Assembly (NCBI RefSeq): GCF_003386795.1
Contig: NZ_QTUC01000001.1
Coordinates: forward strand, 868,001-932,000
DNA from: Thermasporomyces composti
Lineage (GTDB): Bacteria; Actinomycetota; Actinomycetes; Propionibacteriales; Actinopolymorphaceae
Length of the DNA stretch: 64,000 nt
Direction: 5' to 3'
Position numbers and translations under genes: made by a program
In this document: positions 1-64,000 of the stretch, one piece after another
Layout of the letters: each line of letters starts with the position of its first letter
Position numbering within the stretch: position 1 is the stretch's first letter
The notes under the pieces: generated by a model
The model's input: only the letters and a program-made list of their open reading frames with translations
The model's database searches: none
Told to the model about the DNA's origin: nothing

Positions 1-1099
1 ACGCGTCGATGATCCGGGCACGCGCCAGCCCGTCGCGACCGACGTGTGACGACCAGTCCCCGCCACGGATGGCGGCGACGAAGTCACGGACGACGGCGGC
101 GTGTCCGCCGCTGCGCGGCACGACCGGCCGGACCACCGCTGGCTCTCCCGCCACGTCGGTGTAGATGCGAAGAGTGTCCTCGTTCTGGTAGTTCTTCACG
201 GCGATCTCGGCGCCGCCGTCGGTACCGAACAAGGTCACCCCGAAGTGGTCACTGGGGTCGCGATACGTCGCCCAGCTGGTCTCGAGCGTGAGCACGCTGC
301 CGTTCTCGAGCCTCAGGAACGCCGTCGCGAGGTCCTCCACCTCATAGGCAGATCCGACGACCTGCTTGGCGCTGTAGGAGGCCCCACCGAGCCCACGCGG
401 GCCAAGCTCCGCGAAGGTCGACGCGCTCACGCTCAGCACCCGCGGTTCGCCGAGCAGGTGCAGCGCCATGTCGAGCACGTGGACGCCGAGGTCGATGAGA
501 GGACCGCCACCGGCCATCTCGCGGTTGGTGAACCAGCTTCCCAAGCCGGGGATGCCGTTGCGCCGCAGCCAGTGCGCCTTCGCGTAGTAGATCCGGCCGA
601 GGGCACCGGAGTCGATGTGCCGCTTCAGCAGGGTGACGTCGCCACGCTGGCGATGGTTGAACACCACCTTGAGGACGCGGTTGGCGTTCACCGCCGCGTC
701 GACGATGGACTGTGCCTCGTCGCCGGTGCGCGCCAGCGGCTTCTCGCACAGCACGTGGCACCCGCTCTGCAGCGCCGCGATGGCGATGGGCGCGTGCAGC
801 TGCGTCGGGGTCGCCACGCTGACCGCGTCGAGATCCTCGCGCTCGAGCATGTCCTCCCAGTGCTCGTACAGGCCTGGGATGGAGTGCTGCTTGCCGAGCT
901 CGGCGAGACGGTCCTTCTCCAGGCCCGCCAAAGCGACGACCTCGACGTCAGGGAGTGCAAGGAAGCCTTGCAGCGCCGCGTTGCCCGCGAAGCCGAGGCC
1001 CACGATGCCGACGCGGAGGGGACGGGACGAATCAGAGGAACCAGGCTGTTCAGACTGAGCGGCCACCGATGTGGTGGCCGCCGACATATCACCGCTCAT
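1..1099 (-). CDS. Gfo/Idh/MocA family oxidoreductase (3' end off window)
   Basis: The reverse strand reads open from an ATG at 1099 to the left window edge, about 366 codons without a stop, so the C-terminus is missing. The N-terminus has a Rossmann nucleotide-binding segment (VGIVGLGFAGNAALQGF) after a roughly 28-residue polar leader. It is followed by the family motif CEKPLA, which holds the lysine normally used in catalysis, and by the second-domain stretch GGGPLIDLGVHVLDMALHL. Members are NAD(P)-dependent sugar or inositol dehydrogenases or reductases; the substrate cannot be told from the sequence. A second in-frame ATG lies at 1087. The next gene upstream on this strand is an alpha/beta hydrolase about 100 bases away, possibly co-transcribed. 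The family call is firm; the substrate is unknown. Confidence 0.88.
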   Translation of the reverse strand, partial: MSGDMSAATTSVAAQSEQPGSSDSSRPLRVGIVGLGFAGNAALQGFLALPDVEVVALAGLEKDRLAELGKQHSIPGLYEHWEDMLEREDLDAVSVATPTQLHAPIAIAALQSGCHVLCEKPLARTGDEAQSIVDAAVNANRVLKVVFNHRQRGDVTLLKRHIDSGALGRIYYAKAHWLRRNGIPGLGSWFTNREMAGGGPLIDLGVHVLDMALHLLGEPRVLSVSASTFAELGPRGLGGASYSAKQVVGSAYEVEDLATAFLRLENGSVLTLETSWATYRDPSDHFGVTLFGTDGGAEIAVKNYQNEDTLRIYTDVAGEPAVVRPVVPRSGGHAAVVRDFVAAIRGGDWSSHVGRDGLARARIIDA

Positions 1100-1203
1100 C
1101 GGCGACAAGTCTAGGGAGCCGTGCGGGTCGGCCTATACCGCCGCAGGCGGCTCCTTCGTGGCCGATCTCGGTCAGCGACGTGACCGCGGTCGGACATTTC
1201 ACC

Positions 1204-2010
1204 TCATCCGGACGGACGCTCCGGGAGGGGGACGTCGGCGAACGCGGCGACCGTGCGGTCCGCGTACGCGCTCGCGTCGGCGTACTCCATCGGGCCGGCC
1301 CACGACGTCGGGAGCGGTCCCGCCTCGGGCGCCACACGGGCCACGATCTCGTCGAGAACCCGCTCGGCGTCGCCGACCCAGAGGTGCTTGGCGCCGTCGA
1401 CGCCGACAACCTCGGCTTGCGGAATGGCCGCGAAGCGCTCTCGCGCCTCGTCAGGACGCAGGTAGTCGTCCAGCTCCGGGACCAGCGCGGTGACCGGTTT
1501 GCCCGACTGGGCCCAGGCGGCCAGGTGCTCCGGCTGGGAGAACCGGAGTGAGGGGGAGAGCAGGATCGCGCCCTCCACCGTGGGGTCGCACCCGTACATC
1601 AAGACCAAGTCCGAGCCGAACGACCAGCCGACCAGCCAGATCCGCGGCAGGCCGGTGAACTCCGCGTACTCGATGGCCGCGGCGACGTCGAAACGCTCGC
1701 CCCGCCCTCCGTCGAACTCGCCTTGGCTGCGCCCCTGCACGCTCTCGGTCCCCCGGGTGTTGAACCGCAGGACCGCGATCTTGGCGAGGGCCGGGAGACG
1801 GTACGCCGCCTTCCGATAGACGTGGCTGTCCATCATCCCCCCGTGGGTCGGTAGGGGATGGACGCAGATCAGTGTCGCGACCGGATCGTCCTCGAGTGGC
1901 ACGGCGAGCTCGCCGACGAGCTCGAGGCCGTCCGCGGTGTGGAGCGTGATCGGCGCACGCCGAGCCGGCAGGACGCTGTTGGCTCGGATCGGTTGGGCGG
2001 GGTTGGACAC
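1204..2010 (-). CDS. alpha/beta hydrolase
   Basis: This 268-residue cytoplasmic protein has the alpha/beta-hydrolase pattern. An oxyanion strand-loop (ICVHPLPTHGG) comes early, the nucleophile elbow GWSFGS sits near residue 150 with the catalytic Ser, and a late GAKHLW supplies the likely catalytic His. The layout resembles dienelactone-hydrolase-like or serine-aminopeptidase-like hydrolases of unknown substrate. No signal peptide is visible. It lies upstream of the partial Gfo/Idh/MocA gene on the same strand with about a 100-base gap. The fold is clear; the reaction beyond ester or amide hydrolysis is not. Confidence 0.82.
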   Translation of the reverse strand: MSNPAQPIRANSVLPARRAPITLHTADGLELVGELAVPLEDDPVATLICVHPLPTHGGMMDSHVYRKAAYRLPALAKIAVLRFNTRGTESVQGRSQGEFDGGRGERFDVAAAIEYAEFTGLPRIWLVGWSFGSDLVLMYGCDPTVEGAILLSPSLRFSQPEHLAAWAQSGKPVTALVPELDDYLRPDEARERFAAIPQAEVVGVDGAKHLWVGDAERVLDEIVARVAPEAGPLPTSWAGPMEYADASAYADRTVAAFADVPLPERPSG

Positions 2011-2106
2011 GTCTCCTGATTGTGCCGGCCAGCGCTGCCCGCGTCGGCGCCGGCCTCGAGCGCTCGTTCGCAGGCACCGGGCGAGCCTTCTCGCCGCGCC
2101 CGCGGT

Positions 2107-2406
2107 CTAGCGACGCCACCGGCGGTCGCGGGCGCGCCAGCAGGAGGTGTGCCAGTGGCGGCGCTCGTCGAGGCCGGACCCAACGAAGGAGAGCGGTTCG
2201 ACCGGCCACGCCACGATGTGCGGGGTCGCCGGCGGGATCAGCTGGTCACACCCCGGACACCGGTACGACTTCACGCTCGTCGATCCGGTGATCTGCCGAA
2301 CGACCCACTCCCCGTCCGGCCATTCCTCCACGCGCTCATAGCCACCCGCCAACGGCCGCGGCTGCTGGCCCGAGCTGCGGCGACCCCGAGGACGGCGACG
2401 GCTCAC
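2107..2406 (-). CDS. small conserved zinc-binding protein of unknown function
   Basis: A protein of about 99 residues with an Arg-rich N-terminus, a CPGC knuckle near the middle and a later HWHTSC, which together could bind one zinc. I chose the GTG at 2406 because GGAGAG precedes it at about 9 bases; a GTG ten codons upstream (2436) has no comparable ribosome site. The sequence SYRCPGCDQLI..PHIVAWP resembles a small uncharacterised actinobacterial family. It runs divergently from the FmdB-like gene at 2501. No function can be assigned. Confidence 0.6.
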   Translation of the reverse strand: MSRRRPRGRRSSGQQPRPLAGGYERVEEWPDGEWVVRQITGSTSVKSYRCPGCDQLIPPATPHIVAWPVEPLSFVGSGLDERRHWHTSCWRARDRRWRR

Positions 2407-2500
2407 CCTGCGATTCTCTCCCTGCTGTAGCAACACCAGTGTCTTTCACGGTCGCAGGCATTCTCTCCACCCGCCGTCGTCGCTCGCCTACCCTGGTCGC

Positions 2501-2713
2501 GTGCCCCGATACGAGTACCGGTGCCGCTCCTGCGGCGCGACCTTCGAGCACACCAGGCCGATGAGCGAGGCCAACCTGCCGGCGACCTGCCCGCAGGGCC
2601 ACGACGACACGGTCAAGTTGCTGTCGACGATCTCCGTCGGCGGCCGCGCCACGAGCGCGAGCGGCTCCGCCGGCGGTGGCTGCTGCGGCGGGGCGTGCGG
2701 CTGCGGCGGCTGA
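2501..2713 (+). CDS. FmdB family zinc-ribbon protein
   Basis: This 70-residue protein starts at a GTG and opens with MPRYEYRCRSCGATFE, the signature of the FmdB/CxxC_CxxC_SSSS putative regulatory zinc ribbon. A second, atypical pair CPQGH follows. The tail is glycine- and cysteine-rich (GGGCCGGACGCGG), common in actinobacterial members. The role is unknown; the name comes from a gene next to formamidase in Methylophilus. It is followed by a strong stem-loop shared with the convergent protease gene. Confidence 0.85.
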   Translation: MPRYEYRCRSCGATFEHTRPMSEANLPATCPQGHDDTVKLLSTISVGGRATSASGSAGGGCCGGACGCGG

Positions 2714-2726
2714 GCTCCTCGGGCCG

Positions 2727-2776
2727 CTGACGGCGAGGGCCGAGCCATCCTCGGCTCGGCCCGCACACGCCGTCAG
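2727..2776. terminator. nested stem-loop, likely bidirectional terminator
   Basis: A 9-base outer stem (CTGACGGCG at 2727-2735, CGCCGTCAG at 2768-2776) encloses a perfect 10-base inner stem (GGGCCGAGCC at 2737-2746, GGCTCGGCCC at 2753-2762) with a 6-base loop. It lies between two convergent genes ending at 2713 and 2802. No long T run follows on either strand, as is usual for GC-rich actinomycete terminators. Confidence 0.65.
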
Positions 2777-2801
2777 GTCGAGGCCTGGAGGGCCACGACC
2801 C

Positions 2802-5800
2802 TCAACTCTCGCCCCCGACCAGGCCGTAGGCCCGGATCGAGGTCCACTGGACTCGATGACCCCGGTTGTCGTGCGCGCGCAGACGCAGGGAGACGAAACC
2901 CCCAGGGTTGTCCGGATGCGTCACCGTCGCCCGCCACCGACCGGCCGGCGTCCGCGTCACCGAGGCCTGTCGCCAGGTCTCGCCGTCGTCGTACGACACG
3001 TCCAGCGTCACGCTGGTCACCTGCCCCACGTCCTCCGCGGGGAGCGGCAGCAACTCCAGGACGAACGGCTCACCCGCCGGCGCGCGGCCGGTGAGGTCGA
3101 AGTCCCCGGTGGCCGCGACGTTCAGCAGCGGGAGCCTGACGTCATCCACCGGACCCACCATGGGGAACGTCCACCGCGCGTCCACGCTGGTGGCGTACCG
3201 AGACCACGGAACGTCCTGCGTCGCGGTGAGCTCGACCACGTAGGTGTGGCGTCCGTCGAGTGGCACCTCCGTGTCGAGGAAGAACGGATCGGCGGACTCC
3301 GCGATGACCTCACCGTCGCGGGCCAAGGTGACCCGCCCCTCGACGCCGTTGAGGCTCCAGACCGAGAACGGCCCCTGCCCAGGTGACGGGTTGCCCGGTG
3401 TGAACCAGAGGCTCGTCAGGCCCTCGATGGAGGCGCCGTCCCCTTGGGGACGGAAGGCCGCGCGTCCGTACGCGCGTCGGACCCGTGACCCCGGAGCGTG
3501 CGACCTCGCCAGATCGAACTCTGTGTACGCGATGTCCACAGCCGAGGGACCCGCATCGAAGTCCGCGGACCACAGCAGGACGTCGCTGTCGAACCTCGCG
3601 CTGGCCAGGTGCGTGCGCGAACCCGGCACGGGAACGTCGTAGGACCTCCCGACACCGACGGTGGTGCCACCGGGGAGCTCGGCGAACCGCGTCCAGCTCC
3701 CCCACCAGTCGATGTCCGCGCCCGGCCGGGCGAACGTGGCCTCATCCCGGAAGAGGTCGGCGTTGCGGACGGCGTAGGTCGGGTCGTCTGGTACCCGCCC
3801 TTGCTCCCCCACGACGAGCTCGTAGGTCGCGTCGTCGGTCGCCATCACCTGGTACACGACGAACAGGTACGTCCGGTCCGTGACCGGCTCCGTCGCCAAT
3901 GCGTACAGCGGGGACCGCTGTGCGCCGGGGACCTCGACGAACGTCGTGGACGGGTAACCGCCCAGCAGCTCCGTCGTGCCGAAGGTGGTGGCCTCGGTTC
4001 GGGCGTCCCGCGCCTCGACGGTCGCCTGCACCCGCTCCGCGGCTCGGGCGTCCAAGGTGATGGTCACGTCCTTCGCCACCGCGATGATGGGATCGGCCAG
4101 GTGGGTGAAGCTCGGCGGCTTAATGGGCCCGTGACGGGTGACGAGGATCGTGCTGAACGTGTAGGTGCCCTTGGGCACGCGCGCCACGAGGCCCTCCTCG
4201 CCCGCCCGTAGATCGAAGATCCGACCGGACTCGGGGTCCGCGACGAACGGGGGTACTAGGAACGCCTCGTCCACCCGTTCGACGAGCTCACCGTTGCGGT
4301 CCAGGATCCGCAGGGTGAGGTCGTAGGACTCCCGCTCGATCGACACCGCCAACGGGGTCTGGATGACGACATCCCCGGAACCCTGGGCGGTGATCCGACC
4401 ACCGTAGTAACTCCCGGCCTCGCCCTTGCGGGGATCGACGGTGACCTCGACCTGGGCGCGGCCGCGCGCCGGCACGACCAGCGTCGTGCGGTCAAGGGTC
4501 ACCAGCCCGTCCGGAGCGGGCTCGCCCTCAGCGTCGGTGACGGTGAGCTGGAGCGTCAGCGTCACGTCAGTCGCGCTGGTGTTGCGGTACGTCAGCGTCT
4601 GGGTCCGTGGCGCCTGGTGTGGCCACCGCATGAACATCGAGAGGTTGGCTTGCTCGGCGTTGACCCGCTGGGTGACCGCTCGGGCCGCGTCGAGCTGCCC
4701 GGCCCCCTGGTCGAAGACACCCTCGCCCGGGGTGGGCGATGCGGTGCTGGTGAGCACCGCCTTGAGCTGGGCCGGCGTCCAGGTCGGCCGGAGCTGAGCG
4801 AGCAGCGCGGCGGCGCCCGCGACGTGCGGCGCCGCCATGGAGGTGCCGCTCATCCGCGCGTAGTGCTCACCTACCGGTTCTTCCGGCTCGGTCCCCGTCG
4901 CTCGAGCGGACACGATGCCCACGCCGGGCGCGGCGATGTCGGGCTTCAGCGCGACGTCGCCCGCACGTGGGCCGCGGGAGGAGAACTCCGCCGTCCTCCC
5001 CTCGGAGTCGACGGCTCCCACGGTCAGCGCCGCGTCCGCCGCGCCGGGCGACCCGACCGAGAACGGGCTCGAACCGTTGTTCCCGGCCGCGACGACGAAG
5101 AGCGGGCCGTCGTCGGTGCTCAGCCGGTTGAGAGCGAGCGAGACCGGGTCGGTGCCGTCGGACGCGTTCCAAGTGCTGATGCTCATGTTGACGATGCGCG
5201 CGTCCTGGGCAGCGGCCCACTCCATGCCGGCGATCAGGCTCGACTCGGTGCCGGTGCCTTCATCGTCGAGCACCTTGCCGTCGAGGAGCACGGCGTCGGG
5301 CGCCATGCCCCGGTAGCGGCCACCGGACGCGGCTCCGCTGCCGGTGACGATGCCAGCGACATGCGTACCGTGGCCGAGGCCGTCCCTAGCCTCGTCACCA
5401 CCAGTGATGAAGTTGCGCTCGGCGACCACGGCACCCTGAAGGTCGGGGTGGTCGTTGTCGATCCCGCTGTCGAGGATCGCCACGGTCACGCCCTTGCCGG
5501 TGAACCCGAGCTCCCAGGCCTGCGGCGCCTTCGTCTGCGGCACGCTCTGGTCGAGGCTGGCGTGCACCGGGCCGTCGAGCCAGACCTTCGCCACGCCGGA
5601 CTCGAACGCTCCCCCGCTCGGGGTGGTTCGGCCCGGCTGGCCGGCCGAGGGGCCGGCCAGCCACCGCCAGAACCCGCCGGCGTCGGTCTTGCGGACGGTG
5701 TACGCGGTAGCCCGGACGCTGGCGAGCGTGTGGCCGGCCCGCACCGTCCGAGGCGACGGGACGGACCGCTGACCGGGGGCGTACTGGACGATGACCGGGA

Positions 5801-6296
5801 GCCGCGGCATGGCGGCGTCGTCGTAGCCGGCGGCGACGAGGTCGGTGACCTGGAAGAGTCGACGGTCGAGCTTGCCCTGGAGCAGGAACGGCGCGGCGTC
5901 GGAGGGTACGACCTCGATCCGCTCGCCGCGCTGGTGGATCGCGAACTGGATCCCCTCCCGACCAGGGCCGGGCATGGGAACGGCGATCGTGTGCCCGTCC
6001 CTCGTGACCAGGCGTACCCGGTCGCCCGTGATGAGGGTGACGAACGCCGCTGTCGGGCGCTCGTCGCTTGGCCCGGAGGTCGTCCGGCCCTTGCCCGGCC
6101 CGGCGCCGCTTGACCCCGTCTCCCCTGGCCACGCCTCGGTGGACAACACGTCGGCCACGTGGGACGGCGGGCTGGTAACGGGGCCGAGGGCTACCGGTGA
6201 AGCCGCTGTCGCCTGCGCGTTCGGCAACCCAGCGGCTGCGAGAGCGCACGCCACGACGGCGAGTGAGACCCTGCGAAGCAGTGCCCGCATCGTCAA
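2802..6296 (-). CDS. secreted S8 family serine peptidase (subtilase), large multidomain
   Basis: A 1164-residue extracellular protease. Residues 1-30 form a signal peptide (MTMRALLRR then a hydrophobic core and an Ala-rich end). A pro-region of about 220 residues follows, then the catalytic domain at about 255-540 with Asp near 276 (AILDSGID), His near 309 (GHGTHVAG), Asn in AAGNNG and Ser near 486 ([13 protein letters not shown]). About 600 further residues look like beta-sandwich modules and may direct substrate or surface binding. The length greatly exceeds a simple subtilisin (about 380). A paralogue with the same layout lies at 51247-54720. Its 3' end faces the FmdB-like gene across a stem-loop, and it is divergent from nucS. 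The substrate is unknown. Confidence 0.93.
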
Positions 6297-6514
6297 TCCC
6301 CCTGTCTTGCTCGGGCCGCTTCGCTACGGACGACCCTCACCAAGGATGTCAGAGATGCCGCTTTGTCGCCGTTTCGGGCACTGACTCCGCGTGTCGAGGA
6401 GTCCGCGTGTCGAGGAAACACCAGGAGAGAAGCCGCCGTCCACGTCGCCGGCGCGCGTCAACGCCTCGCCGCCAGGCCGTGATCGTCCGGGCGCGGCCCG
6501 CTAGTCTCCCCTGG

Positions 6515-7192
6515 GTGCGTCTCGTCATCGCGACCTGCCAGGTCGACTACGTCGGACGGTTGACCGCCCACCTGCCGCCGGCCAAGCGGCTCATCCTGGT
6601 GAAGGCGGACGGCTCGGTCTCGATCCACAACGACGACCGCGCCTACAAGCCGCTCAACTGGATGAGCCCGCCCTGCACGCTCGTCGAGGAGCCGGCGACG
6701 GAGTCCGAGCCCGCGCGCTGGACGGTCACCGGCAAGGACGGCGGGCAGCTGGTCATCACGATCGAGGAGATCTTCCACGACTCCACGCACGACCTCGGCG
6801 TCGATCCGGGGTTGCAAAAGGACGGCGTCGAGGCGCACCTGCAGGAGCTGCTCGCCGAGCACCCCAGCGTCCTCGGTGAGGGCTGGACGTTGGTTCGCCG
6901 GGAGTACCCGACGGCGATCGGACCGGTCGACTTGCTGCTGCGCGACGCCAACGGCGCCGCCGTGGCCGTCGAGGTGAAACGTCGAGGCGAGATCGACGGC
7001 GTGGAGCAGCTCACGCGGTACCTCGAGCTGCTCAACCGAGACCCGTTGCTCGCGCCGGTCCGAGGTGTCTTCGCCGCCCAGGAGATCAAACCGCAGGCTC
7101 GGGTCTTGGCGAACGATCGCGGTATCGAGTGCGTGACACTCGACTACGACGCCTTGCGCGGCATCCCCCGGGACGAGATGACGCTGTTCTAG
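6515..7192 (+). CDS. nucS: endonuclease NucS (mismatch-specific, non-canonical mismatch repair)
   Basis: NucS cuts both strands at mismatches and supports the MutSL-independent mismatch repair of many actinobacteria and some archaea. The protein has 225 residues, close to the mycobacterial length. The N-terminal dimer and DNA-binding part reads [16 protein letters not shown]. The C-terminal RecB-like nuclease motif is visible as Asp139 (GPVDLLLRD) and Glu153-x-Lys155 ([13 protein letters not shown]), followed by [10 protein letters not shown] chose the GTG at 6515 because the conserved N-terminus begins there; the frame is open further upstream, but that part reads as Arg-rich non-coding sequence. 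It is divergent from the subtilase and convergent with the AraC regulator, 18 bases apart. Confidence 0.95.
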
Positions 7193-7210
7193 CGCGCAGA
7201 GCCGATGTCG

Positions 7211-8137
7211 TCACCCGCTCGGCGGACGGCGGGCGCCGGCTCGGTAGTCCTTGGGCGGGACGCCGAACCGCGCCCGGAACAACCGACTGAAGTGGAAGGC
7301 GCTCACGAACCCTGACGCGGTGGCGACGCTCTGCACAGGCAGGTCCGTACCCTCGAGGAGCCGAGCCGCGTAGCGGAGCCGGGCATCCTGCAGCGCCCGC
7401 GTGAGAGTGGTCCCGGTCTGCTGCGAGAACAGGTGGGACAGCCGCGACGGCGACAACGCCACCTGCTCGGCCAGCGAGCGAACCGTGTGCGGCGCGGCGG
7501 GATCGGCGAGGAGCATCGCCTCGATCTGCCGAACCCGCGGGTCAAGACCCCGCCGGGCGGGCCGTCCCGGTTGTGAGCCCGCCGTCGCGAGGAGCAGGAT
7601 TTCCTCGACGCGGCCGAGAGCGAGCTCCCGAGCGGCCGTCCCGACCGCGACAGCGGGCCGAACCCTTGTGTGGCTGGCCGGGACAGGGGCCGGCGGTGGG
7701 CCGTGCCCGGACCAGCGGGCGTCCGCGTGCAGGGCGCGAAACGCCCGGCTGAGGCGTGGATGGAGATACGTCGGCACGCGCGTGCGAAACACGCGGTCGC
7801 CACGTTCGTACGGTGACAGCCACGACCGCCAGGACGCCCGCGGCGGACAGTGCACCCACCAGAAGGACCACGCGGTCGCGCCGGGCGCCACCGCGTAGCT
7901 GTGGGGCAGATCGGGGCCGAGCACCACGAGGTCGCCCGGTCGGGCGATGACCTCGACACCGCCCTGCTGAAGACGTCCGGCGCCCGCGAGCGTCCAGGTG
8001 AGCAGCCAGTTCGACGCTCCGCGGATTCGGTCGACCGCGTAGCCCGGTCGCACGTCGAACCGCGCCACGACGAGCAGCTCCGCTGGCGGCGCGGGCGTCC
8101 CGTGCGTAGCGGGTTCTGGCAGGTCCTCAGCCTTCAC
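7211..8137 (-). CDS. AraC family transcriptional regulator
   Basis: A DNA-binding regulator with an N-terminal cupin-like sensor half (about residues 20-130, including GDLVVLGPDLPHSYAV) and a C-terminal pair of helix-turn-helix motifs (SLAEQVALSPSRLSHLF and the family signature SGFVSAFHFSRLFRARFG). The frame also allows a GTG at 8161 and an ATG at 8143. I prefer the GTG at 8137 because GGAGGGG sits about 8 bases ahead of it. It is divergent from the phytanoyl-CoA dioxygenase-like gene across about 100 bases, so that gene is its likely target (inference). Confidence 0.88.
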   Translation of the reverse strand: MKAEDLPEPATHGTPAPPAELLVVARFDVRPGYAVDRIRGASNWLLTWTLAGAGRLQQGGVEVIARPGDLVVLGPDLPHSYAVAPGATAWSFWWVHCPPRASWRSWLSPYERGDRVFRTRVPTYLHPRLSRAFRALHADARWSGHGPPPAPVPASHTRVRPAVAVGTAARELALGRVEEILLLATAGSQPGRPARRGLDPRVRQIEAMLLADPAAPHTVRSLAEQVALSPSRLSHLFSQQTGTTLTRALQDARLRYAARLLEGTDLPVQSVATASGFVSAFHFSRLFRARFGVPPKDYRAGARRPPSG

Positions 8138-8236
8138 GGTCATCCCCTCCGGCACCCACACGCCCTAGCGTGGGCCGTGTGGCGGCAACGGAGCCGACGA
8201 CTGTCCGACGGCACGAATCAGCGAGGAGGCAGTGCC

Positions 8237-9119
8237 ATGTCGACCCTCCCACCGCAGACGGGTACCTCGGCGCCGCCGGCCGACATCGGCCGAGCCGGGT
8301 CCGGCCAAACGCCTGCCTCGCGGCGTCAACACCGGCTCGACGACACCGAGCGACGGCGCTTCGACGAGGAGGGCTTCGCGGTCGCCCGGGGCCTGTTCAG
8401 CGCGGAGGAGGTGGCAGAGCTACGCGACGAGTTCATGGCGATGCACGCCGCCGGTCCGATCCCCGGTCACTTCGAGCCGGTCCCCGACGCGGAGGACGTA
8501 CTCCGCGCCTACCCGCGGATCATGCACCCCCACCAGGTCAACGGGGTGGCGCTGCGCTACCTGCTCGACCCCCGGATCCGCGACGTCCTCACCGACCTGT
8601 TCGGCGAGGAGCCGTTGGCCGCGCAGAGCATGTTCTACTTCAAGCCACCCGGGGCGCGTGGCCAGGCGCTGCACCAGGACAACTTCTACCTGCGGGTCGA
8701 GCCCGGTACCTGCATCGCCGCGTGGCTCGCCTGCGACGTCATCGACCGCGCCAACGGCGGCCTGGAGGTGGTGCCCGGCACCCATCGGATGGACCTCTTC
8801 TGTCCCGAGGAAGCCGACCCGTCGGTGTCCTTCACTCGTGAGTACGTTCCGCCCCCACCCGGGCTGCGTCCTGTCCCCGGTCGACATGCGGCCGGGCGAT
8901 GTCTTGTTCTTCAACGGCAGCCTCGTGCACGGGTCGGGCCCGAACACGACGACGGACCGGTTCCGCCGGTCGTTCATCTGTCACTACGTCGGCCGCTCCG
9001 CCGAGCGAATCGCGCGCTTCTACCAGACGTTGACGATGGACGGTGAGCCCGTCGTCCTCGAGGAGAGCGTCGGCGGGGGCCCGTGCGGAACCGAGGACGT
9101 CATCACCGGACCCCACTGA
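8237..9119 (+). pseudogene. phytanoyl-CoA dioxygenase (PhyH) family gene broken by a +1 frameshift
   Basis: The frame from the ATG at 8237 (GAGGAGG upstream) encodes an Fe(II)/2-oxoglutarate dioxygenase of the PhyH family, including the metal motif His-x-Asp (ALHQDNFYLRV) and GGLEVVPGTHRMDLF. Near 8875 the match moves to the next frame, which continues with RPGDVLFFNGSLVHGSGPN (distal metal His) and DRFRRSF (2-oxoglutarate Arg) and ends at 9119. Removing one C from the run at 8875-8878 would restore a smooth reading (RPVPVDMRPGDV) of about 293 residues with all expected ligands. It is either a recent frameshift or a base-call error. The AraC gene is divergent from it. Confidence 0.85.
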
Positions 9120-9365
9120 GCGCGAGGACGCCGTCCGCGCGGCTCTCACGCCCTGAGACGCCGTCGCGGCGGGTCGGACCGCGCGGTCAGGACGAGGACA
9201 CGCGAGCTCCCCAGATGGTGCGCCACCAGGCTCTAAGGTGGTGGGCGTGGGATCACCCCCGAGGGTCCACCATGCGCCAGGCCGCGGCGTCCCGCCGCGC
9301 GCCCTGCCGAGCCCTTCCGGAGCATCACGCCTCCCAGGAGCATCGGGCCTTCGAGGAGAACCACG

Positions 9366-10397
9366 ATGGCTGCGGACAACCCATCGACAAGAGGCGCCTC
9401 GACCTCTGGGGAGGACGCGGTGCCTGACGTGATGGGACGACGCGGCGGGCGTCCACCCAGGATTCTCGTGATCGGGGCCGGCGTCATCGGCCTCAGCTGC
9501 GCGGTCCGGTTAGCCGAGGCTGGCTACGACGTCCACGTGCTCGCTCGCGACCTGCCGCTCGAGACGACCTCGGCCGTGGCCGCCGCACTGTGGTACCCGT
9601 ATCGGGCAGCGCCCCCGGAGCGGGTGAGCGCCTGGTCGGCGACCTCGTACCGGGTGTTCGTCGGCCTGGCGGAGGCCACGCCCGCCGCCGGCGTGCGGAT
9701 TCGGACCGGCCGCGAGCTCACCACGTCCGCCGGCCCACCGCCCTCCTGGGCGGACGCCGTCCCGAACCTGCGGCCCGTGCGGACGCCACCGCCCGGGTAC
9801 GCCGGAGGTTGGGAGTTCGAGGCACCCGTCATCGACACCAGCGTCTACCTGCCCTGGCTGGTCGAACGGCTGACCGACCTGGGAGGGACACTGTCGCGCC
9901 ATGCCTTCGCCGAGCTGCCCAACACCGCACCCGTCGTCGTCAACTGTGCCGGTCTGGCGGCGCGCAAACTGACCGGCGACCCCACCGTCGTCCCAATCCG
10001 CGGCCAGATCTGTTACGTGGAGCAGGTCGGCCTGACCGAATGGGTGGTCGATGAGAGCGACCCCGACCGCCCCGTCTACGTCGTGCCCCGGTTGCACGAC
10101 ATCGTGGTCGGCGGCACCGCCGAGGAGGGTGACTGGGAACGCCAGCCTCGCCCGGAGACGACCGAGGCGATCCTCGCCGCCGCGCGCCGCTTGGTTCCCG
10201 AGCTCGCTGACGCGCGGGTGCTGGGGCAGCGGGTCGGCCTGCGACCTTTCCGCCCTCGCGTTCGCCTCGAGGCCGAGCGAACAGGGGACGACCGTCTGGT
10301 CGTCCACTGCTACGGCCACGGGGGCGCCGGGGTCACGATGTCGTGGGGATGCGCGGACGAGGTGGTGTCCTTGGTGCGCGCCCACGTCGCGGCCTGA
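9366..10397 (+). CDS. FAD-dependent D-amino-acid oxidase family protein
   Basis: This 343-residue flavoenzyme of the DAO family oxidatively deaminates D-amino acids to 2-oxo acids. After a roughly 30-residue leader it shows the FAD dinucleotide fold ILVIGAGVIGLSCAVRLAEAGYDV, the segment SAVAAALWYPYRA, VVNCAGLAARKL, the substrate and flavin stretch PVYVVPRLHDIVVGGTAEEGDW, and a C-terminal GLRPFRPRVRLE with CYGHGGAGVTMSWG, all typical of DAO. ATG 9366 has GGAG nearby. It ends 24 bases from the convergent acyl-CoA dehydrogenase gene. Glycine oxidase or a related amine oxidase is a less likely alternative. Confidence 0.88.
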   Translation: MAADNPSTRGASTSGEDAVPDVMGRRGGRPPRILVIGAGVIGLSCAVRLAEAGYDVHVLARDLPLETTSAVAAALWYPYRAAPPERVSAWSATSYRVFVGLAEATPAAGVRIRTGRELTTSAGPPPSWADAVPNLRPVRTPPPGYAGGWEFEAPVIDTSVYLPWLVERLTDLGGTLSRHAFAELPNTAPVVVNCAGLAARKLTGDPTVVPIRGQICYVEQVGLTEWVVDESDPDRPVYVVPRLHDIVVGGTAEEGDWERQPRPETTEAILAAARRLVPELADARVLGQRVGLRPFRPRVRLEAERTGDDRLVVHCYGHGGAGVTMSWGCADEVVSLVRAHVAA

Positions 10398-10421
10398 CCG
10401 CCTCGAGCCTCGCCGCGCGGC

Positions 10422-11294
10422 TCACGTGCCGTCGTCGTAGCGGTAGAAGCCGCGTCCGGACTTCCGGCCGAGCTCCCCCGCCTCGACCATCCGCGTGAGC
10501 AGCTCGGGCGGGAAGAACTTCGGGTCGGCCGTCTCGTTCCAGATGTTGAGCGTCGCGTGGCGGAGGACGTCCACGCCCGTGAGGTCGGTGGTGGCGAGCG
10601 GCCCCATCGCGTGTCCGAAACCGAGCCGACAGGCGGTGTCGATGTCCTCAGGTGTGGCGACACCGCTCTCGACCAGCCGGACCGCTTCCACGACGAGGGC
10701 GGAGATCAGTCGAGTGGTGACGAAGCCCGCGACGTCGCGGGTCACGACGATGCACGTCTTGCCCACCGACTCGGCGAACTCCCGGGCACGGGCCAAGGTC
10801 TCGTCGCTGGTGCGATGACCACGCACCAGCTCGCACAAGGCCATGAGCGGCACCGGCGAGAAGAAGTGCGTGCCGACGACGTCCTCCGGCCGTTGGGTGA
10901 CCGCGGCGATCTTGGTGATCGGGATGGCGGAGGTGTTGGTGGCGAGGACGACGCCGGGTGGACAGATCCGGTCGAGCTCGCGGAACACCTCGTGCTTGAC
11001 CTCGAGACGTTCGAAGACGGCTTCCACCACGATCGAGGCGCCGGCCACCGCCTCGAGGTCCGTGGTCGTGGTGATGCGGGCGAGGGCGGCGTCGGCGTCC
11101 TCCCGACTCATCCGCTCCTTGCGAACGAAGGTCGCGAGGGACGATCCGATGCCGGCCAGACCACGCTTGACCGCGTCTTCGGAAACGTCGTGCAGAGTGA
11201 CCTGCCAGCCAGCACACGCGGCCACCTGAGCGATGCCGGATCCCATGAGACCGGCACCGACGACCGCCAACGCGCGAGGAGTGAGTTCGGCCAT
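10422..11294 (-). CDS. 3-hydroxyacyl-CoA (3-hydroxybutyryl-CoA) dehydrogenase
   Basis: A 290-residue NAD(P)-dependent dehydrogenase interconverting 3-hydroxyacyl-CoA and acetoacetyl-type CoA esters. It has the Rossmann motif VVGAGLMGSGIAQVAACAG, the catalytic His segment GTHFFSPVPLM, the TNTSAIPIT loop that positions the substrate, and the C-terminal domain ending GRKSGRGFYRYDDGT. The length matches stand-alone Hbd/PaaH enzymes rather than the fused FadB. It stands alone, so a role in fatty acid, polyhydroxybutyrate or phenylacetate breakdown cannot be chosen. It is divergent from the Cys-type murA homologue. Confidence 0.9.
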   Translation of the reverse strand: MAELTPRALAVVGAGLMGSGIAQVAACAGWQVTLHDVSEDAVKRGLAGIGSSLATFVRKERMSREDADAALARITTTTDLEAVAGASIVVEAVFERLEVKHEVFRELDRICPPGVVLATNTSAIPITKIAAVTQRPEDVVGTHFFSPVPLMALCELVRGHRTSDETLARAREFAESVGKTCIVVTRDVAGFVTTRLISALVVEAVRLVESGVATPEDIDTACRLGFGHAMGPLATTDLTGVDVLRHATLNIWNETADPKFFPPELLTRMVEAGELGRKSGRGFYRYDDGT

Positions 11295-11386
11295 GGGGGC
11301 ACCCTACGAGAAAACAGCGCCGCCGTTACGGTATGTCGTGGTCTCGAAGCGATCGGACACGGGGGACGTCAGCCTGGAGGATGCCC

Positions 11387-12715
11387 ATGGCCGTCGACAC
11401 CCTTGTCGTGTCGGGCGGAACCCCACTCATCGGCGAGATCGCCGTCAGAGGAGCCAAGAACCTCGTCCCCAAAGCCATGGTCGCCGCGGTTCTCGGCGAC
11501 GAGCCGTCAGTCCTGTCCAATGTCCCCCGCATCAGTGACGTCGAGATCGTGGGGAACCTGCTCGAGCTGCACGGCGTGGCCGTGAGCACTGGCGCCACGC
11601 CAGACACGCTGGTGCTCGACCCTTCCAGCGTCGAGCAGGCCGCCTCACCCGACATCGAGGTTCACGCGGGATCCAGCCGAGTCCCGATCCTGTTGTGTGG
11701 GCCGTTGCTCCACCGGCTTGGCCGGGCGTTCATCCCGAACCTCGGTGGCTGCCGGATCGGAGACCGACCGATCAACTTCCACCTCGACGCGCTTCGCCAG
11801 TTCGGGGCCGTGGTCGACAAGCGTCCGGAAGGGCTGTACCTCAGCGCCCCGAAAGGACTCACCGGTGCCCGCATCCACCTGCCCTACCCGAGCGTGGGCA
11901 CGACCGAGCAGGTGTTGCTCACCGGTGTCCGCGCGCGTGGTGTCACCGAGGTGACCAACGCGGCCGTCGAGCCTGAGATCATCGACCTGATCTGCGTGCT
12001 CCAGAAGATGGGGGCGATCATCAGCCTGGACACCGACCGCACGATCCGCATCACCGGTGTCGACCACCTCGGCGGCTTCATCCATGAGGCGCTTCCGGAC
12101 CGGATCGAGACGGCGTCCTGGGCGTGCGCGGCGCTGGCGACAGGGGGCGAGGTGTTCGTACGCAACGCCCGCCAGGTCGACCTCATGACCTTCCTCAACG
12201 TCTTCCGGCGCGTCGGCGGAGAGTTTCAGGTCACCCAGGAGGGCATTCGGTTCTGGCACCCCGGCGGCAAGCTCCAGTCACTGGCCATCGAGACCGACGT
12301 CCACCCCGGTTTCATGACCGACTGGCAGCAGCCACTCGTCGTCGCCTTGACGCAGGCGACGGGCGTGTCGATCGTGCACGAGACGGTCTACGAGAACCGC
12401 ATGGGCTTCACCGAGGCCCTCGTCCGCCTGGGCGCGCAGATCCAGGTCTACTCCGAGTGCCTGGGCTCGACCCCGTGCCGGTTCGGCCGTGGCCGCTATC
12501 TGCACTCGGCGGTGGTGGCGGGACCGACCTCCTTGCGTGGCGCGGAGCTGCAGGTGCCCGACCTGCGTGGCGGCTTCTCCTACATGATCGCCGCGCTCGC
12601 CGCGCAAGGCCGCTCGATCGTCCGGGGCACCGGCATCTTCCAACGGGGTTACGAGAACTTCCTCACCAAGCTCGAGCAGCTCGGGGCCCAGGTCGAGCCG
12701 GTCGAGAAGGTCTGA
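11387..12715 (+). CDS. UDP-N-acetylglucosamine 1-carboxyvinyltransferase homologue, Cys-type (MurA-like)
   Basis: A 442-residue enolpyruvyl transferase, the family that adds phosphoenolpyruvate to UDP-GlcNAc in the first committed step of peptidoglycan synthesis. Substrate residues Lys24-Asn25 (RGAKNLVPK), active-site Cys122 (GGCRIGDRPIN), the catalytic Asp (FMTDWQQP) and a DLRGG segment are visible. I chose ATG 11387 because GGAGG stands 6 bases ahead; ATGs at 11333 and 11381 are in frame but less well placed. With Cys at the fosfomycin-reactive position it differs from the Asp-type paralogue at 12848-14125, towards which it converges. It may be a second MurA or a related transferase. Confidence 0.85.
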   Translation: MAVDTLVVSGGTPLIGEIAVRGAKNLVPKAMVAAVLGDEPSVLSNVPRISDVEIVGNLLELHGVAVSTGATPDTLVLDPSSVEQAASPDIEVHAGSSRVPILLCGPLLHRLGRAFIPNLGGCRIGDRPINFHLDALRQFGAVVDKRPEGLYLSAPKGLTGARIHLPYPSVGTTEQVLLTGVRARGVTEVTNAAVEPEIIDLICVLQKMGAIISLDTDRTIRITGVDHLGGFIHEALPDRIETASWACAALATGGEVFVRNARQVDLMTFLNVFRRVGGEFQVTQEGIRFWHPGGKLQSLAIETDVHPGFMTDWQQPLVVALTQATGVSIVHETVYENRMGFTEALVRLGAQIQVYSECLGSTPCRFGRGRYLHSAVVAGPTSLRGAELQVPDLRGGFSYMIAALAAQGRSIVRGTGIFQRGYENFLTKLEQLGAQVEPVEKV

Positions 12716-12773
12716 CGCCGACCTCAGGTGCACACCCACGACGTCGGCGTCCCGTGAGGGGCGCACTCGTGGG
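12714..12773. terminator. overlapping inverted repeats between convergent murA genes
   Basis: GACGCCGAC (12714-12722) pairs with GTCGGCGTC (12743-12751), and CCCACGA (12735-12741) pairs with TCGTGGG (12767-12773), so two mutually exclusive hairpins can form just after the stop at 12715. It could end transcription from one or both sides. There is no T tract, so the call is tentative. Confidence 0.4.
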
Positions 12774-12847
12774 ACCCGCCTCGGAGTGCCGGCACGCGCC
12801 GGAGCTCGCGGCGGCGGGCGCGTGCGGCTCCTTGGCGACCGCGTGCG

Positions 12848-14125
12848 CTACTTGGCGAAATCGTCCGGCTCCCGCTCCACGTGCGCTCCCAGACCGCGCA
12901 GGACGCCGGCCATGTCCGGGTACCCCCGGTCGATGTGGTGGACACCGGACACGACGGTTTCCCCCTCCGCGACCAGGCCGGCCAAGACGAGTGCCGCGCC
13001 CGCGCGAATGTCGGTCGCCTCCACCGGCGCCCCCGACAAGGTCGGCCTGCCACGCACGACCGCGTGGTGCCCGTCGGTCTCCACGTCCGCACCGAGTCGG
13101 GCGAGCTCCTGGACGAACCTGAACCGGCCGTCGAAGAGGTTCTCGGTCACCATCGACGTGCCCTCGCTGACCGCCGCCAGCGTCACCATCATCGGTTGCA
13201 GGTCGGTTGGAAAGCCCGGATACGGCAGGGTGACGATGTCGACCGCCCGTGGTCGCCGGTCCATCCGGACGGCGAACCCGTCGTGCGTCGTCTCGACGTC
13301 GGCACCGGCCTTCGTCAGCTTCTCCAGCACGATGCTGAGGTGGTCGGCGCGCGCGTTGCGCAGCCGCACGTCGCCTCCCGTCACCGTGGCGCCGATGGCC
13401 CACGTCCCAGCGACGACGCGATCCGGAACCACGGTGTGCTCCACCGGACTGAGCGACGCCGGCCCTTCGATCTCCAGGGTGGACGTCCCGATCCCGCCGA
13501 TCTTGGCGCCCATCCGCGACAGCATCTCCGCGATGTCGACGATCTCGGGCTCGCGGGCGGCGTTGTCGATGATTGTCGTCCCCTCGGCGAGGGTGGCGGC
13601 CAGCAGGAGGTTCTCCGTGGCGCCGACGCTCGGGAAGTCGAGCAAGATCTCATTGCCGCGCAGGCCGCCGGGCGCCTCCGCGATCACGTACCCGTGCTCG
13701 ACCCGGATGTCGGCGCCCATCTTCGCCAGGCCCGCCACGTGCATGCCAAGCCCGCGGGATCCGATGCTGTCGCCACCGGGCAACGCGACCTGAGCTCGAC
13801 GACAGCGGGCCAGCAAGGGTCCCAGGACGATGATGGACGCCCGAAGTCTCCGCACGAGGGTGTAGTCGGCGGCGTAGTCGACCTCGTCGGGCACGTCGAT
13901 GACGAGGGTCCCGCCCCGGCTCTCGACCCCGCAACCGAGCCGCTCCAGCAGCTCACCCATGTAGCGGACGTCAAGGATGTCTGGCACGTCGTGCAGGACG
14001 GTACGACCGCGCGCCAACAGCGCCGCCGCCATCAACTTCAGGACGCTGTTCTTGGCGCCGGTGACGGTGACCTCGCCGACGAGGCGGGCCCCTCCCTGGA
14101 TTCGTAGCCGTTCCACGCCGGGCAT
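12848..14125 (-). CDS. murA: UDP-N-acetylglucosamine 1-carboxyvinyltransferase, Asp-type (MurA)
   Basis: A 425-residue MurA catalysing the first committed step of peptidoglycan synthesis in the cytoplasm. Lys25-Asn26 (TGAKNSVLK), the catalytic Asp segment (FPTDLQPMM) and the C-terminal [19 protein letters not shown] are all present. The residue at the fosfomycin-reactive Cys position is Asp119 ([15 protein letters not shown]), the variant known from mycobacteria and linked to intrinsic fosfomycin resistance. The neighbourhood (cobalamin adenosyltransferase, DUF2550, atpC) is the usual one for the main murA of actinobacteria. It is divergent from the adenosyltransferase gene and convergent with the Cys-type paralogue. 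Confidence 0.93.
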
Positions 14126-14292
14126 GCTACGAGCCCAGCCGCCTGGTCGACGGGTGTACCCGGAACAGGGCCGTCTCCCCCCGTCGGGAAGGTCACAGGG
14201 AGCGACGATGCACGACCGCGTGGTGTCCGCGATTCCTGAGCGAGGCGCAGCGCCGTGACCCCCGGCGAGGAGATCGCGCGTAGGCTGCCGGC

Positions 14293-14871
14293 ATGGTCAG
14301 GCTCACCCGCATCTACACCCGTGCCGGCGACAGCGGCACCACCCGGCTCGTCGACAACAGCAAGGTGTCGAAGACCGATCTACGGCTTCAGGCGTACGCC
14401 GACGTCGACGAGGCGAACGCCAGCATCGGTGTGGCCCTGGCGCTGGGTGCTCTTGACGACGACATCGCCGCCGTCCTCGTCCAGGTGCAGAACGACCTGT
14501 TCGACGTGGGCGCGGACCTCGGCAATCCGGTCCGTCCGGACGAGAGCGGTGTCCTCCGGGTGACGCCCGCCTACGTCGAGCGACTCGAGGCCTGGTGTGA
14601 CCAGTTCAACGAGCGTCTGGAGCCCTTGCGGTCGTTCGTCCTGCCCGGCGGAACCCCTGGAGCCGCGCTGCTCCACGCCGCGCGCACCGTCGTCCGACGC
14701 GCGGAGCGGTCCGCCTGGGCGGCCGTGGAGGCGCACGCCTCGACGGTCAACCAGGAGGCGCTGAAGTACCTCAACCGGCTGTCGGACCTGCTCTTCGTGC
14801 TCGCCCGGGTCGCCAACAAGGCGACGGGAGACGTCGTGTGGCGGCCGGGAGGTCGTCCCGAGTCGGCGTAG
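14293..14871 (+). CDS. cob(I)yrinic acid a,c-diamide adenosyltransferase, PduO type
   Basis: This enzyme transfers the adenosyl group of ATP to cob(I)alamin, giving adenosylcobalamin. The 192-residue protein has the N-terminal ATP loop [15 protein letters not shown], the helix [15 protein letters not shown], and the C-terminal PduO motifs [12 protein letters not shown] and [16 protein letters not shown], with the Arg and Asp residues used in ATP and corrinoid binding. It lies between murA and the ATP synthase locus, as in many actinobacteria. Its product is the expected ligand of the cobalamin riboswitch ahead of nrdAB in this window. Confidence 0.93.
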
Positions 14872-14982
14872 GCGTCGTGTCGCCCGGCCGGGGCAAAGTA
14901 CCCCAGCCTTCGCTTTCTTGGTCGAACCACTCGCGATTCCGGCGCCGACCCGCTATCTTGATCTTTTGCGCCTAGGGCGGCG

Positions 14983-16056
14983 ATGCGTGCGCTTGCCCCG
15001 GGCCTGATGGACCCGGCTACGCGTGTGACAGGAGCCGGACGACCGAAAGAGGCGGAAGTGGACGGTAGACGTCCCCGAGGAGCTCACAACTCGTCGGCCG
15101 CGGAGCGGACGTGGCGCGGCCGCGGTGAGATGACGTGGCAAACCGCGCAAGACGACACTCAGGACGTCCTCGCGCAGCCGTGGCGGGAGGAGCGCCGGGC
15201 GACGTCGGGACGACGGAATGTCCGCCGCCGTTCCCGCGCGAGGCATCGGGCACGCCGGGCGCCCTCGCGGCAGGCGCGGTGGGCGCGGCAGATCGCCGTT
15301 CTCGTGCCCCTGGCCTTGGCTTCCAGCTCCTGGGCCACGCTCGGGAGCTCGGCGGCTCCCACGCCTTCGTGGTTCCCTGAGGGCTTCCGTGTCGCGCTCG
15401 GATCCGCCCCGTCCACCACCACGACCGTGACCGACGACTCGGAGCCCGTGAACGACGACGGCGAGCGCATCACCGGGTCGCGCCAGCCGGCGAGCCGGAG
15501 CCCGGAGAAGGCGTCGCCCACGGCGACCGCCAGCCCGACCGCAGCATCGGAAGCTGAGCGCACTCGGCCATCGGCTCCTGGGCCGGATGCGGAGGAGCAC
15601 AAGCGGCACGAGGAGCAGGAGGAGCCGGACCACCAGCTGCCGGAACCGACGTCTGAGCCAGAGCCAGAGGAGCCGGAGCCCGAGCAGACGGCGGAGCAGC
15701 CCCAGCCGCCGCCCAAGGACTTCCCCCAACCGACGCACGACCCGGAGCCCAAGCCCAGGCCGACGCTGTCGCCTAAGCCGGAGCCGACGCCGGTACCTCC
15801 GAAGCCTTCTCCGGTTCCGCCGACGCCGACACCGTCGCCATCGGAGACCTGCTCCTTGCTGCCCATTCCGCTTCCGATTCCGTTGCCGCCGTTGCCCTGC
15901 CCCTTCGCGGACCAGCCACATCCGGACCTGCCGCTGCCGTTGCCAGTGCTCCTCCCTGAGGATCCAAAGGGCTACTACTACCTGCCGTGGGTGCCACCCA
16001 CCGCCACGACGACGGTCGACGGCCACGTCGGGACGACCATCGACACGGAGGAGTGA
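14983..16056 (+). CDS. proline/glutamate-rich protein with one membrane or signal segment, unknown function
   Basis: The product has about 357 residues from ATG 14983; in-frame alternatives are GTG 15058 and an ATG near codon 50. A strongly basic N-terminal stretch (many RR pairs up to about residue 100) is followed by one hydrophobic segment (QIAVLVPLALASSSWATLG). Then comes about 230 residues of low-complexity Pro, Glu, Ser and Thr with PEPEP, PKPEPTP and PSPVPPTPTP runs, two lone Cys, and a hydrophobic proline-rich end containing GYYYLPWVPP. Third-position GC bias supports this strand over the Arg-rich frames opposite. It looks like an anchored or exported envelope protein; no family recognised. 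Confidence 0.6.
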   Translation: MRALAPGLMDPATRVTGAGRPKEAEVDGRRPRGAHNSSAAERTWRGRGEMTWQTAQDDTQDVLAQPWREERRATSGRRNVRRRSRARHRARRAPSRQARWARQIAVLVPLALASSSWATLGSSAAPTPSWFPEGFRVALGSAPSTTTTVTDDSEPVNDDGERITGSRQPASRSPEKASPTATASPTAASEAERTRPSAPGPDAEEHKRHEEQEEPDHQLPEPTSEPEPEEPEPEQTAEQPQPPPKDFPQPTHDPEPKPRPTLSPKPEPTPVPPKPSPVPPTPTPSPSETCSLLPIPLPIPLPPLPCPFADQPHPDLPLPLPVLLPEDPKGYYYLPWVPPTATTTVDGHVGTTIDTEE

Positions 16057-16253
16057 CGAGGGTCGCGCCACAGGCGGATTGGCGTCAGTCGTCAGCTCGG
16101 GGCGAGCTGCTGCGCCGCGCGGAGGATACCCCGGTGACGCCGCAGCTCGCCCTTTCGTCAGGTACGGAAGATCGATGCCGGCCCGTGTCGGCGACGGCGG
16201 TTGGGCCTAGGCGCCACCGAGGCAGAGACGAGCGAGTGGCGGCAAGACGTGCC

Positions 16254-16700
16254 TCACAAGGTGAGAGGACCGCGGGTGCGTCCAGGTGGGGCTGCCTCGA
16301 GCCAGGCGAGGAAGCCAGTCAAGGCGTCTTCGGCCATCGCCAGCTCAACGATCGTGCCGTCTGATCGGACGCACTCGACGACGACGTGCCCGGCGTACAG
16401 GCCGACGGCCTCCGTGGTCATCGGCTCGCGGCGAGATCGGACGACGAGATCGTTCCGCGAGAATCGGCGCTTAGGCCGAGGACTGAACGAGAAGACCCGG
16501 AACCACTCGACCGAGTCGCCGGAGTAGCGGGCGATTCCCAGGACCCAGCCCTTGCCGCTTCCCCGGTCGCGTAGTCGGACACTGCAGTCGAAGGTGCCGC
16601 CACGCCGTTGGAGGAAACGTCGCCGGAACGCGAATCCGGCCAACACGACAACAACCAGGGCGAGGAAGATTCCCGCGGCGTCGAGGATGATCTCGATCAT
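16254..16700 (-). CDS. DUF2550 domain membrane protein
   Basis: A 148-residue protein with one N-terminal membrane helix (IILDAAGIFLALVVVVLAGFAF) and a basic cytoplasmic domain containing RRGGTFDCSVR, GKGWVLGIARYSGDSVEWFRVFSF and a DLVVRSRREP segment. This matches the DUF2550 family found next to atpC in actinobacteria. No function is established. It follows atpC on the same strand after about 170 bases, so it may be the last gene of the ATP synthase transcript. Confidence 0.85.
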   Translation of the reverse strand: MIEIILDAAGIFLALVVVVLAGFAFRRRFLQRRGGTFDCSVRLRDRGSGKGWVLGIARYSGDSVEWFRVFSFSPRPKRRFSRNDLVVRSRREPMTTEAVGLYAGHVVVECVRSDGTIVELAMAEDALTGFLAWLEAAPPGRTRGPLTL

Positions 16701-16870
16701 CCGGCGCCACCTTGCCCTCGTACCCGGACAGGCAGCTCATCGTGTCGGCGCGGCGACAGGAGCGAGACGTGACCGGCGCAGCGCAGCGTCGGAGCGTCCC
16801 GACATGATCCTCGCGGCGATGTCGCCTCTCCGAACGCTGCCACCACGCCTACCACGTCCGACTCGAGAGC

Positions 16871-17263
16871 CTATGTACTGCGCTCGGCGGCGCGGATTCG
16901 GGCTTCGGCCCGACGCACGCGTGCGAGCGCTTCCTCGGTGAGTTCGCCCGCTTCCCGGGCGCGTTGCAGGTCGCGTCGCGCCTGCTCGAGGTCGATCTCG
17001 TGAGCCAGCTCAGCGTACTCGGCGAGGATCGAGACCCGGTCGTTCGCGACGGACAGGAAGCCGCCGTGGACGGCGGCCACCCACTCCTCGCCCTCCGGGG
17101 TGCGGATCTCGACCACGCCGTCGGCCAGAAGGCCGAGGAACGGTTCGTGACCTGGCAGGACGCCGAGGTCGCCCTCGGTCGTACGCGCCACGACCGTGGC
17201 GGCCTCCCCTGACCAGACCGTGCGGTCGGGCGCCACAAGCTCGACGTGCAAGGGCTTCGCCAC
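16871..17263 (-). CDS. atpC: F1Fo ATP synthase subunit epsilon
   Basis: The 130-residue epsilon subunit links gamma to the c-ring and limits ATP hydrolysis. The N-terminal beta-sandwich shows [36 protein letters not shown] and [18 protein letters not shown]. The C-terminal helical hairpin is [37 protein letters not shown] chose GTG 17263 because AGGAGG precedes it by 6 bases and the conserved sequence starts there; the frame is open 20 codons further. It is separated from atpD by about 156 bases that contain a strong stem-loop. Confidence 0.95.
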
Positions 17264-17375
17264 CGTAATCCTCCTGGCCTGAAGTGTTCTGGGGAGAATA
17301 CCCGTCTCCTGGTACACCCCCACGTGGCGCCGTCCGCCGGGTCACTCCAGCCCAGCGGGCGGTGCCTGACCTGTG

Positions 17376-17404
17376 GGGCCTCCGGACAAGGTGTCCGGAG
17401 GCCC
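17376..17404 (-). terminator. perfect stem-loop between atpD and atpC
   Basis: A perfect 12-base stem (GGGCCTCCGGAC at 17376-17387 and GTCCGGAGGCCC at 17393-17404) has a 5-base loop. It starts 16 bases after the atpD stop, reading on the minus strand. No T run follows. It could partly terminate transcription, or stabilise the upstream mRNA and so lower atpC relative to the other subunits. Confidence 0.6.
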
Positions 17405-17419
17405 TCCTCGTACGTCCGG

Positions 17420-19794
<2,375 letters not shown>

Positions 19795-19800
19795 TGAACG

Positions 19801-21444
<1,644 letters not shown>

Positions 21445-21553
21445 CTGTGTGGTCCCTGCTCTCTCGGCATTTGTGGTTGTGCGGGGCTCGAGGCTTATCC
21501 CTTCGGCACCGCGTCTTCTCGGTCCATGTCGGCACGCAACGGCGACCGTGCGG

Positions 21554-22375
21554 TCAGCCGACGAGCCGCCGCCGTGCGTCCTCCAGGCGGCCCGCGACGG
21601 TGCCGTCGATCACCTCGTCGCCCAGCTCGACCCGCAGGCCGCCGATCACGCCGGGGTCGACCAGGACGTTGACATCGACGTTGTGGCCATACCGACGGCT
21701 CAGGACGCGGACCAGCCGCTGCCGATCCGCCTCGCTGAGCGGAACCGCGGTGCGGACGGTCGCCACGAGTCGTTGCCGCCACGCCGCCGCGGTTCGGCTG
21801 AAGCCGTCAAGAGCCTCGACGAGCGACAGGCCCCGTGGCGCCACCACGGCTTGCTCCACCAAGCGTACGGCGGGTCGCACCGCCCTGCCCTCCAGGAGGG
21901 TCCGGACGAGCTCCGCACGCCGCTGGCCGGGGAACTTGGGGTCGGTGAGGGTCCGCAACAACTGGTCGTCGCTCTCCACCAACCTGGCGAAGCGGAAGAG
22001 ATCGTCCTCGAGGTCGTCAAGGCGACCTTCCACCTCCGCCGCGCGGACCAGCGCCAGCACCCCGAGGTGTTCGAGAGCGTCGGCGAGGTCACGCACCCGC
22101 GACCAGGACAACCTGACCGCGGCGAGGACCAGCGAGAGGGCCACCTCGCTGATCCTCGACCGCAGAAGCGTCGCGATGAGCTCCGCCCGGTCGTCGGGGC
22201 GGCGCGCCGGGTCGGTGAGGGCCCGGCGAAGAGGTGCCTGCGCGTCGAGCGTGCCCGCGACGGCGAAGAGCTCGGCTCCGGCCGTCTCCAGCTGCCCAGC
22301 GGTGGCTGACAGGTCGCGCAGCTGGTCGCGAAGCGTCGCGAGCGAGTGACGCGAAGCACCGCGGAACTCGATCAT
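21554..22375 (-). CDS. atpH: F1Fo ATP synthase subunit delta
   Basis: The peripheral-stalk subunit joining F1 to the b subunit. At 273 residues it is longer than the roughly 180-residue E. coli form; the extra N-terminal part is typical of high-GC actinobacteria. The conserved C-terminal part reads [40 protein letters not shown]. It overlaps atpF by 4 bases (ATGA at 22372-22375). Here b and delta are separate proteins, unlike the mycobacterial fusion. Confidence 0.93.
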
Positions 22376-22908
22376 CGGGGCTCCCCAGCAGGTTCGCGCT
22401 CGATGTCCTCCAGGAACCGCTCGACGATGCGGCGCTGGCGAACCTCATCCTCCAGCGCCTCGCCGACGATCCGGTTGGCGAGCTGGATCGCCAGCTCACC
22501 GACCTCGGCGCGGAGCTGGCTCACCGCACGCTGGCGTTCCGCCTCGATCTGGGCCTGTGCCGCAGCGAGGATGCGCTGCGCCTCCTCCTGTGCCTGTGCC
22601 CGCATCTCGGCGACGATCGCGGCCCCTTCCTCCTTGGCCTCCTGCCGGATGCGAGCGGCGTCGTGCCGGGCCTGCGCGAGCTGCTCCTGGTACTGCTCAA
22701 GAGCAGCCTTGGCCTGGGCCTGCATCTCCTCCGCCTGCTTGAGTCCGCCCTCGATCGCCTTGGTGCGCTCAGCGAAGGCCTGCTCGAAGCGCGGCGTGAC
22801 GAACTTCGACACCAGGAAGAGGAGGATGAGGAAGACCACGCCGCCGAGGATCATCTCGGAGACGTGGGGAACCAGAGGGTTCACTTCCTCTGCGGCTACA
22901 AGGATCAT
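22372..22908 (-). CDS. atpF: F1Fo ATP synthase subunit b
   Basis: The membrane-anchored peripheral stalk, 178 residues. One membrane helix near the N-terminus (EMILGGVVFLILLFLVSKFV) is followed by a long Ala/Glu/Gln-rich helix (KQAEEMQAQAKAALEQYQEQ and on) that dimerises, and ends [17 protein letters not shown]-like. It lies between atpE and atpH with a 4-base overlap into atpH. The ribosome site before ATG 22908 is weak. Confidence 0.94.
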   Translation of the reverse strand: MILVAAEEVNPLVPHVSEMILGGVVFLILLFLVSKFVTPRFEQAFAERTKAIEGGLKQAEEMQAQAKAALEQYQEQLAQARHDAARIRQEAKEEGAAIVAEMRAQAQEEAQRILAAAQAQIEAERQRAVSQLRAEVGELAIQLANRIVGEALEDEVRQRRIVERFLEDIEREPAGEPR

Positions 22909-22936
22909 GGCGGACTATCCGTTCGTGACGGCTGTT

Positions 22937-23149
22937 TCAGCTGGACGGAAGGGCGAACGCCAACGCGATACCGATGATCGCCAGCGCCTCGATGAGCGCG
23001 AAGCCAAGAATCGCGATCGACTGGAGCCGGCCCTGTGCCTCAGGCTGCCGGGCAACACCGTTGATGAACGCGGCGAAGACCAGACCCACGCCGATACCGG
23101 GACCGAGGGTCGCCAGGCCGTAGCCCAGCATGTTGAGGTTGCCGATCAT
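22937..23149 (-). CDS. atpE: F1Fo ATP synthase subunit c
   Basis: The proteolipid of the rotor ring, 70 residues with two membrane helices. Helix 1 has the Gly-rich packing motif [20 protein letters not shown], the polar loop is [10 protein letters not shown], and helix 2 has the ion-binding Glu in [16 protein letters not shown]. The residue after this Glu is Ala, with no Ser/Thr sodium ligand, so protons are the likely coupling ion. AAAGGA precedes the ATG. Confidence 0.96.
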
Positions 23150-23182
23150 GCCTGTGTCGTTCCTTTCGGTTGATCACACCGG

Positions 23183-23971
23183 TCAGTGCTCTTCGGCAAG
23201 AGCTCCGGAGATGTACATGGCAGTGAGGAAGGTGAAGACGTACGCCTGGAGCACCTGCACCAGGATCTCCAGGAAGCCGATGAGAATGCCGAACACGAAC
23301 GTCAGGAGTCCCGCTGGCTTCGCGATCAAGCCGCTCGCGTGGAGCAGGAGGTACTCGCCCCCGAGCGCGAACAGCATGATGAGCAGGTGACCCGCGAACA
23401 TGTTCGCGAAGAGCCGGAGTGAGAGCGTGATCGGCCGGAAGATGATGTTGGAGGCGAACTCCATCGGGATGAGCAGCGGCAAGATGAACGCCGGGACCCC
23501 CGACGGAATCGTGCTGTGCTTCAAATACCCGAGGAAGCCGTGCTTGCGAATGCCGACCGCGTTGTAGACGACCCAGGAGATGAACGCGAGCACGTAGGCA
23601 AAGCCGACGTGAGAGAACGTCGGGAACTGGATGCCTGGGATCGTGGCGAAGAAGTTATTGAGCAAGACGAAGAAGAACATCGCCACGAGGAGCGGGACGT
23701 ACTTGATGTACTCCGTCCCGCCGATGATGTCCCGTGCGACGCTGTTGCGGACGAAGCCGTAGGCCAGCTCACCGACGTACTGCAGCTTGCCGGGCACGAT
23801 CGCCGCCGGCCGCGCGCTGGAGATGAAGAACCAGGCCACGAGGATTGCCGACAGCACGATGAGCACCATGGGCTTGGTGACGCCCGCGACGATCGGTGGC
23901 AGGTCGAAGGAGGCTGGACCTGGTGCGACGAATCCGTCACCGCCGGCGGCGCTGACGACTACCGTGCTCAC
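23183..23971 (-). CDS. atpB: F1Fo ATP synthase subunit a
   Basis: The proton-channel subunit, about 262 residues with five or six membrane helices. The essential Arg is in LSLRLFANMFAGHLLIML, and a later helix carries LIGFLEILVQVLQAYVFTFLTAMY. I chose GTG 23971, preceded by GAGGAG at 5 bases, over a start 12 codons upstream. It heads the classical atp genes, after the two small AtpI-like proteins. Confidence 0.95.
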   Translation of the reverse strand: MSTVVVSAAGGDGFVAPGPASFDLPPIVAGVTKPMVLIVLSAILVAWFFISSARPAAIVPGKLQYVGELAYGFVRNSVARDIIGGTEYIKYVPLLVAMFFFVLLNNFFATIPGIQFPTFSHVGFAYVLAFISWVVYNAVGIRKHGFLGYLKHSTIPSGVPAFILPLLIPMEFASNIIFRPITLSLRLFANMFAGHLLIMLFALGGEYLLLHASGLIAKPAGLLTFVFGILIGFLEILVQVLQAYVFTFLTAMYISGALAEEH

Positions 23972-24047
23972 ATGCACTCCTCTCGGCCGGGTTTGGGATC
24001 GACGCACGAGGGCTGGAACGGTGACCGCCTCAGGAGCTCATCGCGTC

Positions 24048-24266
24048 TCAGGACGTCCGACCGTACTTCGTGATCACGAGGTACAGCGACAGGACGGCAC
24101 CGAGGATGAGCCCTACCGGAAGGAGGAAGGACACCCCCAACCAGCGGTCGAGGAACCAGCCCAGCCCGCCGTAGACGGCCAGACCTGACAGGACGTAGCC
24201 GAACGCGCCCCACGCGGCGTTGGATGCCCTGCCGGCCGACCGACTGGCCGGCTCGTTCTGGTTCAT
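24048..24266 (-). CDS. AtpZ/AtpI family small membrane protein
   Basis: A 72-residue protein with two membrane helices (AFGYVLSGLAVYGGLGWFLDRWL and LPVGLILGAVLSLYLVITKYG), the AtpZ/AtpI pattern. Such proteins sit at the head of atp operons and are thought to help c-ring assembly or carry magnesium. I chose ATG 24266 (MNQNEPASRS) with GGAG close upstream; the frame is open nine codons further. It lies between atpB and a second membrane protein. Confidence 0.75.
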   Translation of the reverse strand: MNQNEPASRSAGRASNAAWGAFGYVLSGLAVYGGLGWFLDRWLGVSFLLPVGLILGAVLSLYLVITKYGRTS

Positions 24267-24374
24267 CGCGCTCCGGACTGTAGCAGGAGACACAGGACCT
24301 GGAGCGCCCAGGGTAAAGGAAAGGTAATACGAGGTCGCCAGGCCCCGGGGGCAACGTGCTCCGGTGCGCCGCGC

Positions 24375-24818
24375 TCATGGCGCACCCCCCGACGTCGACG
24401 TGGTGGGTTCGTCGAGGTCGTACGTCGGAATCCGAAGCCGCCCGAACGCCCGGATTTCGCCCGCCATCCAGGCGACCACGCACGCCACCACGCCGACCAC
24501 CGTCGCACCCCGGTGCAGCACCGTGTCCACGTCGTCGATGGCGTTCGCGGCCTGCAGCGCCAGCCCGAAGAGGATCACCCGGGCCAGGAAGCTGCCGAGG
24601 ACGACCACTAGGAGAACGCTCGGCGCGGCACCCCGTGCCACCCGGACGGCGAGCAGGCCGGCGCCGGAGAACACGACCACGATCCCGGCGCCGACGAGGG
24701 CACCGACCGCGCCCCGGCTTCCGGCGAACAGCGCGCTCGCCACCGTCACCAGGGCCGCCACGACCAGGGTCGGCACCAGGGCCCCGCGCAGGAGTGCGCT
24801 GACGTGATCGGTCCTCAT
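24375..24818 (-). CDS. four-helix membrane protein of the atp locus (AtpI-like)
   Basis: A 147-residue protein with about four hydrophobic segments (VPTLVVAALVTVASALFAG, AVGALVGAGIVVVFSGAGLLA, VLLVVVLGSFLARVILFGLAL, GATVVGVVACVVAWMAG) and a short acidic cytoplasmic tail. Position and pattern match the uncharacterised membrane protein (ATP synthase protein I-like) usual at this place in actinobacteria. ATG 24818 is chosen (MRTDHVSALLRGAL, GGGGATCCGG just ahead). Function inferred from position only. Confidence 0.6.
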   Translation of the reverse strand: MRTDHVSALLRGALVPTLVVAALVTVASALFAGSRGAVGALVGAGIVVVFSGAGLLAVRVARGAAPSVLLVVVLGSFLARVILFGLALQAANAIDDVDTVLHRGATVVGVVACVVAWMAGEIRAFGRLRIPTYDLDEPTTSTSGGAP

Positions 24819-24905
24819 CCGGATCCCCAAGCGTCGCGACGAAGGTTTGTGAAACTTAGCACAAGCGTCGTGGAGCACCGGCGGCGGGCGCGCCGGAGCG
24901 ACGCC

Positions 24906-26039
24906 TCATCGACCGCGCGTCACCGCCACAGGGACCGCGCGCCGCTTCGGCAGCATCGCCGTCACGGCGATCGCGACCACCACCGCGCACGCCACCACGC
25001 TGACGGTCAGCCAGGTCGCCCACAGACCCACCGCGACGACGCCGAAGGCGAGCAGACCAGCCCAGAGGTACATGACGAGGACCGCTCCCCGGTGCGAGTG
25101 ACCGAGCTCGAGATGCAGCCGGTGGTGGAGGTGCTTCTGGTCGGCGTCGAACGGGTGACGTCCCGCCTTCGTGCGCCGGATCACCGCCAGCACCAGGTCG
25201 ATGAACGGCAACGCCAGCACGGCGATGGGGAGGATGAGCGGGAGGAGCGCGGGGAGCAGACTCTGCCGGACACCATCGGTGGCCATCACGCTCGGATCGA
25301 GCCACCCGGTCAAGCTGATCGTCGAGGCGGTGAGCAGCAGGCCCAGCAGGTAGGCGCCGGAGTCACCGAGGAAGACCCGCGCGGGGAAGAAGTTGTGCGG
25401 GAGGAAGCCGAGGCAGGCGCCCGCGACGACGACGGTCACGAGGGTGGCGGTGGTCGCGCGGTTGAGCGAGCGATCGACCGCCAGGAGGTACGAATAGCTG
25501 AAGAACGCCGCCGCTCCGAGTCCGACCACGCCGGCCGCGAGTCCATCCAGGCCGTCGACGAAGTTGACCGCGTTGGCCATCGCGATGATCGCGACCGCGG
25601 AGATGATGGCGCTCTGGGCCGGCGAGAGCGACAAGGTCGTCCCGTTCGGCAACGGCAGCCAGTTCAGCTGCACTCCCGAGACGACGAGGATGCCGGCTGC
25701 CACCGTCTGTCCCGCCAGTCGGGTGATCGCGTCCAACTGGACGAGGTCGTCGACCGCGCCGACGAAGGCGATGACCGCGCCGGCGAGCAGCAGGCTCCAG
25801 GCGTCACCTCGGATCTCGGGCAGCATTCCCAGGAAGGGCAGCTGGGTGGCCACGACGAACCCGGCCACGACGCCTCCGAGCACCGCGAGGCCCCCCAACC
25901 GCGGGATGGGAGCGGCGTGGACATCTCGGTCGCTGATCGGCTTGATCGCGCCGATGCGCGCCGCGAACCGCCGGGCCGCCCCGCCTAGCAAATAGGTGAC
26001 GGCGGCCGTGACGAGCAGAACGAGCAGATACTCACGCAC
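24906..26039 (-). CDS. undecaprenyl-phosphate GlcNAc-1-phosphate transferase family (WecA/MraY-like)
   Basis: A 377-residue polytopic membrane enzyme that moves a sugar-1-phosphate from a UDP-sugar onto a lipid phosphate, the first step of cell-wall glycan assembly. It shows the substrate motif HAAPIPRLGGLAVLGG, the Asp pair DDLVQLD, NAVNFVDGLDGLAAG, FLGDSGAYLLG, and the cytosolic HxxHH motif (DQKHLHHRLH) that separates WecA types from MraY. In actinobacteria this is the enzyme starting teichoic acid or arabinogalactan linkage units. It starts at a GTG (26039) and follows the phosphatase gene by about 36 bases. Confidence 0.9.
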   Translation of the reverse strand: MREYLLVLLVTAAVTYLLGGAARRFAARIGAIKPISDRDVHAAPIPRLGGLAVLGGVVAGFVVATQLPFLGMLPEIRGDAWSLLLAGAVIAFVGAVDDLVQLDAITRLAGQTVAAGILVVSGVQLNWLPLPNGTTLSLSPAQSAIISAVAIIAMANAVNFVDGLDGLAAGVVGLGAAAFFSYSYLLAVDRSLNRATTATLVTVVVAGACLGFLPHNFFPARVFLGDSGAYLLGLLLTASTISLTGWLDPSVMATDGVRQSLLPALLPLILPIAVLALPFIDLVLAVIRRTKAGRHPFDADQKHLHHRLHLELGHSHRGAVLVMYLWAGLLAFGVVAVGLWATWLTVSVVACAVVVAIAVTAMLPKRRAVPVAVTRGR

Positions 26040-26075
26040 GAGCGGTCCGTGGTCGGGTGAGGGGACGTGGACGCA

Positions 26076-26684
26076 TTAGCACCTGCCCACCAAAGCCGTG
26101 ATCGACGCGTCGACCGCCCGAGCGATGACGTCGCCGATCGACTGGTAGACGGCCATCGGCTGCCCTATGGGGTCAGCGATGTCGTCCTCGTCTGGACGCG
26201 TGGGTCGCACGGTCCCACGTCGACGTGCGACGATCGCCACCACGGCGTGGGCTCGCTCGACGAGGTCCTGAGCCGGCACGCTCTCCTCCACCTCCCGGCA
26301 GATCTGCGCGAACCCTACCTCTCGAGCGACGCGGGCGAACTCCGTCATGGTGAACACGCGACGCAAGGCCGACGGTTCCAGTGTGACCACCTGGCTGCGG
26401 TGAGCCCTCGTGGCGGTGAGGACCAGGTCGGCCTCGGCGATCAGGTCCGCGGTGAGCTCGGTGGAGACGAAGCCCGCGGGATCTGCGCCGTAGGCCGCCA
26501 CGACCGCCGCCGCTTCGGTGGTCATCGGCCATCCGGACACCGCGTGCGTCCCCGCACTGTGGATCCTGAAAAGGTCGGCCCGGGGACCCAGACGACGGCG
26601 CAGGGCGGCCACCGCCAGACGCTCGGCCATCGGCGAGCGGCACAGGTTGCCGGTGCAGACGAACATGATCGAGAACCGGCTCAT
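26076..26684 (-). CDS. low-molecular-weight protein-tyrosine phosphatase
   Basis: This 202-residue phosphatase has the signature C10-TGNLC-R16-S with flanking hydrophobics (SIMFVCTGNLCRSPMAERLA), followed by the usual SAGTHAVSGWPM and the late acid motif DIADPIGQP, where Asp would be the general acid. Such enzymes often sit by wecA and may control glycan synthesis kinases. ATG 26684 begins the conserved part. It lies between the Sua5-family gene and the WecA-like gene; no glyA is seen here, unlike in Streptomyces. Confidence 0.88.
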   Translation of the reverse strand: MSRFSIMFVCTGNLCRSPMAERLAVAALRRRLGPRADLFRIHSAGTHAVSGWPMTTEAAAVVAAYGADPAGFVSTELTADLIAEADLVLTATRAHRSQVVTLEPSALRRVFTMTEFARVAREVGFAQICREVEESVPAQDLVERAHAVVAIVARRRGTVRPTRPDEDDIADPIGQPMAVYQSIGDVIARAVDASITALVGRC

Positions 26685-26781
26685 CGTCCGCTGCCCTTCC
26701 ACCGCCGCGTCTCCCACCCCGCGCACCGTGGCCTCGGCATGGTCTCCCGTCGGCGCAGCGGGCCGCGTCCTCGACCACCAG

Positions 26782-27429
26782 TCATGACTCGAGGACCGCG
26801 AGCTCCGGCACCACGGCCCGCAGCCGCCGGATCTCGAGCGCACCGGTCCGCAGCACTCGCGGCGTCGGGCTGGTCAAGTCAACGATCGTCGACGGCACCG
26901 AGCCGGGCGTCGGCCCGTCGTCGAGGTAGACCGCGACCGACTCCCCCAGCTGCTCCTGAGCCTGCTCGCACGTGGTCGCGGGCGGCTCACCGGTGCGGTT
27001 GGCGCTGCTCACCGCCAGCGGCCCGGTCTTGGTGAGCAAGTCGAGCGCGACCGGGTGGTCGGGCATGCGGACCGCGACCGTCTCCCGGGTCTCGCCGAGA
27101 TCCCACGCCAGACTGGGCTGCTGGCGACAGATCACAGTCAGCGCCCCAGGCCAGAACGCCTCGATGAGGCGCCGGCCCACCTCGGGGATGTCGGTGGCGA
27201 TGCCGTCCAAGGTCTCCAGCGATCCCACGAGGACCGGCGTCGGCATCGTGCGGTCCCGGCCCTTCGCCTCCAGAAGCTTGGCCACCGCCTCGGGCACGAA
27301 CGCGTCAGCGCCCACGCCGTAGACGGTGTCGGTCGGCATGACGACCAGATCACCACGCCGGATGGCGGTCGAGGCGATCTCGAGGCCGATGGCTCGTTCG
27401 TGCCGGTCCTTGCAGGCATACCGCTCCAC
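26782..27429 (-). CDS. L-threonylcarbamoyladenylate synthase (Sua5/YciO/YrdC family)
   Basis: It makes threonylcarbamoyl-AMP from threonine, bicarbonate and ATP for the t6A37 modification of ANN-decoding tRNAs. The 215-residue YrdC fold shows RGDLVVMPTDTVYGVGADAF, the lysine-arginine pair KGRDR, WPGALTVI, and the SSANRTGEPPATT nucleotide loop. It has no C-terminal Sua5 domain, so it is of the short TsaC length. The start is a GTG (27429). It lies next to prmC as in most actinobacteria. Confidence 0.92.
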   Translation of the reverse strand: MERYACKDRHERAIGLEIASTAIRRGDLVVMPTDTVYGVGADAFVPEAVAKLLEAKGRDRTMPTPVLVGSLETLDGIATDIPEVGRRLIEAFWPGALTVICRQQPSLAWDLGETRETVAVRMPDHPVALDLLTKTGPLAVSSANRTGEPPATTCEQAQEQLGESVAVYLDDGPTPGSVPSTIVDLTSPTPRVLRTGALEIRRLRAVVPELAVLES

Positions 27430-27506
27430 AGTCGCTCATCGTGCCACGGTCCGACACGAAGGCGAGTGGCGACCTCACGGTCGCGGCCGACCCCTCGGTG
27501 GGGGCG

Positions 27507-28367
27507 CTAGGACGCGAGCCGACGTGGGGAACGACGGGCGGTGACGAAGCGCGGCCGGCCCGCCAGGTCGGGGTGGTCCCGCACGGTCAGCCACCAGCCA
27601 GCCGAGGCGAAGACGGCCGGAGCGCTCTCCCCCTGCACGTCGGCGTGCTCCACGACCACGAGGCCGCCGGGGCGTAGCAGCCGCCGGGCGGTCCGTTCCA
27701 CCATCCGCACGGCGTCGAGCCCGTCGGAGCCCGACCACAGCGCGGCCGCCGGGTCGTGGTCGCGCACTTCCGGTTCGACCGAGTCGTAGGCGTCCATGGG
27801 GATGTAGGGCGGGTTGGACACGACGACGTCGACCGTGCCGTCGAGCTCCGGCAGGGCGACGGCGGCGTCCTCTCGGACCAACGTCACCGAGCTGCCGGCC
27901 AGGTTGCGCTCAGCCCAGGCGCACGCGTCCGGATCGAGCTCGACGGCGTAGACCCGGGCGTTCGGCACCTCCGTGGCGATCGCCAGCGCGATCGCGCCTG
28001 ATCCCGCGCACAGGTCCACCGCCACGGGGGTGCCACCCATGGCCCGCAGCGCGTCGATGGCGTACCCGGCGACGACCTCGGTCTCCGGACGGGGCACGAA
28101 CACCCCGGGTCCCACGGCCAGCTCGAGGTAGCGGAACGGAGCCCGACCGGTGAGGTGCTGGAGTGGAACCCGTGCCGCGCGACGTTCCACCAGCTCGACG
28201 AACCGACGTCGGTGCTCCTCGCTGACCTCGTCCACACCGACCAACGCGCCGCGAGTCAGGCCGAGGACGTGCGCGAGCAGCTCCTCGGCGTCGTGCCGCG
28301 GCGAGGCGACACCCGCGTCGGCGAGCTCGTCGGCGGCGCGCTTGACCAGGGCACGGACGGTGGTCAT
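27507..28367 (-). CDS. prmC: release factor glutamine N5-methyltransferase PrmC
   Basis: PrmC methylates the GGQ glutamine of release factors 1 and 2. The 286-residue protein has the N-terminal helical domain, [10 protein letters not shown], the SAM-binding [16 protein letters not shown], and the catalytic NPPY ([10 protein letters not shown]). Its ATG overlaps the prfA stop by 4 bases (28364-28367), coupling the enzyme to one of its own substrates. Confidence 0.95.
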
Positions 28368-29449
28368 CCCGGCTGGCTCTCCAAGGAGGCGAGACGTTCT
28401 GCTCGGTCGGCGTCGAGCAGCGCCTGGATCACCCCGTCCAGCTCTCCGCCCAGCACCTGGTCGAGGTTGTAGGCGGTGTAGCCGATCCGGTGGTCGGTGA
28501 TGCGGTTCTGCGGGAAGTTGTACGTACGCACCCGCTCGGAGCGATCGACCGTCCTCACCTGGCCACGCCGGGCCTCCGCCGCCTCCCGGTCGGCCTGCTC
28601 TTGGGCCATGGCGAGGAGCCGGGCGCGCAGGATGCGCAGCGCCTGCTCCTTGTTCTGCAGCTGGCTCTTCTCGTTCTGGCAGGAGACCACGATCCCGGTC
28701 GGGAGGTGGGTGACGCGGACCGCGGAGTCGGTGGTGTTGACGCTCTGCCCGCCGGGGCCGGAGGACCGGAAGACGTCGATGCGCAGGTCCTTCTCGTCGA
28801 TCTCGACCTCGATCTCCTCCGCCTCCGGCAGCACGAGGACGCCCGCCGCCGACGTGTGGATCCGACCTTGGCTCTCCGTCACCGGCACCCGCTGAACCCG
28901 ATGGACGCCGCCTTCGAACTTCAGCCGCGCGTACGGCGACTCGTCCGGCTCGGTCGTCGCCCCCTTGCTCTTGACCGCGACGGTCACGCTCTTGACGCCA
29001 CCCAGGTCCGACTCGGTCAGGTCGAGGATCTCAGTCCGCCAACCACGGCGCTCGGCGTAGCGCAGGTACATCCGGAGCAGGTCGCCAGCGAACAGCGCCG
29101 ACTCCTCGCCGCCCTCGCCGGCCTTGATCTCCACGAGGACGTTCTTGTCCTCCATCGGGTCGCGAGGCAGCAGGAGCAGCCGCAGTCGCTCCTCGAGCCG
29201 ACGGCGCTCCTGCTCCAGTCGCTCCGCCTCCTCGCCGAAGCTGGGGTCCTCCTTGGCCAACTCGCGCGCCGCGGCGAGGTCCTCGCCGGTCTTCTGCCAA
29301 GCGGTGTAGACACTCACGATCCGCTGCAGCTCGGCGTAGCGCCGACCGGCGCGACGCGCGGCCGCCTGGTCAGCGTGGAGCGCAGGGTCGGCGAGTCGGC
29401 GCTCGAGTTCGGCGTGTTCGGCGAGCAGAGCCTCGACGGCTTCGAACAC
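28364..29449 (-). CDS. prfA: peptide chain release factor 1
   Basis: RF1 releases peptides at UAA and UAG. The 361-residue protein has the N-terminal helical domain, the GGQ motif in [20 protein letters not shown] with the NEKSQLQNK stretch following, and the C-terminal [23 protein letters not shown], diagnostic of RF1. It lies between rpmE and prmC. A terminator-like hairpin precedes it at 29489-29531, so it may have its own promoter or rely on read-through. Confidence 0.96.
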
Positions 29450-29488
29450 GACAGGCCTCCTTCAGCGCGAGCGGACCGTGACGAAACA

Positions 29489-29531
29489 ACGCCGACCGGG
29501 CGGCACCCGTCCAGGGCCCGCCGGTCGGCGT
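29489..29531 (-). terminator. intrinsic-type terminator after rpmE
   Basis: An 11-base perfect stem (ACGCCGACCGG at 29489-29499 and CCGGTCGGCGT at 29521-29531) encloses a 21-base loop. Reading on the minus strand it comes 32 bases after the rpmE stop and is followed by TGTTTCGTC, a modest T-rich tail. It would separate rho-rpmE from prfA-prmC. Confidence 0.65.
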
Positions 29532-29562
29532 GTCAAGACTTCGGCGTAGCGACGACCGCCCG

Positions 29563-29799
29563 CTACTTCTTCCGCGCCTTCTTCTCGGCGCCCTGGGACT
29601 TCGCGTAGCGCCTCTCGAAGCGCGCCACCCGGCCGCCAGTGTCCAGAATCTTCTGCTTGCCCGTGTAGAACGGGTGGCAGTTGGAGCACACGTCAGCGTG
29701 GAGCACGCCGTTCTTGGCGGTGCTACGCGTCACGAACGTGTTGCCGCAGGTGCACGTGACCGTGGTCGGCACGTACTCGGGATGAATGCCAGCCTTCAC
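29563..29799 (-). CDS. rpmE: 50S ribosomal protein L31, zinc-binding type
   Basis: The 78-residue protein reads [19 protein letters not shown], with CTC and CSNC Cys pairs that hold zinc (the C+ form rather than the zinc-free paralogue), [17 protein letters not shown], and a basic tail [14 protein letters not shown] chose GTG 29799 because GGAGG stands 7 bases ahead. The gene sits between rho and prfA, the standard actinobacterial order. Confidence 0.96.
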
Positions 29800-30095
29800 T
29801 TCAAGACCTCCGCTTCGTCGGCGCCGGGTCGCCTCGCCCGCGGCGGGCGTGAACCGGAGCCCAGCGATCCAGTGTGCCATTCCCGGCACGTCCTTGCGCA
29901 ACCGCCCCGGGCGTCCTCGCATTCCCGGCCACGGTTCGCCCGGCGCCGGCGCGACCCACGAGACCACCCAGGGACCCCTCCGGGACCCCCACCGGGGGAC
30001 ATGGTCGACACGCCGGCGTCCGGACGACGAACAACCTCAAGCGACTCAAGGTCGCCATCGTGACCGCACGGCTCACCCGCGCGCAGCGACCGCGA

Positions 30096-31958
30096 TCAGT
30101 CGTCGTCGCGGGAGTTGAGGGAACCGCCGGAGTTCGGCATCGTCTTGTTGATCTGCATGAGGAACTCGACGTTGCTGCGCGTCTTCTTGAGCCGCTCGAG
30201 CAAGAGCTCCAACGCCTGCTGACTGTCCAGCCCGGACAGCACCCGACGCAGCTTCCAGACGATGGCCAACTCCTCGCCGCTCATGAGCAGTTCCTCGCGG
30301 CGGGTACCGGTCTGGTCGACGTCGATCGCGGGGAAGATCCGCTTGTCTGCGAACTCCCGACGCAACCGGATCTCCATGTTCCCGGTGCCCTTGAACTCCT
30401 CGAAGATGACCTCGTCCATCTTCGAGCCGGTCTCGACGAGCGCGGTCGCGATGATGGTGAGCGACCCGCCGTTCTCGATGTTCCGCGCGGCACCGAAGAA
30501 GCGCTTCGGCGGGTAGAGCGCGCTGGAGTCCACACCACCGGACAGGATCCGCCCGCTCGCCGGCGCAGCGAGGTTGTACGCCCGGCCCAGTCGGGTGATC
30601 GAGTCGAGCAAGACGACCACGTCGTGGCCGAGCTCGACCAGTCGCTTCGCGCGCTCGATGGCCAGCTCGGCGACTGTCGTGTGGTCGTCGGCCGGACGGT
30701 CGAACGTCGAGGCGATCACCTCGCCCTTGACCGCCCGCTGCATGTCAGTGACCTCCTCAGGCCGCTCGTCGACGAGCACGACCATGAGGTGCACCTCGGG
30801 GTTGTTCTGGGTGATCGCGTTGGCGATCGCCTGCATCATGAGCGTCTTACCGGCCTTCGCCGGCGAGACGATCAGCGCGCGCTGCCCCTTCCCGATGGGT
30901 GCGAGCAGGTCGATGATCCGGGTCGTGAGGTTCCCGGGGTCGGTCTCCAGCCGCAGCCGCTCCTGCGGGTACAGCGGGGTCAGCTTGCCGAACTCCGGAC
31001 GCTGCTTGGCCAGCGCGGGGTCGGCGCCGTTGACCGTGTCGACCCGCACCAGCGGGTTGAACTTCTCCCGGCGCTCCCCTTCCCGGGGCTGCCGGATCGC
31101 GCCACTGATGGCGTCACCCTTGCGCAGCCCGTACTTCTTGACCATGGAGAGGGAGACGTAGACGTCGTTGGGTCCGGGCAGGAAACCACTCGTCCGGACG
31201 AAGGCGTAGTTGTCGAGGACGTCGAGGATCCCAGCGACCGGGATGAGGACGTCGTCCTCGCTGACGACCGGCTCGGCGTCCGCGCGCTCCCGTCCACGCC
31301 GGTCACGGTAGCGGTCGCGGGACCGACGACGCCGGCGCCGACCGCCTTCCTCCTCCTCACCGTGCTCACGGCGGCTCTCCCGCTGAGCGGCCTTGCCGCC
31401 CTCGTCACGAGCGTTGTCACGGGAGTCACGGGAGTCCTGGCCATCGCGGCTGTCACGCTTGTCGCCGCCGTCGGATTCAGCCTGCTCGGTGGTCGGCCGC
31501 TCGCCCGCCGAGGTTTCCTCCACGACCTCACTGACAGCGGCGCGCGGGGTCGCATCGCCGCGGTCGTCGCCATCGGTGGCGCGCTGACCCTCGGCGGCGC
31601 GGTTCTCATCCGAGGCGGGCGCGGCAGCGGGTTGGTCGCCCGGAATGTCGAGCTGCGTCTGCTCCGGCTCACGGTCGCCACGGCTCGACGCGTCACGCTC
31701 AGCGGGCGCGCCCCCTTCGCCAGCCTGGGCGGCTTGTGCCGCCTTGATGGCCTCGATCAGCTGGCTCTTGCGCATCCGCGCCGTTCCGGTGATGCCCAGA
31801 CCCTGCGCCATCTGCTGCAGCTCAGCGAGCACCATGCCCGTCAGTCCGCTCGCGCGACGCCGTCGGGTGGTGGTGCCGCCGTCGGACGACGACGCCGCGG
31901 CCGTCGCGCCGTTGGCGTCAGGGGCCCGCGAAGTGGTGAGATCAGTGGTATCGGTCAC
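30096..31958 (-). CDS. rho: transcription termination factor Rho with long actinobacterial insertion
   Basis: The RNA-dependent ATPase that ends transcription, 620 residues against about 419 in E. coli. Residues about 34-75 are the Rho N-terminal helical domain ([20 protein letters not shown]). About 75-240 is a charged, low-complexity insertion with [15 protein letters not shown] and [20 protein letters not shown]. The RNA-binding cold-shock fold follows ([20 protein letters not shown]), then the ATPase core with Walker [15 protein letters not shown] and the Q-loop and R-loop regions. I chose GTG 31958 (GGAAGG 7 bases ahead). Such insertions are thought to add RNA-binding surface in GC-rich genomes. 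Confidence 0.96.
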
Positions 31959-32321
31959 GTGAGGTCCTTCCCACGCGTGATGTCGGCCGCCTCGATCGCG
32001 TACCGACCCTGTCAAGCCGGCTTTGTGCCGGTCCTCCTTGTTGGAGTCATGCGTCTGGGGCGCACGTGTGACGAGCTCTCGACGAGTCCAGGTCCACCGA
32101 CTGTGACCTTGGTGCACAAAAAGTGCTTAGGCCTCAGATGGGGCCGCCACAGACACCTGATGGCAGCGAAAGAAACGCTTCCCGGAATCGTGGCGAGATG
32201 GCACCAGGCCATAACAAGGGCTCCGGCCCGTCATGGAGCCTAACAGAATCTCTTCGACCTGGCTTCTACCCCCCGTACAACAGTCGCGGGGAGCCGCGCA
32301 TTCCCTCCCCTCGTCCGACGT
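31959..32321 (-). promoter_or_regulatory. rho upstream region (363 bases, no gene)
   Basis: The space between the thrB stop and the rho start has no convincing gene. It holds a short hairpin (CGCGG/CCGCG at 32285-32298) soon after thrB that could end the threonine transcript, and a small GCAC-TTTTT-GTGC hairpin further on. The region is less GC-rich than its surroundings near 32120-32290. It probably contains the rho promoter and leader; I could not place -10 and -35 boxes with confidence. Confidence 0.4.
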
Positions 32322-33266
32322 CTACCTATCCACTGCGAGGACTTGCGCCCCGGCCCGGTCGACCGGCAACACCATGGCCGCGAAGCCCTGCGGAGCCCGC
32401 TTCGGTAGCCCGCCCGACTCGCCTACGCGGGTGAACGCCAGCACTGTAGGGCCCGCCCCCGACACAACGGCGGGGATGCCGCTGGCGCGCAGCTCCGCCA
32501 CGAGAGCGGCCGACGCGGCCATCGCGGGAGCCCGGTAAGGCTGGTGGAGCCGGTCCTCCGTCGCCGCGAGCAAGACGTCGACGTCGACGTCGTCGCCCGC
32601 CGCACCTGCCGCCGCACCGGTGAGCGCCGCGACGAGAAGAGCCGCCCGACCCGCGTTCGCCGCCGCGTCCGCGTGCGGGACGGTGGGTGGCAGGAGGCCT
32701 CGCGCGACCTTCGTCGACAACGCCTCGCCGGGGACGAACACGACCGTCTCCACCGGCGCCGGCTCCAACCGGACACCGCGGGCGCCGGCCTGGTCCGTCC
32801 AGGCCACCACCAGACCGCCCAGCAGGCAGGCGGCCACGTTGTCGGGATGCCCCTCCAACTCCGAAGCCAACCGCAAAGTCGCCGCCTCGTCCAGAAGCTT
32901 GTCGCCCTCAGGGGCCAGGGCTCGGGCGGCCACGATCCCCGCGACGATCGCCGCCGCTGACGAACCCAGGCCACGGCCATGGGGAATCCGGTTGACGGAG
33001 CGCAGGACCAGTCCGGGCAGATCCGCTCCTAGTACCTCTAAGGTGGCACGAAAGGATCGAACGACCAAGTGGTTCCCGTCGCGCGGAACGCTCGTCGCAC
33101 CCTCGCCCGCCACCTCGACCGTGAGGCCGCTCGGGACGACCGTCGCCTCCACCTCGTCGTACAAGCCGAGGGCGAGCCCAAGCGCGTCGAATCCCGGACC
33201 GATGTTCGCGCTCGTCGCCGGGACCCGAACTCGAACCCGTGCCCCGACCGGAAGCGATCCCGTCAT
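32322..33266 (-). CDS. thrB: homoserine kinase
   Basis: ThrB phosphorylates homoserine to O-phosphohomoserine. The 314-residue GHMP kinase has the N-terminal RVPATSANIGPGFDALGLAL, the ATP-binding PHGRGLGSSAAAIVAG and the C-terminal GIPAVVSGAGPTVLAF. It is directly downstream of thrC on the same strand (about 29 bases), so hom, thrC and thrB form the threonine pathway in order. Confidence 0.96.
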   Translation of the reverse strand: MTGSLPVGARVRVRVPATSANIGPGFDALGLALGLYDEVEATVVPSGLTVEVAGEGATSVPRDGNHLVVRSFRATLEVLGADLPGLVLRSVNRIPHGRGLGSSAAAIVAGIVAARALAPEGDKLLDEAATLRLASELEGHPDNVAACLLGGLVVAWTDQAGARGVRLEPAPVETVVFVPGEALSTKVARGLLPPTVPHADAAANAGRAALLVAALTGAAAGAAGDDVDVDVLLAATEDRLHQPYRAPAMAASAALVAELRASGIPAVVSGAGPTVLAFTRVGESGGLPKRAPQGFAAMVLPVDRAGAQVLAVDR

Positions 33267-33295
33267 CTCACCTCCTCCGCGACAGGTCGGCCCGG

Positions 33296-34375
33296 TCAGT
33301 CCAGCTCGAGGGCTCGCGCGGCGGCGAGCGGGTCGGGTGGCACCACGAGCTTGGTCACCTCACCGACCCCGGCCAGGGCGGTGTCGACGTCCTTCAACCC
33401 GTGGCCGGTGACGGTGATGACGACGACCTGCCCAGGGTCCACCAGGCCCGCCCGATGGTTGCGGAGCAGCCCGGCCACGCCGACCGCCGAGGCGGGCTCG
33501 ACGAAGATCCCCTCCTTGGCCGCGAGGTCCGCCTGGGCGCGCAGGATCTCCTCGTCGGGGATCGCGTCGATACGTCCCCCGGACTCGTCGCGCGCGGCCA
33601 CGGCCTCCGTCCACCGTGCCGGGTTGCCGACGCGGATCGCTGTGGCGACGGTCTCCGGCTCCGCCACCGGCTTGCCCTGGACGATCGGTGCGGCACCCGC
33701 CGCCTGGAAGCCCCACATGCGGGGGCGCCGCGTGGCTCGACCCGCCGCCGCGTACTCCCGGTACCCGGCCCAGTAGGCGGTGATGTTCCCAGCGTTTCCG
33801 ACGGGGAGCAGGTGGAGGTCAGGTGCGTCACCGAGCTGGTCGACCACCTCGAACGCGGCGGTCTTCTGACCCGCGAGGCGGTGCCCGTCGGGGTTGGCGG
33901 AGTTCACCAGGACGACGGGGTAGCGCTCGCAGAGCTCACGCGCCAGCGTGAGGCAGTCGTCGAAGTTGCCTTGCACCTGGACGAGTCGAGCACCGTGCAG
34001 GATCGCCTGGGCCAGCTTGCCGTGCGCGATCCGCCCCTCGGGGACCAGCACGACTGGTGTCAAGCCGGCCCGGACGGCGTAGGCGGCCGCGGAGGCGCTC
34101 GTGTTGCCCGTCGACGCGCAGAGAACCATCGTGGCGCCCGCCTCGGCGGCCAGCGACACCGCGACGGTCATGCCTCGGTCCTTGAAGGAGCCGGTGGGGT
34201 TGTCGCCCTCGACCTTGATCCACACCTCGCATCCGGTCAGCTGGGACAGCCAGGCTGACGGCACGAGGGGAGTGCCGCCCTCGCGCAGCGTGACTGCTGG
34301 CGTGGTAGGCCCGACCGGTAGCCACTCGCGGTACTCCTCGATGACGCCCCGCCAGAGCCGGGCCGCTGCTGCCAT
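33296..34375 (-). CDS. thrC: threonine synthase
   Basis: A PLP enzyme turning O-phosphohomoserine into threonine. The 359-residue protein has the PLP-lysine segment [16 protein letters not shown], the phosphate-binding [32 protein letters not shown], and a Ser/Thr-rich C-terminal strand ([12 protein letters not shown]). It is the short bacterial and actinobacterial type without the extended N-terminal domain. It follows hom after a structured 229-base gap. Confidence 0.96.
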
Positions 34376-34473
34376 CAGGCCATCTCTCCTTGCCGTCCCA
34401 CCGGATGCCGTCCACCGGCTCCATGCCGTGTCGCCGGTCGTCTCTGACCGGTTGCCATGCCTTGGGTTCTCGA

Positions 34474-34543
34474 GGACCGGATCGGTCCGGAAGTCCGTGG
34501 ATGTGGAGCGCGACCGACCGGACCACTCGAGTGGAGCTGGTCC
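34474..34543 (-). promoter_or_regulatory. structured hom-thrC intergenic region
   Basis: Between hom (ends 34605) and thrC (starts 34375) lie a 6-base perfect hairpin (GGACCG at 34474-34479, CGGTCC at 34483-34488) and a second stem (GGACCA at 34520-34525, TGGTCC at 34538-34543) that overlaps a perfect 12-base palindrome CCACTCGAGTGG (34523-34534). These could be a terminator, an attenuator or an operator. I see no leader peptide rich in Thr or Ile codons. Confidence 0.35.
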
Positions 34544-34604
34544 TCACGGGATCATCGTCGAGACCGAGTGTCGTCTCGTCCGGATCCGCGGCCGAGACCG
34601 ACCG

Positions 34605-35933
34605 TCAGTCGTCGCCCCATCCTTCCACGCGCATCACGCTGGACACGTCGCGGACTACCTCCAGTCGCTCGAGGTCCTCGACGGTAGCCGTCAGAGCACG
34701 GTCCGTGGCCTGGTGGGTGACCACCACGAGCTGGGCGTCGGCGCCCCGGCCCTCCTGGCGAACCGTCTGAATCGACACCTCGTGCCGGGCGAACACGTCC
34801 GCGACACTCGCCAGGACGCCGGCGCGGTCGACGACGTCGAGGGAGATGTGGTAGCGGGTCAGCGTGTCACCCATCGGGTGGACCTCGACCGAGGCGTACG
34901 TCGACTCGCCGGAGCCCCGGTGACCCCGTACCCGGTTGCGGGCCACTGTGACCAGGTCACCCAGGACGGCGCTGGCGGTCGGCGCGCCCCCGGCGCCGGC
35001 CCCGTAGAACATGAGCTGACCGGCCGCCGCGCTCTCGACGAAGACCGCGTTGTACGCCTCCCGCACGCTGGCCAGTGGGTGGGTCCTGGGAATCATCGCC
35101 GGATGGACTCGAACGCCCACGCGCTTGCCGTCCGGCGTCAGCTCGGCGATCGCGAGGAGCTTGACCACACAGCCCATCGCCTTCGCGCTGGCCACGTCGG
35201 TCGCGCTCACCTGGGTGATGCCTTCCCGGTGCACGTCGGAGGCGGTCACCCGCGTGTGGAAGGCGAGCCCGGCCAGGATCGCCGCCTTGGCCGCGGCGTC
35301 GAAGCCTTCGACGTCCGCGGTCGGGTCGGGCTCGGCGTAACCGAGGGCTTGGGCCTCCTCGAGCGCCTCCTCGAAGCTCACGCCCGACGTGTCCATCCGA
35401 TCGAGGATGTAGTTGGTGGTGCCGTTGACGATGCCGAGCACTCGGCGGATACGGTCGCCGGCGAGCGACTCGCGCAAGGGCCGGATCAGCGGGATCGCCC
35501 CACCGACGGCCGCCTCGTAGTACAGGTCCACGCCGTTGCGGTCGGCGGCAGCGAACAAGGTCGCGCCGTCCGCCGCGAGCAGAGCCTTGTTGGCGGTGAC
35601 CACCGAAGCGCCGTTGTCCATCGCCGCCAGCAGGAGGGACCTCGCCGGCTCGATCCCCCCGATCACCTCGACGACGAGGTCGACGTCGGGACGGCGGACC
35701 AGACCGGCGGCGTCGGTCGTGAACAGGTCGGGGTCGACCGGGACGTCGCGGTGCCGCCCGGGCCGCCGGATCGCGATCCCAGCCAGTTCGAGCGGGGCAC
35801 CGATCCGCGCCGCGAGATCACCGTGGCTCTCGACCAGGAGCCGCACCACCTCGGTCCCGACCGTGCCGCAGCCGAGCAACGCGACCTTGAGCGGCTGACC
35901 CGGCTTGTACGGCTTTGACGACTGTTCACCCAT
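34605..35933 (-). CDS. hom: homoserine dehydrogenase
   Basis: It reduces aspartate semialdehyde to homoserine. The 442-residue protein has the Rossmann motif KVALLGCGTVGTEVVRLL, the catalytic domain with NGTTNYILDRMDTSGVSFEEALEEAQ and DPTADVEGFDAAAKAAILAG, and a C-terminal ACT domain (YHISLDVVDRAGVLASVADVF) where threonine feedback is expected. I chose ATG 35933, which begins the conserved part after GAAGGTCG; an in-frame start lies 10 codons upstream. It lies between lysA and thrC. Confidence 0.95.
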   Translation of the reverse strand: MGEQSSKPYKPGQPLKVALLGCGTVGTEVVRLLVESHGDLAARIGAPLELAGIAIRRPGRHRDVPVDPDLFTTDAAGLVRRPDVDLVVEVIGGIEPARSLLLAAMDNGASVVTANKALLAADGATLFAAADRNGVDLYYEAAVGGAIPLIRPLRESLAGDRIRRVLGIVNGTTNYILDRMDTSGVSFEEALEEAQALGYAEPDPTADVEGFDAAAKAAILAGLAFHTRVTASDVHREGITQVSATDVASAKAMGCVVKLLAIAELTPDGKRVGVRVHPAMIPRTHPLASVREAYNAVFVESAAAGQLMFYGAGAGGAPTASAVLGDLVTVARNRVRGHRGSGESTYASVEVHPMGDTLTRYHISLDVVDRAGVLASVADVFARHEVSIQTVRQEGRGADAQLVVVTHQATDRALTATVEDLERLEVVRDVSSVMRVEGWGDD

Positions 35934-36065
35934 CGACCTTCGGCCTTTCGTCTCCCGCCTCACCGATCGCCACGCACAGTCTCCGAAAACCTGGAGAATC
36001 TTGCCCGCACCGTCCGGATTGCGAGATGACGTCTCAGGTTCCGGTGCCAGGCCGGGAAGACGTCC

Positions 36066-37466
36066 TCACCACACGTCCAGCCGGAGGAGATCCTCCTCGG
36101 TCTCCCGACGGACGATGAGCCGTGCGGCGCCATCCCGGACGGCGACGACCGGCGGCCGGGGCACGTGGTTGTAGTTGCTGGCCATCGACCGGCAGTACGC
36201 GCCCGTCGCGGGCACAGCCAGCAGGTCACCCGCCCGTACGTCGCCGGGAAGAAACTCGTCCTTGACGACGATGTCACCGGCCTCGCAATGCTTGCCGACG
36301 ACCCGGCTGAGCACAGGTGGAGCATCGGAACGTCGGGAGGCGAGCGTGCAGGAGTAGTCGGCGTCGTACAGCGCGGGACGGATGTTGTCGCTCATGCCGC
36401 CGTCGACGGCGACGTAGGTCCGTGAGGCGCCGGCGTCCAGCTCGACCACCTTGACCGTGCCGACCTCGTAGAGAGTGAACACCGCGGGCCCGGCGATGGC
36501 CCGTCCCGGCTCGATGGACATGGTCGGCACCTGGACGCCGAAGGCGCGGCACTCGTGCTCCACGATCGCGGCGAGCTCGGTCGCCAACTGAGCTGGGGGC
36601 GCCGGGTCGTCCTTCGTCGTGTAGGCGATACCGAAGCCCCCGCCCAGGCACAGCTCCGGCAGCGTGACGCCGTGCTTGGCGCGGACCTCGGCGTGCAGGC
36701 CGATCACCCGGCGGGCCGCGACCTCGAACGCCTGGGTGTCGAAGATCTGCGAGCCGATGTGGGAGTGCAGGCCCTTCAGCTCCAGGGCCGGTTCGTCGAG
36801 CACCCGCGCGATCACGTCGGCGGCTTCCCCACCGGCGAGAGAGAAGCCGAACTTCTGGTCCTCGTGAGCGGTCGCGATGTACTCGTGGGTGTGGGCCTCG
36901 ACGCCGACCTTGACCCGCACGAGCACCGAGGCACGGACACCGCGGTCGGCCGCCACCTTGCACAGTCGGTCGATCTCGTCGTAGGAGTCGATGACGATGC
37001 GCCCGACGCCGACGTCGATCGCTCGGGTCAGCTCCGCCACGGACTTGTTGTTGCCGTGCAGCTTGATCCGCTCGGTCGGGAAGCCCGCCCGCAGCGCGGC
37101 GGCGAGCTCACCGCCGGTGCACACGTCCAGGTACAGGCCTTCCTCGTCGACCCAGCGCACGACCGCCCCGCACAGGAACGCCTTGGCCGCGTAGTAGACC
37201 TTCCAGCCTTCGAACGCGTCCCGAAACTCCCGGCAGCGGGCTCGGAAGTCGTCCTCGTCGACGACGTACGCCGGCGTGCCGAACTCCTCGGCCAGCTTCG
37301 TCACCTCGACGCCCGCGACCGTCAGGACACCCTGGGCGTTCTTCGTGACATTGCGGGGCCAGAGCGAGGGAACCAGCGCATTGGGGTCTTCGGGCGGCTG
37401 GAGCCAGGCGGGACCACGGTGGCCGACCTCGGCGTGCAGGGCCCCGGCTTCGTGCGCTCTACTCAC
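36066..37466 (-). CDS. lysA: diaminopimelate decarboxylase
   Basis: The last enzyme of lysine synthesis, decarboxylating meso-diaminopimelate with PLP. The 466-residue fold III protein has the PLP lysine in [11 protein letters not shown], the barrel motifs [12 protein letters not shown] and [22 protein letters not shown], and the dimer-active-site CEAGDIV. The start GTG 37466 has GGAGGG almost touching it, so an alternative start is possible. A glycosylation block now follows upstream, where many relatives place the ArgS-like gene directly. Confidence 0.95.
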
Positions 37467-37552
37467 CCCTCCATCCTGACGTATCGCTTCCCGGCCGTGA
37501 CGCCGGGCCGCGCGCCGGTCAACCCAGCGGGGTCAGCGCCGGTCCGGCGGGG

Positions 37553-38764
37553 TCAGTCCGAGGCGAGAGCGGTGACGGGACGCGTGTCGGACGCGGGAGT
37601 CACTCCGGTCGCGAGGGCCTCCGGCCGCCCCACCGCGTCCTTCGCGTCAGCGTGCTCAGCGGCCGGTTCGACGCTCTCGGCCACCGTGTCTACCGTTGGC
37701 GTCACCGGTGCCGGACGACGGCGGAGCACCGCGGCGTTCTTCTCGAGTCGGACCCGCTCGACCTCGTAGGAGGGGAACATGCGTTGCCACTCCTCGAGCA
37801 CCTCCTGCTCGTCCGTGCGGATCAGGTCGTCCAGGACCACGACCGCGTCCGCGTTCAGGTGGTCGTCGAGCAGCGGGAGCGCCGGAAGCCGGGCGTGTCG
37901 GCCCACCTCACCGGGCGGACCGTCGACGAAGAGCAGGTCGATGTCGCGGAGGTCCTCCCACTGGGCCCGGCTGTACCAGGAGTAGCACTCAGAGCCGATC
38001 CGCACAGGCTCCAGCGGAGCGTGGCGCACGTCGACGTAGTCCGTGAGCTCGTGCTGGTCGACCAGGCCACGGGCCCGCTCGACGAACGCGGCGTCGTGCT
38101 CGAGCGCGACGAGACGGCCGTCGATCTCGAAGCGCCGCAGCAGCATCGCGAGCCAGACGGTCGACGTTCCACTGCCGCACTCGACGATCAGCGAGGGACG
38201 GCCGCGCTCGACGAGGTTGGCGAGCAGGAGCAACAGGTCCGGCGACGACGCCCATCCCCGCGTCGGGGGCATCGGCCGGTTGACACCCGCGGTGGCGTAG
38301 AGATTGAGCAGCGCCTCGAGTTGGCGATAGGTGAGCAGCAGGTCGACGGCCACGCCCTTGCGGGTGCGGGTGATGACGTCGGCGCCGTTGGCCTTCAGCG
38401 CCGCCGTCAGGTCGGCGCGTGTCAAGGACTCCTTGGCCGCGAGCTCCGTGGTCGAGGCCAGGAGCTGTGTCGACAGCGCCGCCACGCTGTCAATGGCCGT
38501 GGTCAACTCCGCGTGCGCGGTGCGACCGGACGCCGCGAGGCGTTTCAGCATCTCGGCCTGACGGTCGAGCCGGCGCATCACCACCCGTTGGTCTCGCCGC
38601 GCCTGGACCAGGCCGGCGACCAAGGGCCCCAAGGCGAGCAAGATGGCCACCGCGCCCACGTCGACGGGCGCGAGGACGGCGAACACCAGGACACCGACGG
38701 TCCAGCAGAGGAGGGCGCCCAGCACCCAGCGTCTGGTCCACGCGCGCGGGGCGTCGTCGCTCAT
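37553..38764 (-). CDS. membrane-anchored class I SAM-dependent methyltransferase
   Basis: A 403-residue protein. Two N-terminal hydrophobic segments (WVLGALLCWTVGVLVFAVLA and VGAVAILLALGPLVAGLV) precede a coiled-coil-like region (about 60-130), then a methyltransferase domain with the SAM loop LIVECGSGTSTVWLAMLL, the acidic strand end RLVALEHD and LLFVDGPPGEVGRHARLPALP, a Methyltransf_24-like pattern. The C-terminal about 50 residues are low complexity. ATG 38764 begins the membrane part; GAGGAG touches the start codon. It lies 19 bases after the coiled-coil gene and probably works on surface glycan. Confidence 0.78.
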   Translation of the reverse strand: MSDDAPRAWTRRWVLGALLCWTVGVLVFAVLAPVDVGAVAILLALGPLVAGLVQARRDQRVVMRRLDRQAEMLKRLAASGRTAHAELTTAIDSVAALSTQLLASTTELAAKESLTRADLTAALKANGADVITRTRKGVAVDLLLTYRQLEALLNLYATAGVNRPMPPTRGWASSPDLLLLLANLVERGRPSLIVECGSGTSTVWLAMLLRRFEIDGRLVALEHDAAFVERARGLVDQHELTDYVDVRHAPLEPVRIGSECYSWYSRAQWEDLRDIDLLFVDGPPGEVGRHARLPALPLLDDHLNADAVVVLDDLIRTDEQEVLEEWQRMFPSYEVERVRLEKNAAVLRRRPAPVTPTVDTVAESVEPAAEHADAKDAVGRPEALATGVTPASDTRPVTALASD

Positions 38765-38783
38765 CTCCTCGTCACGCCCTTCG

Positions 38784-39743
38784 TCACGCTCCCCCGCTCG
38801 GGCCGACCAGCCCCCGAAGCTTCTTCCGGAGCCGCCAGTAGCGGACGGTGAGCGTCCCGAGCTTGGAGCTGAGTAGTCGATCGTGTCGCTTTTCGAGGTC
38901 CTTGTACCGCTTGAGGAGGGTTTCGTAACGCCGGTCGGCGGCACCTCGCCGCCGGCGTTCCTCCTCGAGAGCGTCCGCGACGGAACGCAGGTGCGCGAGC
39001 AGCGCCGCCTCGCTGTCGTGCCGCTCTCGCCGGTGAGCCTGGCACTCGACACGCCAGCGCTCGGTGAGGAGGTGACCGACCCCGGTGACGGCCTGCTCCA
39101 AGGTGGCGAGTCGGCCGGCCACGTCGTCCGCCGAACCCGGGTCCTGCTCCCGGTGAAGGCCCTCCTCCCGACGAAGGATCGCGCACAGCCGTCCGTCGAG
39201 CGTGCCGACACCCCGCCAGCGCAGACCAGGTACTGACCTGGACAGCGTCTCCCACGTGGTCTCCCACGTGGACCACGCGGGCGATCCCGGCGCCGCAGCT
39301 GCCGTGGCTGGCCCCGGAGCGTGGTCCGCTGCCTCGGCTGGCGCGTCCGAGCCCGCCGGTGGCGTCCCGGACGTCGACGCGACAGCGCGGGCCACGTCCA
39401 GCGCAATGACGACGCGACCGCCAGGGCGGACGCTCTCGACCGCTCGGCGCAGCACGTCACCACGACGGCGGGGATCGAGGGACTCCGCGTCGAGCAGCAC
39501 CGTCTCGTAGCGGCCGGGCGTCAACGCGTCCAGAGCGCCGCCGACCTCGGGGTCATGGAGCCAGACCACGCGCGCCCGGCTGAACGGCAACCGCAGGCCG
39601 ACGACCGCGAAGGCCGGGTCGGCAGTGACCACCGCGAGGTCGTCAGCTCGCCCATCCTCGTCACGTGCGGCCAGGTCGCGACGATCGGCCCACGTCGTGT
39701 GATCCTCCGCGGAGGGCGTGGGAAGCGGTGCCATGTGGGGCAC
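38784..39743 (-). CDS. coiled-coil protein with degenerate methyltransferase-like N-terminus
   Basis: A 319-residue product from GTG 39743 (AGGAGG 6 bases ahead). The first about 125 residues resemble the later strands of a class I methyltransferase (YETVLLDAESLDP, RPGGRVVIALDVARA), but no SAM glycine loop is seen. An Ala/Pro-rich linker follows. The C-terminal half is charged and helical (EALLAHLRSVADALEEERRR and LLKRYKDLEKRHDRLLSSKL), likely a coiled coil, with the end VRYWRLRKKLRGLVGPSGGA common among glycan-cluster proteins. It is divergent from the two-part glycosyltransferase. The function is unknown. Confidence 0.65.
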   Translation of the reverse strand: MPHMAPLPTPSAEDHTTWADRRDLAARDEDGRADDLAVVTADPAFAVVGLRLPFSRARVVWLHDPEVGGALDALTPGRYETVLLDAESLDPRRRGDVLRRAVESVRPGGRVVIALDVARAVASTSGTPPAGSDAPAEAADHAPGPATAAAAPGSPAWSTWETTWETLSRSVPGLRWRGVGTLDGRLCAILRREEGLHREQDPGSADDVAGRLATLEQAVTGVGHLLTERWRVECQAHRRERHDSEAALLAHLRSVADALEEERRRRGAADRRYETLLKRYKDLEKRHDRLLSSKLGTLTVRYWRLRKKLRGLVGPSGGA

Positions 39744-39946
39744 GCTGGACCTCCTGGAACCAAGCGGCGCGTCAAGGGAAACGCACCCAGCCGTAGGGAA
39801 TACCTTAGAGCGACAGGGCTCGGGCGCGCCGGTGGATTGGTAGCGTACGCCGACAGCCCCGGACCATGCGGGCGCCACACGCCGACCGCCGGCTCCCGCG
39901 GAGCCGAGCGCCTTGACACTGAGCCGCCCACCCGGGGGTGTGACAG

Positions 39947-42172
39947 ATGAAGGGATCCGCCGAGGGCAGCACGAGCCCCGCCGACGGCATCGCGGCCGCA
40001 CCGTGGCTGGACACCACGCGTCCGGTCGACACCGCGCTGATCGCGGAGTGGCAGGGCCACCTTGACCAGCTCCGCGCGGCCTCGACTCCCCAGACGTCGA
40101 CGAGCCCGACACCCGCGTCACGCAGCGTCAGCGTCGTCGTCTCGTACCGCCCCGGCGACGACCTCGCCACGTCCCTCCGCTGCCTCGCGGACCAGACGCT
40201 GCCCGCGGACTGCGTCGAGATCGTCGTGGTGGCGGACGGCGGCATCGATGACGTCGAGCCGGCCATCCAGGAGTGGTCGGCGACAGGAGAACGCGCTCCG
40301 CTGCGTGTCGTCGAGCTCCCAACCGGCCGAGTTCCGGTCCGCGCCGCCACCCTCGCATCGGTGCGGCATCCCTTCAGCGCGTTCATCGCCGCCGGCGATC
40401 GTGTCTCCCCCGCTTACCTGGGGACGCTCCTCGCCCACGCCGACGAAGCCTCGATCGTCGTGGCGCACCGGCAAGCGGATTTCCCGTCGGCTCCGACCTC
40501 CGGGGAGGCGCCCGAGATCCTGGCGGGCAGCGAGCCGGCGAGCTTTGGTGAGGACTCCTCCCCTCTCCTCGGCACTCTCCTGCCCACGCACCTGGCCCGG
40601 CGGGTCGAGGGGGACCTCCCCGGGCCCGACCGTGCCGACGCTCTCCTCCTCCTGAGCCTGCTCACCCGTCACGGGTGCCGGCTGCGACAGCTCTCCGAGG
40701 CCGACGGGGCGACCTACCAGCGTGCCGGCCGGGCGCGTCACGACGTCCCCGACGACCCGGACCCCGGACGCGTGGCGGCGCGGATCCGGCTCATCGCCGA
40801 CCTGGACGCGCTCGCTGCGACGTGCGACGCGACCACGCGCCCCCTGGTGCGGCGGGTCCAGGACGCCGAGTACGACCGCATCAACGCGCACCTGCGCCAC
40901 CACCCGGACGACCGCGCCCGCGTCGTCGCCCTGATCGACCGGCACGACATCGACTACCTGCCCTCGGAGCGTCTCAACGCCGGGCTCGCCCGCGCCCTCG
41001 CCGTCGCGTACTGCTTCGCGCCGTACAACGACTCCAGCGCCGTGGTGATGGCCAAGCGAGTCCGCGAGCGCGGCGACGTGGTGGACGTCGTCTACAACAA
41101 GATGGACGGCAAGCGCGAGGTCGACCCGAGCATGCGCCGCATCAGCGGCCCGTTCGTCGAGAACGAGATCGCGGTCGAGACCCCGACCTACTTCTCGGCG
41201 TGGCCGGCGATCGAGGCGTTCTGTACGCGAGGGCTGGAGCGCATCGACGAGCTCGAGCGCGTGAAGGGCCCGTATGAGCGCCTCTACAGCCGCGTCATGT
41301 GGCCGGCGTCCCATTTCCTCGCCGCCTTGTACAAGACGCGTCGTCCGTCGGTGGTCTGGACGGCGGAGTTCTCCGACCCGGCCTCGCGCGACGTCACGGG
41401 CCAGGTGCGCAGCGCGCCACTGGAGCCGAGCGCTCTGCTGGACGAGCTGAGAGCGGAACTGAAGCGTCAAGATCTTCCTGTCCCACAGTCGGAGAACTGT
41501 CTGGACTGGTGCGAGTACCTCGCCTACGCGTTGGCCGACCAGCTCGTCTTCACCAACGAGAACCAACGCGACTACATGCTCGGCTATTGTCCGGTGCCGG
41601 AGGTCGCCGCCGCGGCTCGTGCCAAGAGCGTGATCTCACCGCACCCCACGCTGCCGCCCGCCTTCTACTCGATGGCGCGGTCGCACTACATCCTCGATCC
41701 CAGCGTCGCCAACATCGCCTACTTCGGCACCTTCTACGCCACCCGTGGCCTGGACGACGTCCTCACCGCGCTGGCCCGCCTGGACTCGGCCACACGTGAC
41801 CTGCTGAGGCTGCACGTCTTCACCTCGAAACCGCAAGCCCTGCGGGAGCGGGTCGAGGAGCTGGGGATCAGCGGCCTGGTGCGCATCAATCCCTACGTCC
41901 GCTTCCTTGTCTTCCTCAACCTCACCACCAAGTTCGACTGCTTGATCGTCAACGACGCCCTGACGACAGAGCACCACGAGCGCAACCCGTACCTGCCCTC
42001 AAAGTGGAGCGACTACCGCGGCAGCGGTCGCCGGGTGTGGGGTCTGGTCGAGGAAGGCAGCCCGCTGAGCGCCCGACCCTTGGATTTCGCCTCGCCGGTC
42101 GGTGACGTCGAGGCGGCGCAGGACGTGCTGCGCAAGATCGCCGCCTTGACGGAGACCAGGGCGAAGGGCTAG
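39947..42172 (+). CDS. two-domain glycosyltransferase (GT2-like plus GT-B-like)
   Basis: A 741-residue soluble protein. About 55-270 looks like a family 2 GT-A domain: SVSVVVSYRPGDDLATSLRCL, EIVVVADGGIDDVEPAI, and a degenerate acceptor part. About 340-735 looks like a GT-B glycosyltransferase: AVAYCFAPYNDSSAVVMAKR, QLVFTNENQRDYMLGYC, ANIAYFGTFYATRGLDDVL and LHVFTSKPQALRERVEEL. The classic GT4 E-x7-E is not obvious, so the second domain may be distant. It ends with a 4-base overlap against the convergent glycosyltransferase gene. Its sugar is unknown; a cell-surface glycan is the likely target. Confidence 0.75.
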   Translation: MKGSAEGSTSPADGIAAAPWLDTTRPVDTALIAEWQGHLDQLRAASTPQTSTSPTPASRSVSVVVSYRPGDDLATSLRCLADQTLPADCVEIVVVADGGIDDVEPAIQEWSATGERAPLRVVELPTGRVPVRAATLASVRHPFSAFIAAGDRVSPAYLGTLLAHADEASIVVAHRQADFPSAPTSGEAPEILAGSEPASFGEDSSPLLGTLLPTHLARRVEGDLPGPDRADALLLLSLLTRHGCRLRQLSEADGATYQRAGRARHDVPDDPDPGRVAARIRLIADLDALAATCDATTRPLVRRVQDAEYDRINAHLRHHPDDRARVVALIDRHDIDYLPSERLNAGLARALAVAYCFAPYNDSSAVVMAKRVRERGDVVDVVYNKMDGKREVDPSMRRISGPFVENEIAVETPTYFSAWPAIEAFCTRGLERIDELERVKGPYERLYSRVMWPASHFLAALYKTRRPSVVWTAEFSDPASRDVTGQVRSAPLEPSALLDELRAELKRQDLPVPQSENCLDWCEYLAYALADQLVFTNENQRDYMLGYCPVPEVAAAARAKSVISPHPTLPPAFYSMARSHYILDPSVANIAYFGTFYATRGLDDVLTALARLDSATRDLLRLHVFTSKPQALRERVEELGISGLVRINPYVRFLVFLNLTTKFDCLIVNDALTTEHHERNPYLPSKWSDYRGSGRRVWGLVEEGSPLSARPLDFASPVGDVEAAQDVLRKIAALTETRAKG

Positions 42173-44364
42173 GTCGGCTGCTCCCGCGTCGGCATGGGTG
42201 AGCCCGGACCGAGCAGCGCCTCGCGGAACCTCGGCTCGACCACGGACCAGTCGTAGCGCTCGACGACGTAGTCGCGCGCCTCGGCTCCCGCCCTGTCCCG
42301 CCGCTCCGCGTCGGCGTGGGACAGGATGCGCTTGGCCGCCTCCTCGACGCTGCCGACGACCCAGTCGCTCGGGAAGATGCCTCGGGCGCCGTCGTAGGCG
42401 GCGTAGAGCGGCCAGTCGCGGATCACCGGGACCGCGCCGGAGGCCGCCCCCTCGGTGGGACCGACCGGGAAACCCTCCCGTCGGCTGGCGCTCAGGATGA
42501 AGCCGGCGTCGCGCAGTGCCTCCGGAAGGTCGTTGGTGTAGGGGACGTAGACGATCCCGTCGCGGACGTCGTCCTCCTGGGCCCGCGCACGGAACCGATC
42601 GCGGTACCGCAGCGCGCCGAGGTGCTGGTGGTCGGAGAAGTCGTGGCCGATCAGCATGAGCCGCCAGCGTCGATCGACGGCTCGGAGCTGAGACAGCACC
42701 TCCAGCGCCCAGATCGGGTCCTTCACTCGCTGGGCCCACCCCACCATCGCCACGGTGCGCTCGGCGCCGGGGCGCTTGGGCAGCCCGAATCGCCGCAGCC
42801 GCATCTCGTTGGGCACGACATGGATGCGATCCACCTGGGCCAAGCCGGGGACGGCGCGCTCGACGAGCTGGCGCACGTGGTTGCCGACGAAGATCACATC
42901 GGAGACCCGTGACCAGTCGATCATGTGGGGCTGGGGTGAGATCGCCTCCAGACTGTGGAATCGGACGACGAGACGGGCCTTCCTCGGCGCGTGGATGGCG
43001 ACCCACTGGGCGGCGTTGTCACACCAGTCCACGAAGATCGTCTCGGCCCAGTCCAGGAGCTCGACGTCGCTCTCGCTCAAGCCCGGCACCTCCAGACCGA
43101 GCGCGTCTCGGAGCCGGTCGCCGATGAGGATGGGCCGTTGGTGCCGACGTGGCGGCGCTCCCGGTTCCCGGAGGTAGAGCACCCGCAGGTCGACCTGGTC
43201 GTCTCCGGCGAGTGCGCCGATGATGCCCTTGGTGAAGTGCGGATAGTCACCGGGGACGATCAGCAGCCGATGTGGCCGGCGTCCGGCGGTCGAAGCCACC
43301 GAACTGGCGACTGAGGTGGGCGCGCCAGCCGTTCGCCGCGCCGAGGCGACCGTCTGGTCGGCGAGCAGCCCGCTCATGCTCCCGGACGGCGCGCCCAGGG
43401 CACGGTAGGTCTGCGACTCTCGCAGCGGCGCCAGGAAGCCAGCGGGGTCTGACACGAGAGGGCTGACGAGGACGTCGGCGTGCAGCTCGCGGTGGAACAC
43501 CGCGTCGGTGACCTCCATCACCAGCGGCACCACCTCGTCCACCCGACCGACCCGGAGAGCATCGTCGGCGTGCCTCATCACGGCGCGCACCCGCTCAGCG
43601 AGATCACCGGGATGCTCGCCGCTGACGATGCGGAGCGTCGCCTGCTGCAGGCGCAGGCGATCCCGGGTCGTCTCCGGCAGGTCGAGGCCCAGAGCGGACC
43701 GGACGATGGAGTCGGCTGCGTCGAGCATGTTGTGGCGCCGCAGCGTCTGCACGAGGGTGAGGACCTCGCTGACGTAGTGCCGCACGGCGGGGTCGTCGGG
43801 GTCGGCCTCGACACGCCGCCAGGCCTCCACCACCTCTGACGGATCGACGCCGACCTTCCCGGTCCGCAGGACCCGCTGCAGCGGGGCCACCGCGCGGATC
43901 AGCTCCAGACGGGTACGGAGTCGGGGGTCGTCCGCGAGCATGACCTCGGCTCGGGGATTGAGCTGACCGGCCCGTCGAGCGGCCGGTAAGGCGGTCCGAT
44001 CCGCCGCCACGATGAGGTCGGCGTTCTTGGCCCTCCGACGCAGCCACGGGTCATACCGCGCGAGCAGCCAGGTCCGGCGTGGCGGCGTGGCGACCCGCAC
44101 CCACGCGCGCACGACGGCGTTGCGGGCGACCACCCGGGCCCAGTCCGCGGAGAACCTGGGCACTTTGGCGCCATTGCGTCGGCCGGACAGGCTCATGCGC
44201 AGGCGGCGCGCCTCGACGCCGTCGACGACGTCCATCCCGAGCTCGGCTGGATCGCCGGTGGATGCGATGCGGACGGTGAAGCCGGACGTCTTCAGCTGCC
44301 GAACCAGTCTCGTCACGACCGGATGGTTCGTGCGATGGCCGGTGATGAGAAGGATGTCCGTCAC
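42169..44364 (-). CDS. large GT4-like glycosyltransferase
   Basis: The product has 731 residues from GTG 44364 (AGGGAAG ahead; the frame is open 42 codons further upstream). The N-terminal half has GT-B-like pieces (VTDILLITGHRTNHPVVTRL) and a helical middle that looks like tetratricopeptide-like helices. The C-terminal half is a recognisable GT4 catalytic part: HRLLIVPGDYPHFTKGIIGAL, VAMVGWAQRVKDPIWALEVL, RLMLIGHDF and SRREGFPVGPTEGAASGAVP with the donor-binding E-x7-E arrangement. It converges with the two-domain transferase. The substrate is unknown. Confidence 0.78.
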   Translation of the reverse strand: MTDILLITGHRTNHPVVTRLVRQLKTSGFTVRIASTGDPAELGMDVVDGVEARRLRMSLSGRRNGAKVPRFSADWARVVARNAVVRAWVRVATPPRRTWLLARYDPWLRRRAKNADLIVAADRTALPAARRAGQLNPRAEVMLADDPRLRTRLELIRAVAPLQRVLRTGKVGVDPSEVVEAWRRVEADPDDPAVRHYVSEVLTLVQTLRRHNMLDAADSIVRSALGLDLPETTRDRLRLQQATLRIVSGEHPGDLAERVRAVMRHADDALRVGRVDEVVPLVMEVTDAVFHRELHADVLVSPLVSDPAGFLAPLRESQTYRALGAPSGSMSGLLADQTVASARRTAGAPTSVASSVASTAGRRPHRLLIVPGDYPHFTKGIIGALAGDDQVDLRVLYLREPGAPPRRHQRPILIGDRLRDALGLEVPGLSESDVELLDWAETIFVDWCDNAAQWVAIHAPRKARLVVRFHSLEAISPQPHMIDWSRVSDVIFVGNHVRQLVERAVPGLAQVDRIHVVPNEMRLRRFGLPKRPGAERTVAMVGWAQRVKDPIWALEVLSQLRAVDRRWRLMLIGHDFSDHQHLGALRYRDRFRARAQEDDVRDGIVYVPYTNDLPEALRDAGFILSASRREGFPVGPTEGAASGAVPVIRDWPLYAAYDGARGIFPSDWVVGSVEEAAKRILSHADAERRDRAGAEARDYVVERYDWSVVEPRFREALLGPGSPMPTREQPT

Positions 44365-44631
44365 TTTGTCTTCCCTGCCCGGACCGAGGACCCGCCACGC
44401 ACCACGGGCGGCAAGATTATCGGGCTGTGCCTCGGGGTGAGCTCGCCCGACGACGGTGGTCCTCACGAAGGACGCGTTCACCGAGGCCAACGTTCCCGGC
44501 GGACGCCTCCTCGTCCGGGATCGGCTCCGTCCGATCGACCTGGGCGAGCGTCCAGCGGGCCGACCAGGACCCGAAGTCGGGCGACGCGAACCGGCGGACG
44601 CTGCGGCCGACCCGCGCAGCTGACCAGGGCC

Positions 44632-45525
44632 TCACATCCGGTCGGGCGCGGGGAGTCCACACCAGGCGAGGGCGCGACCGGCGACGACGCGGCTCGCCTC
44701 GGCCACGAGGAGCCGGGCACTGTGCGCGGGTGACGGCTCCTCGTCACCCCGAGGCAGCGGGCCCGCGCCCGCCTCGAACCTCTCCACCGCCGCCAGGAAA
44801 CGGGCCACGTACGCGTCGAACGCCCGGGGACGCGCGCGCCCGCTGAGGTACCGCGCCACCACGCCGGGATAGTCGGCGAGTACACAGATCAGCTGGCGCG
44901 ACTCCTCGGCTTCGAGCGCGGCGGGGTCCAGCCGCTCCGGGTCGCGATGCACGCCGAGCGCGTCCCCCGCTCGGAGCAAGCCGGCCAGCCGCGCGTGGGC
45001 GTACCGCAACGCGTCTCCAAGCCTCGGCGATAAACGGTGGCGTGGGCCGCGCGCTGCCTCGTCCTCCGCCACGGTGGCCTGCCCTGGCGGTGTGCCGTAG
45101 CTGGGCCCGGCGCGGAGGATCTCCCACACGATCGACGCGAGCGCGCCACCGCTGAGGCGGAGGTTGACGAACCCGGCCTCGGCCCAGCTGGCGTCCACGG
45201 CGTCGAGACGTTCCAACCGCTTCGCGACCAGCTCCGCCAGTCGGCTCGCCGTCAGCCGCGTGTCGGGGACGTCACCGGTGTGCGAGCGACGGCTGATCGA
45301 CTGGTCAGCCTGGTCGATCGAGGACGAGCCGGAGGCGCTACGGGCTGTGGCGAGAAGTGGCCCCACGGGAAACGCCAGGTCACCCCGCGTGCCGGGGCGC
45401 TCGCCTACGTGGGTCGGTGGGACGAGCCGAATGCCGGCGCGCGGGTCGGTGTCGCACCGCGTCGCGTCCGGGACCACCTCGATGAAGGCGACGCGGATCT
45501 CGTCGGCCAGCCGGTCCAAGACCAC
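44632..45525 (-). CDS. nrtL: ArgS-related anticodon-binding protein, no catalytic core (NrtL-like)
   Basis: A 297-residue protein with pieces of arginyl-tRNA synthetase at both ends. The N-terminal part carries RGDLAFPVGPLLA and LTASRLAELVAKRLERLDAV..AGFVNLRLSG, like the ArgS additional domain. The C-terminal DALR-type anticodon domain shows LGDALRYAHARLAGLLRAG and ALEAEESRQLICVLADYPGVV. The HIGH and KMSKS catalytic region is absent, so it should not charge tRNA. Streptomyces has a similar gene directly before lysA. Here it lies next to tRNA-Arg on the opposite strand. GTG 45525 is the first start clear of the tRNA gene. The symbol is used by family analogy. Confidence 0.75.
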   Translation of the reverse strand: MVLDRLADEIRVAFIEVVPDATRCDTDPRAGIRLVPPTHVGERPGTRGDLAFPVGPLLATARSASGSSSIDQADQSISRRSHTGDVPDTRLTASRLAELVAKRLERLDAVDASWAEAGFVNLRLSGGALASIVWEILRAGPSYGTPPGQATVAEDEAARGPRHRLSPRLGDALRYAHARLAGLLRAGDALGVHRDPERLDPAALEAEESRQLICVLADYPGVVARYLSGRARPRAFDAYVARFLAAVERFEAGAGPLPRGDEEPSPAHSARLLVAEASRVVAGRALAWCGLPAPDRM

Positions 45526-45573
45526 CGCGTCAGCGTAGCCGGCTGGCGGCCTGGTACCCTTTTCGAGCCTCGA

Positions 45574-45645
45574 GCCCCCGTAGCTCAGGGGATAGAGCAA
45601 CGGCCTCCGGAGCCGTGTGCGCAGGTTCGAATCCTGCCGGGGGCG
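45574..45645 (+). tRNA. tRNA-Arg (anticodon CCG)
   Basis: A complete cloverleaf: acceptor GCCCCCG with CGGGGGC (7 pairs), D-stem GCTC/GAGC, anticodon stem ACGGC/GCCGT with loop CTCCGGA (anticodon CCG), a 4-base variable loop, T-stem GCAGG/CCTGC with loop TTCGAAT, and discriminator G. CCA is not encoded. It reads CGG, a common Arg codon at this GC content. Confidence 0.96.
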
Positions 45646-46112
45646 CCCATCGGGTGCAGCGCATCTCAGGCAACACGCCGACAGCCGCTGAGACGATTCG
45701 CTCGTCCACTGCGACGACTCGCTCGTCACGGGCAGTCAGCTATGCCCAGGGCACGTGACGTTTGACCGATTCGAGGCGTCCGGCCTCTGCGTCGTTGCGT
45801 CCTCACACCGCTCTTCGGTGTGCTCGTGGCGGTGCCTAGGGGACGACACCCAACCCGATCGCCGGTGGCCAGGGCGACCGGGACCGGTGAACCCCCGCCC
45901 TGATCGTCGGCTACCCGGTCCTCACCGAGGCCGGCAAGGACGTCTGCAACACCCACCTCATCGCACCGGTCGCCCAGTCACGTGAGCACGGTGCGCGTCG
46001 GCTGCACCACTTCGCGGCGCTGTTCAGTGACTTCGCGGCGCTGTTCAGTGACGCGGGGCGACCGCCTCTGAGCACCCCGCCTGGGCCATGATCTCGACCC
46101 ATTGCGACACGC
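45646..46112. other. gene-free region between tRNA-Arg and nrd control region
   Basis: These 467 bases hold no convincing gene. Seen: a near repeat GACGATTCGCTCGTC / GACGACTCGCTCGTC near 45692-45728, a stop-bounded stretch from about 45891 to 46090 that reads like protein (GYPVLTEAGKDVCNTHLIAP) but lacks a start, and an exact 21-base tandem repeat. It may contain a decayed gene. Confidence 0.4.
46009..46050. repeat. 21-base tandem repeat, two copies
   Basis: The unit beginning ACTTCGCGGCGCTGTTCAGT occurs twice head to tail without mismatch (46009-46029 and 46030-46050). It lies about 60 bases before the first NrdR box and encodes a repeated FAALFSD in one frame. Its role is unknown. Confidence 0.8.
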
Positions 46113-46128
46113 CCACATTTTCTAGTGT
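46113..46128 (+). promoter_or_regulatory. NrdR box 1 (upstream)
   Basis: CCACATTTTCTAGTGT resembles the NrdR box consensus (close to ACACWATATATWGTGT). It lies 32 bases, about three helical turns, before box 2; paired spacing is typical for NrdR operators. Confidence 0.7.
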
Positions 46129-46132
46129 TCTG

Positions 46133-46160
46133 TTGCAAACCCCGACACAACATGTAGTGT
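46133..46160 (+). promoter_or_regulatory. predicted nrdAB promoter overlapped by NrdR box 2
   Basis: NrdR box 2 is ACACAACATGTAGTGT (46145-46160), a nearly palindromic match to the consensus. A promoter candidate with -35 TTGCAA (46133-46138), 16-base spacer and -10 TAGTGT (46155-46160) overlaps it, so bound NrdR would block RNA polymerase. The start of transcription would fall near 46167, just ahead of the riboswitch. Confidence 0.65.
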
Positions 46161-46164
46161 CTTC

Positions 46165-46360
46165 TCCGCTGGTGGTTCGCCCTGGCCGGTTGGGCTGGGG
46201 CGAGGCAAGAGGGAACCCGGTGAGAGTCCGGGACTGCCCCGCAGCGGTGAGTGGGAACGACCGCCGTCACCGAAGCACTGGACGGGTTCGTCTGGGAAGC
46301 GACGGCCAGTAGGTCCACCGGATCGGTGGGTGCCCGCGAGTCCGAAGACCTGCCATCAGC
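46165..46360 (+). ncRNA. cobalamin riboswitch
   Basis: The conserved core is visible: a G-rich part GGGAACCCGGTGAGAGTCC, then GACTGCCCCGCAGCGGTGA (46210-46249 region), and the B12-box-like GAGTCCGAAGACCTGCCA (46338-46355). It precedes nrdA by about 75 bases, as the leader of a class I ribonucleotide reductase operon known to be B12-repressed in Streptomyces. Adenosylcobalamin binding is expected to lower nrdAB expression. Confidence 0.93.
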
Positions 46361-46414
46361 CCGTGCTCTGTCCCGAGCGCGGAAGTCCGGCGTGTCCGCG
46401 CCGGCACCAGCACG

Positions 46415-46433
46415 AGCTCACGAGGGGAGAGCT
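46415..46433 (+). promoter_or_regulatory. nrdA ribosome site inside a small hairpin
   Basis: AGCTC (46415-46419) and GAGCT (46429-46433) can pair around a 9-base loop ACGAGGGGA that holds the Shine-Dalgarno sequence; the GTG start follows at once at 46434. It is a possible part of the riboswitch expression platform. Confidence 0.5.
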
Positions 46434-48959
46434 GTGACTGTGACACGGTCTGCTGCGACACCGTCTGCTGTAACACCGTCTGCTGCGGCACCGCCCGCTG
46501 AGGGGACGACGGACACTCCACTCATTCGTCGCGACGGGACGCCGTCGCAGGCGACAAGCGCACCCATCCCGTGGACCTGGATCGAGCACGTCGTGACGGA
46601 AGCCGTCGCCGGGATCGACGACGTCGCGACCGAGCCAGTGCTCGCCGAGGTCCGTCGCACCGTCTATCCCGGCATCGGCATCGGAGAGCTGGCCACGGCG
46701 CTCATCATGGCCGCGCGCACACTCGTCGAGCGGGAACCCAACTACTCGTTGGTGACCGCGCGGTTGCTGCTCAGCAAGCTGCGTGACGAGGCGCTGTCCT
46801 ACCTCGCGGGCGAGCCGCGCCACATCAGCCACGCCGAGCTGGACTACGCGAGCTACTTCCGCGACTACCTTCGTCGGGCGATCGACCTCGACCTCGTGGA
46901 CGGGCGCCTCGCAAGCTTCGACCTCGACCGTGTGGCGGCGGCCATCCGCCCGATGCGGGACCTCGACATCGCCTTCCTGGGCCTGCAGACGCTCTACGAC
47001 CGTTACCTCCTCCACCACGACGGCACCCGCTTCGAGCTGCCACAGGCGTTCTTCATGCGGGTCGCCATGGGGCTGGCCGTGCATGAGGACGAGCGCGAGG
47101 CCCGCGCGATCGAGTTCTACGACCTGCTCTCGAGCTTCCGCTTCATGGTGTCAACACCCACGCTGTTCAACGCCGGAACGCCACGTCCACAACTGTCCTC
47201 GTGCTTCGTGACCACGGTCGAAGACGACCTGGACTCGATCTTCCAGTCGTACCGCAACAACGCCTTGCTGGCCAAGTACTCCGGAGGACTGGGGAACGAC
47301 TGGACGCCCGTGCGTGGCATGGGCGCGCACATCAAGGGCACGAACGGCCGGTCCCAGGGCGTCGTGCCGTTCCTCAAGATCGCCAACGACACCGCCGTCG
47401 CGGTCAACCAGGGCGGAAAGCGTAAGGGAGCGGCCTGCGCGTACCTCGAAACGTGGCACATCGACATCGAGGAGTTCCTGGAGCTGCGGCGCAACACCGG
47501 TGACGAACGGCGGCGCACGCACGACATGAACACCGCGAACTGGATCCCGGACGAGTTCCTGCGCCGTGTCGAGGCCAACGCGGAGTGGACGCTGTTCTCC
47601 CCGGACGAGGTGCCCGACCTCCACGATCTCTACGGCAAGGAGTTCGCCAAGCGATACCGCGAGTACGAGGAGGCCGCCGACCGCGGTGAGATCAGGGTGT
47701 TCCGCAGGGTGCCGGCCGTCCAGCTGTGGCGCCGCATGCTCACCATGCTGTTCGAGACCGGGCACCCGTGGATCACGTTCAAGGACCCGTGCAACCTGCG
47801 CTCTCCGCAGCAGCACGTCGGCGTGGTGCACTCGTCGAACCTCTGCACCGAGATCACCCTCAACACCAGCCGTGACGAAGTCGCTGTGTGCAACCTGGGC
47901 TCGGTCAACCTGGCGCGCCACGTAACCCCGGAGGGACTCGACACGGAGCGTCTGCGGGCCACTGTCGCGACGGCTGTGCGGATGCTGGACAACGTCATCG
48001 ACATCAACCTCTACACAATCCCGCAGGCACGTCGGTCCAACCTGCGGCATCGCCCGATCGGCCTGGGGATGATGGGGTACGCCGACGCGCTGCTGACTCT
48101 CGGGCTCCCAGTGGACGACCCCGCCGCCGTGGAGTTCGCCGATCGCAGCATGGAGCTCCTGTCGTACTACGCCATCGCCGCGTCGAGCGACCTCGCTGCC
48201 GAGCGAGGAAGGTACGAGACGTTCGACGGGTCGCTGTGGAGCCGGGGAGTGCTGCCCATCGACTCGCTCCGGCTGCTCGCCGACCACCGTGACGGCGACC
48301 TCGACGTCGACTACTCCACGACGATGGACTGGGCCGCGTTACGCGAGCGGGTCCGAACCGTCGGGATGCGCAACTCCAACGTCATGGCGATCGCGCCGAC
48401 AGCCACCATCGCCAACATCTGCGGCGTGAACCCCTCGATCGAGCCGCTGTTCTCGAACCTCTACGTCAAGTCCAACATGTCGGGCGACTTCCTCGTTGTC
48501 AACCCTCACTTGGCGCGCGAGCTCAAGGAACGCGGACTGTGGGACGCGGCCATGGTGGCGGACTTGAAGTACCACGACGGGAGCGTGCGCAACATCGATC
48601 GGGTGCCCGACGACCTCAAACGTCGTTACGCCACCGCGTTCGAGATCGACCCGGCCTGGTTGATCCGGGCCGCGTCACGGCGGCAGAAGTGGATCGACCA
48701 GGCACAGTCGCTCAACCTCTACGTCCACGCGCCGAGCGGTCGCAAGCTCGACGAGCTCTACCGCATGGCCTGGCGCCACGGCCTCAAGACCACGTACTAC
48801 CTGCGCTCCCGAGCCGCCACCAGCGTGGAGAAGAGCACCCTGCGCGGTACCGACGGCAAGCTCAACGCCGTTCCTGTCGTTCGACTTGACTCCGCTCACC
48901 CAGCCACGGCCGAGGCGGCCTGCCGTGTGAGCGATCCCGACTGCGAAGCGTGCCAGTGA
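46434..48959 (+). CDS. nrdA: class I ribonucleoside-diphosphate reductase alpha subunit
   Basis: The 841-residue catalytic subunit reduces ribonucleoside diphosphates to deoxy forms. An N-terminal ATP-cone ([10 protein letters not shown] to about [11 protein letters not shown]) suggests dATP control. The barrel carries the Cys of [12 protein letters not shown], the thiyl-site NLCTEI with Asn, Cys and Glu, the partner Cys in [13 protein letters not shown], the paired tyrosines of TTYYLRS, and the C-terminal shuttle CEACQ. I chose GTG 46434 (GAGGGGA ahead), because upstream codons overlap the riboswitch. It is followed by nrdB after 13 bases. Expression is likely controlled by NrdR and by the cobalamin riboswitch. 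Confidence 0.95.
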
Positions 48960-48972
48960 GGAGCCCACCACC

Positions 48973-50055
48973 GTGACCCACACGATCGATCCGGACATCG
49001 TGAACACCACAGGCCTCGGCGAGATCCGACGCGGCGCCGAGCGGGTGAGCGTCGACGACAAGGCCATGATCAACGCTCGCGCCGACGTCAACCAGCTGCT
49101 TCCGTTGAAGTACTCGTGGGCCTGGGAGAAGTACCTGGCGGCATGCGCCAACCATTGGATGCCCACCGAGGTCGCGATGCAGGCCGATATCGCGCTCTGG
49201 AAGTCGCCCGACGGCCTCACCGAGGACGAGCGGCTCATGGTCAAGCGCAACCTCGGATTCTTCGCCACAGCCGAGTCGTTGGTGGCCAACAACCTGGTGC
49301 TGGCGGTCTACCGGCATCTCACCAATCCGGAATGCCGTCAGTACCTCCTCCGACAAGCCTTCGAGGAGGCCGTTCACACCCACACCTTCCAGTACATCTG
49401 TACCAGTCTGGGCCTGGACGAAGGCGAGCTGTTCAACGCCTACCGTGAGGTGCCCTCCATCGCCGACAAGGACGCGTGGGCGCTGCAGTACACCAGGAAC
49501 CTCGAGGACCCGGGCTTTCGCACCAACACGCCGGAGGCCGCCCAGGCCTTCCTGCGGGACCTGATCGCCTTCTACGTGGTGTTCGAAGGCATGTGGTTCT
49601 ACACCGGGTTCGCGCAGATCCTCTCGCTGGGGCGGCGCAACAAGATGGTCGGCATCGCCGAGCAGTACCAGTACATCCTGCGCGACGAGTCGATCCATCT
49701 GAACTTCGGTATCGACTGCATCAACCAGATCAAGCTCGAGAACCCGCACCTGTGGACGCCGGAGTTCGCCGCCGAGGTCCGCGGCATGCTCGTCGAGGCG
49801 TGTGAGCTCGAGGTCGCCTACGCACGCGACACCATGCCTCGCGGCATGCTCGGACTCTCCGCTCAGCTGTGCGAGCAGTACATGCACTTCATCACGGACC
49901 GCCGTGCCCAGCAGATCGGGCTGGACCCCATCTTCGGCGAGACCGAGAACCCGTTCCCGTGGATGGCGGAGGCCATGGACCTCCGGAAGGAGAAGAACTT
50001 CTTCGAGACCCGAGTGACCGAGTACCAGACCGGTGGCTCGCTCGACTGGGACTGA
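48973..50055 (+). CDS. nrdB: class I ribonucleotide reductase beta subunit with subclass Ic residues
   Basis: The 360-residue radical-generating R2 subunit. Likely metal ligands are Glu101 ([10 protein letters not shown]), Glu132 and His135 ([10 protein letters not shown]), Glu205 (VVFEGMWF), Glu239 and His242 ([10 protein letters not shown]). The residue at the radical Tyr position (His+4) is Phe139, and the first ligand is Glu rather than Asp. Both features, and the spacing of all ligands, match chlamydial R2 (subclass Ic), which uses a Mn/Fe cofactor in place of a tyrosyl radical. Tyr141 and Tyr234 also match pathway tyrosines of that enzyme. The C-terminus [14 protein letters not shown] has the Tyr that passes the radical to NrdA. 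It starts at a GTG with GAGGAG 9 bases ahead. Confidence 0.93.
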
Positions 50056-50185
50056 CGCGCGAGTCGAGCAGGGGTGCGCCGGCGCGCCCGAGCCGGCGCA
50101 CCCCATCCCCGCAGTTGGGCCGTCCTGCCCGCCGGCATGGCGGCGCAGCGCACGAGGGCGAGAGGAACGTGGACAGCGGCTGGAC

Positions 50186-50671
50186 TTACTGGCGGGCGAG
50201 GAGGGCGTCGAGCATCGCGTAGCCCTCGACGACGCCGGCCTCCATCCCACTGGCGATCATCTGGTCCCGTGCCTCGATCGAGTCCAGGACGGACAGCGTC
50301 TCGAGGCGGGACCGCCCGTCGCCGAGGTCCTCGAACGTCGCGAACTCCAGGCTCACCATGTCCGGCATGCCCTCGTAGGTGAAGGTCTGCACGACGCGCT
50401 CGTGGGGCCGCACCTCGTGGAAGGAGCCATAGAAGGCGTACTCCTGCTCGCCTTCGATGTTGACGAACCGGTAGCTGCCACCGGTGCGTGCGTCCCAATG
50501 GTCGATCCGCGTGCTGGCCGAGGCGGGTCCCACCCACTGGGCGAAGAGCTCCGGCTCGACGTGGGCCCGGAAGACCCGCTCCGCCGGCGCGTCGAACTCG
50601 CGCGTGACCCGGATGGTCGGCAGCTGGGGGTCGACGTCGATGTGTGTCTCGTGCTTCGTCGAGGCGATCAT
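50186..50671 (-). CDS. SRPBCC/AHSA1 family protein
   Basis: A 161-residue START-like fold protein of the activator-of-Hsp90-ATPase-1-like group: IRVTREFDAPAERVFRAHVEPELFAQWVGP, GGSYRFVNIEG and the C-terminal helix GMEAGVVEGYAMLDALLAR. Such proteins often pair with an ArsR regulator and may bind small hydrophobic ligands; the true role is unknown. Its ATG overlaps the ArsR stop by 4 bases (50668-50671), with GGAG just ahead, so the two are co-translated. Confidence 0.88.
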   Translation of the reverse strand: MIASTKHETHIDVDPQLPTIRVTREFDAPAERVFRAHVEPELFAQWVGPASASTRIDHWDARTGGSYRFVNIEGEQEYAFYGSFHEVRPHERVVQTFTYEGMPDMVSLEFATFEDLGDGRSRLETLSVLDSIEARDQMIASGMEAGVVEGYAMLDALLARQ

Positions 50672-51045
50672 GATGCTGCTCCTTGGTGGCGATGGCGCGT
50701 GGTCTGGTCGTCGTCCGCGCCCTCCATGTCCATGGCCGCCAGGACCGCGTCGAGACGGCGGTACCGCTCCTCCGCGCGCCGCCGGTACTTCTCGATCCAC
50801 GCGGCCATGAGGTCGAGTACCTGCGGTTCGAGGCGGCACGGCCGGCGCTGCGCTTGGCGGCTCCGAGTCACCAGCCCGGCGTTCTCCAAGACCTTGAGGT
50901 GCTTGGAGACGGCTTGGACCGACATGTCGTAGTGCTCCGCGAGCTGGCCGACGGTCGCGTCACCGCTCGAGAGCCGAGCCACGATGTCCCGACGCGTGGG
51001 GTCAGCGAGAGCCGCGAACACACGGGACAGCTGGTCGTCGGTCAC
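50668..51045 (-). CDS. ArsR family transcriptional regulator
   Basis: A 125-residue winged helix-turn-helix repressor: FAALADPTRRDIVARLSSGD, GQLAEHYDMSVQAVSKHLKVLENAGLV (recognition helix) and a basic wing RSRQAQRRPCRLEPQ. No metal-binding Cys motif of ArsR/SmtB (ELCVCDL) is seen, so it belongs to the ArsR subgroup paired with AHSA1 proteins. The start is GTG 51045 with GAGAGG ahead. Its likely operators are the three repeats upstream. Confidence 0.9.
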   Translation of the reverse strand: MTDDQLSRVFAALADPTRRDIVARLSSGDATVGQLAEHYDMSVQAVSKHLKVLENAGLVTRSRQAQRRPCRLEPQVLDLMAAWIEKYRRRAEERYRRLDAVLAAMDMEGADDDQTTRHRHQGAAS

Positions 51046-51064
51046 CGCTCGTCCTCTCAGTTCT

Positions 51065-51140
51065 CAACCAATCGGTTGTCAGCCACCGTACGCTGTGCCG
51101 ACCTCATTGTCAACCGATCAGTTGTAAAACTGACTGGTTG
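51065..51140 (-). promoter_or_regulatory. three operator-like inverted repeats before arsR
   Basis: CAACCAATCGGTTG (51065-51078), CAACCGATCAGTTG (51111-51124) and AAACTGACTGGTTG (51127-51140) are variants of one palindrome near CAACCGATCGGTTG. They lie 20-95 bases before the ArsR start and are probably its own binding sites. Confidence 0.65.
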
Positions 51141-51187
51141 ACTAGCGTCGTCCATCGGGTTCGCCCACACGAAGCAGGCACAAGACG

Positions 51188-51230
51188 GACGAGCCAGTGA
51201 CCCCACCGGAGGCAGAGCCACTGGCTCGTC
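51188..51230 (-). terminator. terminator of the second subtilase gene
   Basis: A perfect 12-base stem (GACGAGCCAGTG at 51188-51199 and CACTGGCTCGTC at 51219-51230) has a 19-base loop. It begins 16 bases after the protease stop on the minus strand and is followed there by CGTCTTGTGC, with a weak T tail. Confidence 0.7.
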
Positions 51231-51246
51231 GATCAGGCGGTGCGTA

Positions 51247-54200
51247 CTACCTCACCGCGTAGGCGCGGATGATGGTCTGCTCGACCTTGTTGCCCCTGGT
51301 GTCGCTGGCCTTCGCGCGCAGCGAGACGTAGGACGCGTCGCGGTCCTTGACGACGGCCACCGCCGCAACCCAGCGGTCCTTGCCGACGCGAACCGCCCGC
51401 ACGGGACGCCAGGAGCGGCCGTCGTCGGTCGACACCGACACCGACAGGCGGCGGATCACGCCGACCTTCGCGCCGTCCTGCGCCTGCAGCTTGATCGGCA
51501 CCACCGTGGCTCGCTTGCCGCGGTTGGTCTGGTCGACCTTCGGGTCGAACCGCACCGCCCACAGCGGCAACGGTGTGGGCTCCTCGACGTGCTTCGACCG
51601 GAACGTCCACGTGGTCTCGACCTCGGTCGAGAACAACGAGTACGACGGCCTGGTCGCGCTGACCTTGAGTTGGTACGTCGACTCCTCGACCGGGACCGTG
51701 ACGGTGTCGAGGTACCCGGGGTACTCGGTCTCCGCCACCTTCCTCCCGTCGCGGTACAGCGTCGTCCGCGCGGTATCGGTGAGCGATTCGCCGGCATGCC
51801 CACTCCCGTCGCCATACATCGGGATGCCGACGGAGATGGCGTCACCGTCGCGTTCAACGAAGGAAGCCGACCCCGTCACCGGAGCGAACACCGCGTCGTT
51901 CCACTGCTCGACGTAGCGGTGCCCCTTGCGGTATTGGCGGTCCTCAGACCACAGGGTCGTCTGGGGAACCGGCCAGCCCTCCTCGTCACGGACGAACTCC
52001 TCGACGTCGAAACTCCACGTCACCGACGCGGGCTCGAGATAGCTCGTCACCGTGTGGGGGAGATCCATGACGAGGCCGGGAATGATCCCGCCACTCATCG
52101 ATTCAGCGACACCGAAGGCGAAGCGCATCGCCTGCCGGTCCGGCAGCTGGCGAGCGATGCGGGTGCGCACCGTGGCCAGGTCACGGTCGCGGACCGTCCG
52201 GTCGAAGCCGGTGTAGTACCGACCGTCCTGGGTGTCCACCAGTCCATACAGGTAGGGCGAGTTGGCGAAGTCGCCCTCCGGCCCTGGCACCGCCCACTGG
52301 CTGGTGACGTGGGCGGAGAACATCTCGCCCGACGCCGCAGGTCCCAGGTGAGCGGTGTACAGGCCGTCGAACGTGTCGCTTCCGAGTGTCGAACTCCCCT
52401 GGATGTGGTCGGTGCGCACGTCGTAGCCGACGGTCACCATCGCCGGACGCACCGACGGGCGTTCGACGGTGGTCGACAAGGGCTTGCCGAGCCGAGAGTC
52501 CGCGATGATCGTCTGGTCGCGGTCGAGGGTGAGGACGGGCTGGACGAGCAGGGTCAGCTCCCTCTCGTCCTCGTCGAACACCATGGTGTCGACGAGGTAC
52601 CGACCGGCGGGCAGCCGGATCCGTGTCCTGCCGTCGACGACCTCGGTGAACTCCCACACCGACGCGTCGAGCCCCAGGATCATGCTGTCCGCGTCGTTCG
52701 TCGGCTGACCGCCGCGGTCCAGGTACTCGATGGTGAGGTCGTAGCTCTCGACCTCCTTGTTGACGCCGATCGGTGTGGCGACCGACACCCCCTCGGCGGT
52801 CGCCGTGAGCCGGCCACTGTAGAAGCCGTCCGGACCGTCGTGGGCGGTGTGGGAGGTGATGTCGACCGACGCGGAGCCGCCCGCCGGCACCGTGAGCGAG
52901 GTCTGGCTCAGCTCCACCGCCGACGCCGGCGCGGGCTCGCCGTCCGGCCCGGTGAGGGTCACCGCCAGCTCCAGCGTGACGTCGCTCGACCCGCTGTTGT
53001 GGTAGGTGACCGTCTTCGTCACCGGCTCGTCATCCTCGTGCGGCCACTCGGCCCGGCCGAACGACAGGCTCACCGGATCGGTCGTGACCGTCTGCGTCAA
53101 CGCCCGGGACACGTCGACCCGCCCGGCGCCCTGCTCGAGCACGGTCACGTCCGGGTGCGGGACGGCCGACGCGACGAGGACTCGCTTGAGCTGCTCCCCT
53201 GTCCATTCCGGGTGCTGCTGGGCGAGCAGCGCCGCGGCACCAGCGACGTGGGGCGCGGCCATGGAGGTCCCGTCAGCGGAGACGTAGTGGTCACCCACCG
53301 GTGGCCCCATCTCGGTGCCGGCCGCCCGAGCCGCCACGATCTCCACACCCGGCGCCGTGACGTCCGGCTTGATCGCCCCGTCGCCGACGCGTGGCCCGCG
53401 GCTGGAGAAGAAGGCGAGCTCGTCGGACTTGTCCACCGCACCAACGGTCAACGCCGCGTCCGCGCTTCCCGGCGACTCGACGCTCTCCTCCTCCGGACCG
53501 CTGTTGCCAGCGGAGATGACGAACAGCGCGCCCGTCTCCTCGCTCAGCCGGTTCACCGCCTCCTCGAGCGGGTCCACCTCCGGCGTGTCCGCGCCACCGA
53601 GGCTCAGGTTGAGGATGTCGGCCTGCTGCTCGACCGCCGCCCACTCCATGCCGGCCACGATCGCCGACTCGTCGCAGAAGCCGTCCCGGCCGCACACCTT
53701 CGCGTCCAGCAGGCTGGCCTCGGGCGCCACGCCGGTGTACGTCCCGTCGGATGCCGCACCCGTGCCGGCGATGGTGGAGGCCACGTGCGTGCCGTGCCCG
53801 AAGTCGTCACCGAGGCCTTCGCCGGTGAAGTCCTTCGCCGCCTTGACCTTGCCGTCCAGGTCAGGGTGCGTGGCGTCGATCCCTCCGTCGACCACCGCGA
53901 CGGTCACACCCTCACCTCGGTAGCCGGCGTCCCACGCCGCCGGCGCACCGATCTGCGGCACGCTCTGGTCGAGCGCCAACCGACGCTTCCCATCGAGCCA
54001 GACCTTCTCGATGCCCGCGGCGAACGTGCGAGCGACGCCGTTCCGTTCGACGACGAGGTCGTTCCAGAAACTGGTCGCCGAGTCCTTGGCTACCTCGAGC
54101 GCCGTGGCGTCGATGACCGGGAGCGACCTGAGGTCCGTGCCACCCGCCTCCGCCAGGTGACCGCGTCCGCGTGTCCGGGCGGTGTCGCTTCCGTACGCGA

Positions 54201-54720
54201 CGATGAGCGGGACGGCGCCCTGTCGCCGGTCGTCGTAACCCGCCTCGACCAGGCCGGTCACGTCGAACAGCCGACGGTCGAGCACGCCCTGACGGAGCAG
54301 CGGCAGCGCGTCGAGAGGGATGACGTACAGGTGCCCGTCGACGACGCGGGTGAGGAAGCGGGTGCCATGCCGGCCCGGGCCTGGGACGATCCCCGCTGAG
54401 GTGGCCGTCGCGGACGGCAGCACGACCCGGTCTCCGGTCAGGAGGGTGACCGACACCCGCGCTGGCGCCTGCCGAGACACGCTCTCCGACGTCGGGACGT
54501 CAGGCCCCCGCCCAGCGGAGACCTGTCCCACGGCGGGCGCCACCGGAGTCATGGCGACCGCCAGCCCAGCCAGGCCGGCGACCGCGGTGACGCACACACG
54601 CCGCCACCATCGGACAGCACTCGCCGAACGGCTGGCTACCCCCCGACGCTCAGCAGACGTCGGCCTCCGAACCGCTGGGAACTCGTTTCGACCCCGACCA
54701 CGCCGCGGTGGTGGACGCAT
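51247..54720 (-). CDS. secreted S8 family serine peptidase (subtilase), second copy
   Basis: A 1157-residue extracellular protease, a paralogue of the one at 2802-6296. A long basic N-terminus (37 residues) precedes the hydrophobic signal core (VCVTAVAGLAGLAVAMTPVAPAVG). A pro-region follows (LLTGDRVVLPSA, RQGVLDRRLFDVTGLVEAGYDD, shared with the first copy), then the catalytic domain with Asp near 278 (VVDGGID), His near 309 (GHGTHVAS), Asn in SAGNSG and Ser near 486 ([11 protein letters not shown]). The C-terminal about 600 residues look like beta-rich modules. Two extra Cys flank GRDG (VCGRDGFCD). The substrate is unknown. Confidence 0.93.
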   Translation of the reverse strand: MRPPPRRGRGRNEFPAVRRPTSAERRGVASRSASAVRWWRRVCVTAVAGLAGLAVAMTPVAPAVGQVSAGRGPDVPTSESVSRQAPARVSVTLLTGDRVVLPSATATSAGIVPGPGRHGTRFLTRVVDGHLYVIPLDALPLLRQGVLDRRLFDVTGLVEAGYDDRRQGAVPLIVAYGSDTARTRGRGHLAEAGGTDLRSLPVIDATALEVAKDSATSFWNDLVVERNGVARTFAAGIEKVWLDGKRRLALDQSVPQIGAPAAWDAGYRGEGVTVAVVDGGIDATHPDLDGKVKAAKDFTGEGLGDDFGHGTHVASTIAGTGAASDGTYTGVAPEASLLDAKVCGRDGFCDESAIVAGMEWAAVEQQADILNLSLGGADTPEVDPLEEAVNRLSEETGALFVISAGNSGPEEESVESPGSADAALTVGAVDKSDELAFFSSRGPRVGDGAIKPDVTAPGVEIVAARAAGTEMGPPVGDHYVSADGTSMAAPHVAGAAALLAQQHPEWTGEQLKRVLVASAVPHPDVTVLEQGAGRVDVSRALTQTVTTDPVSLSFGRAEWPHEDDEPVTKTVTYHNSGSSDVTLELAVTLTGPDGEPAPASAVELSQTSLTVPAGGSASVDITSHTAHDGPDGFYSGRLTATAEGVSVATPIGVNKEVESYDLTIEYLDRGGQPTNDADSMILGLDASVWEFTEVVDGRTRIRLPAGRYLVDTMVFDEDERELTLLVQPVLTLDRDQTIIADSRLGKPLSTTVERPSVRPAMVTVGYDVRTDHIQGSSTLGSDTFDGLYTAHLGPAASGEMFSAHVTSQWAVPGPEGDFANSPYLYGLVDTQDGRYYTGFDRTVRDRDLATVRTRIARQLPDRQAMRFAFGVAESMSGGIIPGLVMDLPHTVTSYLEPASVTWSFDVEEFVRDEEGWPVPQTTLWSEDRQYRKGHRYVEQWNDAVFAPVTGSASFVERDGDAISVGIPMYGDGSGHAGESLTDTARTTLYRDGRKVAETEYPGYLDTVTVPVEESTYQLKVSATRPSYSLFSTEVETTWTFRSKHVEEPTPLPLWAVRFDPKVDQTNRGKRATVVPIKLQAQDGAKVGVIRRLSVSVSTDDGRSWRPVRAVRVGKDRWVAAVAVVKDRDASYVSLRAKASDTRGNKVEQTIIRAYAVR

Positions 54721-54803
54721 GCGCTACCTCCCCGTCAACGAACACGGGGACGCGACAGCGTCCCACCGGGCCACCTGTCTGAGCCCCCGTGTCCTGTGGC
54801 GAC

Positions 54804-54905
54804 CCTGACGTTGCCGTCAGGTAACGATCAACGCCCCAAGGATCACTGAGGTGATCGACTGTATCCAGGCACCGCGGACGAGCTTTACCGATTCGTGATC
54901 ACGAT
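54804..54905. promoter_or_regulatory. palindromes upstream of the second subtilase
   Basis: Three short inverted repeats: CCTGACG-TTGC-CGTCAGG (54804-54821), GATCAC-TGAG-GTGATC (54841-54856) and the perfect TCGTGATCACGA (54893-54904). They lie between the start of the protease gene (54720) and the end of the ABC permease gene (54916). They could be regulator sites for the protease or a terminator of the transport operon. Confidence 0.4.
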
Positions 54906-54915
54906 CGAGCGTCGC

Positions 54916-56010
54916 TCAGCTACGCTCCCGGGCACGTCGGCGCACCTGGTCCAGGTAGACCGCGGCGATGAGCACGGCACCAACGGCGACGTTCTGCCAG
55001 TACGGGTTGACGCCGATGGTGACGAATCCGCTCTGCAGGACAGCGGGGATGAGGACGCCGACGACCGTGCCGGCCACCTTGCCGACCCCGCCGAACAGGC
55101 TCGTCCCCCCGAGGACGACGGCCGCGATGGCGGCGAGGTTGTCCGTGCTGTGACCGGAGATGGTCGTGGTACTGAAGTGCGCGAGCGACATCACCCCGGC
55201 GAGACCGGCGAGCGCCCCCATGAGCGCGTAGACCTTGACCAGGTGCCGGTCGACCCGGATCCCGACCCGTCGCGCGGCCTCGGGATTCGACCCGATCGCG
55301 TACGTGTACCGCCCGAATCGAGTGAACGCGAGGACCAGGCCGAGGACGAGGGCGACCACCCCGGCGATCACCACGAGCCACGGCACCACCCCGAAGGCCA
55401 GTCCGAAGCCGAGCGTGCTCACCAGGCGTCGTGGAACACCCCGGACGTCGGTCCCGCCGGTCACCAGGTACGAGGCGCCGAGGGCCATGCCCAGGGTGCC
55501 GAGCGTGGCGATGAGCGGCGGCACCTTGGCCTTGGCGACCAGGAGGCCATTGACCACGCCCCAGAGCAGGCCCGCGGCGAGACCGGCGAGGACGCCGACG
55601 ACGACCACACCCCACCCCGCCTCGGCGGCACCCGCGTCCGGGTTTGTGGGGTCGCTGCCGAGCGCGAGCATCGTCTTGGCAGCGACCACACCGGAGAAGA
55701 TGAGCACCGACCCGACCGAGAGGTCGATCCCCGCGGTCACGATGACGAACGTCATGCCAACGGCGAGGACGAGCAGAGCCGCGTTGTCGGCGGCGATGCT
55801 TCGGATGTTGACCGGGTTGGCGAAGTTCGGCTCGACCGCGGTGAAGAAGACGACCAGCGCGAGGAGCACGGCGAAGATCCATGCGACGTTGCTCGTCACG
55901 AGCCGAGCCGCGAGGTGACGCGACAGCGACCGCCGTGGGGCGTCGGCCGGTGCCGCTTCCGCGTGAGTCGACGCCGCGTGGGTCGACTTCTGGTTCGTGG
56001 TGTCAGTCAT
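54916..56010 (-). CDS. ribose-type ABC transporter permease
   Basis: A 364-residue RbsC/BPD_transp_2 family permease with about 8-10 membrane helices. The typical first helices (WIFAVLLALVVFFTAVEPNF, NIRSIAADNAALLVLAVGMTFVIVTAGIDLSVGS), the FTRFGRYTYAIGSNPEAARRVGI loop that contacts the ATPase, and GGTSLFGGVGKVAGTVVGVLI are all present. ATG 56010 overlaps the ATPase stop by 4 bases (ATGA) and has GGAGGG ahead. It is the last gene of the minus-strand operon. It imports an unknown sugar-like substrate. Confidence 0.93.
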   Translation of the reverse strand: MTDTTNQKSTHAASTHAEAAPADAPRRSLSRHLAARLVTSNVAWIFAVLLALVVFFTAVEPNFANPVNIRSIAADNAALLVLAVGMTFVIVTAGIDLSVGSVLIFSGVVAAKTMLALGSDPTNPDAGAAEAGWGVVVVGVLAGLAAGLLWGVVNGLLVAKAKVPPLIATLGTLGMALGASYLVTGGTDVRGVPRRLVSTLGFGLAFGVVPWLVVIAGVVALVLGLVLAFTRFGRYTYAIGSNPEAARRVGIRVDRHLVKVYALMGALAGLAGVMSLAHFSTTTISGHSTDNLAAIAAVVLGGTSLFGGVGKVAGTVVGVLIPAVLQSGFVTIGVNPYWQNVAVGAVLIAAVYLDQVRRRARERS

Positions 56011-56828
56011 GCCAGCCCTCCGGGCTCGCTCTCTTCTGACCGCCCGTCCGCTGACTCCCCCTCGACCGGAGGGCGCTCGGTTCGCAGGGCGCCCGTCATG
56101 GCGGCGACCAGGTCGTCGAGGGACGCCTCCCGCGCGGTGAACCGCGCGACCCGCTGACCGAGCCGGAGCACCTCCACTCGGTCGGCGACCGCGAGGACCT
56201 CGGGCATGTTGTGGCTGATCAGCACCACCGCGACGCCGCGGTCGCGTACCCGGCGGATCACGTCGAGGACCCGCTCGCGCTGGACGACGCCGAGCGCCGC
56301 CGTCGGCTCGTCCATGAAGACGACCTTCGACGCCCACGCCACCGCCCGGGCCACCGCGATGCTCTGCCGCTGCCCGCCCGAGAGGGAGGCGACGGGGGCG
56401 CTCGGGTCCGGCAGCTCGATGCCGAGGTCGCCGAACGCCTTGGTCGCCCGGCGTCGCATGTATCGCCGGTCGAGCACACCCAGACGGCCCAGCAGGCCGG
56501 GGCGCACGGGCTCACGACCGAGGAACAGGTTGGCGGCCGGGTCGAGGTCCGCGGCAAGGGCGAGGTCCTGGTAGACGACCTCGATGCCGAGGCGGCGCGC
56601 CTCCGCGGGGCTGTCGAGGCTCACCACCCGGCCGTCGAAGCGGATCACCCCCGCGTCGGGCCGCTCCGTCCCCGACAGGCACTTCACCAACGTGCTCTTG
56701 CCGGCTCCGTTGTCGCCGACCAGAGCAACGACCTCCCCTGGGTAGACGCTGAAGTCGGCGCCGCGCAGCGCCTGGACGTGGCCGTACGTCTTCACCAAGC
56801 CGATGGCCTGCAGCCGAGGCGTCGCCAT
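56007..56828 (-). CDS. ribose-type ABC transporter ATP-binding protein, single domain
   Basis: A 273-residue ATPase: Walker A GDNGAGKSTLVKCLSG, signature SLSGGQRQSIAVARAVA, Walker B KVVFMDEPTAALG and the switch His in VVLISHNMPEV. Unlike RbsA it has one nucleotide-binding domain (FrcA-like), so it should act as a homodimer. Its ATG is one base after the stop of the enoyl-CoA hydratase gene, which implies coupled translation of transport and metabolic genes. Confidence 0.93.
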   Translation of the reverse strand: MATPRLQAIGLVKTYGHVQALRGADFSVYPGEVVALVGDNGAGKSTLVKCLSGTERPDAGVIRFDGRVVSLDSPAEARRLGIEVVYQDLALAADLDPAANLFLGREPVRPGLLGRLGVLDRRYMRRRATKAFGDLGIELPDPSAPVASLSGGQRQSIAVARAVAWASKVVFMDEPTAALGVVQRERVLDVIRRVRDRGVAVVLISHNMPEVLAVADRVEVLRLGQRVARFTAREASLDDLVAAMTGALRTERPPVEGESADGRSEESEPGGLA

Positions 56829-56829
56829 C

Positions 56830-57618
56830 TCAGCGTCCCACGAACACCGGCTCGCGCTTCTCGATGAACGCGCGGATTCCCTCGCGAGCGTCCTCGCTCG
56901 CGTAGAGCGCGGACAGCACTCGTTGCTCCAGCGTCCACGCGGCGCCCAGTGGAGCCTCCACCCCATCGTCGACGAGTCGCTTCGCTTCTCGCACCGCGAG
57001 TGGCGCCCGTTCGGCGAGAGCGTGGGCGAGCTCCAACGCGGCGGGCAAGAGCTGGTCCGGGTCGACGACGCGGCTCACCAGTCCGCGCCGCTCGGCCTCG
57101 TCCGGGCGCATGGCGCGCCCGGTCATGACCAGCTCCTTCGTTGCCCGCACGCCGATCGCCCGGGCGAGTCGTTGGGTGCCCCCGCCGCCGGGGAGCAAGC
57201 CTAGCTTGACTTCCGGCAACGCGAACCGCGCCGCGGTCGAGGCCACGATGAGGTCGCACGCCAGCGCGACCTCGAAGCCGCCACCGAACGCGTAGCCGTT
57301 GACGGCCGCGATCGTCGGCTGCGGCAAAGCGGCGAGCTTGCCGAATGCCGCCCGACCCAGCCGCTGGTAGGCGTCGAAAGCCGCGTGGGAGACTCCGTCG
57401 TACTCGGAGATGTCGGCGCCGGCGATGAACCCGCGCCCAGTGCCGGTGACCACGAGGACCCGCACGTCGTCGTCGTGAGCCAGCTCGTCGAGATAGGTGA
57501 CGAGCGTCTCGAGCATGCTTCTGGACAACGCGCCGAGCTTGTCCTCGCGCCGTACACGCAGGACGGCGACAGCACCGTCCCTCTCCTCTGCGAGGTGCTC
57601 GTGCAGGTCTCGCGTCAC
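56830..57618 (-). CDS. enoyl-CoA hydratase/isomerase family protein
   Basis: A 262-residue crotonase-fold enzyme. The oxyanion segment is FIAGADISEYD, and both catalytic glutamates of hydratases are present: GGGFEVALACDLIVAS and PEVKLGLLPGGGGTQRLAR. So a hydratase reaction on a CoA ester is likely. GTG 57618 overlaps the stop of the CoA-transferase gene (GTGA), and its own stop adjoins the ABC ATPase start. It acts with the CoA-transferase in the same operon (inference). Confidence 0.9.
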   Translation of the reverse strand: MTRDLHEHLAEERDGAVAVLRVRREDKLGALSRSMLETLVTYLDELAHDDDVRVLVVTGTGRGFIAGADISEYDGVSHAAFDAYQRLGRAAFGKLAALPQPTIAAVNGYAFGGGFEVALACDLIVASTAARFALPEVKLGLLPGGGGTQRLARAIGVRATKELVMTGRAMRPDEAERRGLVSRVVDPDQLLPAALELAHALAERAPLAVREAKRLVDDGVEAPLGAAWTLEQRVLSALYASEDAREGIRAFIEKREPVFVGR

Positions 57619-58883
57619 GACTGCCCCCTTCCTCTCGCACCCGTTCCTCTCGCGCCCTGCTCGTCACGCCTCGCGCCTTCCCCGGCCCTTCCCCGTGCGG
57701 CCCCTGGCGCACTGGCCGCCTTTCCCAGCACCTTGGCGAGCCGGTCAGGGTCGAGCACCTCGGCCAGCACCTCCTCGGTGTGCTCGCCGACCAGCGGTGG
57801 CGGCTGACGCACGGTCCACGGCGTCTCCGTGAAGGTGATCGGGCATCCGACCAGCTCGAGTGTCCCGGCGCGCGGATGCTCGACCCGGCACAGCAGAGGC
57901 GACTCCTCCGCGCGCAGCTCGTCGACCGCATCCCGCAACGAGCGAACCTCCGCCGCCCAGAGCCCAGCTGGCAGCAGCAGGTCGAGCCAGTCCTTCGTCG
58001 TGCGCCGCGGTGTGATCCGCTCCAGTCGCTCCTTGATCTCGTCCCGGTCGATCCAAGGGTCCAGCTTCGACAGCGACGGCTCGTCGAAGACGCGGGCCAC
58101 GTCCGTCACGTCCGCCATGGCGAGCGCGAGCCACCCGTCCGCAGTGGGATAGATGCCGCACGGGGCTGACAGCCAGGGTGAGGCGATCCCGGCGCGGGAG
58201 CGTTCGAAGGTCTTGTGCTGGTTGACCATCGCCGAGATCTCCTGGCACTGCACCGCGATCGCGGTGGAGTACAGGTCGACCTGGACCCACTGGCCGATCC
58301 CTCGGCGTTCCCGCGCCAGGAGTGCCGCGAGGATCGCGACCGCGAGGGTGAGCGAGGTGCTGGCGTCGACGATCGAGGTGCCGGCGAACGTGGGTGGACC
58401 ATCAGCGCGACCAGTGTTGGCGGCGAGCCCGGACATCGCCTGGATCAGCAGGTCCTGACCCGGTCGGTTCTCCTTGGCGAACGTGCCTTCTTGGCCCCAT
58501 CCCGAGCCCGAGCAGTAGACGATGCGCGGGTTGACGGCACGGAAGTCCTCGTACCCCAGGCCCAGTCGGTCCATGACCCCGGGTCGGAAGTTCTCCACCA
58601 CGACGTCACAGGTGCGGCCCAGCTCGAGCAACGCGTCGCGGGCGTCCGGGTCTTTGAGGTTGAGCGCCACAGACCTCTTGTTACGGTTCATGGCGAGGAA
58701 CGCCGCGCTGTCGCCCGCGACCAGCTCGCCCATCATGGCCAGGCCGCGTTCCCACTCGCCGGTCTCCGGCCGCTCGACCTTGATGACGTCGGCGCCCATG
58801 TCGCCGAGCATCTGGGTGGCGAACGGACCGAGCATCATCTGGGTGAAGTCGAGGACCCTGATGCCGTCGAGAGCGCCGGGCAT
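57615..58883 (-). CDS. CaiB/BaiF family (family III) CoA-transferase
   Basis: A 422-residue enzyme that moves CoA between carboxylic acids. The N-terminal signature reads GIRVLDFTQMMLGPFATQML and GADVIKVERPETGE, the catalytic Asp lies in NRPGQDLLIQAMSGLAA, and RNKRSVALNLKDPDARDAL and CDVVVENFRPGVMDRLGLGYE are typical. The last about 30 residues are Ala/Arg/Gly-rich low complexity and may be non-essential. ATG 58883 has AAAGGA 8 bases ahead and follows a repetitive leader. The substrate acid is unknown. Confidence 0.92.
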   Translation of the reverse strand: MPGALDGIRVLDFTQMMLGPFATQMLGDMGADVIKVERPETGEWERGLAMMGELVAGDSAAFLAMNRNKRSVALNLKDPDARDALLELGRTCDVVVENFRPGVMDRLGLGYEDFRAVNPRIVYCSGSGWGQEGTFAKENRPGQDLLIQAMSGLAANTGRADGPPTFAGTSIVDASTSLTLAVAILAALLARERRGIGQWVQVDLYSTAIAVQCQEISAMVNQHKTFERSRAGIASPWLSAPCGIYPTADGWLALAMADVTDVARVFDEPSLSKLDPWIDRDEIKERLERITPRRTTKDWLDLLLPAGLWAAEVRSLRDAVDELRAEESPLLCRVEHPRAGTLELVGCPITFTETPWTVRQPPPLVGEHTEEVLAEVLDPDRLAKVLGKAASAPGAARGRAGEGARRDEQGARGTGARGRGQS

Positions 58884-58894
58884 CGTCGTCGTCC

Positions 58895-59040
58895 TTTCTC
58901 GGTGTTCGGTTCCCGGTGTTCGGTTGTGGTTCTTGGTTCTCGGTGCTCCGTTTCCTGTGTTCCGTTTCTCTGTGCCGTTTCTGTGTGCCGTTCCTGTGTG
59001 CCTTTTCTTGGGGGCTCCGTTCTCGGTGTCCGGTTCTTGG
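58895..59040 (-). repeat. degenerate 12-15-base tandem repeats in the leader of the CoA-transferase gene
   Basis: The plus strand repeats a unit like CGGTGTTCGGTTCC / CTGTGCCGTTTCTG about ten times with variation, leaving T and G rich on plus and A and C rich on the minus-strand mRNA. It fills the 190-base gap between the two genes, the only long gap in the operon. It would give an unstructured A-rich mRNA leader. Its base composition is unlike its neighbours. Confidence 0.75.
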
Positions 59041-59072
59041 GCTCACCGGTCGTCGCTGGTGCCGGGACGGCT

Positions 59073-60320
59073 TCAGCGGCCGTCCCTAGCCCTCCGGTGG
59101 TCGTCGAGGAGTCGGTCGAGAACGCGGACGATCTCGGCGGGTGCCGAGCCGGCCGAGAGCTCCTCGGCGAGGAGTCCGCTCGCCTCCTCCTGAAACGCCC
59201 GCCACCAGGGAGTGCGGGGACGGGTCCAGACGGCGTCCATCGTGGCCCTGGTATCGCGAAAGAACCCGCCCACCAGGGCGTCGGCCTCCGGATCCGACCA
59301 GGTGGCCGCGCTCGCCGGCTGTCCCTCGTTGGGGAGGACGACGTACCGCTGGGCGGTCGTCCCACTCACCCAGCTGGCGAACGCCGCCGCCTCGACGCGG
59401 TGGGCGCTCGTGGCCGAGACGCCGATACCAGCCCCGCCAAGGGTTGACCCGCGTGGGCCGGTGGCCTCGCCCGTGCCGACGGCGGACGCGTCGGCGCCGC
59501 GCGCGCCCGTCGTGGTGAGATGCCGCGCGCAGCCGCCGGGGGAAGACGCGGTGGGGATGCCCGTGGTAGGGATGTTGGTGAAGCGCACCGGGCGGCCGCT
59601 CGTGGACGGCCGCGAGTAGTTCGTGTAGCCGAACAGCAGCGGGACGTAGACGATCGCGTCGTCGCTCGTCATCCGGTCGAGCAGGGCTGGCGGATTCAAG
59701 CTGAACGACGAGCGGTCGACCACCTGCGCGAGCGTGGCGAGCAGTGCCACCGCGTCGCGATGGAAGCCGGACGCCTCGGCGTCCAGTGGGGTCCCGAGGC
59801 TGGCCGAGATGGTGAGCAGGCTGCAGAACGCGTCAGCCGGGTACAGCGGCAGGACCACCTTGCCCGGCAAGGCGCGCGCCAAGGCCACCACGTCGTCCCA
59901 CGTGGCCGGGACCTCGACCTCGTGGGCCGCCAGGAGATCGGGGCGGAACGCGGCGACCTGGCAGGCCGCGTCAACGGCGAGTCCCCACTGGTGACCCGCG
60001 TACTGGTAGCTGGCGTGGCTCCCACCGACCGTGTCCGCCGCATGGGCGTCGAGGACCTCGTCCGGCAGGAGGTCGTCCAGCGGAGCCAGGCATCCGGCGC
60101 GCGCGGCTGCCCCGACCATGGGGTGGTCGAAGACGATGAGGTCGTAGTCCGCGGCGAGCTCCTCGACCGCTTGGTCGTTGAACGCTGACAAGGGCCGGGC
60201 GTCCCACGCCACCTCGACACCGCGGACCGACCGCCACACAGCGGCCGCGGCAGCCATGGGTTTGACACAGCGGGCGTGGTCCCAGCAGATGCCGCGCAGA
60301 CGCACACGCTGATCAGGCAC
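59073..60320 (-). CDS. solute-binding-protein-like protein without export signal
   Basis: A 415-residue protein with features of family 1 extracellular solute-binding proteins (VRLRGICWDHARCVKPMAAA, DYDLIVFDHPMVGAAARAG, GHQWGLAVDAACQVAAFRPDLL, VPATWDDVVALARAL, ALPGKVVLPLYP). It has no signal peptide or lipobox, so it should stay in the cytoplasm. It lies inside a transport and CoA operon whose real lipoprotein binding protein is the next gene upstream (8-base overlap at 60313-60320). I recall similar signal-less proteins next to CaiB-type genes in other bacteria. The function is unknown: perhaps a cytosolic sensor or enzyme. Confidence 0.7.
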   Translation of the reverse strand: MPDQRVRLRGICWDHARCVKPMAAAAAVWRSVRGVEVAWDARPLSAFNDQAVEELAADYDLIVFDHPMVGAAARAGCLAPLDDLLPDEVLDAHAADTVGGSHASYQYAGHQWGLAVDAACQVAAFRPDLLAAHEVEVPATWDDVVALARALPGKVVLPLYPADAFCSLLTISASLGTPLDAEASGFHRDAVALLATLAQVVDRSSFSLNPPALLDRMTSDDAIVYVPLLFGYTNYSRPSTSGRPVRFTNIPTTGIPTASSPGGCARHLTTTGARGADASAVGTGEATGPRGSTLGGAGIGVSATSAHRVEAAAFASWVSGTTAQRYVVLPNEGQPASAATWSDPEADALVGGFFRDTRATMDAVWTRPRTPWWRAFQEEASGLLAEELSAGSAPAEIVRVLDRLLDDHRRARDGR

Positions 60321-61299
60321 CAGTGCACGACTCCCGGTAGAGGTACTTCTGGGTCTCCGGATCGTCGAGGTTGTCCTTCGTCGCCACGAACGACCCGGTG
60401 CGGATGAGCTTGGTGACCGGCTTGCCGGAGAGGGCGTTGACCGCTTGCTCCACGCCCTCGGCGCCGATGTCGAGCGGCTTCAGGACGACCTGGCCTTGCG
60501 CGGATCCGTCGCGCAGCGCCTGCACACCGCTGGGGTTGGCGTCGAAGCCGATGAGCTTGATCTCCCCGGATTTGTGGGCGTTCCGGATACCCGTCGCCGC
60601 GCCCTGCCCCGTCAAGGTGTTGGTGGCGAACACAGCAGCCAGGTTGGGATGGGCGGCCAGGGTCGATGTCACGACTGAGCTGGCCTTGGCCGCGTCGTCC
60701 CCGGCGAAGCGCTCGCCGACGTACTCGATGCCGGGCTCCTGGGCGAGGCGCTTCTCGAATCCGCGGACCCGAGCCGCCACCGTGGACACTCCTGGCTGGG
60801 TGTTGATCGTGACGACGGCGCCCGTGCCGCCGGTGAGTCTGATGACCTCCTCCGCCGCCTTCTCCCCGGCCAGTTCGTCATCCGAGGTCACCTGGGAGAC
60901 GGCGAAGGAGGGGTTCTTGACGGTGGTGTCGACCAAGACCACCGTGATGCCGTGCGCGGCCGCCTGCTCCAACGGCGCCTGCAAGGCGGTGTCGTCGACG
61001 GGTGCGATGAGGATCGCGTCCGGACGCGCGGCGATGACCGAGTTGAGGATCGGGATCTGCTCCGCCGCGTCCCACTTGTTGGGCCCCTGGACGTCGAGCT
61101 CGACCCCGAGCTTCTTCGCGGCCTGGCGGGCGCCGCAGGCCAACGATCCGTAGAAGTCGTCACCCTTCAAGCCGACGATCAGGCTGATCCGATAGCCGTC
61201 GCCGCCGGACCCTGTGTCCTCCGCACCGCAACCCGCCGCACTCGCCACGACGAGGCCCACGGAAAGGAATGCCAGGAAAGCTCTGCGCAGCGGATGCAA
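60313..61299 (-). CDS. ribose-type ABC transporter substrate-binding lipoprotein
   Basis: A 328-residue periplasmic-binding-type lipoprotein (Peripla_BP_4). The signal peptide is RRAFLAFLSVGLVVASAAGC, with lipobox ASAAGC and Cys near residue 24. The mature part reads YRISLIVGLKGDDFYGSLAC, NSVIAARPDAILIAPVDDTAL, NTLTGQGAATGIRNAHKSG and KLIGFDANPSGVQALRDG, typical of RbsB-like proteins. I chose TTG 61299 because GGAGG stands 5 bases ahead; ATG 61326, overlapping the SDR stop by ATGA, is the alternative. It captures the imported substrate and overlaps the signal-less homologue downstream. Confidence 0.9.
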   Translation of the reverse strand: MHPLRRAFLAFLSVGLVVASAAGCGAEDTGSGGDGYRISLIVGLKGDDFYGSLACGARQAAKKLGVELDVQGPNKWDAAEQIPILNSVIAARPDAILIAPVDDTALQAPLEQAAAHGITVVLVDTTVKNPSFAVSQVTSDDELAGEKAAEEVIRLTGGTGAVVTINTQPGVSTVAARVRGFEKRLAQEPGIEYVGERFAGDDAAKASSVVTSTLAAHPNLAAVFATNTLTGQGAATGIRNAHKSGEIKLIGFDANPSGVQALRDGSAQGQVVLKPLDIGAEGVEQAVNALSGKPVTKLIRTGSFVATKDNLDDPETQKYLYRESCTGA

Positions 61300-61322
61300 T
61301 TGCTCCTCCCTCCCCGCGGGTG

Positions 61323-62108
61323 TCATCGCGCGGCGGCGCGCGATCCGAGGACCGTGAGGCCACCATCGACGGGCACACACGCACCGGTGATGAAGGACGA
61401 GTCCTCCGACGCAAGGAAAGCCACGACGGCGGCCACTTCCTCGCACTGTCCGAAGCGTCCGAGGGCGTGCATGGCGTTCCAGCTCTCGATGAGAGCCGCC
61501 GGATCCGGAGCGGTGCGGAAGATCTCCTCGTTCATCGGGCTCATGATCGTCCCGGGCGCGATCGCGTTGACCCGGATGCGATCCGGTGCGTACTCGACCG
61601 CGGCTTGCTGAGTGAGGGAGATGATCGCGCCCTTCGTGGCCGCGTACGCCGCCCAACCGGGGAAGCCGCGAAGCGCCTGCGCGCTCGATGCGTTCACGAT
61701 CGACCCACCACCCGAGGCGCGCAGGTGCGGGATCGCGTACTTCATCGCGTACCAGATGCCTTTGAGATTGACGGCGAAGACCCGGTCCCAGTCCTCCTCC
61801 GGCATATCGGTGACGGATCCGCCGACGGCGATGCCGGCGATGTTGACGAGGACGTCGAGCCGCCCGTACCGGTCGGTGACCGCGCGCACCAGCGCAGCGA
61901 CGTCGTCCACGCGGCTCACGTCGGTCGGGACCGCCATCGCCTCACCGCCGTTGTCGATGATCTCGTGGAGCACCTTCTCCAGGCCGGTCACGTCGACGTC
62001 GGCGAGACCGACCGTGGCCCCTTCGGCGGCGAGGCGAAGAGCGCAGGCGCGACCGATGCCCTTGGCCGCACCCGTCACGATGCCGATCTTGCCGTCGAAC
62101 CTGCGCAT
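61323..62108 (-). CDS. SDR family dehydrogenase
   Basis: A 261-residue classical short-chain dehydrogenase/reductase. It has the nucleotide motif GAAKGIGRACALRLAAEGA, Asp40-like ADVDVTG (favouring NAD), the NIAG motif, the catalytic Ser (VNASSAQ) and Tyr-x3-Lys (YAATKGA), and a C-terminal GACVPVDGG. ATG 62108 has GGGAG 7 bases ahead. It is the first gene of the LacI-controlled operon and likely oxidises the imported polyol or sugar-like substrate (inference). Confidence 0.93.
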   Translation of the reverse strand: MRRFDGKIGIVTGAAKGIGRACALRLAAEGATVGLADVDVTGLEKVLHEIIDNGGEAMAVPTDVSRVDDVAALVRAVTDRYGRLDVLVNIAGIAVGGSVTDMPEEDWDRVFAVNLKGIWYAMKYAIPHLRASGGGSIVNASSAQALRGFPGWAAYAATKGAIISLTQQAAVEYAPDRIRVNAIAPGTIMSPMNEEIFRTAPDPAALIESWNAMHALGRFGQCEEVAAVVAFLASEDSSFITGACVPVDGGLTVLGSRAAAR

Positions 62109-62179
62109 GGACGGCTCCCTTCGTGACGTCGCCGGGCCGAGACGTGGAACACGCGGGTCCAGCGCCGTCGGGCTGAGGA

Positions 62180-62189
62180 AAAACGTTTT
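62180..62189. promoter_or_regulatory. LacI-family operator-like palindrome
   Basis: AAAACGTTTT is a perfect CG-centred palindrome in the 215-base divergent region between the SDR gene and lacI. LacI/PurR-type regulators favour such sites. It is also unusually AT-rich for this window. Confidence 0.55.
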
Positions 62190-62323
62190 ACTGCGACCGG
62201 TCCTCATTCTCGGCGCGTCGGGCTGCCAAAGTGTCCCGGACGGCGCGAACGTGGCCGCACCCGGTCGTCCGCCGAGCCGACCGGGTACTCGTTCCGCCGT
62301 CCGGACCGCTCGAAGGGAGGTCG

Positions 62324-63385
62324 ATGGCCACCATCACCGACGTGGCACGCCGTGCCGGGGTCTCACCCTCCGTCGTCTCGCGTCTGCTCAACAACGACCC
62401 GACGCTGCGGATTCGAGACGACACTCGTGCTCGTGTGCTCCGAGTGGTCGAAGAGCTCGACTACGCGCCACACCACGCCGCCCGGGCTCTGCGCCGCTCG
62501 CAGGTCGGCGCCCTCGGCCTCGCGGTGCCTGACATGCACAACCCCGTCTACGCGGCCATCCTGGAAGGCGCGCGACCGGCGGCGACCGAGCACGGGTACT
62601 TGCTCATGCTGACCAGCCTCGACGATCTGGCGTCCAACACCACCATGTCCCGTCGGATCGTCCGCGGCGGGGCGATCGACGGGCTCCTCGTGCAGCGAGA
62701 CAGCCCGACTGCAGCGCGAGTCGTCGATCGCATCACCGCCCGCCGCATGCCGGTCGTCGTGCTGAACGAGCGGGTACGCGCACCCATCGCGGGCGTTGCG
62801 GTGGACGACCGTGCCGCGGCGAGACTGGCCACGAGACACCTGCTCGAGTTGGGGCACACCGAGATCGCCCACCTGCGCGTCCGTGGCAACAACTCGCGCT
62901 CGCGGGACCGAGAGGCCGGGTGGCGAGACGCGCTGAAGGAAGCGGGCCTGACGCCTCGCGCTGAGCTGGTGGCCAACGGTGGCGCCGTTCCAGAGAGCGG
63001 CTTTCACGGCCTCCTCGAGCTGCTCCGACGACCACGCCCTCCGACCGCCGTCTTCGTGGGGAGTGTTCTCGCCGCCGTCGGCGCCCTCACCGCCGCTCGC
63101 CACGCGGGCCTCACCGTGCCCGACGACCTGTCGATCATCGGCTATCACGACACCTGGCTGGCCGAGCACGTCGACCCGCCCCTCACCGTCGTCCGCTTGC
63201 CGCTCGTCGACATGGGACGGGAAGCCGTCCGGCTCCTCGTCGACCTGATCAACGGCAGGCCCGCCCAGCAAGTGCTCCTCGACACTCCTACGCCCGAGCT
63301 GGTCGTCCGCGCGTCCACCGCGCCACCACGCAGAGCCAGGCGGGCGGGCGCGCGCCCGCGGCACAGGGAAAGGAAGCGCCCATGA
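62324..63385 (+). CDS. LacI family transcriptional regulator
   Basis: A 353-residue regulator. The N-terminal helix-turn-helix and hinge are clear: MATITDVARRAGVSPSVVSR, then YAPHHAARALRRSQVGALGL. The ligand domain (VGALGLAVPDMHNPVYAAIL, GLLVQRD, VAVDDRAAARLATRHLLELGH, IIGYHDTWLAEHVDPPLT) is a periplasmic-binding fold. ATG 62324 has GGGAGG ahead. It is divergent from the catabolic operon and overlaps the LysE-type gene by 4 bases (ATGA). It probably represses both until the substrate binds. Confidence 0.94.
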   Translation: MATITDVARRAGVSPSVVSRLLNNDPTLRIRDDTRARVLRVVEELDYAPHHAARALRRSQVGALGLAVPDMHNPVYAAILEGARPAATEHGYLLMLTSLDDLASNTTMSRRIVRGGAIDGLLVQRDSPTAARVVDRITARRMPVVVLNERVRAPIAGVAVDDRAAARLATRHLLELGHTEIAHLRVRGNNSRSRDREAGWRDALKEAGLTPRAELVANGGAVPESGFHGLLELLRRPRPPTAVFVGSVLAAVGALTAARHAGLTVPDDLSIIGYHDTWLAEHVDPPLTVVRLPLVDMGREAVRLLVDLINGRPAQQVLLDTPTPELVVRASTAPPRRARRAGARPRHRERKRP

Positions 63386-63993
63386 CTGTTGAGTTCCTGC
63401 TGACCTCGCTCATCGTTGTCGCCAGTCCTGGCGCCGGTGTGCTGTACACGGTGGCGACCGGCCTCGCCCGAGGCGCACGCGCCAGCCTCGTCGCCGCCGT
63501 CGGCTGCACGCTCGGCATCGTCCCGCACATGGCGGCGGCCGTGACCGGTCTCGCCGCGCTTCTCCATACGAGCGCCCTGGCGTTCCAGACCCTCAAGTAC
63601 CTCGGCGTCGCCTACTTGCTCGTCATGGCGTGGCGCACTCTCAAGGACACCGGCGTGCTAACGGTCGAGGCGGACACGAGACCGCGAACGGCCATCCAAC
63701 TGATCGTCTCCGCCATCCTGATCAACATCCTCAACCCGAAACTCACGATCTTCTTCTTCGCGTTCCTGCCGCAGTTCGTGCCCACCGGTGAACCCGACGC
63801 GCTCGTCCGCATGGTCGAGCTCAGCGCCGTCTTCATGCTGCTCACGCTGATCGTGTTCACTTGCTACGGGTGGTTCGCCGGCAGCATCCGCTCCCACGTC
63901 ATCTCCCGACCCGGTGCGCTGCGCTGGATGCGCCGCAGTTTCGCGGCGGCGTTCGCCGCTCTGGGAGCCCGCCTGGCGTTCACGGACCGGTAA
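63382..63993 (+). CDS. LysE family translocator
   Basis: A 203-residue membrane protein with about six helices: EFLLTSLIVVASPGAGVLYT (N-terminal signature with PGA), the GARASLVAAVGCTLGIVPHM segment and NILNPKLTIFFFAFLPQFV, the NPK motif of the LysE/RhtB group. Such proteins export amino acids or related metabolites. Its start overlaps the lacI stop by ATGA, so it is under the same control. Complete; ends 7 bases before the window edge. Confidence 0.92.
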   Translation: MTVEFLLTSLIVVASPGAGVLYTVATGLARGARASLVAAVGCTLGIVPHMAAAVTGLAALLHTSALAFQTLKYLGVAYLLVMAWRTLKDTGVLTVEADTRPRTAIQLIVSAILINILNPKLTIFFFAFLPQFVPTGEPDALVRMVELSAVFMLLTLIVFTCYGWFAGSIRSHVISRPGALRWMRRSFAAAFAALGARLAFTDR

Positions 63994-64000
63994 CGAGTGG

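Follow-up and report, generated by a model that had tools for sequence, protein, structure and literature searches.

Genes for a cytosolic solute-binding-protein homologue, a CoA-transferase and an enoyl-CoA hydratase cluster in sugar-breakdown loci and point to CoA-ester processing of sugar acids

In the carnitine CaiB/CaiD cycle an L-carnitine CoA-transferase and a carnitinyl-CoA dehydratase act on a beta-hydroxy acid and the CoA is recycled, while non-phosphorylative sugar pathways proceed through a dehydrogenase, a lactonase and an aldonate dehydratase, followed by a FAH-family hydrolase or a dehydratase. An operon of Thermasporomyces composti, located in the 64,000-nucleotide stretch of DNA analysed here (the window; contig NZ_QTUC01000001.1, positions 868,001 to 932,000), shares features with both. 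Like the carnitine system it pairs a family III CoA-transferase (CaiB) with a crotonase-type enzyme (ECH), but it differs by its sugar-gene neighbours and by an added cytosolic solute-binding-protein homologue, here called SBP1. As in the non-phosphorylative pathways, SDR, lactonase-type, FAH-family and ALDH genes occur around the trio of SBP1, CaiB and ECH, whereas trio loci often lack known dehydratase families and contain CoA enzymes. The importer of the operon resembles RbsABC-type CUT2 systems in its RbsB-like lipoprotein, RbsC-like permease and RbsA-like ATPase half, although its ATPase has one nucleotide-binding domain and not two. SBP1 itself has the same fold as the CUT1 sugar-binding proteins (trehalose/maltose-binding protein, LpqY, SmoF) but differs from them in having no export signal and in being encoded with CoA enzymes, next to a CUT2 importer that has its own receptor. 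No description of the trio was found in the open-access literature searched.

ORF coordinates and Pfam matches bear out the seven tightly packed minus-strand genes proposed in the initial annotation. These encode an SDR oxidoreductase, probably a sugar (C1) dehydrogenase (61323..62108; adh_short_C2, PRK07231), the RbsB-type sugar-binding lipoprotein that is the importer's receptor (60313..61326; Peripla_BP_4, 190 bits), SBP1 (59073..60320; SBP_bac_8), CaiB (57615..58883; CoA_transf_3, 359.5 bits), ECH (56830..57618; ECH_1, 210 bits), a single-domain CUT2-type ABC ATPase (56007..56828; ABC_tran) and an RbsC-type permease (54916..56010; BPD_transp_2, 127.8 bits). All four contacts listed earlier were recovered on the minus strand, namely the 8-bp overlap of RbsB and SBP1 (60313-60320), the 4-bp overlaps of CaiB with ECH (57615-57618) and of the ATPase with the permease (56007-56010), and the 1-bp gap between ECH and the ATPase (56828 to 56830); a 4-bp overlap of SDR and RbsB (61323-61326), absent from that list, can be added. 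The sole real gap is the 189-bp minus-strand spacer (58884..59072) between the SBP1 end at 59073 and the CaiB start at 58883, which has an almost T-free coding strand and a 13-bp repeat array, occurs in single copy in the genome and yields an RNA without special fold (z -0.08). The corresponding gap in Actinopolymorpha alba measures 1 bp. A scan of the whole window with Rfam gave no match within the operon, no promoter-like site was found, and terminator-like sites numbered three against 2.0 expected.

The divergent plus-strand pair described earlier is likewise present, and consists of a LacI-family regulator (62324..63385, longest ORF from 62231; LacI plus Peripla_BP_3) and, behind it, a LysE-type exporter (63382..63993; LysE, 118.9 bits); SDR (62108) and LacI (62324) both probably start inside their longest ORFs. 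The palindrome AAAACGTTTT (62180..62189), which is the only such site in the 4.37-Mb genome, is the probable LacI operator, and AAACGATTT stands at the corresponding place in four related loci (L052, L053, L054 and L056). The motif AAACGWTTT was found at four further places in the genome, each near a predicted gene start according to rough gene calls; one of these adjoins an ORF that reads as beta-galactosidase-like. Since this motif is typical of LacI operators, no regulon was drawn from these sites.

The SDR scored 243.5 bits against a cut-off of 215 for the NCBIfam subfamily PRK07231 'glucose 1-dehydrogenase', a name that is generic. A complete CUT2 importer set, comprising a Peripla_BP_4 receptor with signal, a BPD_transp_2 permease and an RbsA-like ATPase, lies in the one operon, and each of its three parts fell short of the NCBIfam equivalog cut-offs shown. 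The N-terminal hydrophobic stretch of RbsB reaches 2.67, and a lipobox-like AAGC was recognised by eye. With 273 aa, the ATPase lacks a second fused nucleotide-binding domain, the RbsA and YtfR profiles being matched only at the N-terminal half. CaiB is full-length (residues 5-369 match positions 1-366 of the CoA_transf_3 profile), and its Asp173 aligns with the Asp of solved enzymes, which is catalytic in family III CoA-transferases. ECH combines the ECH_1 fold with both catalytic glutamates (Glu 116 and 136, by alignment to 2pbp). These residues are invariant among the relatives described below (D in 64/64 CaiB rows, E/E in 58/58 ECH rows). Carnitine metabolism was nevertheless rejected as the function, because the equivalog scores are far under the cut-offs, at 105.9 versus 413 for CaiB (L-carnitine CoA-transferase) and 163.5 versus 500 for ECH (crotonobetainyl-CoA hydratase). 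Given that the whole genome holds only two CoA_transf_3 and eight ECH_1 genes and that the set recurs elsewhere, the position of the CoA genes beside the importer appears to be more than chance.

SBP1 belongs to the SBP_bac_8 family, and its AF2 model (pLDDT 91.1) shows an intact CUT1 sugar-binding fold, with VIA-align matches to the trehalose/maltose-binding protein 1eu8 (Z 37.4), to 7ape (Z 36.7) and to 7yzu (Z 36.8). An export signal, searched for as a hydrophobic N-terminal stretch, was found in none of 82 relatives even when every possible start within the 60 codons upstream was included, while the same test was positive for 21 of 22 RbsB- and CUT1-type receptors of these neighbourhoods (first 60 residues). 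Each SBP1 protein had been extracted from whichever start codon within 25 codons lay closest to the WDH motif, and its short N-terminus is a product of this choice; the verdict rests on the hydrophobic-stretch search from upstream starts. SBP1 as the importer's receptor was rejected, since it has no export signal and RbsB is separately encoded. The family occurs in ten phyla and retains 21 invariant positions in 75 rows, including W13, H15, R17, D60, D65, H66, D117, Q324, Q334 and R367. The earlier recognition of a signal-less binding-protein homologue therefore stands, but judging from its relatives SBP1 marks a distinct cytosolic family linked to the CoA genes and is not a part of the importer.

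This linkage was analysed in 80 loci, the best-scoring of 262 stretches that encode an SBP1 relative. Locus counts derive from tblastn and HMM searches (MaoC being sought with four seed proteins), absences are to be read as lower bounds because several contigs are short, and labels such as 'DppATP', 'LacI' (partly) and 'k52' come from cluster-built profiles, for which the check by family search covered one or a few members per cluster. CaiB is present in 64 of these best-scoring 80 loci, and 62 of the 64 also encode a CoA hydratase, compared to only one of the 16 loci without CaiB; some of these 16 lie on short contigs and some beside enolase-type dehydratases. The 62 hydratases comprise 56 of crotonase type and six of MaoC type, and the two types never occur together in any of the 80. 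As MaoC, which has another fold, replaces crotonase in six loci and never accompanies it, (de)hydration of a CoA ester would be the shared step. The 62 loci span nine phyla. When the count was limited to loci reaching 5 kb or more before and 6 kb or more after SBP1 (52 in all), 46 had CaiB and 44 CaiB with a hydratase. Moreover, the linked CaiBs group in a single clade (100/99; 64 rows versus 24 other CaiBs) in a tree whose outsiders come from ten genomes plus that of the window, were drawn from 30 loci of a longer match list and include two rows filling less than half of the columns, seven rows more than 98% identical to linked ones having been dropped. Distances correlated between CaiB and ECH (r 0.94), SBP1 and ECH (0.80) and SBP1 and CaiB (0.76), values reached by none of 999 permutations; the rows of the Fisher and Mantel tests are phylogenetically non-independent, with loci of one genus counted several times. 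On the locus counts and the single CaiB clade, a chance neighbourhood was rejected.

The whole gene set is conserved as well, as the proposed check of gene neighbourhoods revealed. All seven genes and lacI are kept, with one operator motif, in three further genomes of actinobacteria, namely those of A. alba (L052), a Thermomonosporaceae MAG (L053) and Rugosimonospora (L054); in two of the three the set is rearranged as a pair of divergent units flanking a single lacI-type operator. On this comparative evidence the importer and the CoA genes are one conserved, LacI-linked unit, and their coupling holds as originally described, except that the importer type is exchangeable: the transporters beside the trio in relatives are of CUT1, CUT2 or other types, and in Wenjunlia the enzymes are accompanied by CUT1 genes, with CUT2 genes missing. 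The lysE gene does not belong to the conserved genes, all 80 related loci being without a lysE match even at E 0.01. A secreted F5/8-domain protein inside the Rugosimonospora cluster was discarded as a substrate clue, having matched only carbohydrate-binding domains.

Sugar dehydrogenases, lactonases, DUF4432, FAH-family enzymes and interchangeable importers are the neighbours of the trio, with SDR, SMP-30 or amidohydrolase lactonase types, FAH-family and ALDH genes recurring; in L122 and L127 a CUT1 importer, ECH, SDR, SMP-30 lactonase, SBP1 and CaiB form one run. At least one carbohydrate marker accompanies CaiB in 57 of 64 loci. The marker label 'ADHZn' pools cluster k48 with k65, and the reading of k48 as a zinc alcohol dehydrogenase was abandoned after Pfam gave a metallo-beta-lactamase fold in L058, L074 and L078 alike, possibly a lactonase or thioesterase. 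Of the CaiB loci, 21 have a FAH-family enzyme, and in 16 of these no enolase-type, IlvD, UxuA or UxaA dehydratase was found, making CaiB-hydratase a candidate for the dehydratase step; the other five have a classical dehydratase alongside CaiB. In a replacement test, however, aldonate dehydratase families were not rarer with CaiB (21/64 versus 7/16 without, p 0.56; enolase-type only, 14/64 versus 7/16, p 0.11), and all five UxuA loci contain CaiB. The FAH of L101 scored 401 (cut-off 500) for 2,4-didehydro-3-deoxy-L-rhamnonate hydrolase and that of L058 only 211. The window operon itself has no lactonase, FAH or aldolase gene; elsewhere its genome holds two IlvD-family genes and FAH-family candidates, the best 47% identical to the FAH of L058. 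Because lactonases, DUF4432 and FAH-family enzymes adjoin the trio, aldoses and aldonates are the candidate substrates. The general scheme of import, oxidation, CoA loading and dehydration put forward in the initial annotation thus fits the sugar-acid genes around CaiB-hydratase across phyla, while the polyol it had considered is not favoured.

The best explanation, which we hold with a little less than even confidence, is an aldonate CoA-thioester route carried out by SBP1, CaiB and ECH behind a sugar importer and the SDR; each of its reaction steps, the kind of substrate and the part played by SBP1 are what we infer from the genes. RbsB, the ATPase and the permease would bring a sugar into the cell, and the SDR would convert it to the aldonolactone or aldonate. 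The trio would then act as a dedicated cytosolic module that works on the CoA thioester of the aldonate: CaiB would transfer CoA onto the aldonate, ECH would catalyse syn elimination of C2-H and C3-OH to the enol of a 2-keto-3-deoxy-acyl-CoA, and CaiB would hand the CoA on to the next aldonate, which would make CoA catalytic, like in the carnitine CaiB/CaiD cycle. The freed 2-keto-3-deoxy acid could enter FAH-type or aldolase steps, encoded elsewhere in the case of the window operon. The probable ligand of SBP1 in the cytosol is the sugar acid or the lactone, which it would bind as a substrate carrier, a sensor or a repurposed enzyme. The 2-keto acyl-CoA intermediate is unusual and counts against this route, as do the 16 of 80 loci with SBP1 but without CaiB, the coexisting classical dehydratases, the two IlvD-family genes elsewhere in the window's genome and the lack of a lactonase, FAH or aldolase gene in the window operon.

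Those dehydratases, found beside CaiB in 21 of 64 loci, would be accounted for if the same module performed a different step, the hydratase hydrating an unsaturated sugar acid (e.g. from polysaccharide lyases) or epimerising a hydroxyl by removing water and adding it back; CaiB would activate and release the acid. Hydratases work in both directions, and several loci have beta-helix, GH28-like, GH38 or similar proteins nearby; however, 16 of the 21 FAH loci would then be left without a gene for the dehydratase step, and we consider such chemistry somewhat unlikely. Improbable in our view is a beta-oxidation-like route, in which a deoxy or branched hydroxy acid would be activated and dehydrated or hydrated, after which the SDR would oxidise C3 of the CoA ester and cleavage would follow. 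CaiB, ECH and SDR could supply its middle steps, and both L066 and L080 have a class I CoA_trans gene close to CaiB, but no thiolase or acyl-CoA dehydrogenase was seen among the neighbours scanned with Pfam (a subset of all), and the sugar lactonase and DUF4432 neighbours better suit aldoses. In addition, CaiB-SDR distances correlate less (r 0.54) than those of CaiB and ECH, so that the SDR need not act on a CaiB/ECH intermediate.

The invariant positions of SBP1, and its occurrence without CaiB beside enolase-type dehydratases, would also be consistent with an enzyme on a binding-protein fold (e.g. a lactonase, epimerase or dehydratase) with CaiB-ECH downstream, which the intact sugar-binding fold of the model and the separate lactonase-type gene in several loci render quite improbable. 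Finally, an ordinary ribose-type importer and SDR might have come to lie next to unrelated CoA genes by accident, as one importer can replace another from locus to locus, neither a CUT1 nor a CUT2 permease shows in 33 of 64 CaiB loci, and near relatives rarely carry the cluster (RbsB orthologue above 45% identity in one of 56 other genomes). With the eight genes kept in three more genomes, the rearrangement into divergent units in two of them under one operator motif, and CaiB, hydratase and SBP1 remaining together across phyla, an accidental operon is very improbable.

In summary, the clustering of trio relatives in the sugar-breakdown loci of many bacteria points to an undescribed CoA-ester processing of sugar acids. 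That this constitutes a widespread route, with a CoA-transferase and a crotonase or MaoC hydratase dehydrating sugar acids in the form of CoA thioesters, with catalytic CoA and a relocated cytosolic binding protein assisting as carrier or enzyme, is possible rather than probable. If true, bacteria of nine phyla would use CoA activation where textbook sugar-acid pathways dehydrate the free acid, pathway holes in many sugar clusters would be explained, a function would be named for the whole CaiB clade, and a solute-binding protein would have found an intracellular use.

The seven tightly packed minus-strand genes proposed as an operon in the initial annotation are present as stated in the 4.37-Mb, single-contig genome of Thermasporomyces composti (window at positions 868001-932000), each with a checked start and stop: an SDR (62108-61323), an RbsB lipoprotein (61326-60313), SBP1, the signal-less solute-binding-protein homologue of 415 aa (60320-59073), the CoA-transferase CaiB (58883-57615), the crotonase-type hydratase ECH (57618-56830), an ABC ATPase (56828-56007) and a permease (56010-54916). 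The divergent lacI starts with an ATG at 62324 and is followed by lysE, and a perfect palindrome, AAAACGTTTT, lies between SDR and lacI (62180-62189), with no further copy anywhere in the genome. Operon genes overlap by 4-8 bp or are spaced by 1 bp, the sole exception being a gap of 189 bp between SBP1 and CaiB (58884-59072, minus strand). This spacer, a single copy in the genome, carries a 13-bp repeat array and 2 T in 190 coding-strand bases; no second 180-base stretch with at most 5 T occurs elsewhere in the window on either strand, and a search for a special RNA fold in the spacer found none. In Actinopolymorpha alba the spacer is absent, the two genes lying 1 bp apart. Downstream of the operon, on its strand, an ORF at 51247-54720 was read as a large subtilisin-like (S8) secreted protease, and further away lie a tRNA-Arg (45574) and a cobalamin riboswitch (46156-46371), the latter some 2.6 kb before an ORF (48973-50055) read as ribonucleotide-reductase beta-subunit-like.

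Actinopolymorpha alba, which belongs to the same family, retains all seven operon genes in unchanged order beside lacI (loci L045/L052), with identities of about 74-85% for six of them and 61% for SBP1. All eight genes are also found in a Thermomonosporaceae MAG (L053) and in Rugosimonospora africana (L054), split there into two divergent units, SDR-SBP1-ECH and lacI-RbsB-CaiB-ATPase-permease. Wenjunlia (L056) keeps SDR, SBP1, ECH, lacI and CaiB, with CUT1 transporter genes and a DUF4432 gene between lacI and CaiB, and the 13 kb past its CaiB lack counterparts of the window's RbsB, ATPase and permease. At the position matching the palindrome, L052, L053, L054 and L056 carry AAACGATTT. The single-pathway idea had been tied to whether relatives keep more than one half of the gene set, and with eight genes kept in L052-L054 the outcome favours a single unit; the Wenjunlia arrangement marks the importer as its exchangeable part. 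The full set is conserved but rare: good SBP1 matches (E < 1e-30) were obtained in 3 of 396 genomes of the phylum, the organism's own included, the 31 further matches being all weak and partial, which counts against wide spread in the phylum, and among 57 relatives, again including its own genome, a close RbsB (80%) was found in the A. alba genome only.

SBP1 itself matches SBP_bac_8; at E 0.001 it has no NCBIfam match. When named genomes were searched with a profile, 296 candidate stretches emerged, 262 of which encode a relative; the best 80 of these 262 loci, which were kept, fall into ten named phyla, one of them archaeal, plus one locus without a phylum name. In 82 SBP1 proteins extracted from 79 of the 80 loci, with the start taken nearest the conserved WDH motif, no hydrophobic N-terminal stretch was detected (0/82), nor did in-frame starts up to 60 codons upstream provide one; in 18 of the 82 the start used is preceded by a stop at most 15 codons away. 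Of 22 receptors of RbsB or CUT1 type encoded in these neighbourhoods, 21 were positive for such a stretch by the same measure. Across 75 aligned rows 21 positions are invariant. The AlphaFold2 model (pLDDT 91.1) shares the fold of the trehalose/maltose-binding protein 1eu8 (Z 37.4, rmsd 2.7 over 369 residues), a fold common to LpqY and SmoF, and another profile search agrees with this assignment. SBP1 has a sugar-binding fold and, by these signs, remains inside the cell. Residues 256-284 of the window's SBP1 form an insert, some 30 residues long and modelled with low confidence, that is missing in A. alba, and the window's CaiB has an additional low-complexity tail. Two tandem SBP1 genes stand behind CaiB-ECH in L061, L062 and L064, near a gene read as TRAP-transporter-like, and an archaeal MAG (Nitrososphaerota, L069) encodes an SBP1 homologue in a locus without CaiB.

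CaiB is present in 64 of the best 80 loci, and 62 of these 64 encode a CoA hydratase, either ECH (56) or a MaoC-type protein (6: L065, L067, L068, L072, L076, L131; confirmed by Pfam in five), the exceptions being L055 and L066. ECH occurs in just one of the 16 loci without CaiB (L102), giving a CaiB-hydratase association of p 3e-13 (Fisher, rows not independent), and no locus combines ECH and MaoC (0/80, also at E 0.01). Within 6 kb of SBP1, CaiB was found in 51, ECH in 46 and SDR in 53 of the 80 loci. When 64 linked CaiBs (63 from the loci, one from the window) were placed in a tree with 24 others, drawn from ten of these genomes plus that of the window, all linked CaiBs formed one clade (100/99), within which the six MaoC-linked ones form a subclade (100/100). 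In these six loci the MaoC-type protein takes the place of crotonase, apparently through one swap of the hydratase fold. Near the CaiB clusters of L066 and L080 lie genes for class I CoA-transferases (PF01144). Pairwise distances correlate most strongly for CaiB-ECH (r 0.94, 56 rows), followed by SBP1-ECH (0.80, 55 rows), SBP1-CaiB (0.76, 60 rows), SBP1-SDR (0.67, 62 rows) and CaiB-SDR (0.54, 50 rows), values that none of 999 permutations reached. CaiB Asp173 is conserved in 64/64 rows and ECH Glu116 and Glu136 in 58/58, window included, and both proteins were also aligned to solved enzymes; in these enzyme families the chemistry is carried by these residues. For the first Glu of the rat hydratase such a role is stated in a passage of PMC9007349.

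The neighbourhoods of the 64 CaiB loci are those of sugar catabolism and, with family names taken from representatives, contain DUF4432 (22 loci), CUT2 (20) and CUT1 (14) permeases, Gfo/Idh/MocA proteins (19), a second SDR type (19), a 390-aa FAH-family protein (16), smaller FAH proteins (6), aldehyde dehydrogenase (12), xylose-isomerase-like TIM barrels (10) and SMP-30 and amidohydrolase types (8 each); counting permeases, 57 carry at least one carbohydrate marker. The closest relatives of the window's CaiB group (L058, L074, L078) combine a metallo-beta-lactamase-fold hydrolase, CaiB, ECH, SDR and an FAH-family enzyme, and in L122 and L127 CUT1 importer genes, ECH, SDR, one further gene, ATPase, an SMP-30 lactonase, SBP1 and CaiB form one run. 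Just past the window (genome 932101-939868), genes for a probably secreted protein (judged by eye; CBM96 match weak and below cut-off) and for a family 2 glycoside hydrolase adjoin the cluster (L049:12101-14275 and 17727-19868). In L093, L096, L111 and L123, SBP1 without CaiB stands beside enolase-superfamily genes and genes read as an oligopeptide-type ABC importer.

These neighbours fit an order from sugar to lactone to aldonate and, after a missing step, to FAH-type cleavage or dehydration, with the CaiB-hydratase pair as the natural candidate for that step. The aldonate would be converted to aldonyl-CoA, which would lose water across C2-C3 and tautomerise to a 2-keto-3-deoxy-acyl-CoA, whose CoA would pass to the next aldonate. 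The carnitine enzymes CaiB/CaiD work by CoA transfer, dehydration and passage of CoA to the next substrate; the proposed scheme would move the same logic to sugar acids. Favouring the missing-step role, no enolase-type, IlvD, UxuA or UxaA dehydratase was found in 16 of the 21 CaiB loci with an FAH-family enzyme; counting against a general replacement, 21 of the 64 loci with CaiB carry a dehydratase of these types, versus 7 of the 16 without (p 0.56), and the pair may possibly hydrate or epimerise a sugar-acid CoA ester instead. SBP1 may also have a use of its own, as indicated by the 16 loci that lack CaiB, of which seven carry enolase-type dehydratases. The exact chemistry proposed here, dehydration of an aldonyl-CoA, is tentative and slightly more apt to be wrong than right. 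The component families are known, and the open-access literature searched yielded no description of their combination or of an intracellular solute-binding protein with CoA enzymes, both of which appear to be new. Comparison among the loci gives good support to the module as a conserved unit in the breakdown of sugar acids.

Follow-up and report, generated by a model that had tools for sequence, protein, structure and literature searches.

Solute-binding proteins (SBPs) are known to have given rise to enzymes, MqnA and MqnD among them. Cyclohexadienyl dehydratase is a further case, reportedly derived from an arginine-binding protein (PMC7683729). Sugar-type SBPs are represented by SmoF, the trehalose/maltose-binding protein 1eu8, and LpqY. 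For LpqY (structure 7ape), the published account gives Asp80, Gly334, and Arg404 as trehalose contacts, describes Asn134 as essential, and places Asn25 and Glu26 in the β1–α1 loop (PMC7949145). The CaiB/BaiF (class III) catabolic operons, in turn, combine a CaiB-type CoA-transferase carrying a conserved Asp with an enoyl-CoA hydratase (ECH) or a MaoC hydratase. Searches of open-licence PMC papers, several with narrowly worded queries, turned up no account of a cytosolic SBP paired with CaiB or of a CaiB operon that includes one; the closest principle they offer is the evolution of enzymes from SBPs.

We describe here an SBP-fold gene, cSBP, in a CaiB-containing operon of Thermasporomyces composti. 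The window is the whole 64,000-nucleotide stretch of contig NZ_QTUC01000001.1 that was analysed. The gene is part of a compact seven-gene run, in the order SDR, CUT2 lipoprotein, cSBP, CaiB, enoyl-CoA hydratase, ABC ATPase, and permease. The features, in window coordinates, are as follows.

62231..63385, plus strand: LacI-type regulator, divergent, assigned from its grouping with the LacI-type ORF at locus L021 and inspection by eye
61323..62108, minus strand: SDR-family dehydrogenase, gene 1 of the run
60313..61326, minus strand: CUT2-type sugar-binding lipoprotein (Peripla_BP_4), with a signal and the lipobox region ...VVASAAGC
59073..60320, minus strand: cSBP, a 415-aa signal-less SBP-fold protein, GTG start
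58884..59072, minus strand: cSBP–CaiB spacer of 189 nt, including a short tandem repeat array (4.6 copies of a 13-bp unit, 58948-59008)
57615..58883, minus strand: CaiB/BaiF-type CoA-transferase (CoA_transf_3, 2.7e-107), 189 nt downstream of cSBP
56830..57618, minus strand: enoyl-CoA hydratase/isomerase (ECH_1), 4-nt overlap with the CaiB stop
56007..56828, minus strand: ABC transporter ATPase, member of the run
54916..56010, minus strand: ABC permease, BPD_transp_2 (CUT2 class), member of the run

Neighbouring genes of the run touch or overlap by 4 to 8 nt, the exception being the 189-nt spacer. The longest ORF of the CUT2 lipoprotein gene extends to 61656; a start at its ATG at 61326 gives a 4-nt overlap with the stop of the SDR gene. 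Beyond the operon lies a large subtilase (Peptidase_S8) gene at 51247-54720 on the minus strand.

The N-terminus of cSBP is VPDQRVRLRGICWDHARCVK, and the motif LRGICWDHARC occupies residues 8–18. The motifs of family 1 SBPs that the sequence-only reading saw in this gene are borne out by Pfam, in which PF13416 (SBP_bac_8; E 2.7e-13, 50.8 bits against a cut-off of 27) and PF01547 (SBP_bac_1; E 7.1e-12, 46.4 bits against 26) both pass. Also as that reading had it, the gene overlaps by 8 nt that of a lipoprotein of a different family: the transporter of the operon is of the CUT2 type with its own Peripla_BP_4 lipoprotein, and the fold of cSBP is that of a CUT1-type SBP.

The relatives of cSBP form a family with a sharp boundary, since in a search of 23 genomes with alignment A2 (59 family sequences, excluding L080, whose ORF is cut off by the contig end) family members scored at least 378 bits and the SBPs next in rank no more than 50. 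Of 56 other related genomes, 11 contain a family match of at least 89 bits, against a ceiling of about 36 bits for the ordinary SBPs there. When the phylum is sampled evenly, the family is present in 2 of 395 other genomes. A scan of genome contigs with an N-terminal motif pattern yielded at least 587 confirmed relatives. The best 80 of these (L037–L116), which are the closer relatives and include many Rhizobiales, come from Actinomycetota, Pseudomonadota, Chloroflexota, Planctomycetota, Acidobacteriota, Bacteroidota, and ‘Candidatus Dormiibacterota’, together with one Nitrososphaerota MAG. Adding 16 loci found without the pattern (L021–L036), four plasmid records, and the window gives the 101 loci used below. 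This distribution is broad but patchy, as would suit an accessory catabolic trait. SBP families are the only Pfam domains in the 59 members scanned, SBP_bac_8 and SBP_bac_1 being matched at E 0.001 by 56 and 55 of them. Among NCBIfam models, none matches the window protein at E 0.001, and 19 of the 59 members have a weak MalE match. Judged by these searches, cSBP is a distinct, widespread family that no NCBIfam model names. A tandem pair of cSBP genes occurs in Bosea (L078; G464 C33 50201-52500), and an archaeal MAG (‘Candidatus Gagatemarchaeum’, L058) has a cSBP gene with CaiB not nearby, a case of transfer or a binning error.

The sequence-only reading held that cSBP lacks a signal peptide and lipobox, and this claim stands. 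No in-frame ATG, GTG, or TTG precedes the gene before a stop 54 codons away, and the sole near-start codon upstream is one CTG, immediately adjacent. Across the family, a hydrophobic signal core or lipobox was found in 0 of the 101 loci when every start up to 60 codons upstream of the motif was tried, a procedure adopted because choosing the nearest start misses some true starts a few residues further up. The reading frame is closed less than 15 codons ahead of the motif in 14/101 loci. As controls, 20 ordinary SBPs were chosen from the genomes of the same relatives, of which L144 and L146 were dropped because the SBP match was absent. All 18 readable controls have a lipobox; the control test covered the entire open frame as far as the match, and the family test used a slightly different region and rules. 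With queries for CUT1 only, a CUT1 permease was found within 3.5 kb at 6 of the 101 family loci versus 18/18 readable controls, and CaiB is near none of the 18. Against 26 SBP_bac_8 matches, the T. composti genome holds just two CaiB genes, one adjoining cSBP and the other far from every SBP match listed. Among the 12 T. composti SBPs examined, a lipobox was present in eight; none was detected in L155, L156, L159, and L164, where the wrong frame may have been read. We infer, with good support from these comparisons, that cSBP would reside in the cytosol.

The genes around cSBP point to CoA activation and hydration. Neighbours at the 101 loci were counted by tblastn; our home-made gene caller errs in high-GC loci. 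At 87/101 loci, and at none of the 18 readable controls, a CaiB gene lies no more than 2.6 kb away on the same strand. The remaining 14 comprise three with an AMP-binding CoA ligase (L027, L028, and L041, confirmed by Pfam in L027 and L041), six with CaiB farther away, and five in which neither was detected (L040, L045, L058, L088, and L102), L040 being near a contig end. In L021–L036, found without the pattern, CaiB is nearby in 14 of 16 and the ligase in the other two. A hydratase is present in 89 of the 101 loci, ECH in 22 and MaoC in 72. The absence of signals, taken with the nearness of CaiB, indicates a conserved trait and not a lost signal. Of the two properties that the sequence-only reading asked to have checked in homologues, the lack of a signal holds at every one of the 101 loci, and the CaiB neighbour at most of them.

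CaiB precedes cSBP in 55 of 67 adjacent pairs and follows it in the other 12, and 33 of the pairs overlap by 4 nt. Long open frames upstream of cSBP at some loci suggested a natural CaiB–cSBP fusion; this was rejected, as another frame or an intervening stop separates the two genes in 67/67 pairs. Asp173 of the window CaiB, which we take from formyl-CoA transferase to be the catalytic residue, aligns with an Asp in all 68 partner CaiBs compared. An inactive CaiB partner was rejected on this count, and by sequence the partner would be a live transferase.

The wider clusters were read at the 56 loci flanked by 8 kb or more of sequence on either side. Here cSBP was called correctly in 48/56, so that the counts are lower bounds: IclR in at least 35 loci, LacI in at least 2, Amidohydro_2 in at least 29, Gfo/Idh/MocA in at least 28, MR_MLE in at least 21, the exported SBP cluster in at least 31, and an ABC ATPase in at least 38. 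A Sinorhizobium meliloti plasmid carries a set close to that of the window, with LacI, Gfo/Idh/MocA, aldose epimerase, SDR, CoA transferase, cSBP, ECH, and a CUT2 transporter. Other loci combine MaoC, CaiB, cSBP, amidohydrolase, IclR, a CUT1 transporter, a mandelate-racemase family enzyme, and rhamnose mutarotase, and a Streptomyces plasmid locus has an MFS transporter. Since the transporter class near cSBP varies among CUT1, CUT2, and MFS, with CoA activation, cSBP, and a hydratase as the recurring elements, the protein is not tied to one transporter. In composition, the clusters resemble those for the oxidation of sugars, and we infer, again with good support, that cSBP would belong to a pathway of sugar or sugar-acid catabolism. 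They share with the CaiB/BaiF operons a CaiB with the conserved Asp and an ECH or MaoC hydratase. In contrast to those operons, they add genes of sugar import and oxidation (Gfo/Idh/MocA, SDR, lactonases, MR_MLE, and mutarotase) and a member with the SBP fold.

Trees of cSBP and of the partner CaiBs resolve the same broad groups: one like the window protein, one like those of Streptomyces and S. meliloti, which has ECH, and a large one with MaoC. Hydratase labels are clustered along the cSBP tree; the three labels require 8 changes, a number as low in 0/200 shuffles. The CaiB partners divide into no fewer than three distinct clades, with at least six changes forced by starred branches. That the CaiBs are not one clade and that the hydratase label clusters seems to tie cSBP function to the module of CoA activation plus hydration as such. 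What would be expected of a fixed subunit of one CaiB is not what was found, given several CaiB clades, a ligase in L027, L028, and L041, and 0/67 fusions; the multiple clades and the ligase replacement favour a shared metabolite over such a subunit. The clades of the two proteins may have diverged jointly, a history that would also be in keeping with a physical complex. Four loci from Bacteroidota and Cellvibrionaceae (L095, L096, L114, and L115) have two adjacent CaiB genes beside cSBP; the paired CaiBs form two sister groups, pointing to a transferase of two subunits.

AlphaFold2, given alignment A2, modelled cSBP with a pLDDT of 90.3 and a pTM of 0.89. The prediction is of a complete two-lobe, sugar-type SBP fold, in agreement with the binding-protein fold that the sequence-only reading proposed. 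The first predicted strand spans residues 7–13, indicating that the N-terminus is complete. The 50 PDB matches listed by Foldseek are sugar-type SBPs and MBP-derived constructs only. In the VIA-align comparison, where all 50 PDB matches listed have Z of at least 32.7, SmoF is the top match (Z 36.7, rmsd 2.6, 358 residues aligned), with MalE3 and alpha-glycoside-binding proteins no more than about 1 Z unit behind; the near-equal scores do not single out a ligand class. Identity to sugar SBPs in the structural alignments is 14–18 percent.

In the 59 sequences, 28 columns are invariant, including W13, H15, R17, R42, D65, H66, D117, and R367. In a sequence alignment with LpqY, for which the residues are those named in the published account, Asp80, Gly334, and Arg404 correspond to D65, G296, and R367, all three invariant in the 59 sequences, and the position of Asn134 is taken by an invariant Ala119. 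Retention of the three contacts together with the Asn134-to-Ala119 change suggests a sugar-type site that has been kept and altered. The W13/H15/R17 segment would fall in the β1–α1 loop only by extrapolation, some 5–9 residues past the start of the alignment. A sugar-type site with added basic residues would fit a sugar acid or its thioester. The whole fold and D65, G296, and R367 are thus common to cSBP and SmoF, LpqY, and 1eu8. In contrast to these, cSBP has no signal peptide or lipobox, has CaiB and not a permease next door, carries a W-x-H-x-R loop and an R-P-R motif, and shows Ala119 in place of Asn134 of LpqY.

We propose that cSBP, located in the cytosol, binds an acid derived from a sugar, or the CoA ester of that acid, and works, probably as an enzyme, with the steps of CoA activation and hydration, as follows. 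A sugar would be imported by the transporter of the cluster, and SDR or Gfo/Idh/MocA plus lactonase enzymes would oxidise it to an acid, which CaiB would convert to a CoA thioester. The two lobes of cSBP would close around the acid or thioester, in a site putatively lined by the W13/H15/R17 loop, R42, D65-H66, D117, R367, and R369. There, cSBP, an enzyme grown from a sugar-binding protein, could carry out, for example, a dehydration, an isomerisation, or a C–C cleavage, and ECH or MaoC would act on the product. The enzymatic role appears to be the least certain step, and the invariant polar residues would also fit pure binding. The principle shared with cyclohexadienyl dehydratase would be an SBP cleft turned active site; set against that enzyme and its arginine-binding ancestor, cSBP would differ in coming from the sugar-binding group and in being cytosolic. 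The explanation in full, a widespread family of cytosolic cSBPs acting as an SBP-derived enzyme on a sugar-acid intermediate, strikes us as evenly poised between right and wrong.

The alternatives differ in what they make of the same observations. A non-catalytic cytosolic carrier or chaperone could hand the sugar acid or CoA ester to CaiB and the hydratase, or shield a labile lactone or acyl-CoA. The SBP fold and the core sugar-contact residues are retained, and the translational overlap in 33/67 pairs, with adjacency conserved in either order, speaks for a physical partnership. However, CaiBs from at least three clades and the replacement by a ligase are awkward for one conserved docking surface, and no pair in 67 is a natural fusion; we regard the carrier as unlikely while giving it real weight. 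An intracellular sensor of a sugar-derived intermediate, with the LacI or IclR regulator as one possible recipient of its signal, would suit the regulator gene present in many clusters (at least 35/56 for IclR and 2/56 for LacI). Regulators of the LacI and IclR classes bind effectors themselves. The regulator varies (LacI, IclR, GntR) while CaiB and the hydratase stay, which makes a sensor less likely, and the 59 members scanned with Pfam have no output domain, so that we allow it a slim chance. These findings take ordinary transport off the list and link cSBP to CoA activation and hydration of a substrate derived from sugar; among the roles suggested by the sequence-only reading (sensor, chaperone, or new enzyme), they are compatible with an enzyme and with a substrate carrier alike.

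A further alternative, that cSBP is a conventional binding protein of an ABC transporter whose export signal has been lost, is mis-annotated, or is of an unconventional kind, can draw on the SBP fold, the Pfam SBP cut-offs passed, and the database name of its relatives, ‘extracellular solute-binding protein’. We give this reading very little credence. Signals or lipoboxes occur at none of the 101 homologous loci versus 18/18 readable controls, the frame is shut less than 15 codons before the motif in 14/101, the operon already has its own lipoprotein, and in some loci an MFS protein is the sole transporter nearby. The loss of a signal was rejected on the family count and on the absence of ATG, GTG, or TTG upstream; an upstream signal sequence and mostly exported homologues, either of which would make this an ordinary binding protein, were sought and neither appeared. 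Decay of the window copy within a functional family is a separate matter, and an improbable one. The window cSBP has the altered motif WDHARC, is 65 percent identical to its nearest relative, L021, and contains a 26-residue insert (residues 258–283, about 59472-59549) that is predicted to be disordered, with pLDDT below 50. The insert is lineage-specific, being missing from 16 aligned relatives, and its codons are unlike the rest of the gene (second-position GC of 0.82 versus 0.50 and 0.63). On the other hand, the frame is open, the rest of the fold is predicted at high confidence, the operon is compact, and the ‘RC’ form of the motif is common to L021, L037, L038, and L040.

Some clusters with cSBP, hereafter cSBP1, also contain a second signal-less SBP family, cSBP2, often alongside a second CaiB. 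Eight of 43 members of the ‘exported SBP’ cluster have no strong hydrophobic N-terminus, and four of the eight (L044, L062, L096, and L104) show a first strand of the LR(V/I/L)A(V/Y)R type. Pfam places the L044, L096, and L076 proteins in SBP_bac_1/8. The cSBP2 genes, with an LRVAVRxFGPFE-like strand, are as follows.

L044:3337-4512, minus strand: cSBP2
L062:13366-14556, minus strand: cSBP2
L096:3958-5202, plus strand: cSBP2
L104: cSBP2
L076:1988-3145, plus strand: cSBP2

A match of at least 245 bits to the L044 protein occurs in 6 of 23 genomes; the tblastn ‘cSBP2’ label also catches exported SBPs and was therefore left unused for cSBP2 counts. In L096, the order is cSBP1, CaiB, CaiB, cSBP2, Gfo/Idh/MocA.

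Returning to the proposal of an SBP-derived enzyme, it is tempting to go further and see in cSBP a new enzyme class, a cytosolic SBP-fold catalyst whose substrates would be CoA-activated sugar acids, within a hitherto undescribed CoA-thioester route of sugar degradation present in many phyla, with cSBP1, cSBP2, and two CaiBs acting jointly in some lineages. We offer this broader version tentatively and lean somewhat against it. The public name ‘extracellular solute-binding protein’ appears wrong as to place and is probably wrong as to function. That cSBP is paired with CoA activation in sugar clusters points to an unrecognised branch of CoA-dependent sugar-acid catabolism in soil- and plant-associated bacteria, and cSBP would provide a test case for the passage from a binding protein to an intracellular enzyme or carrier.
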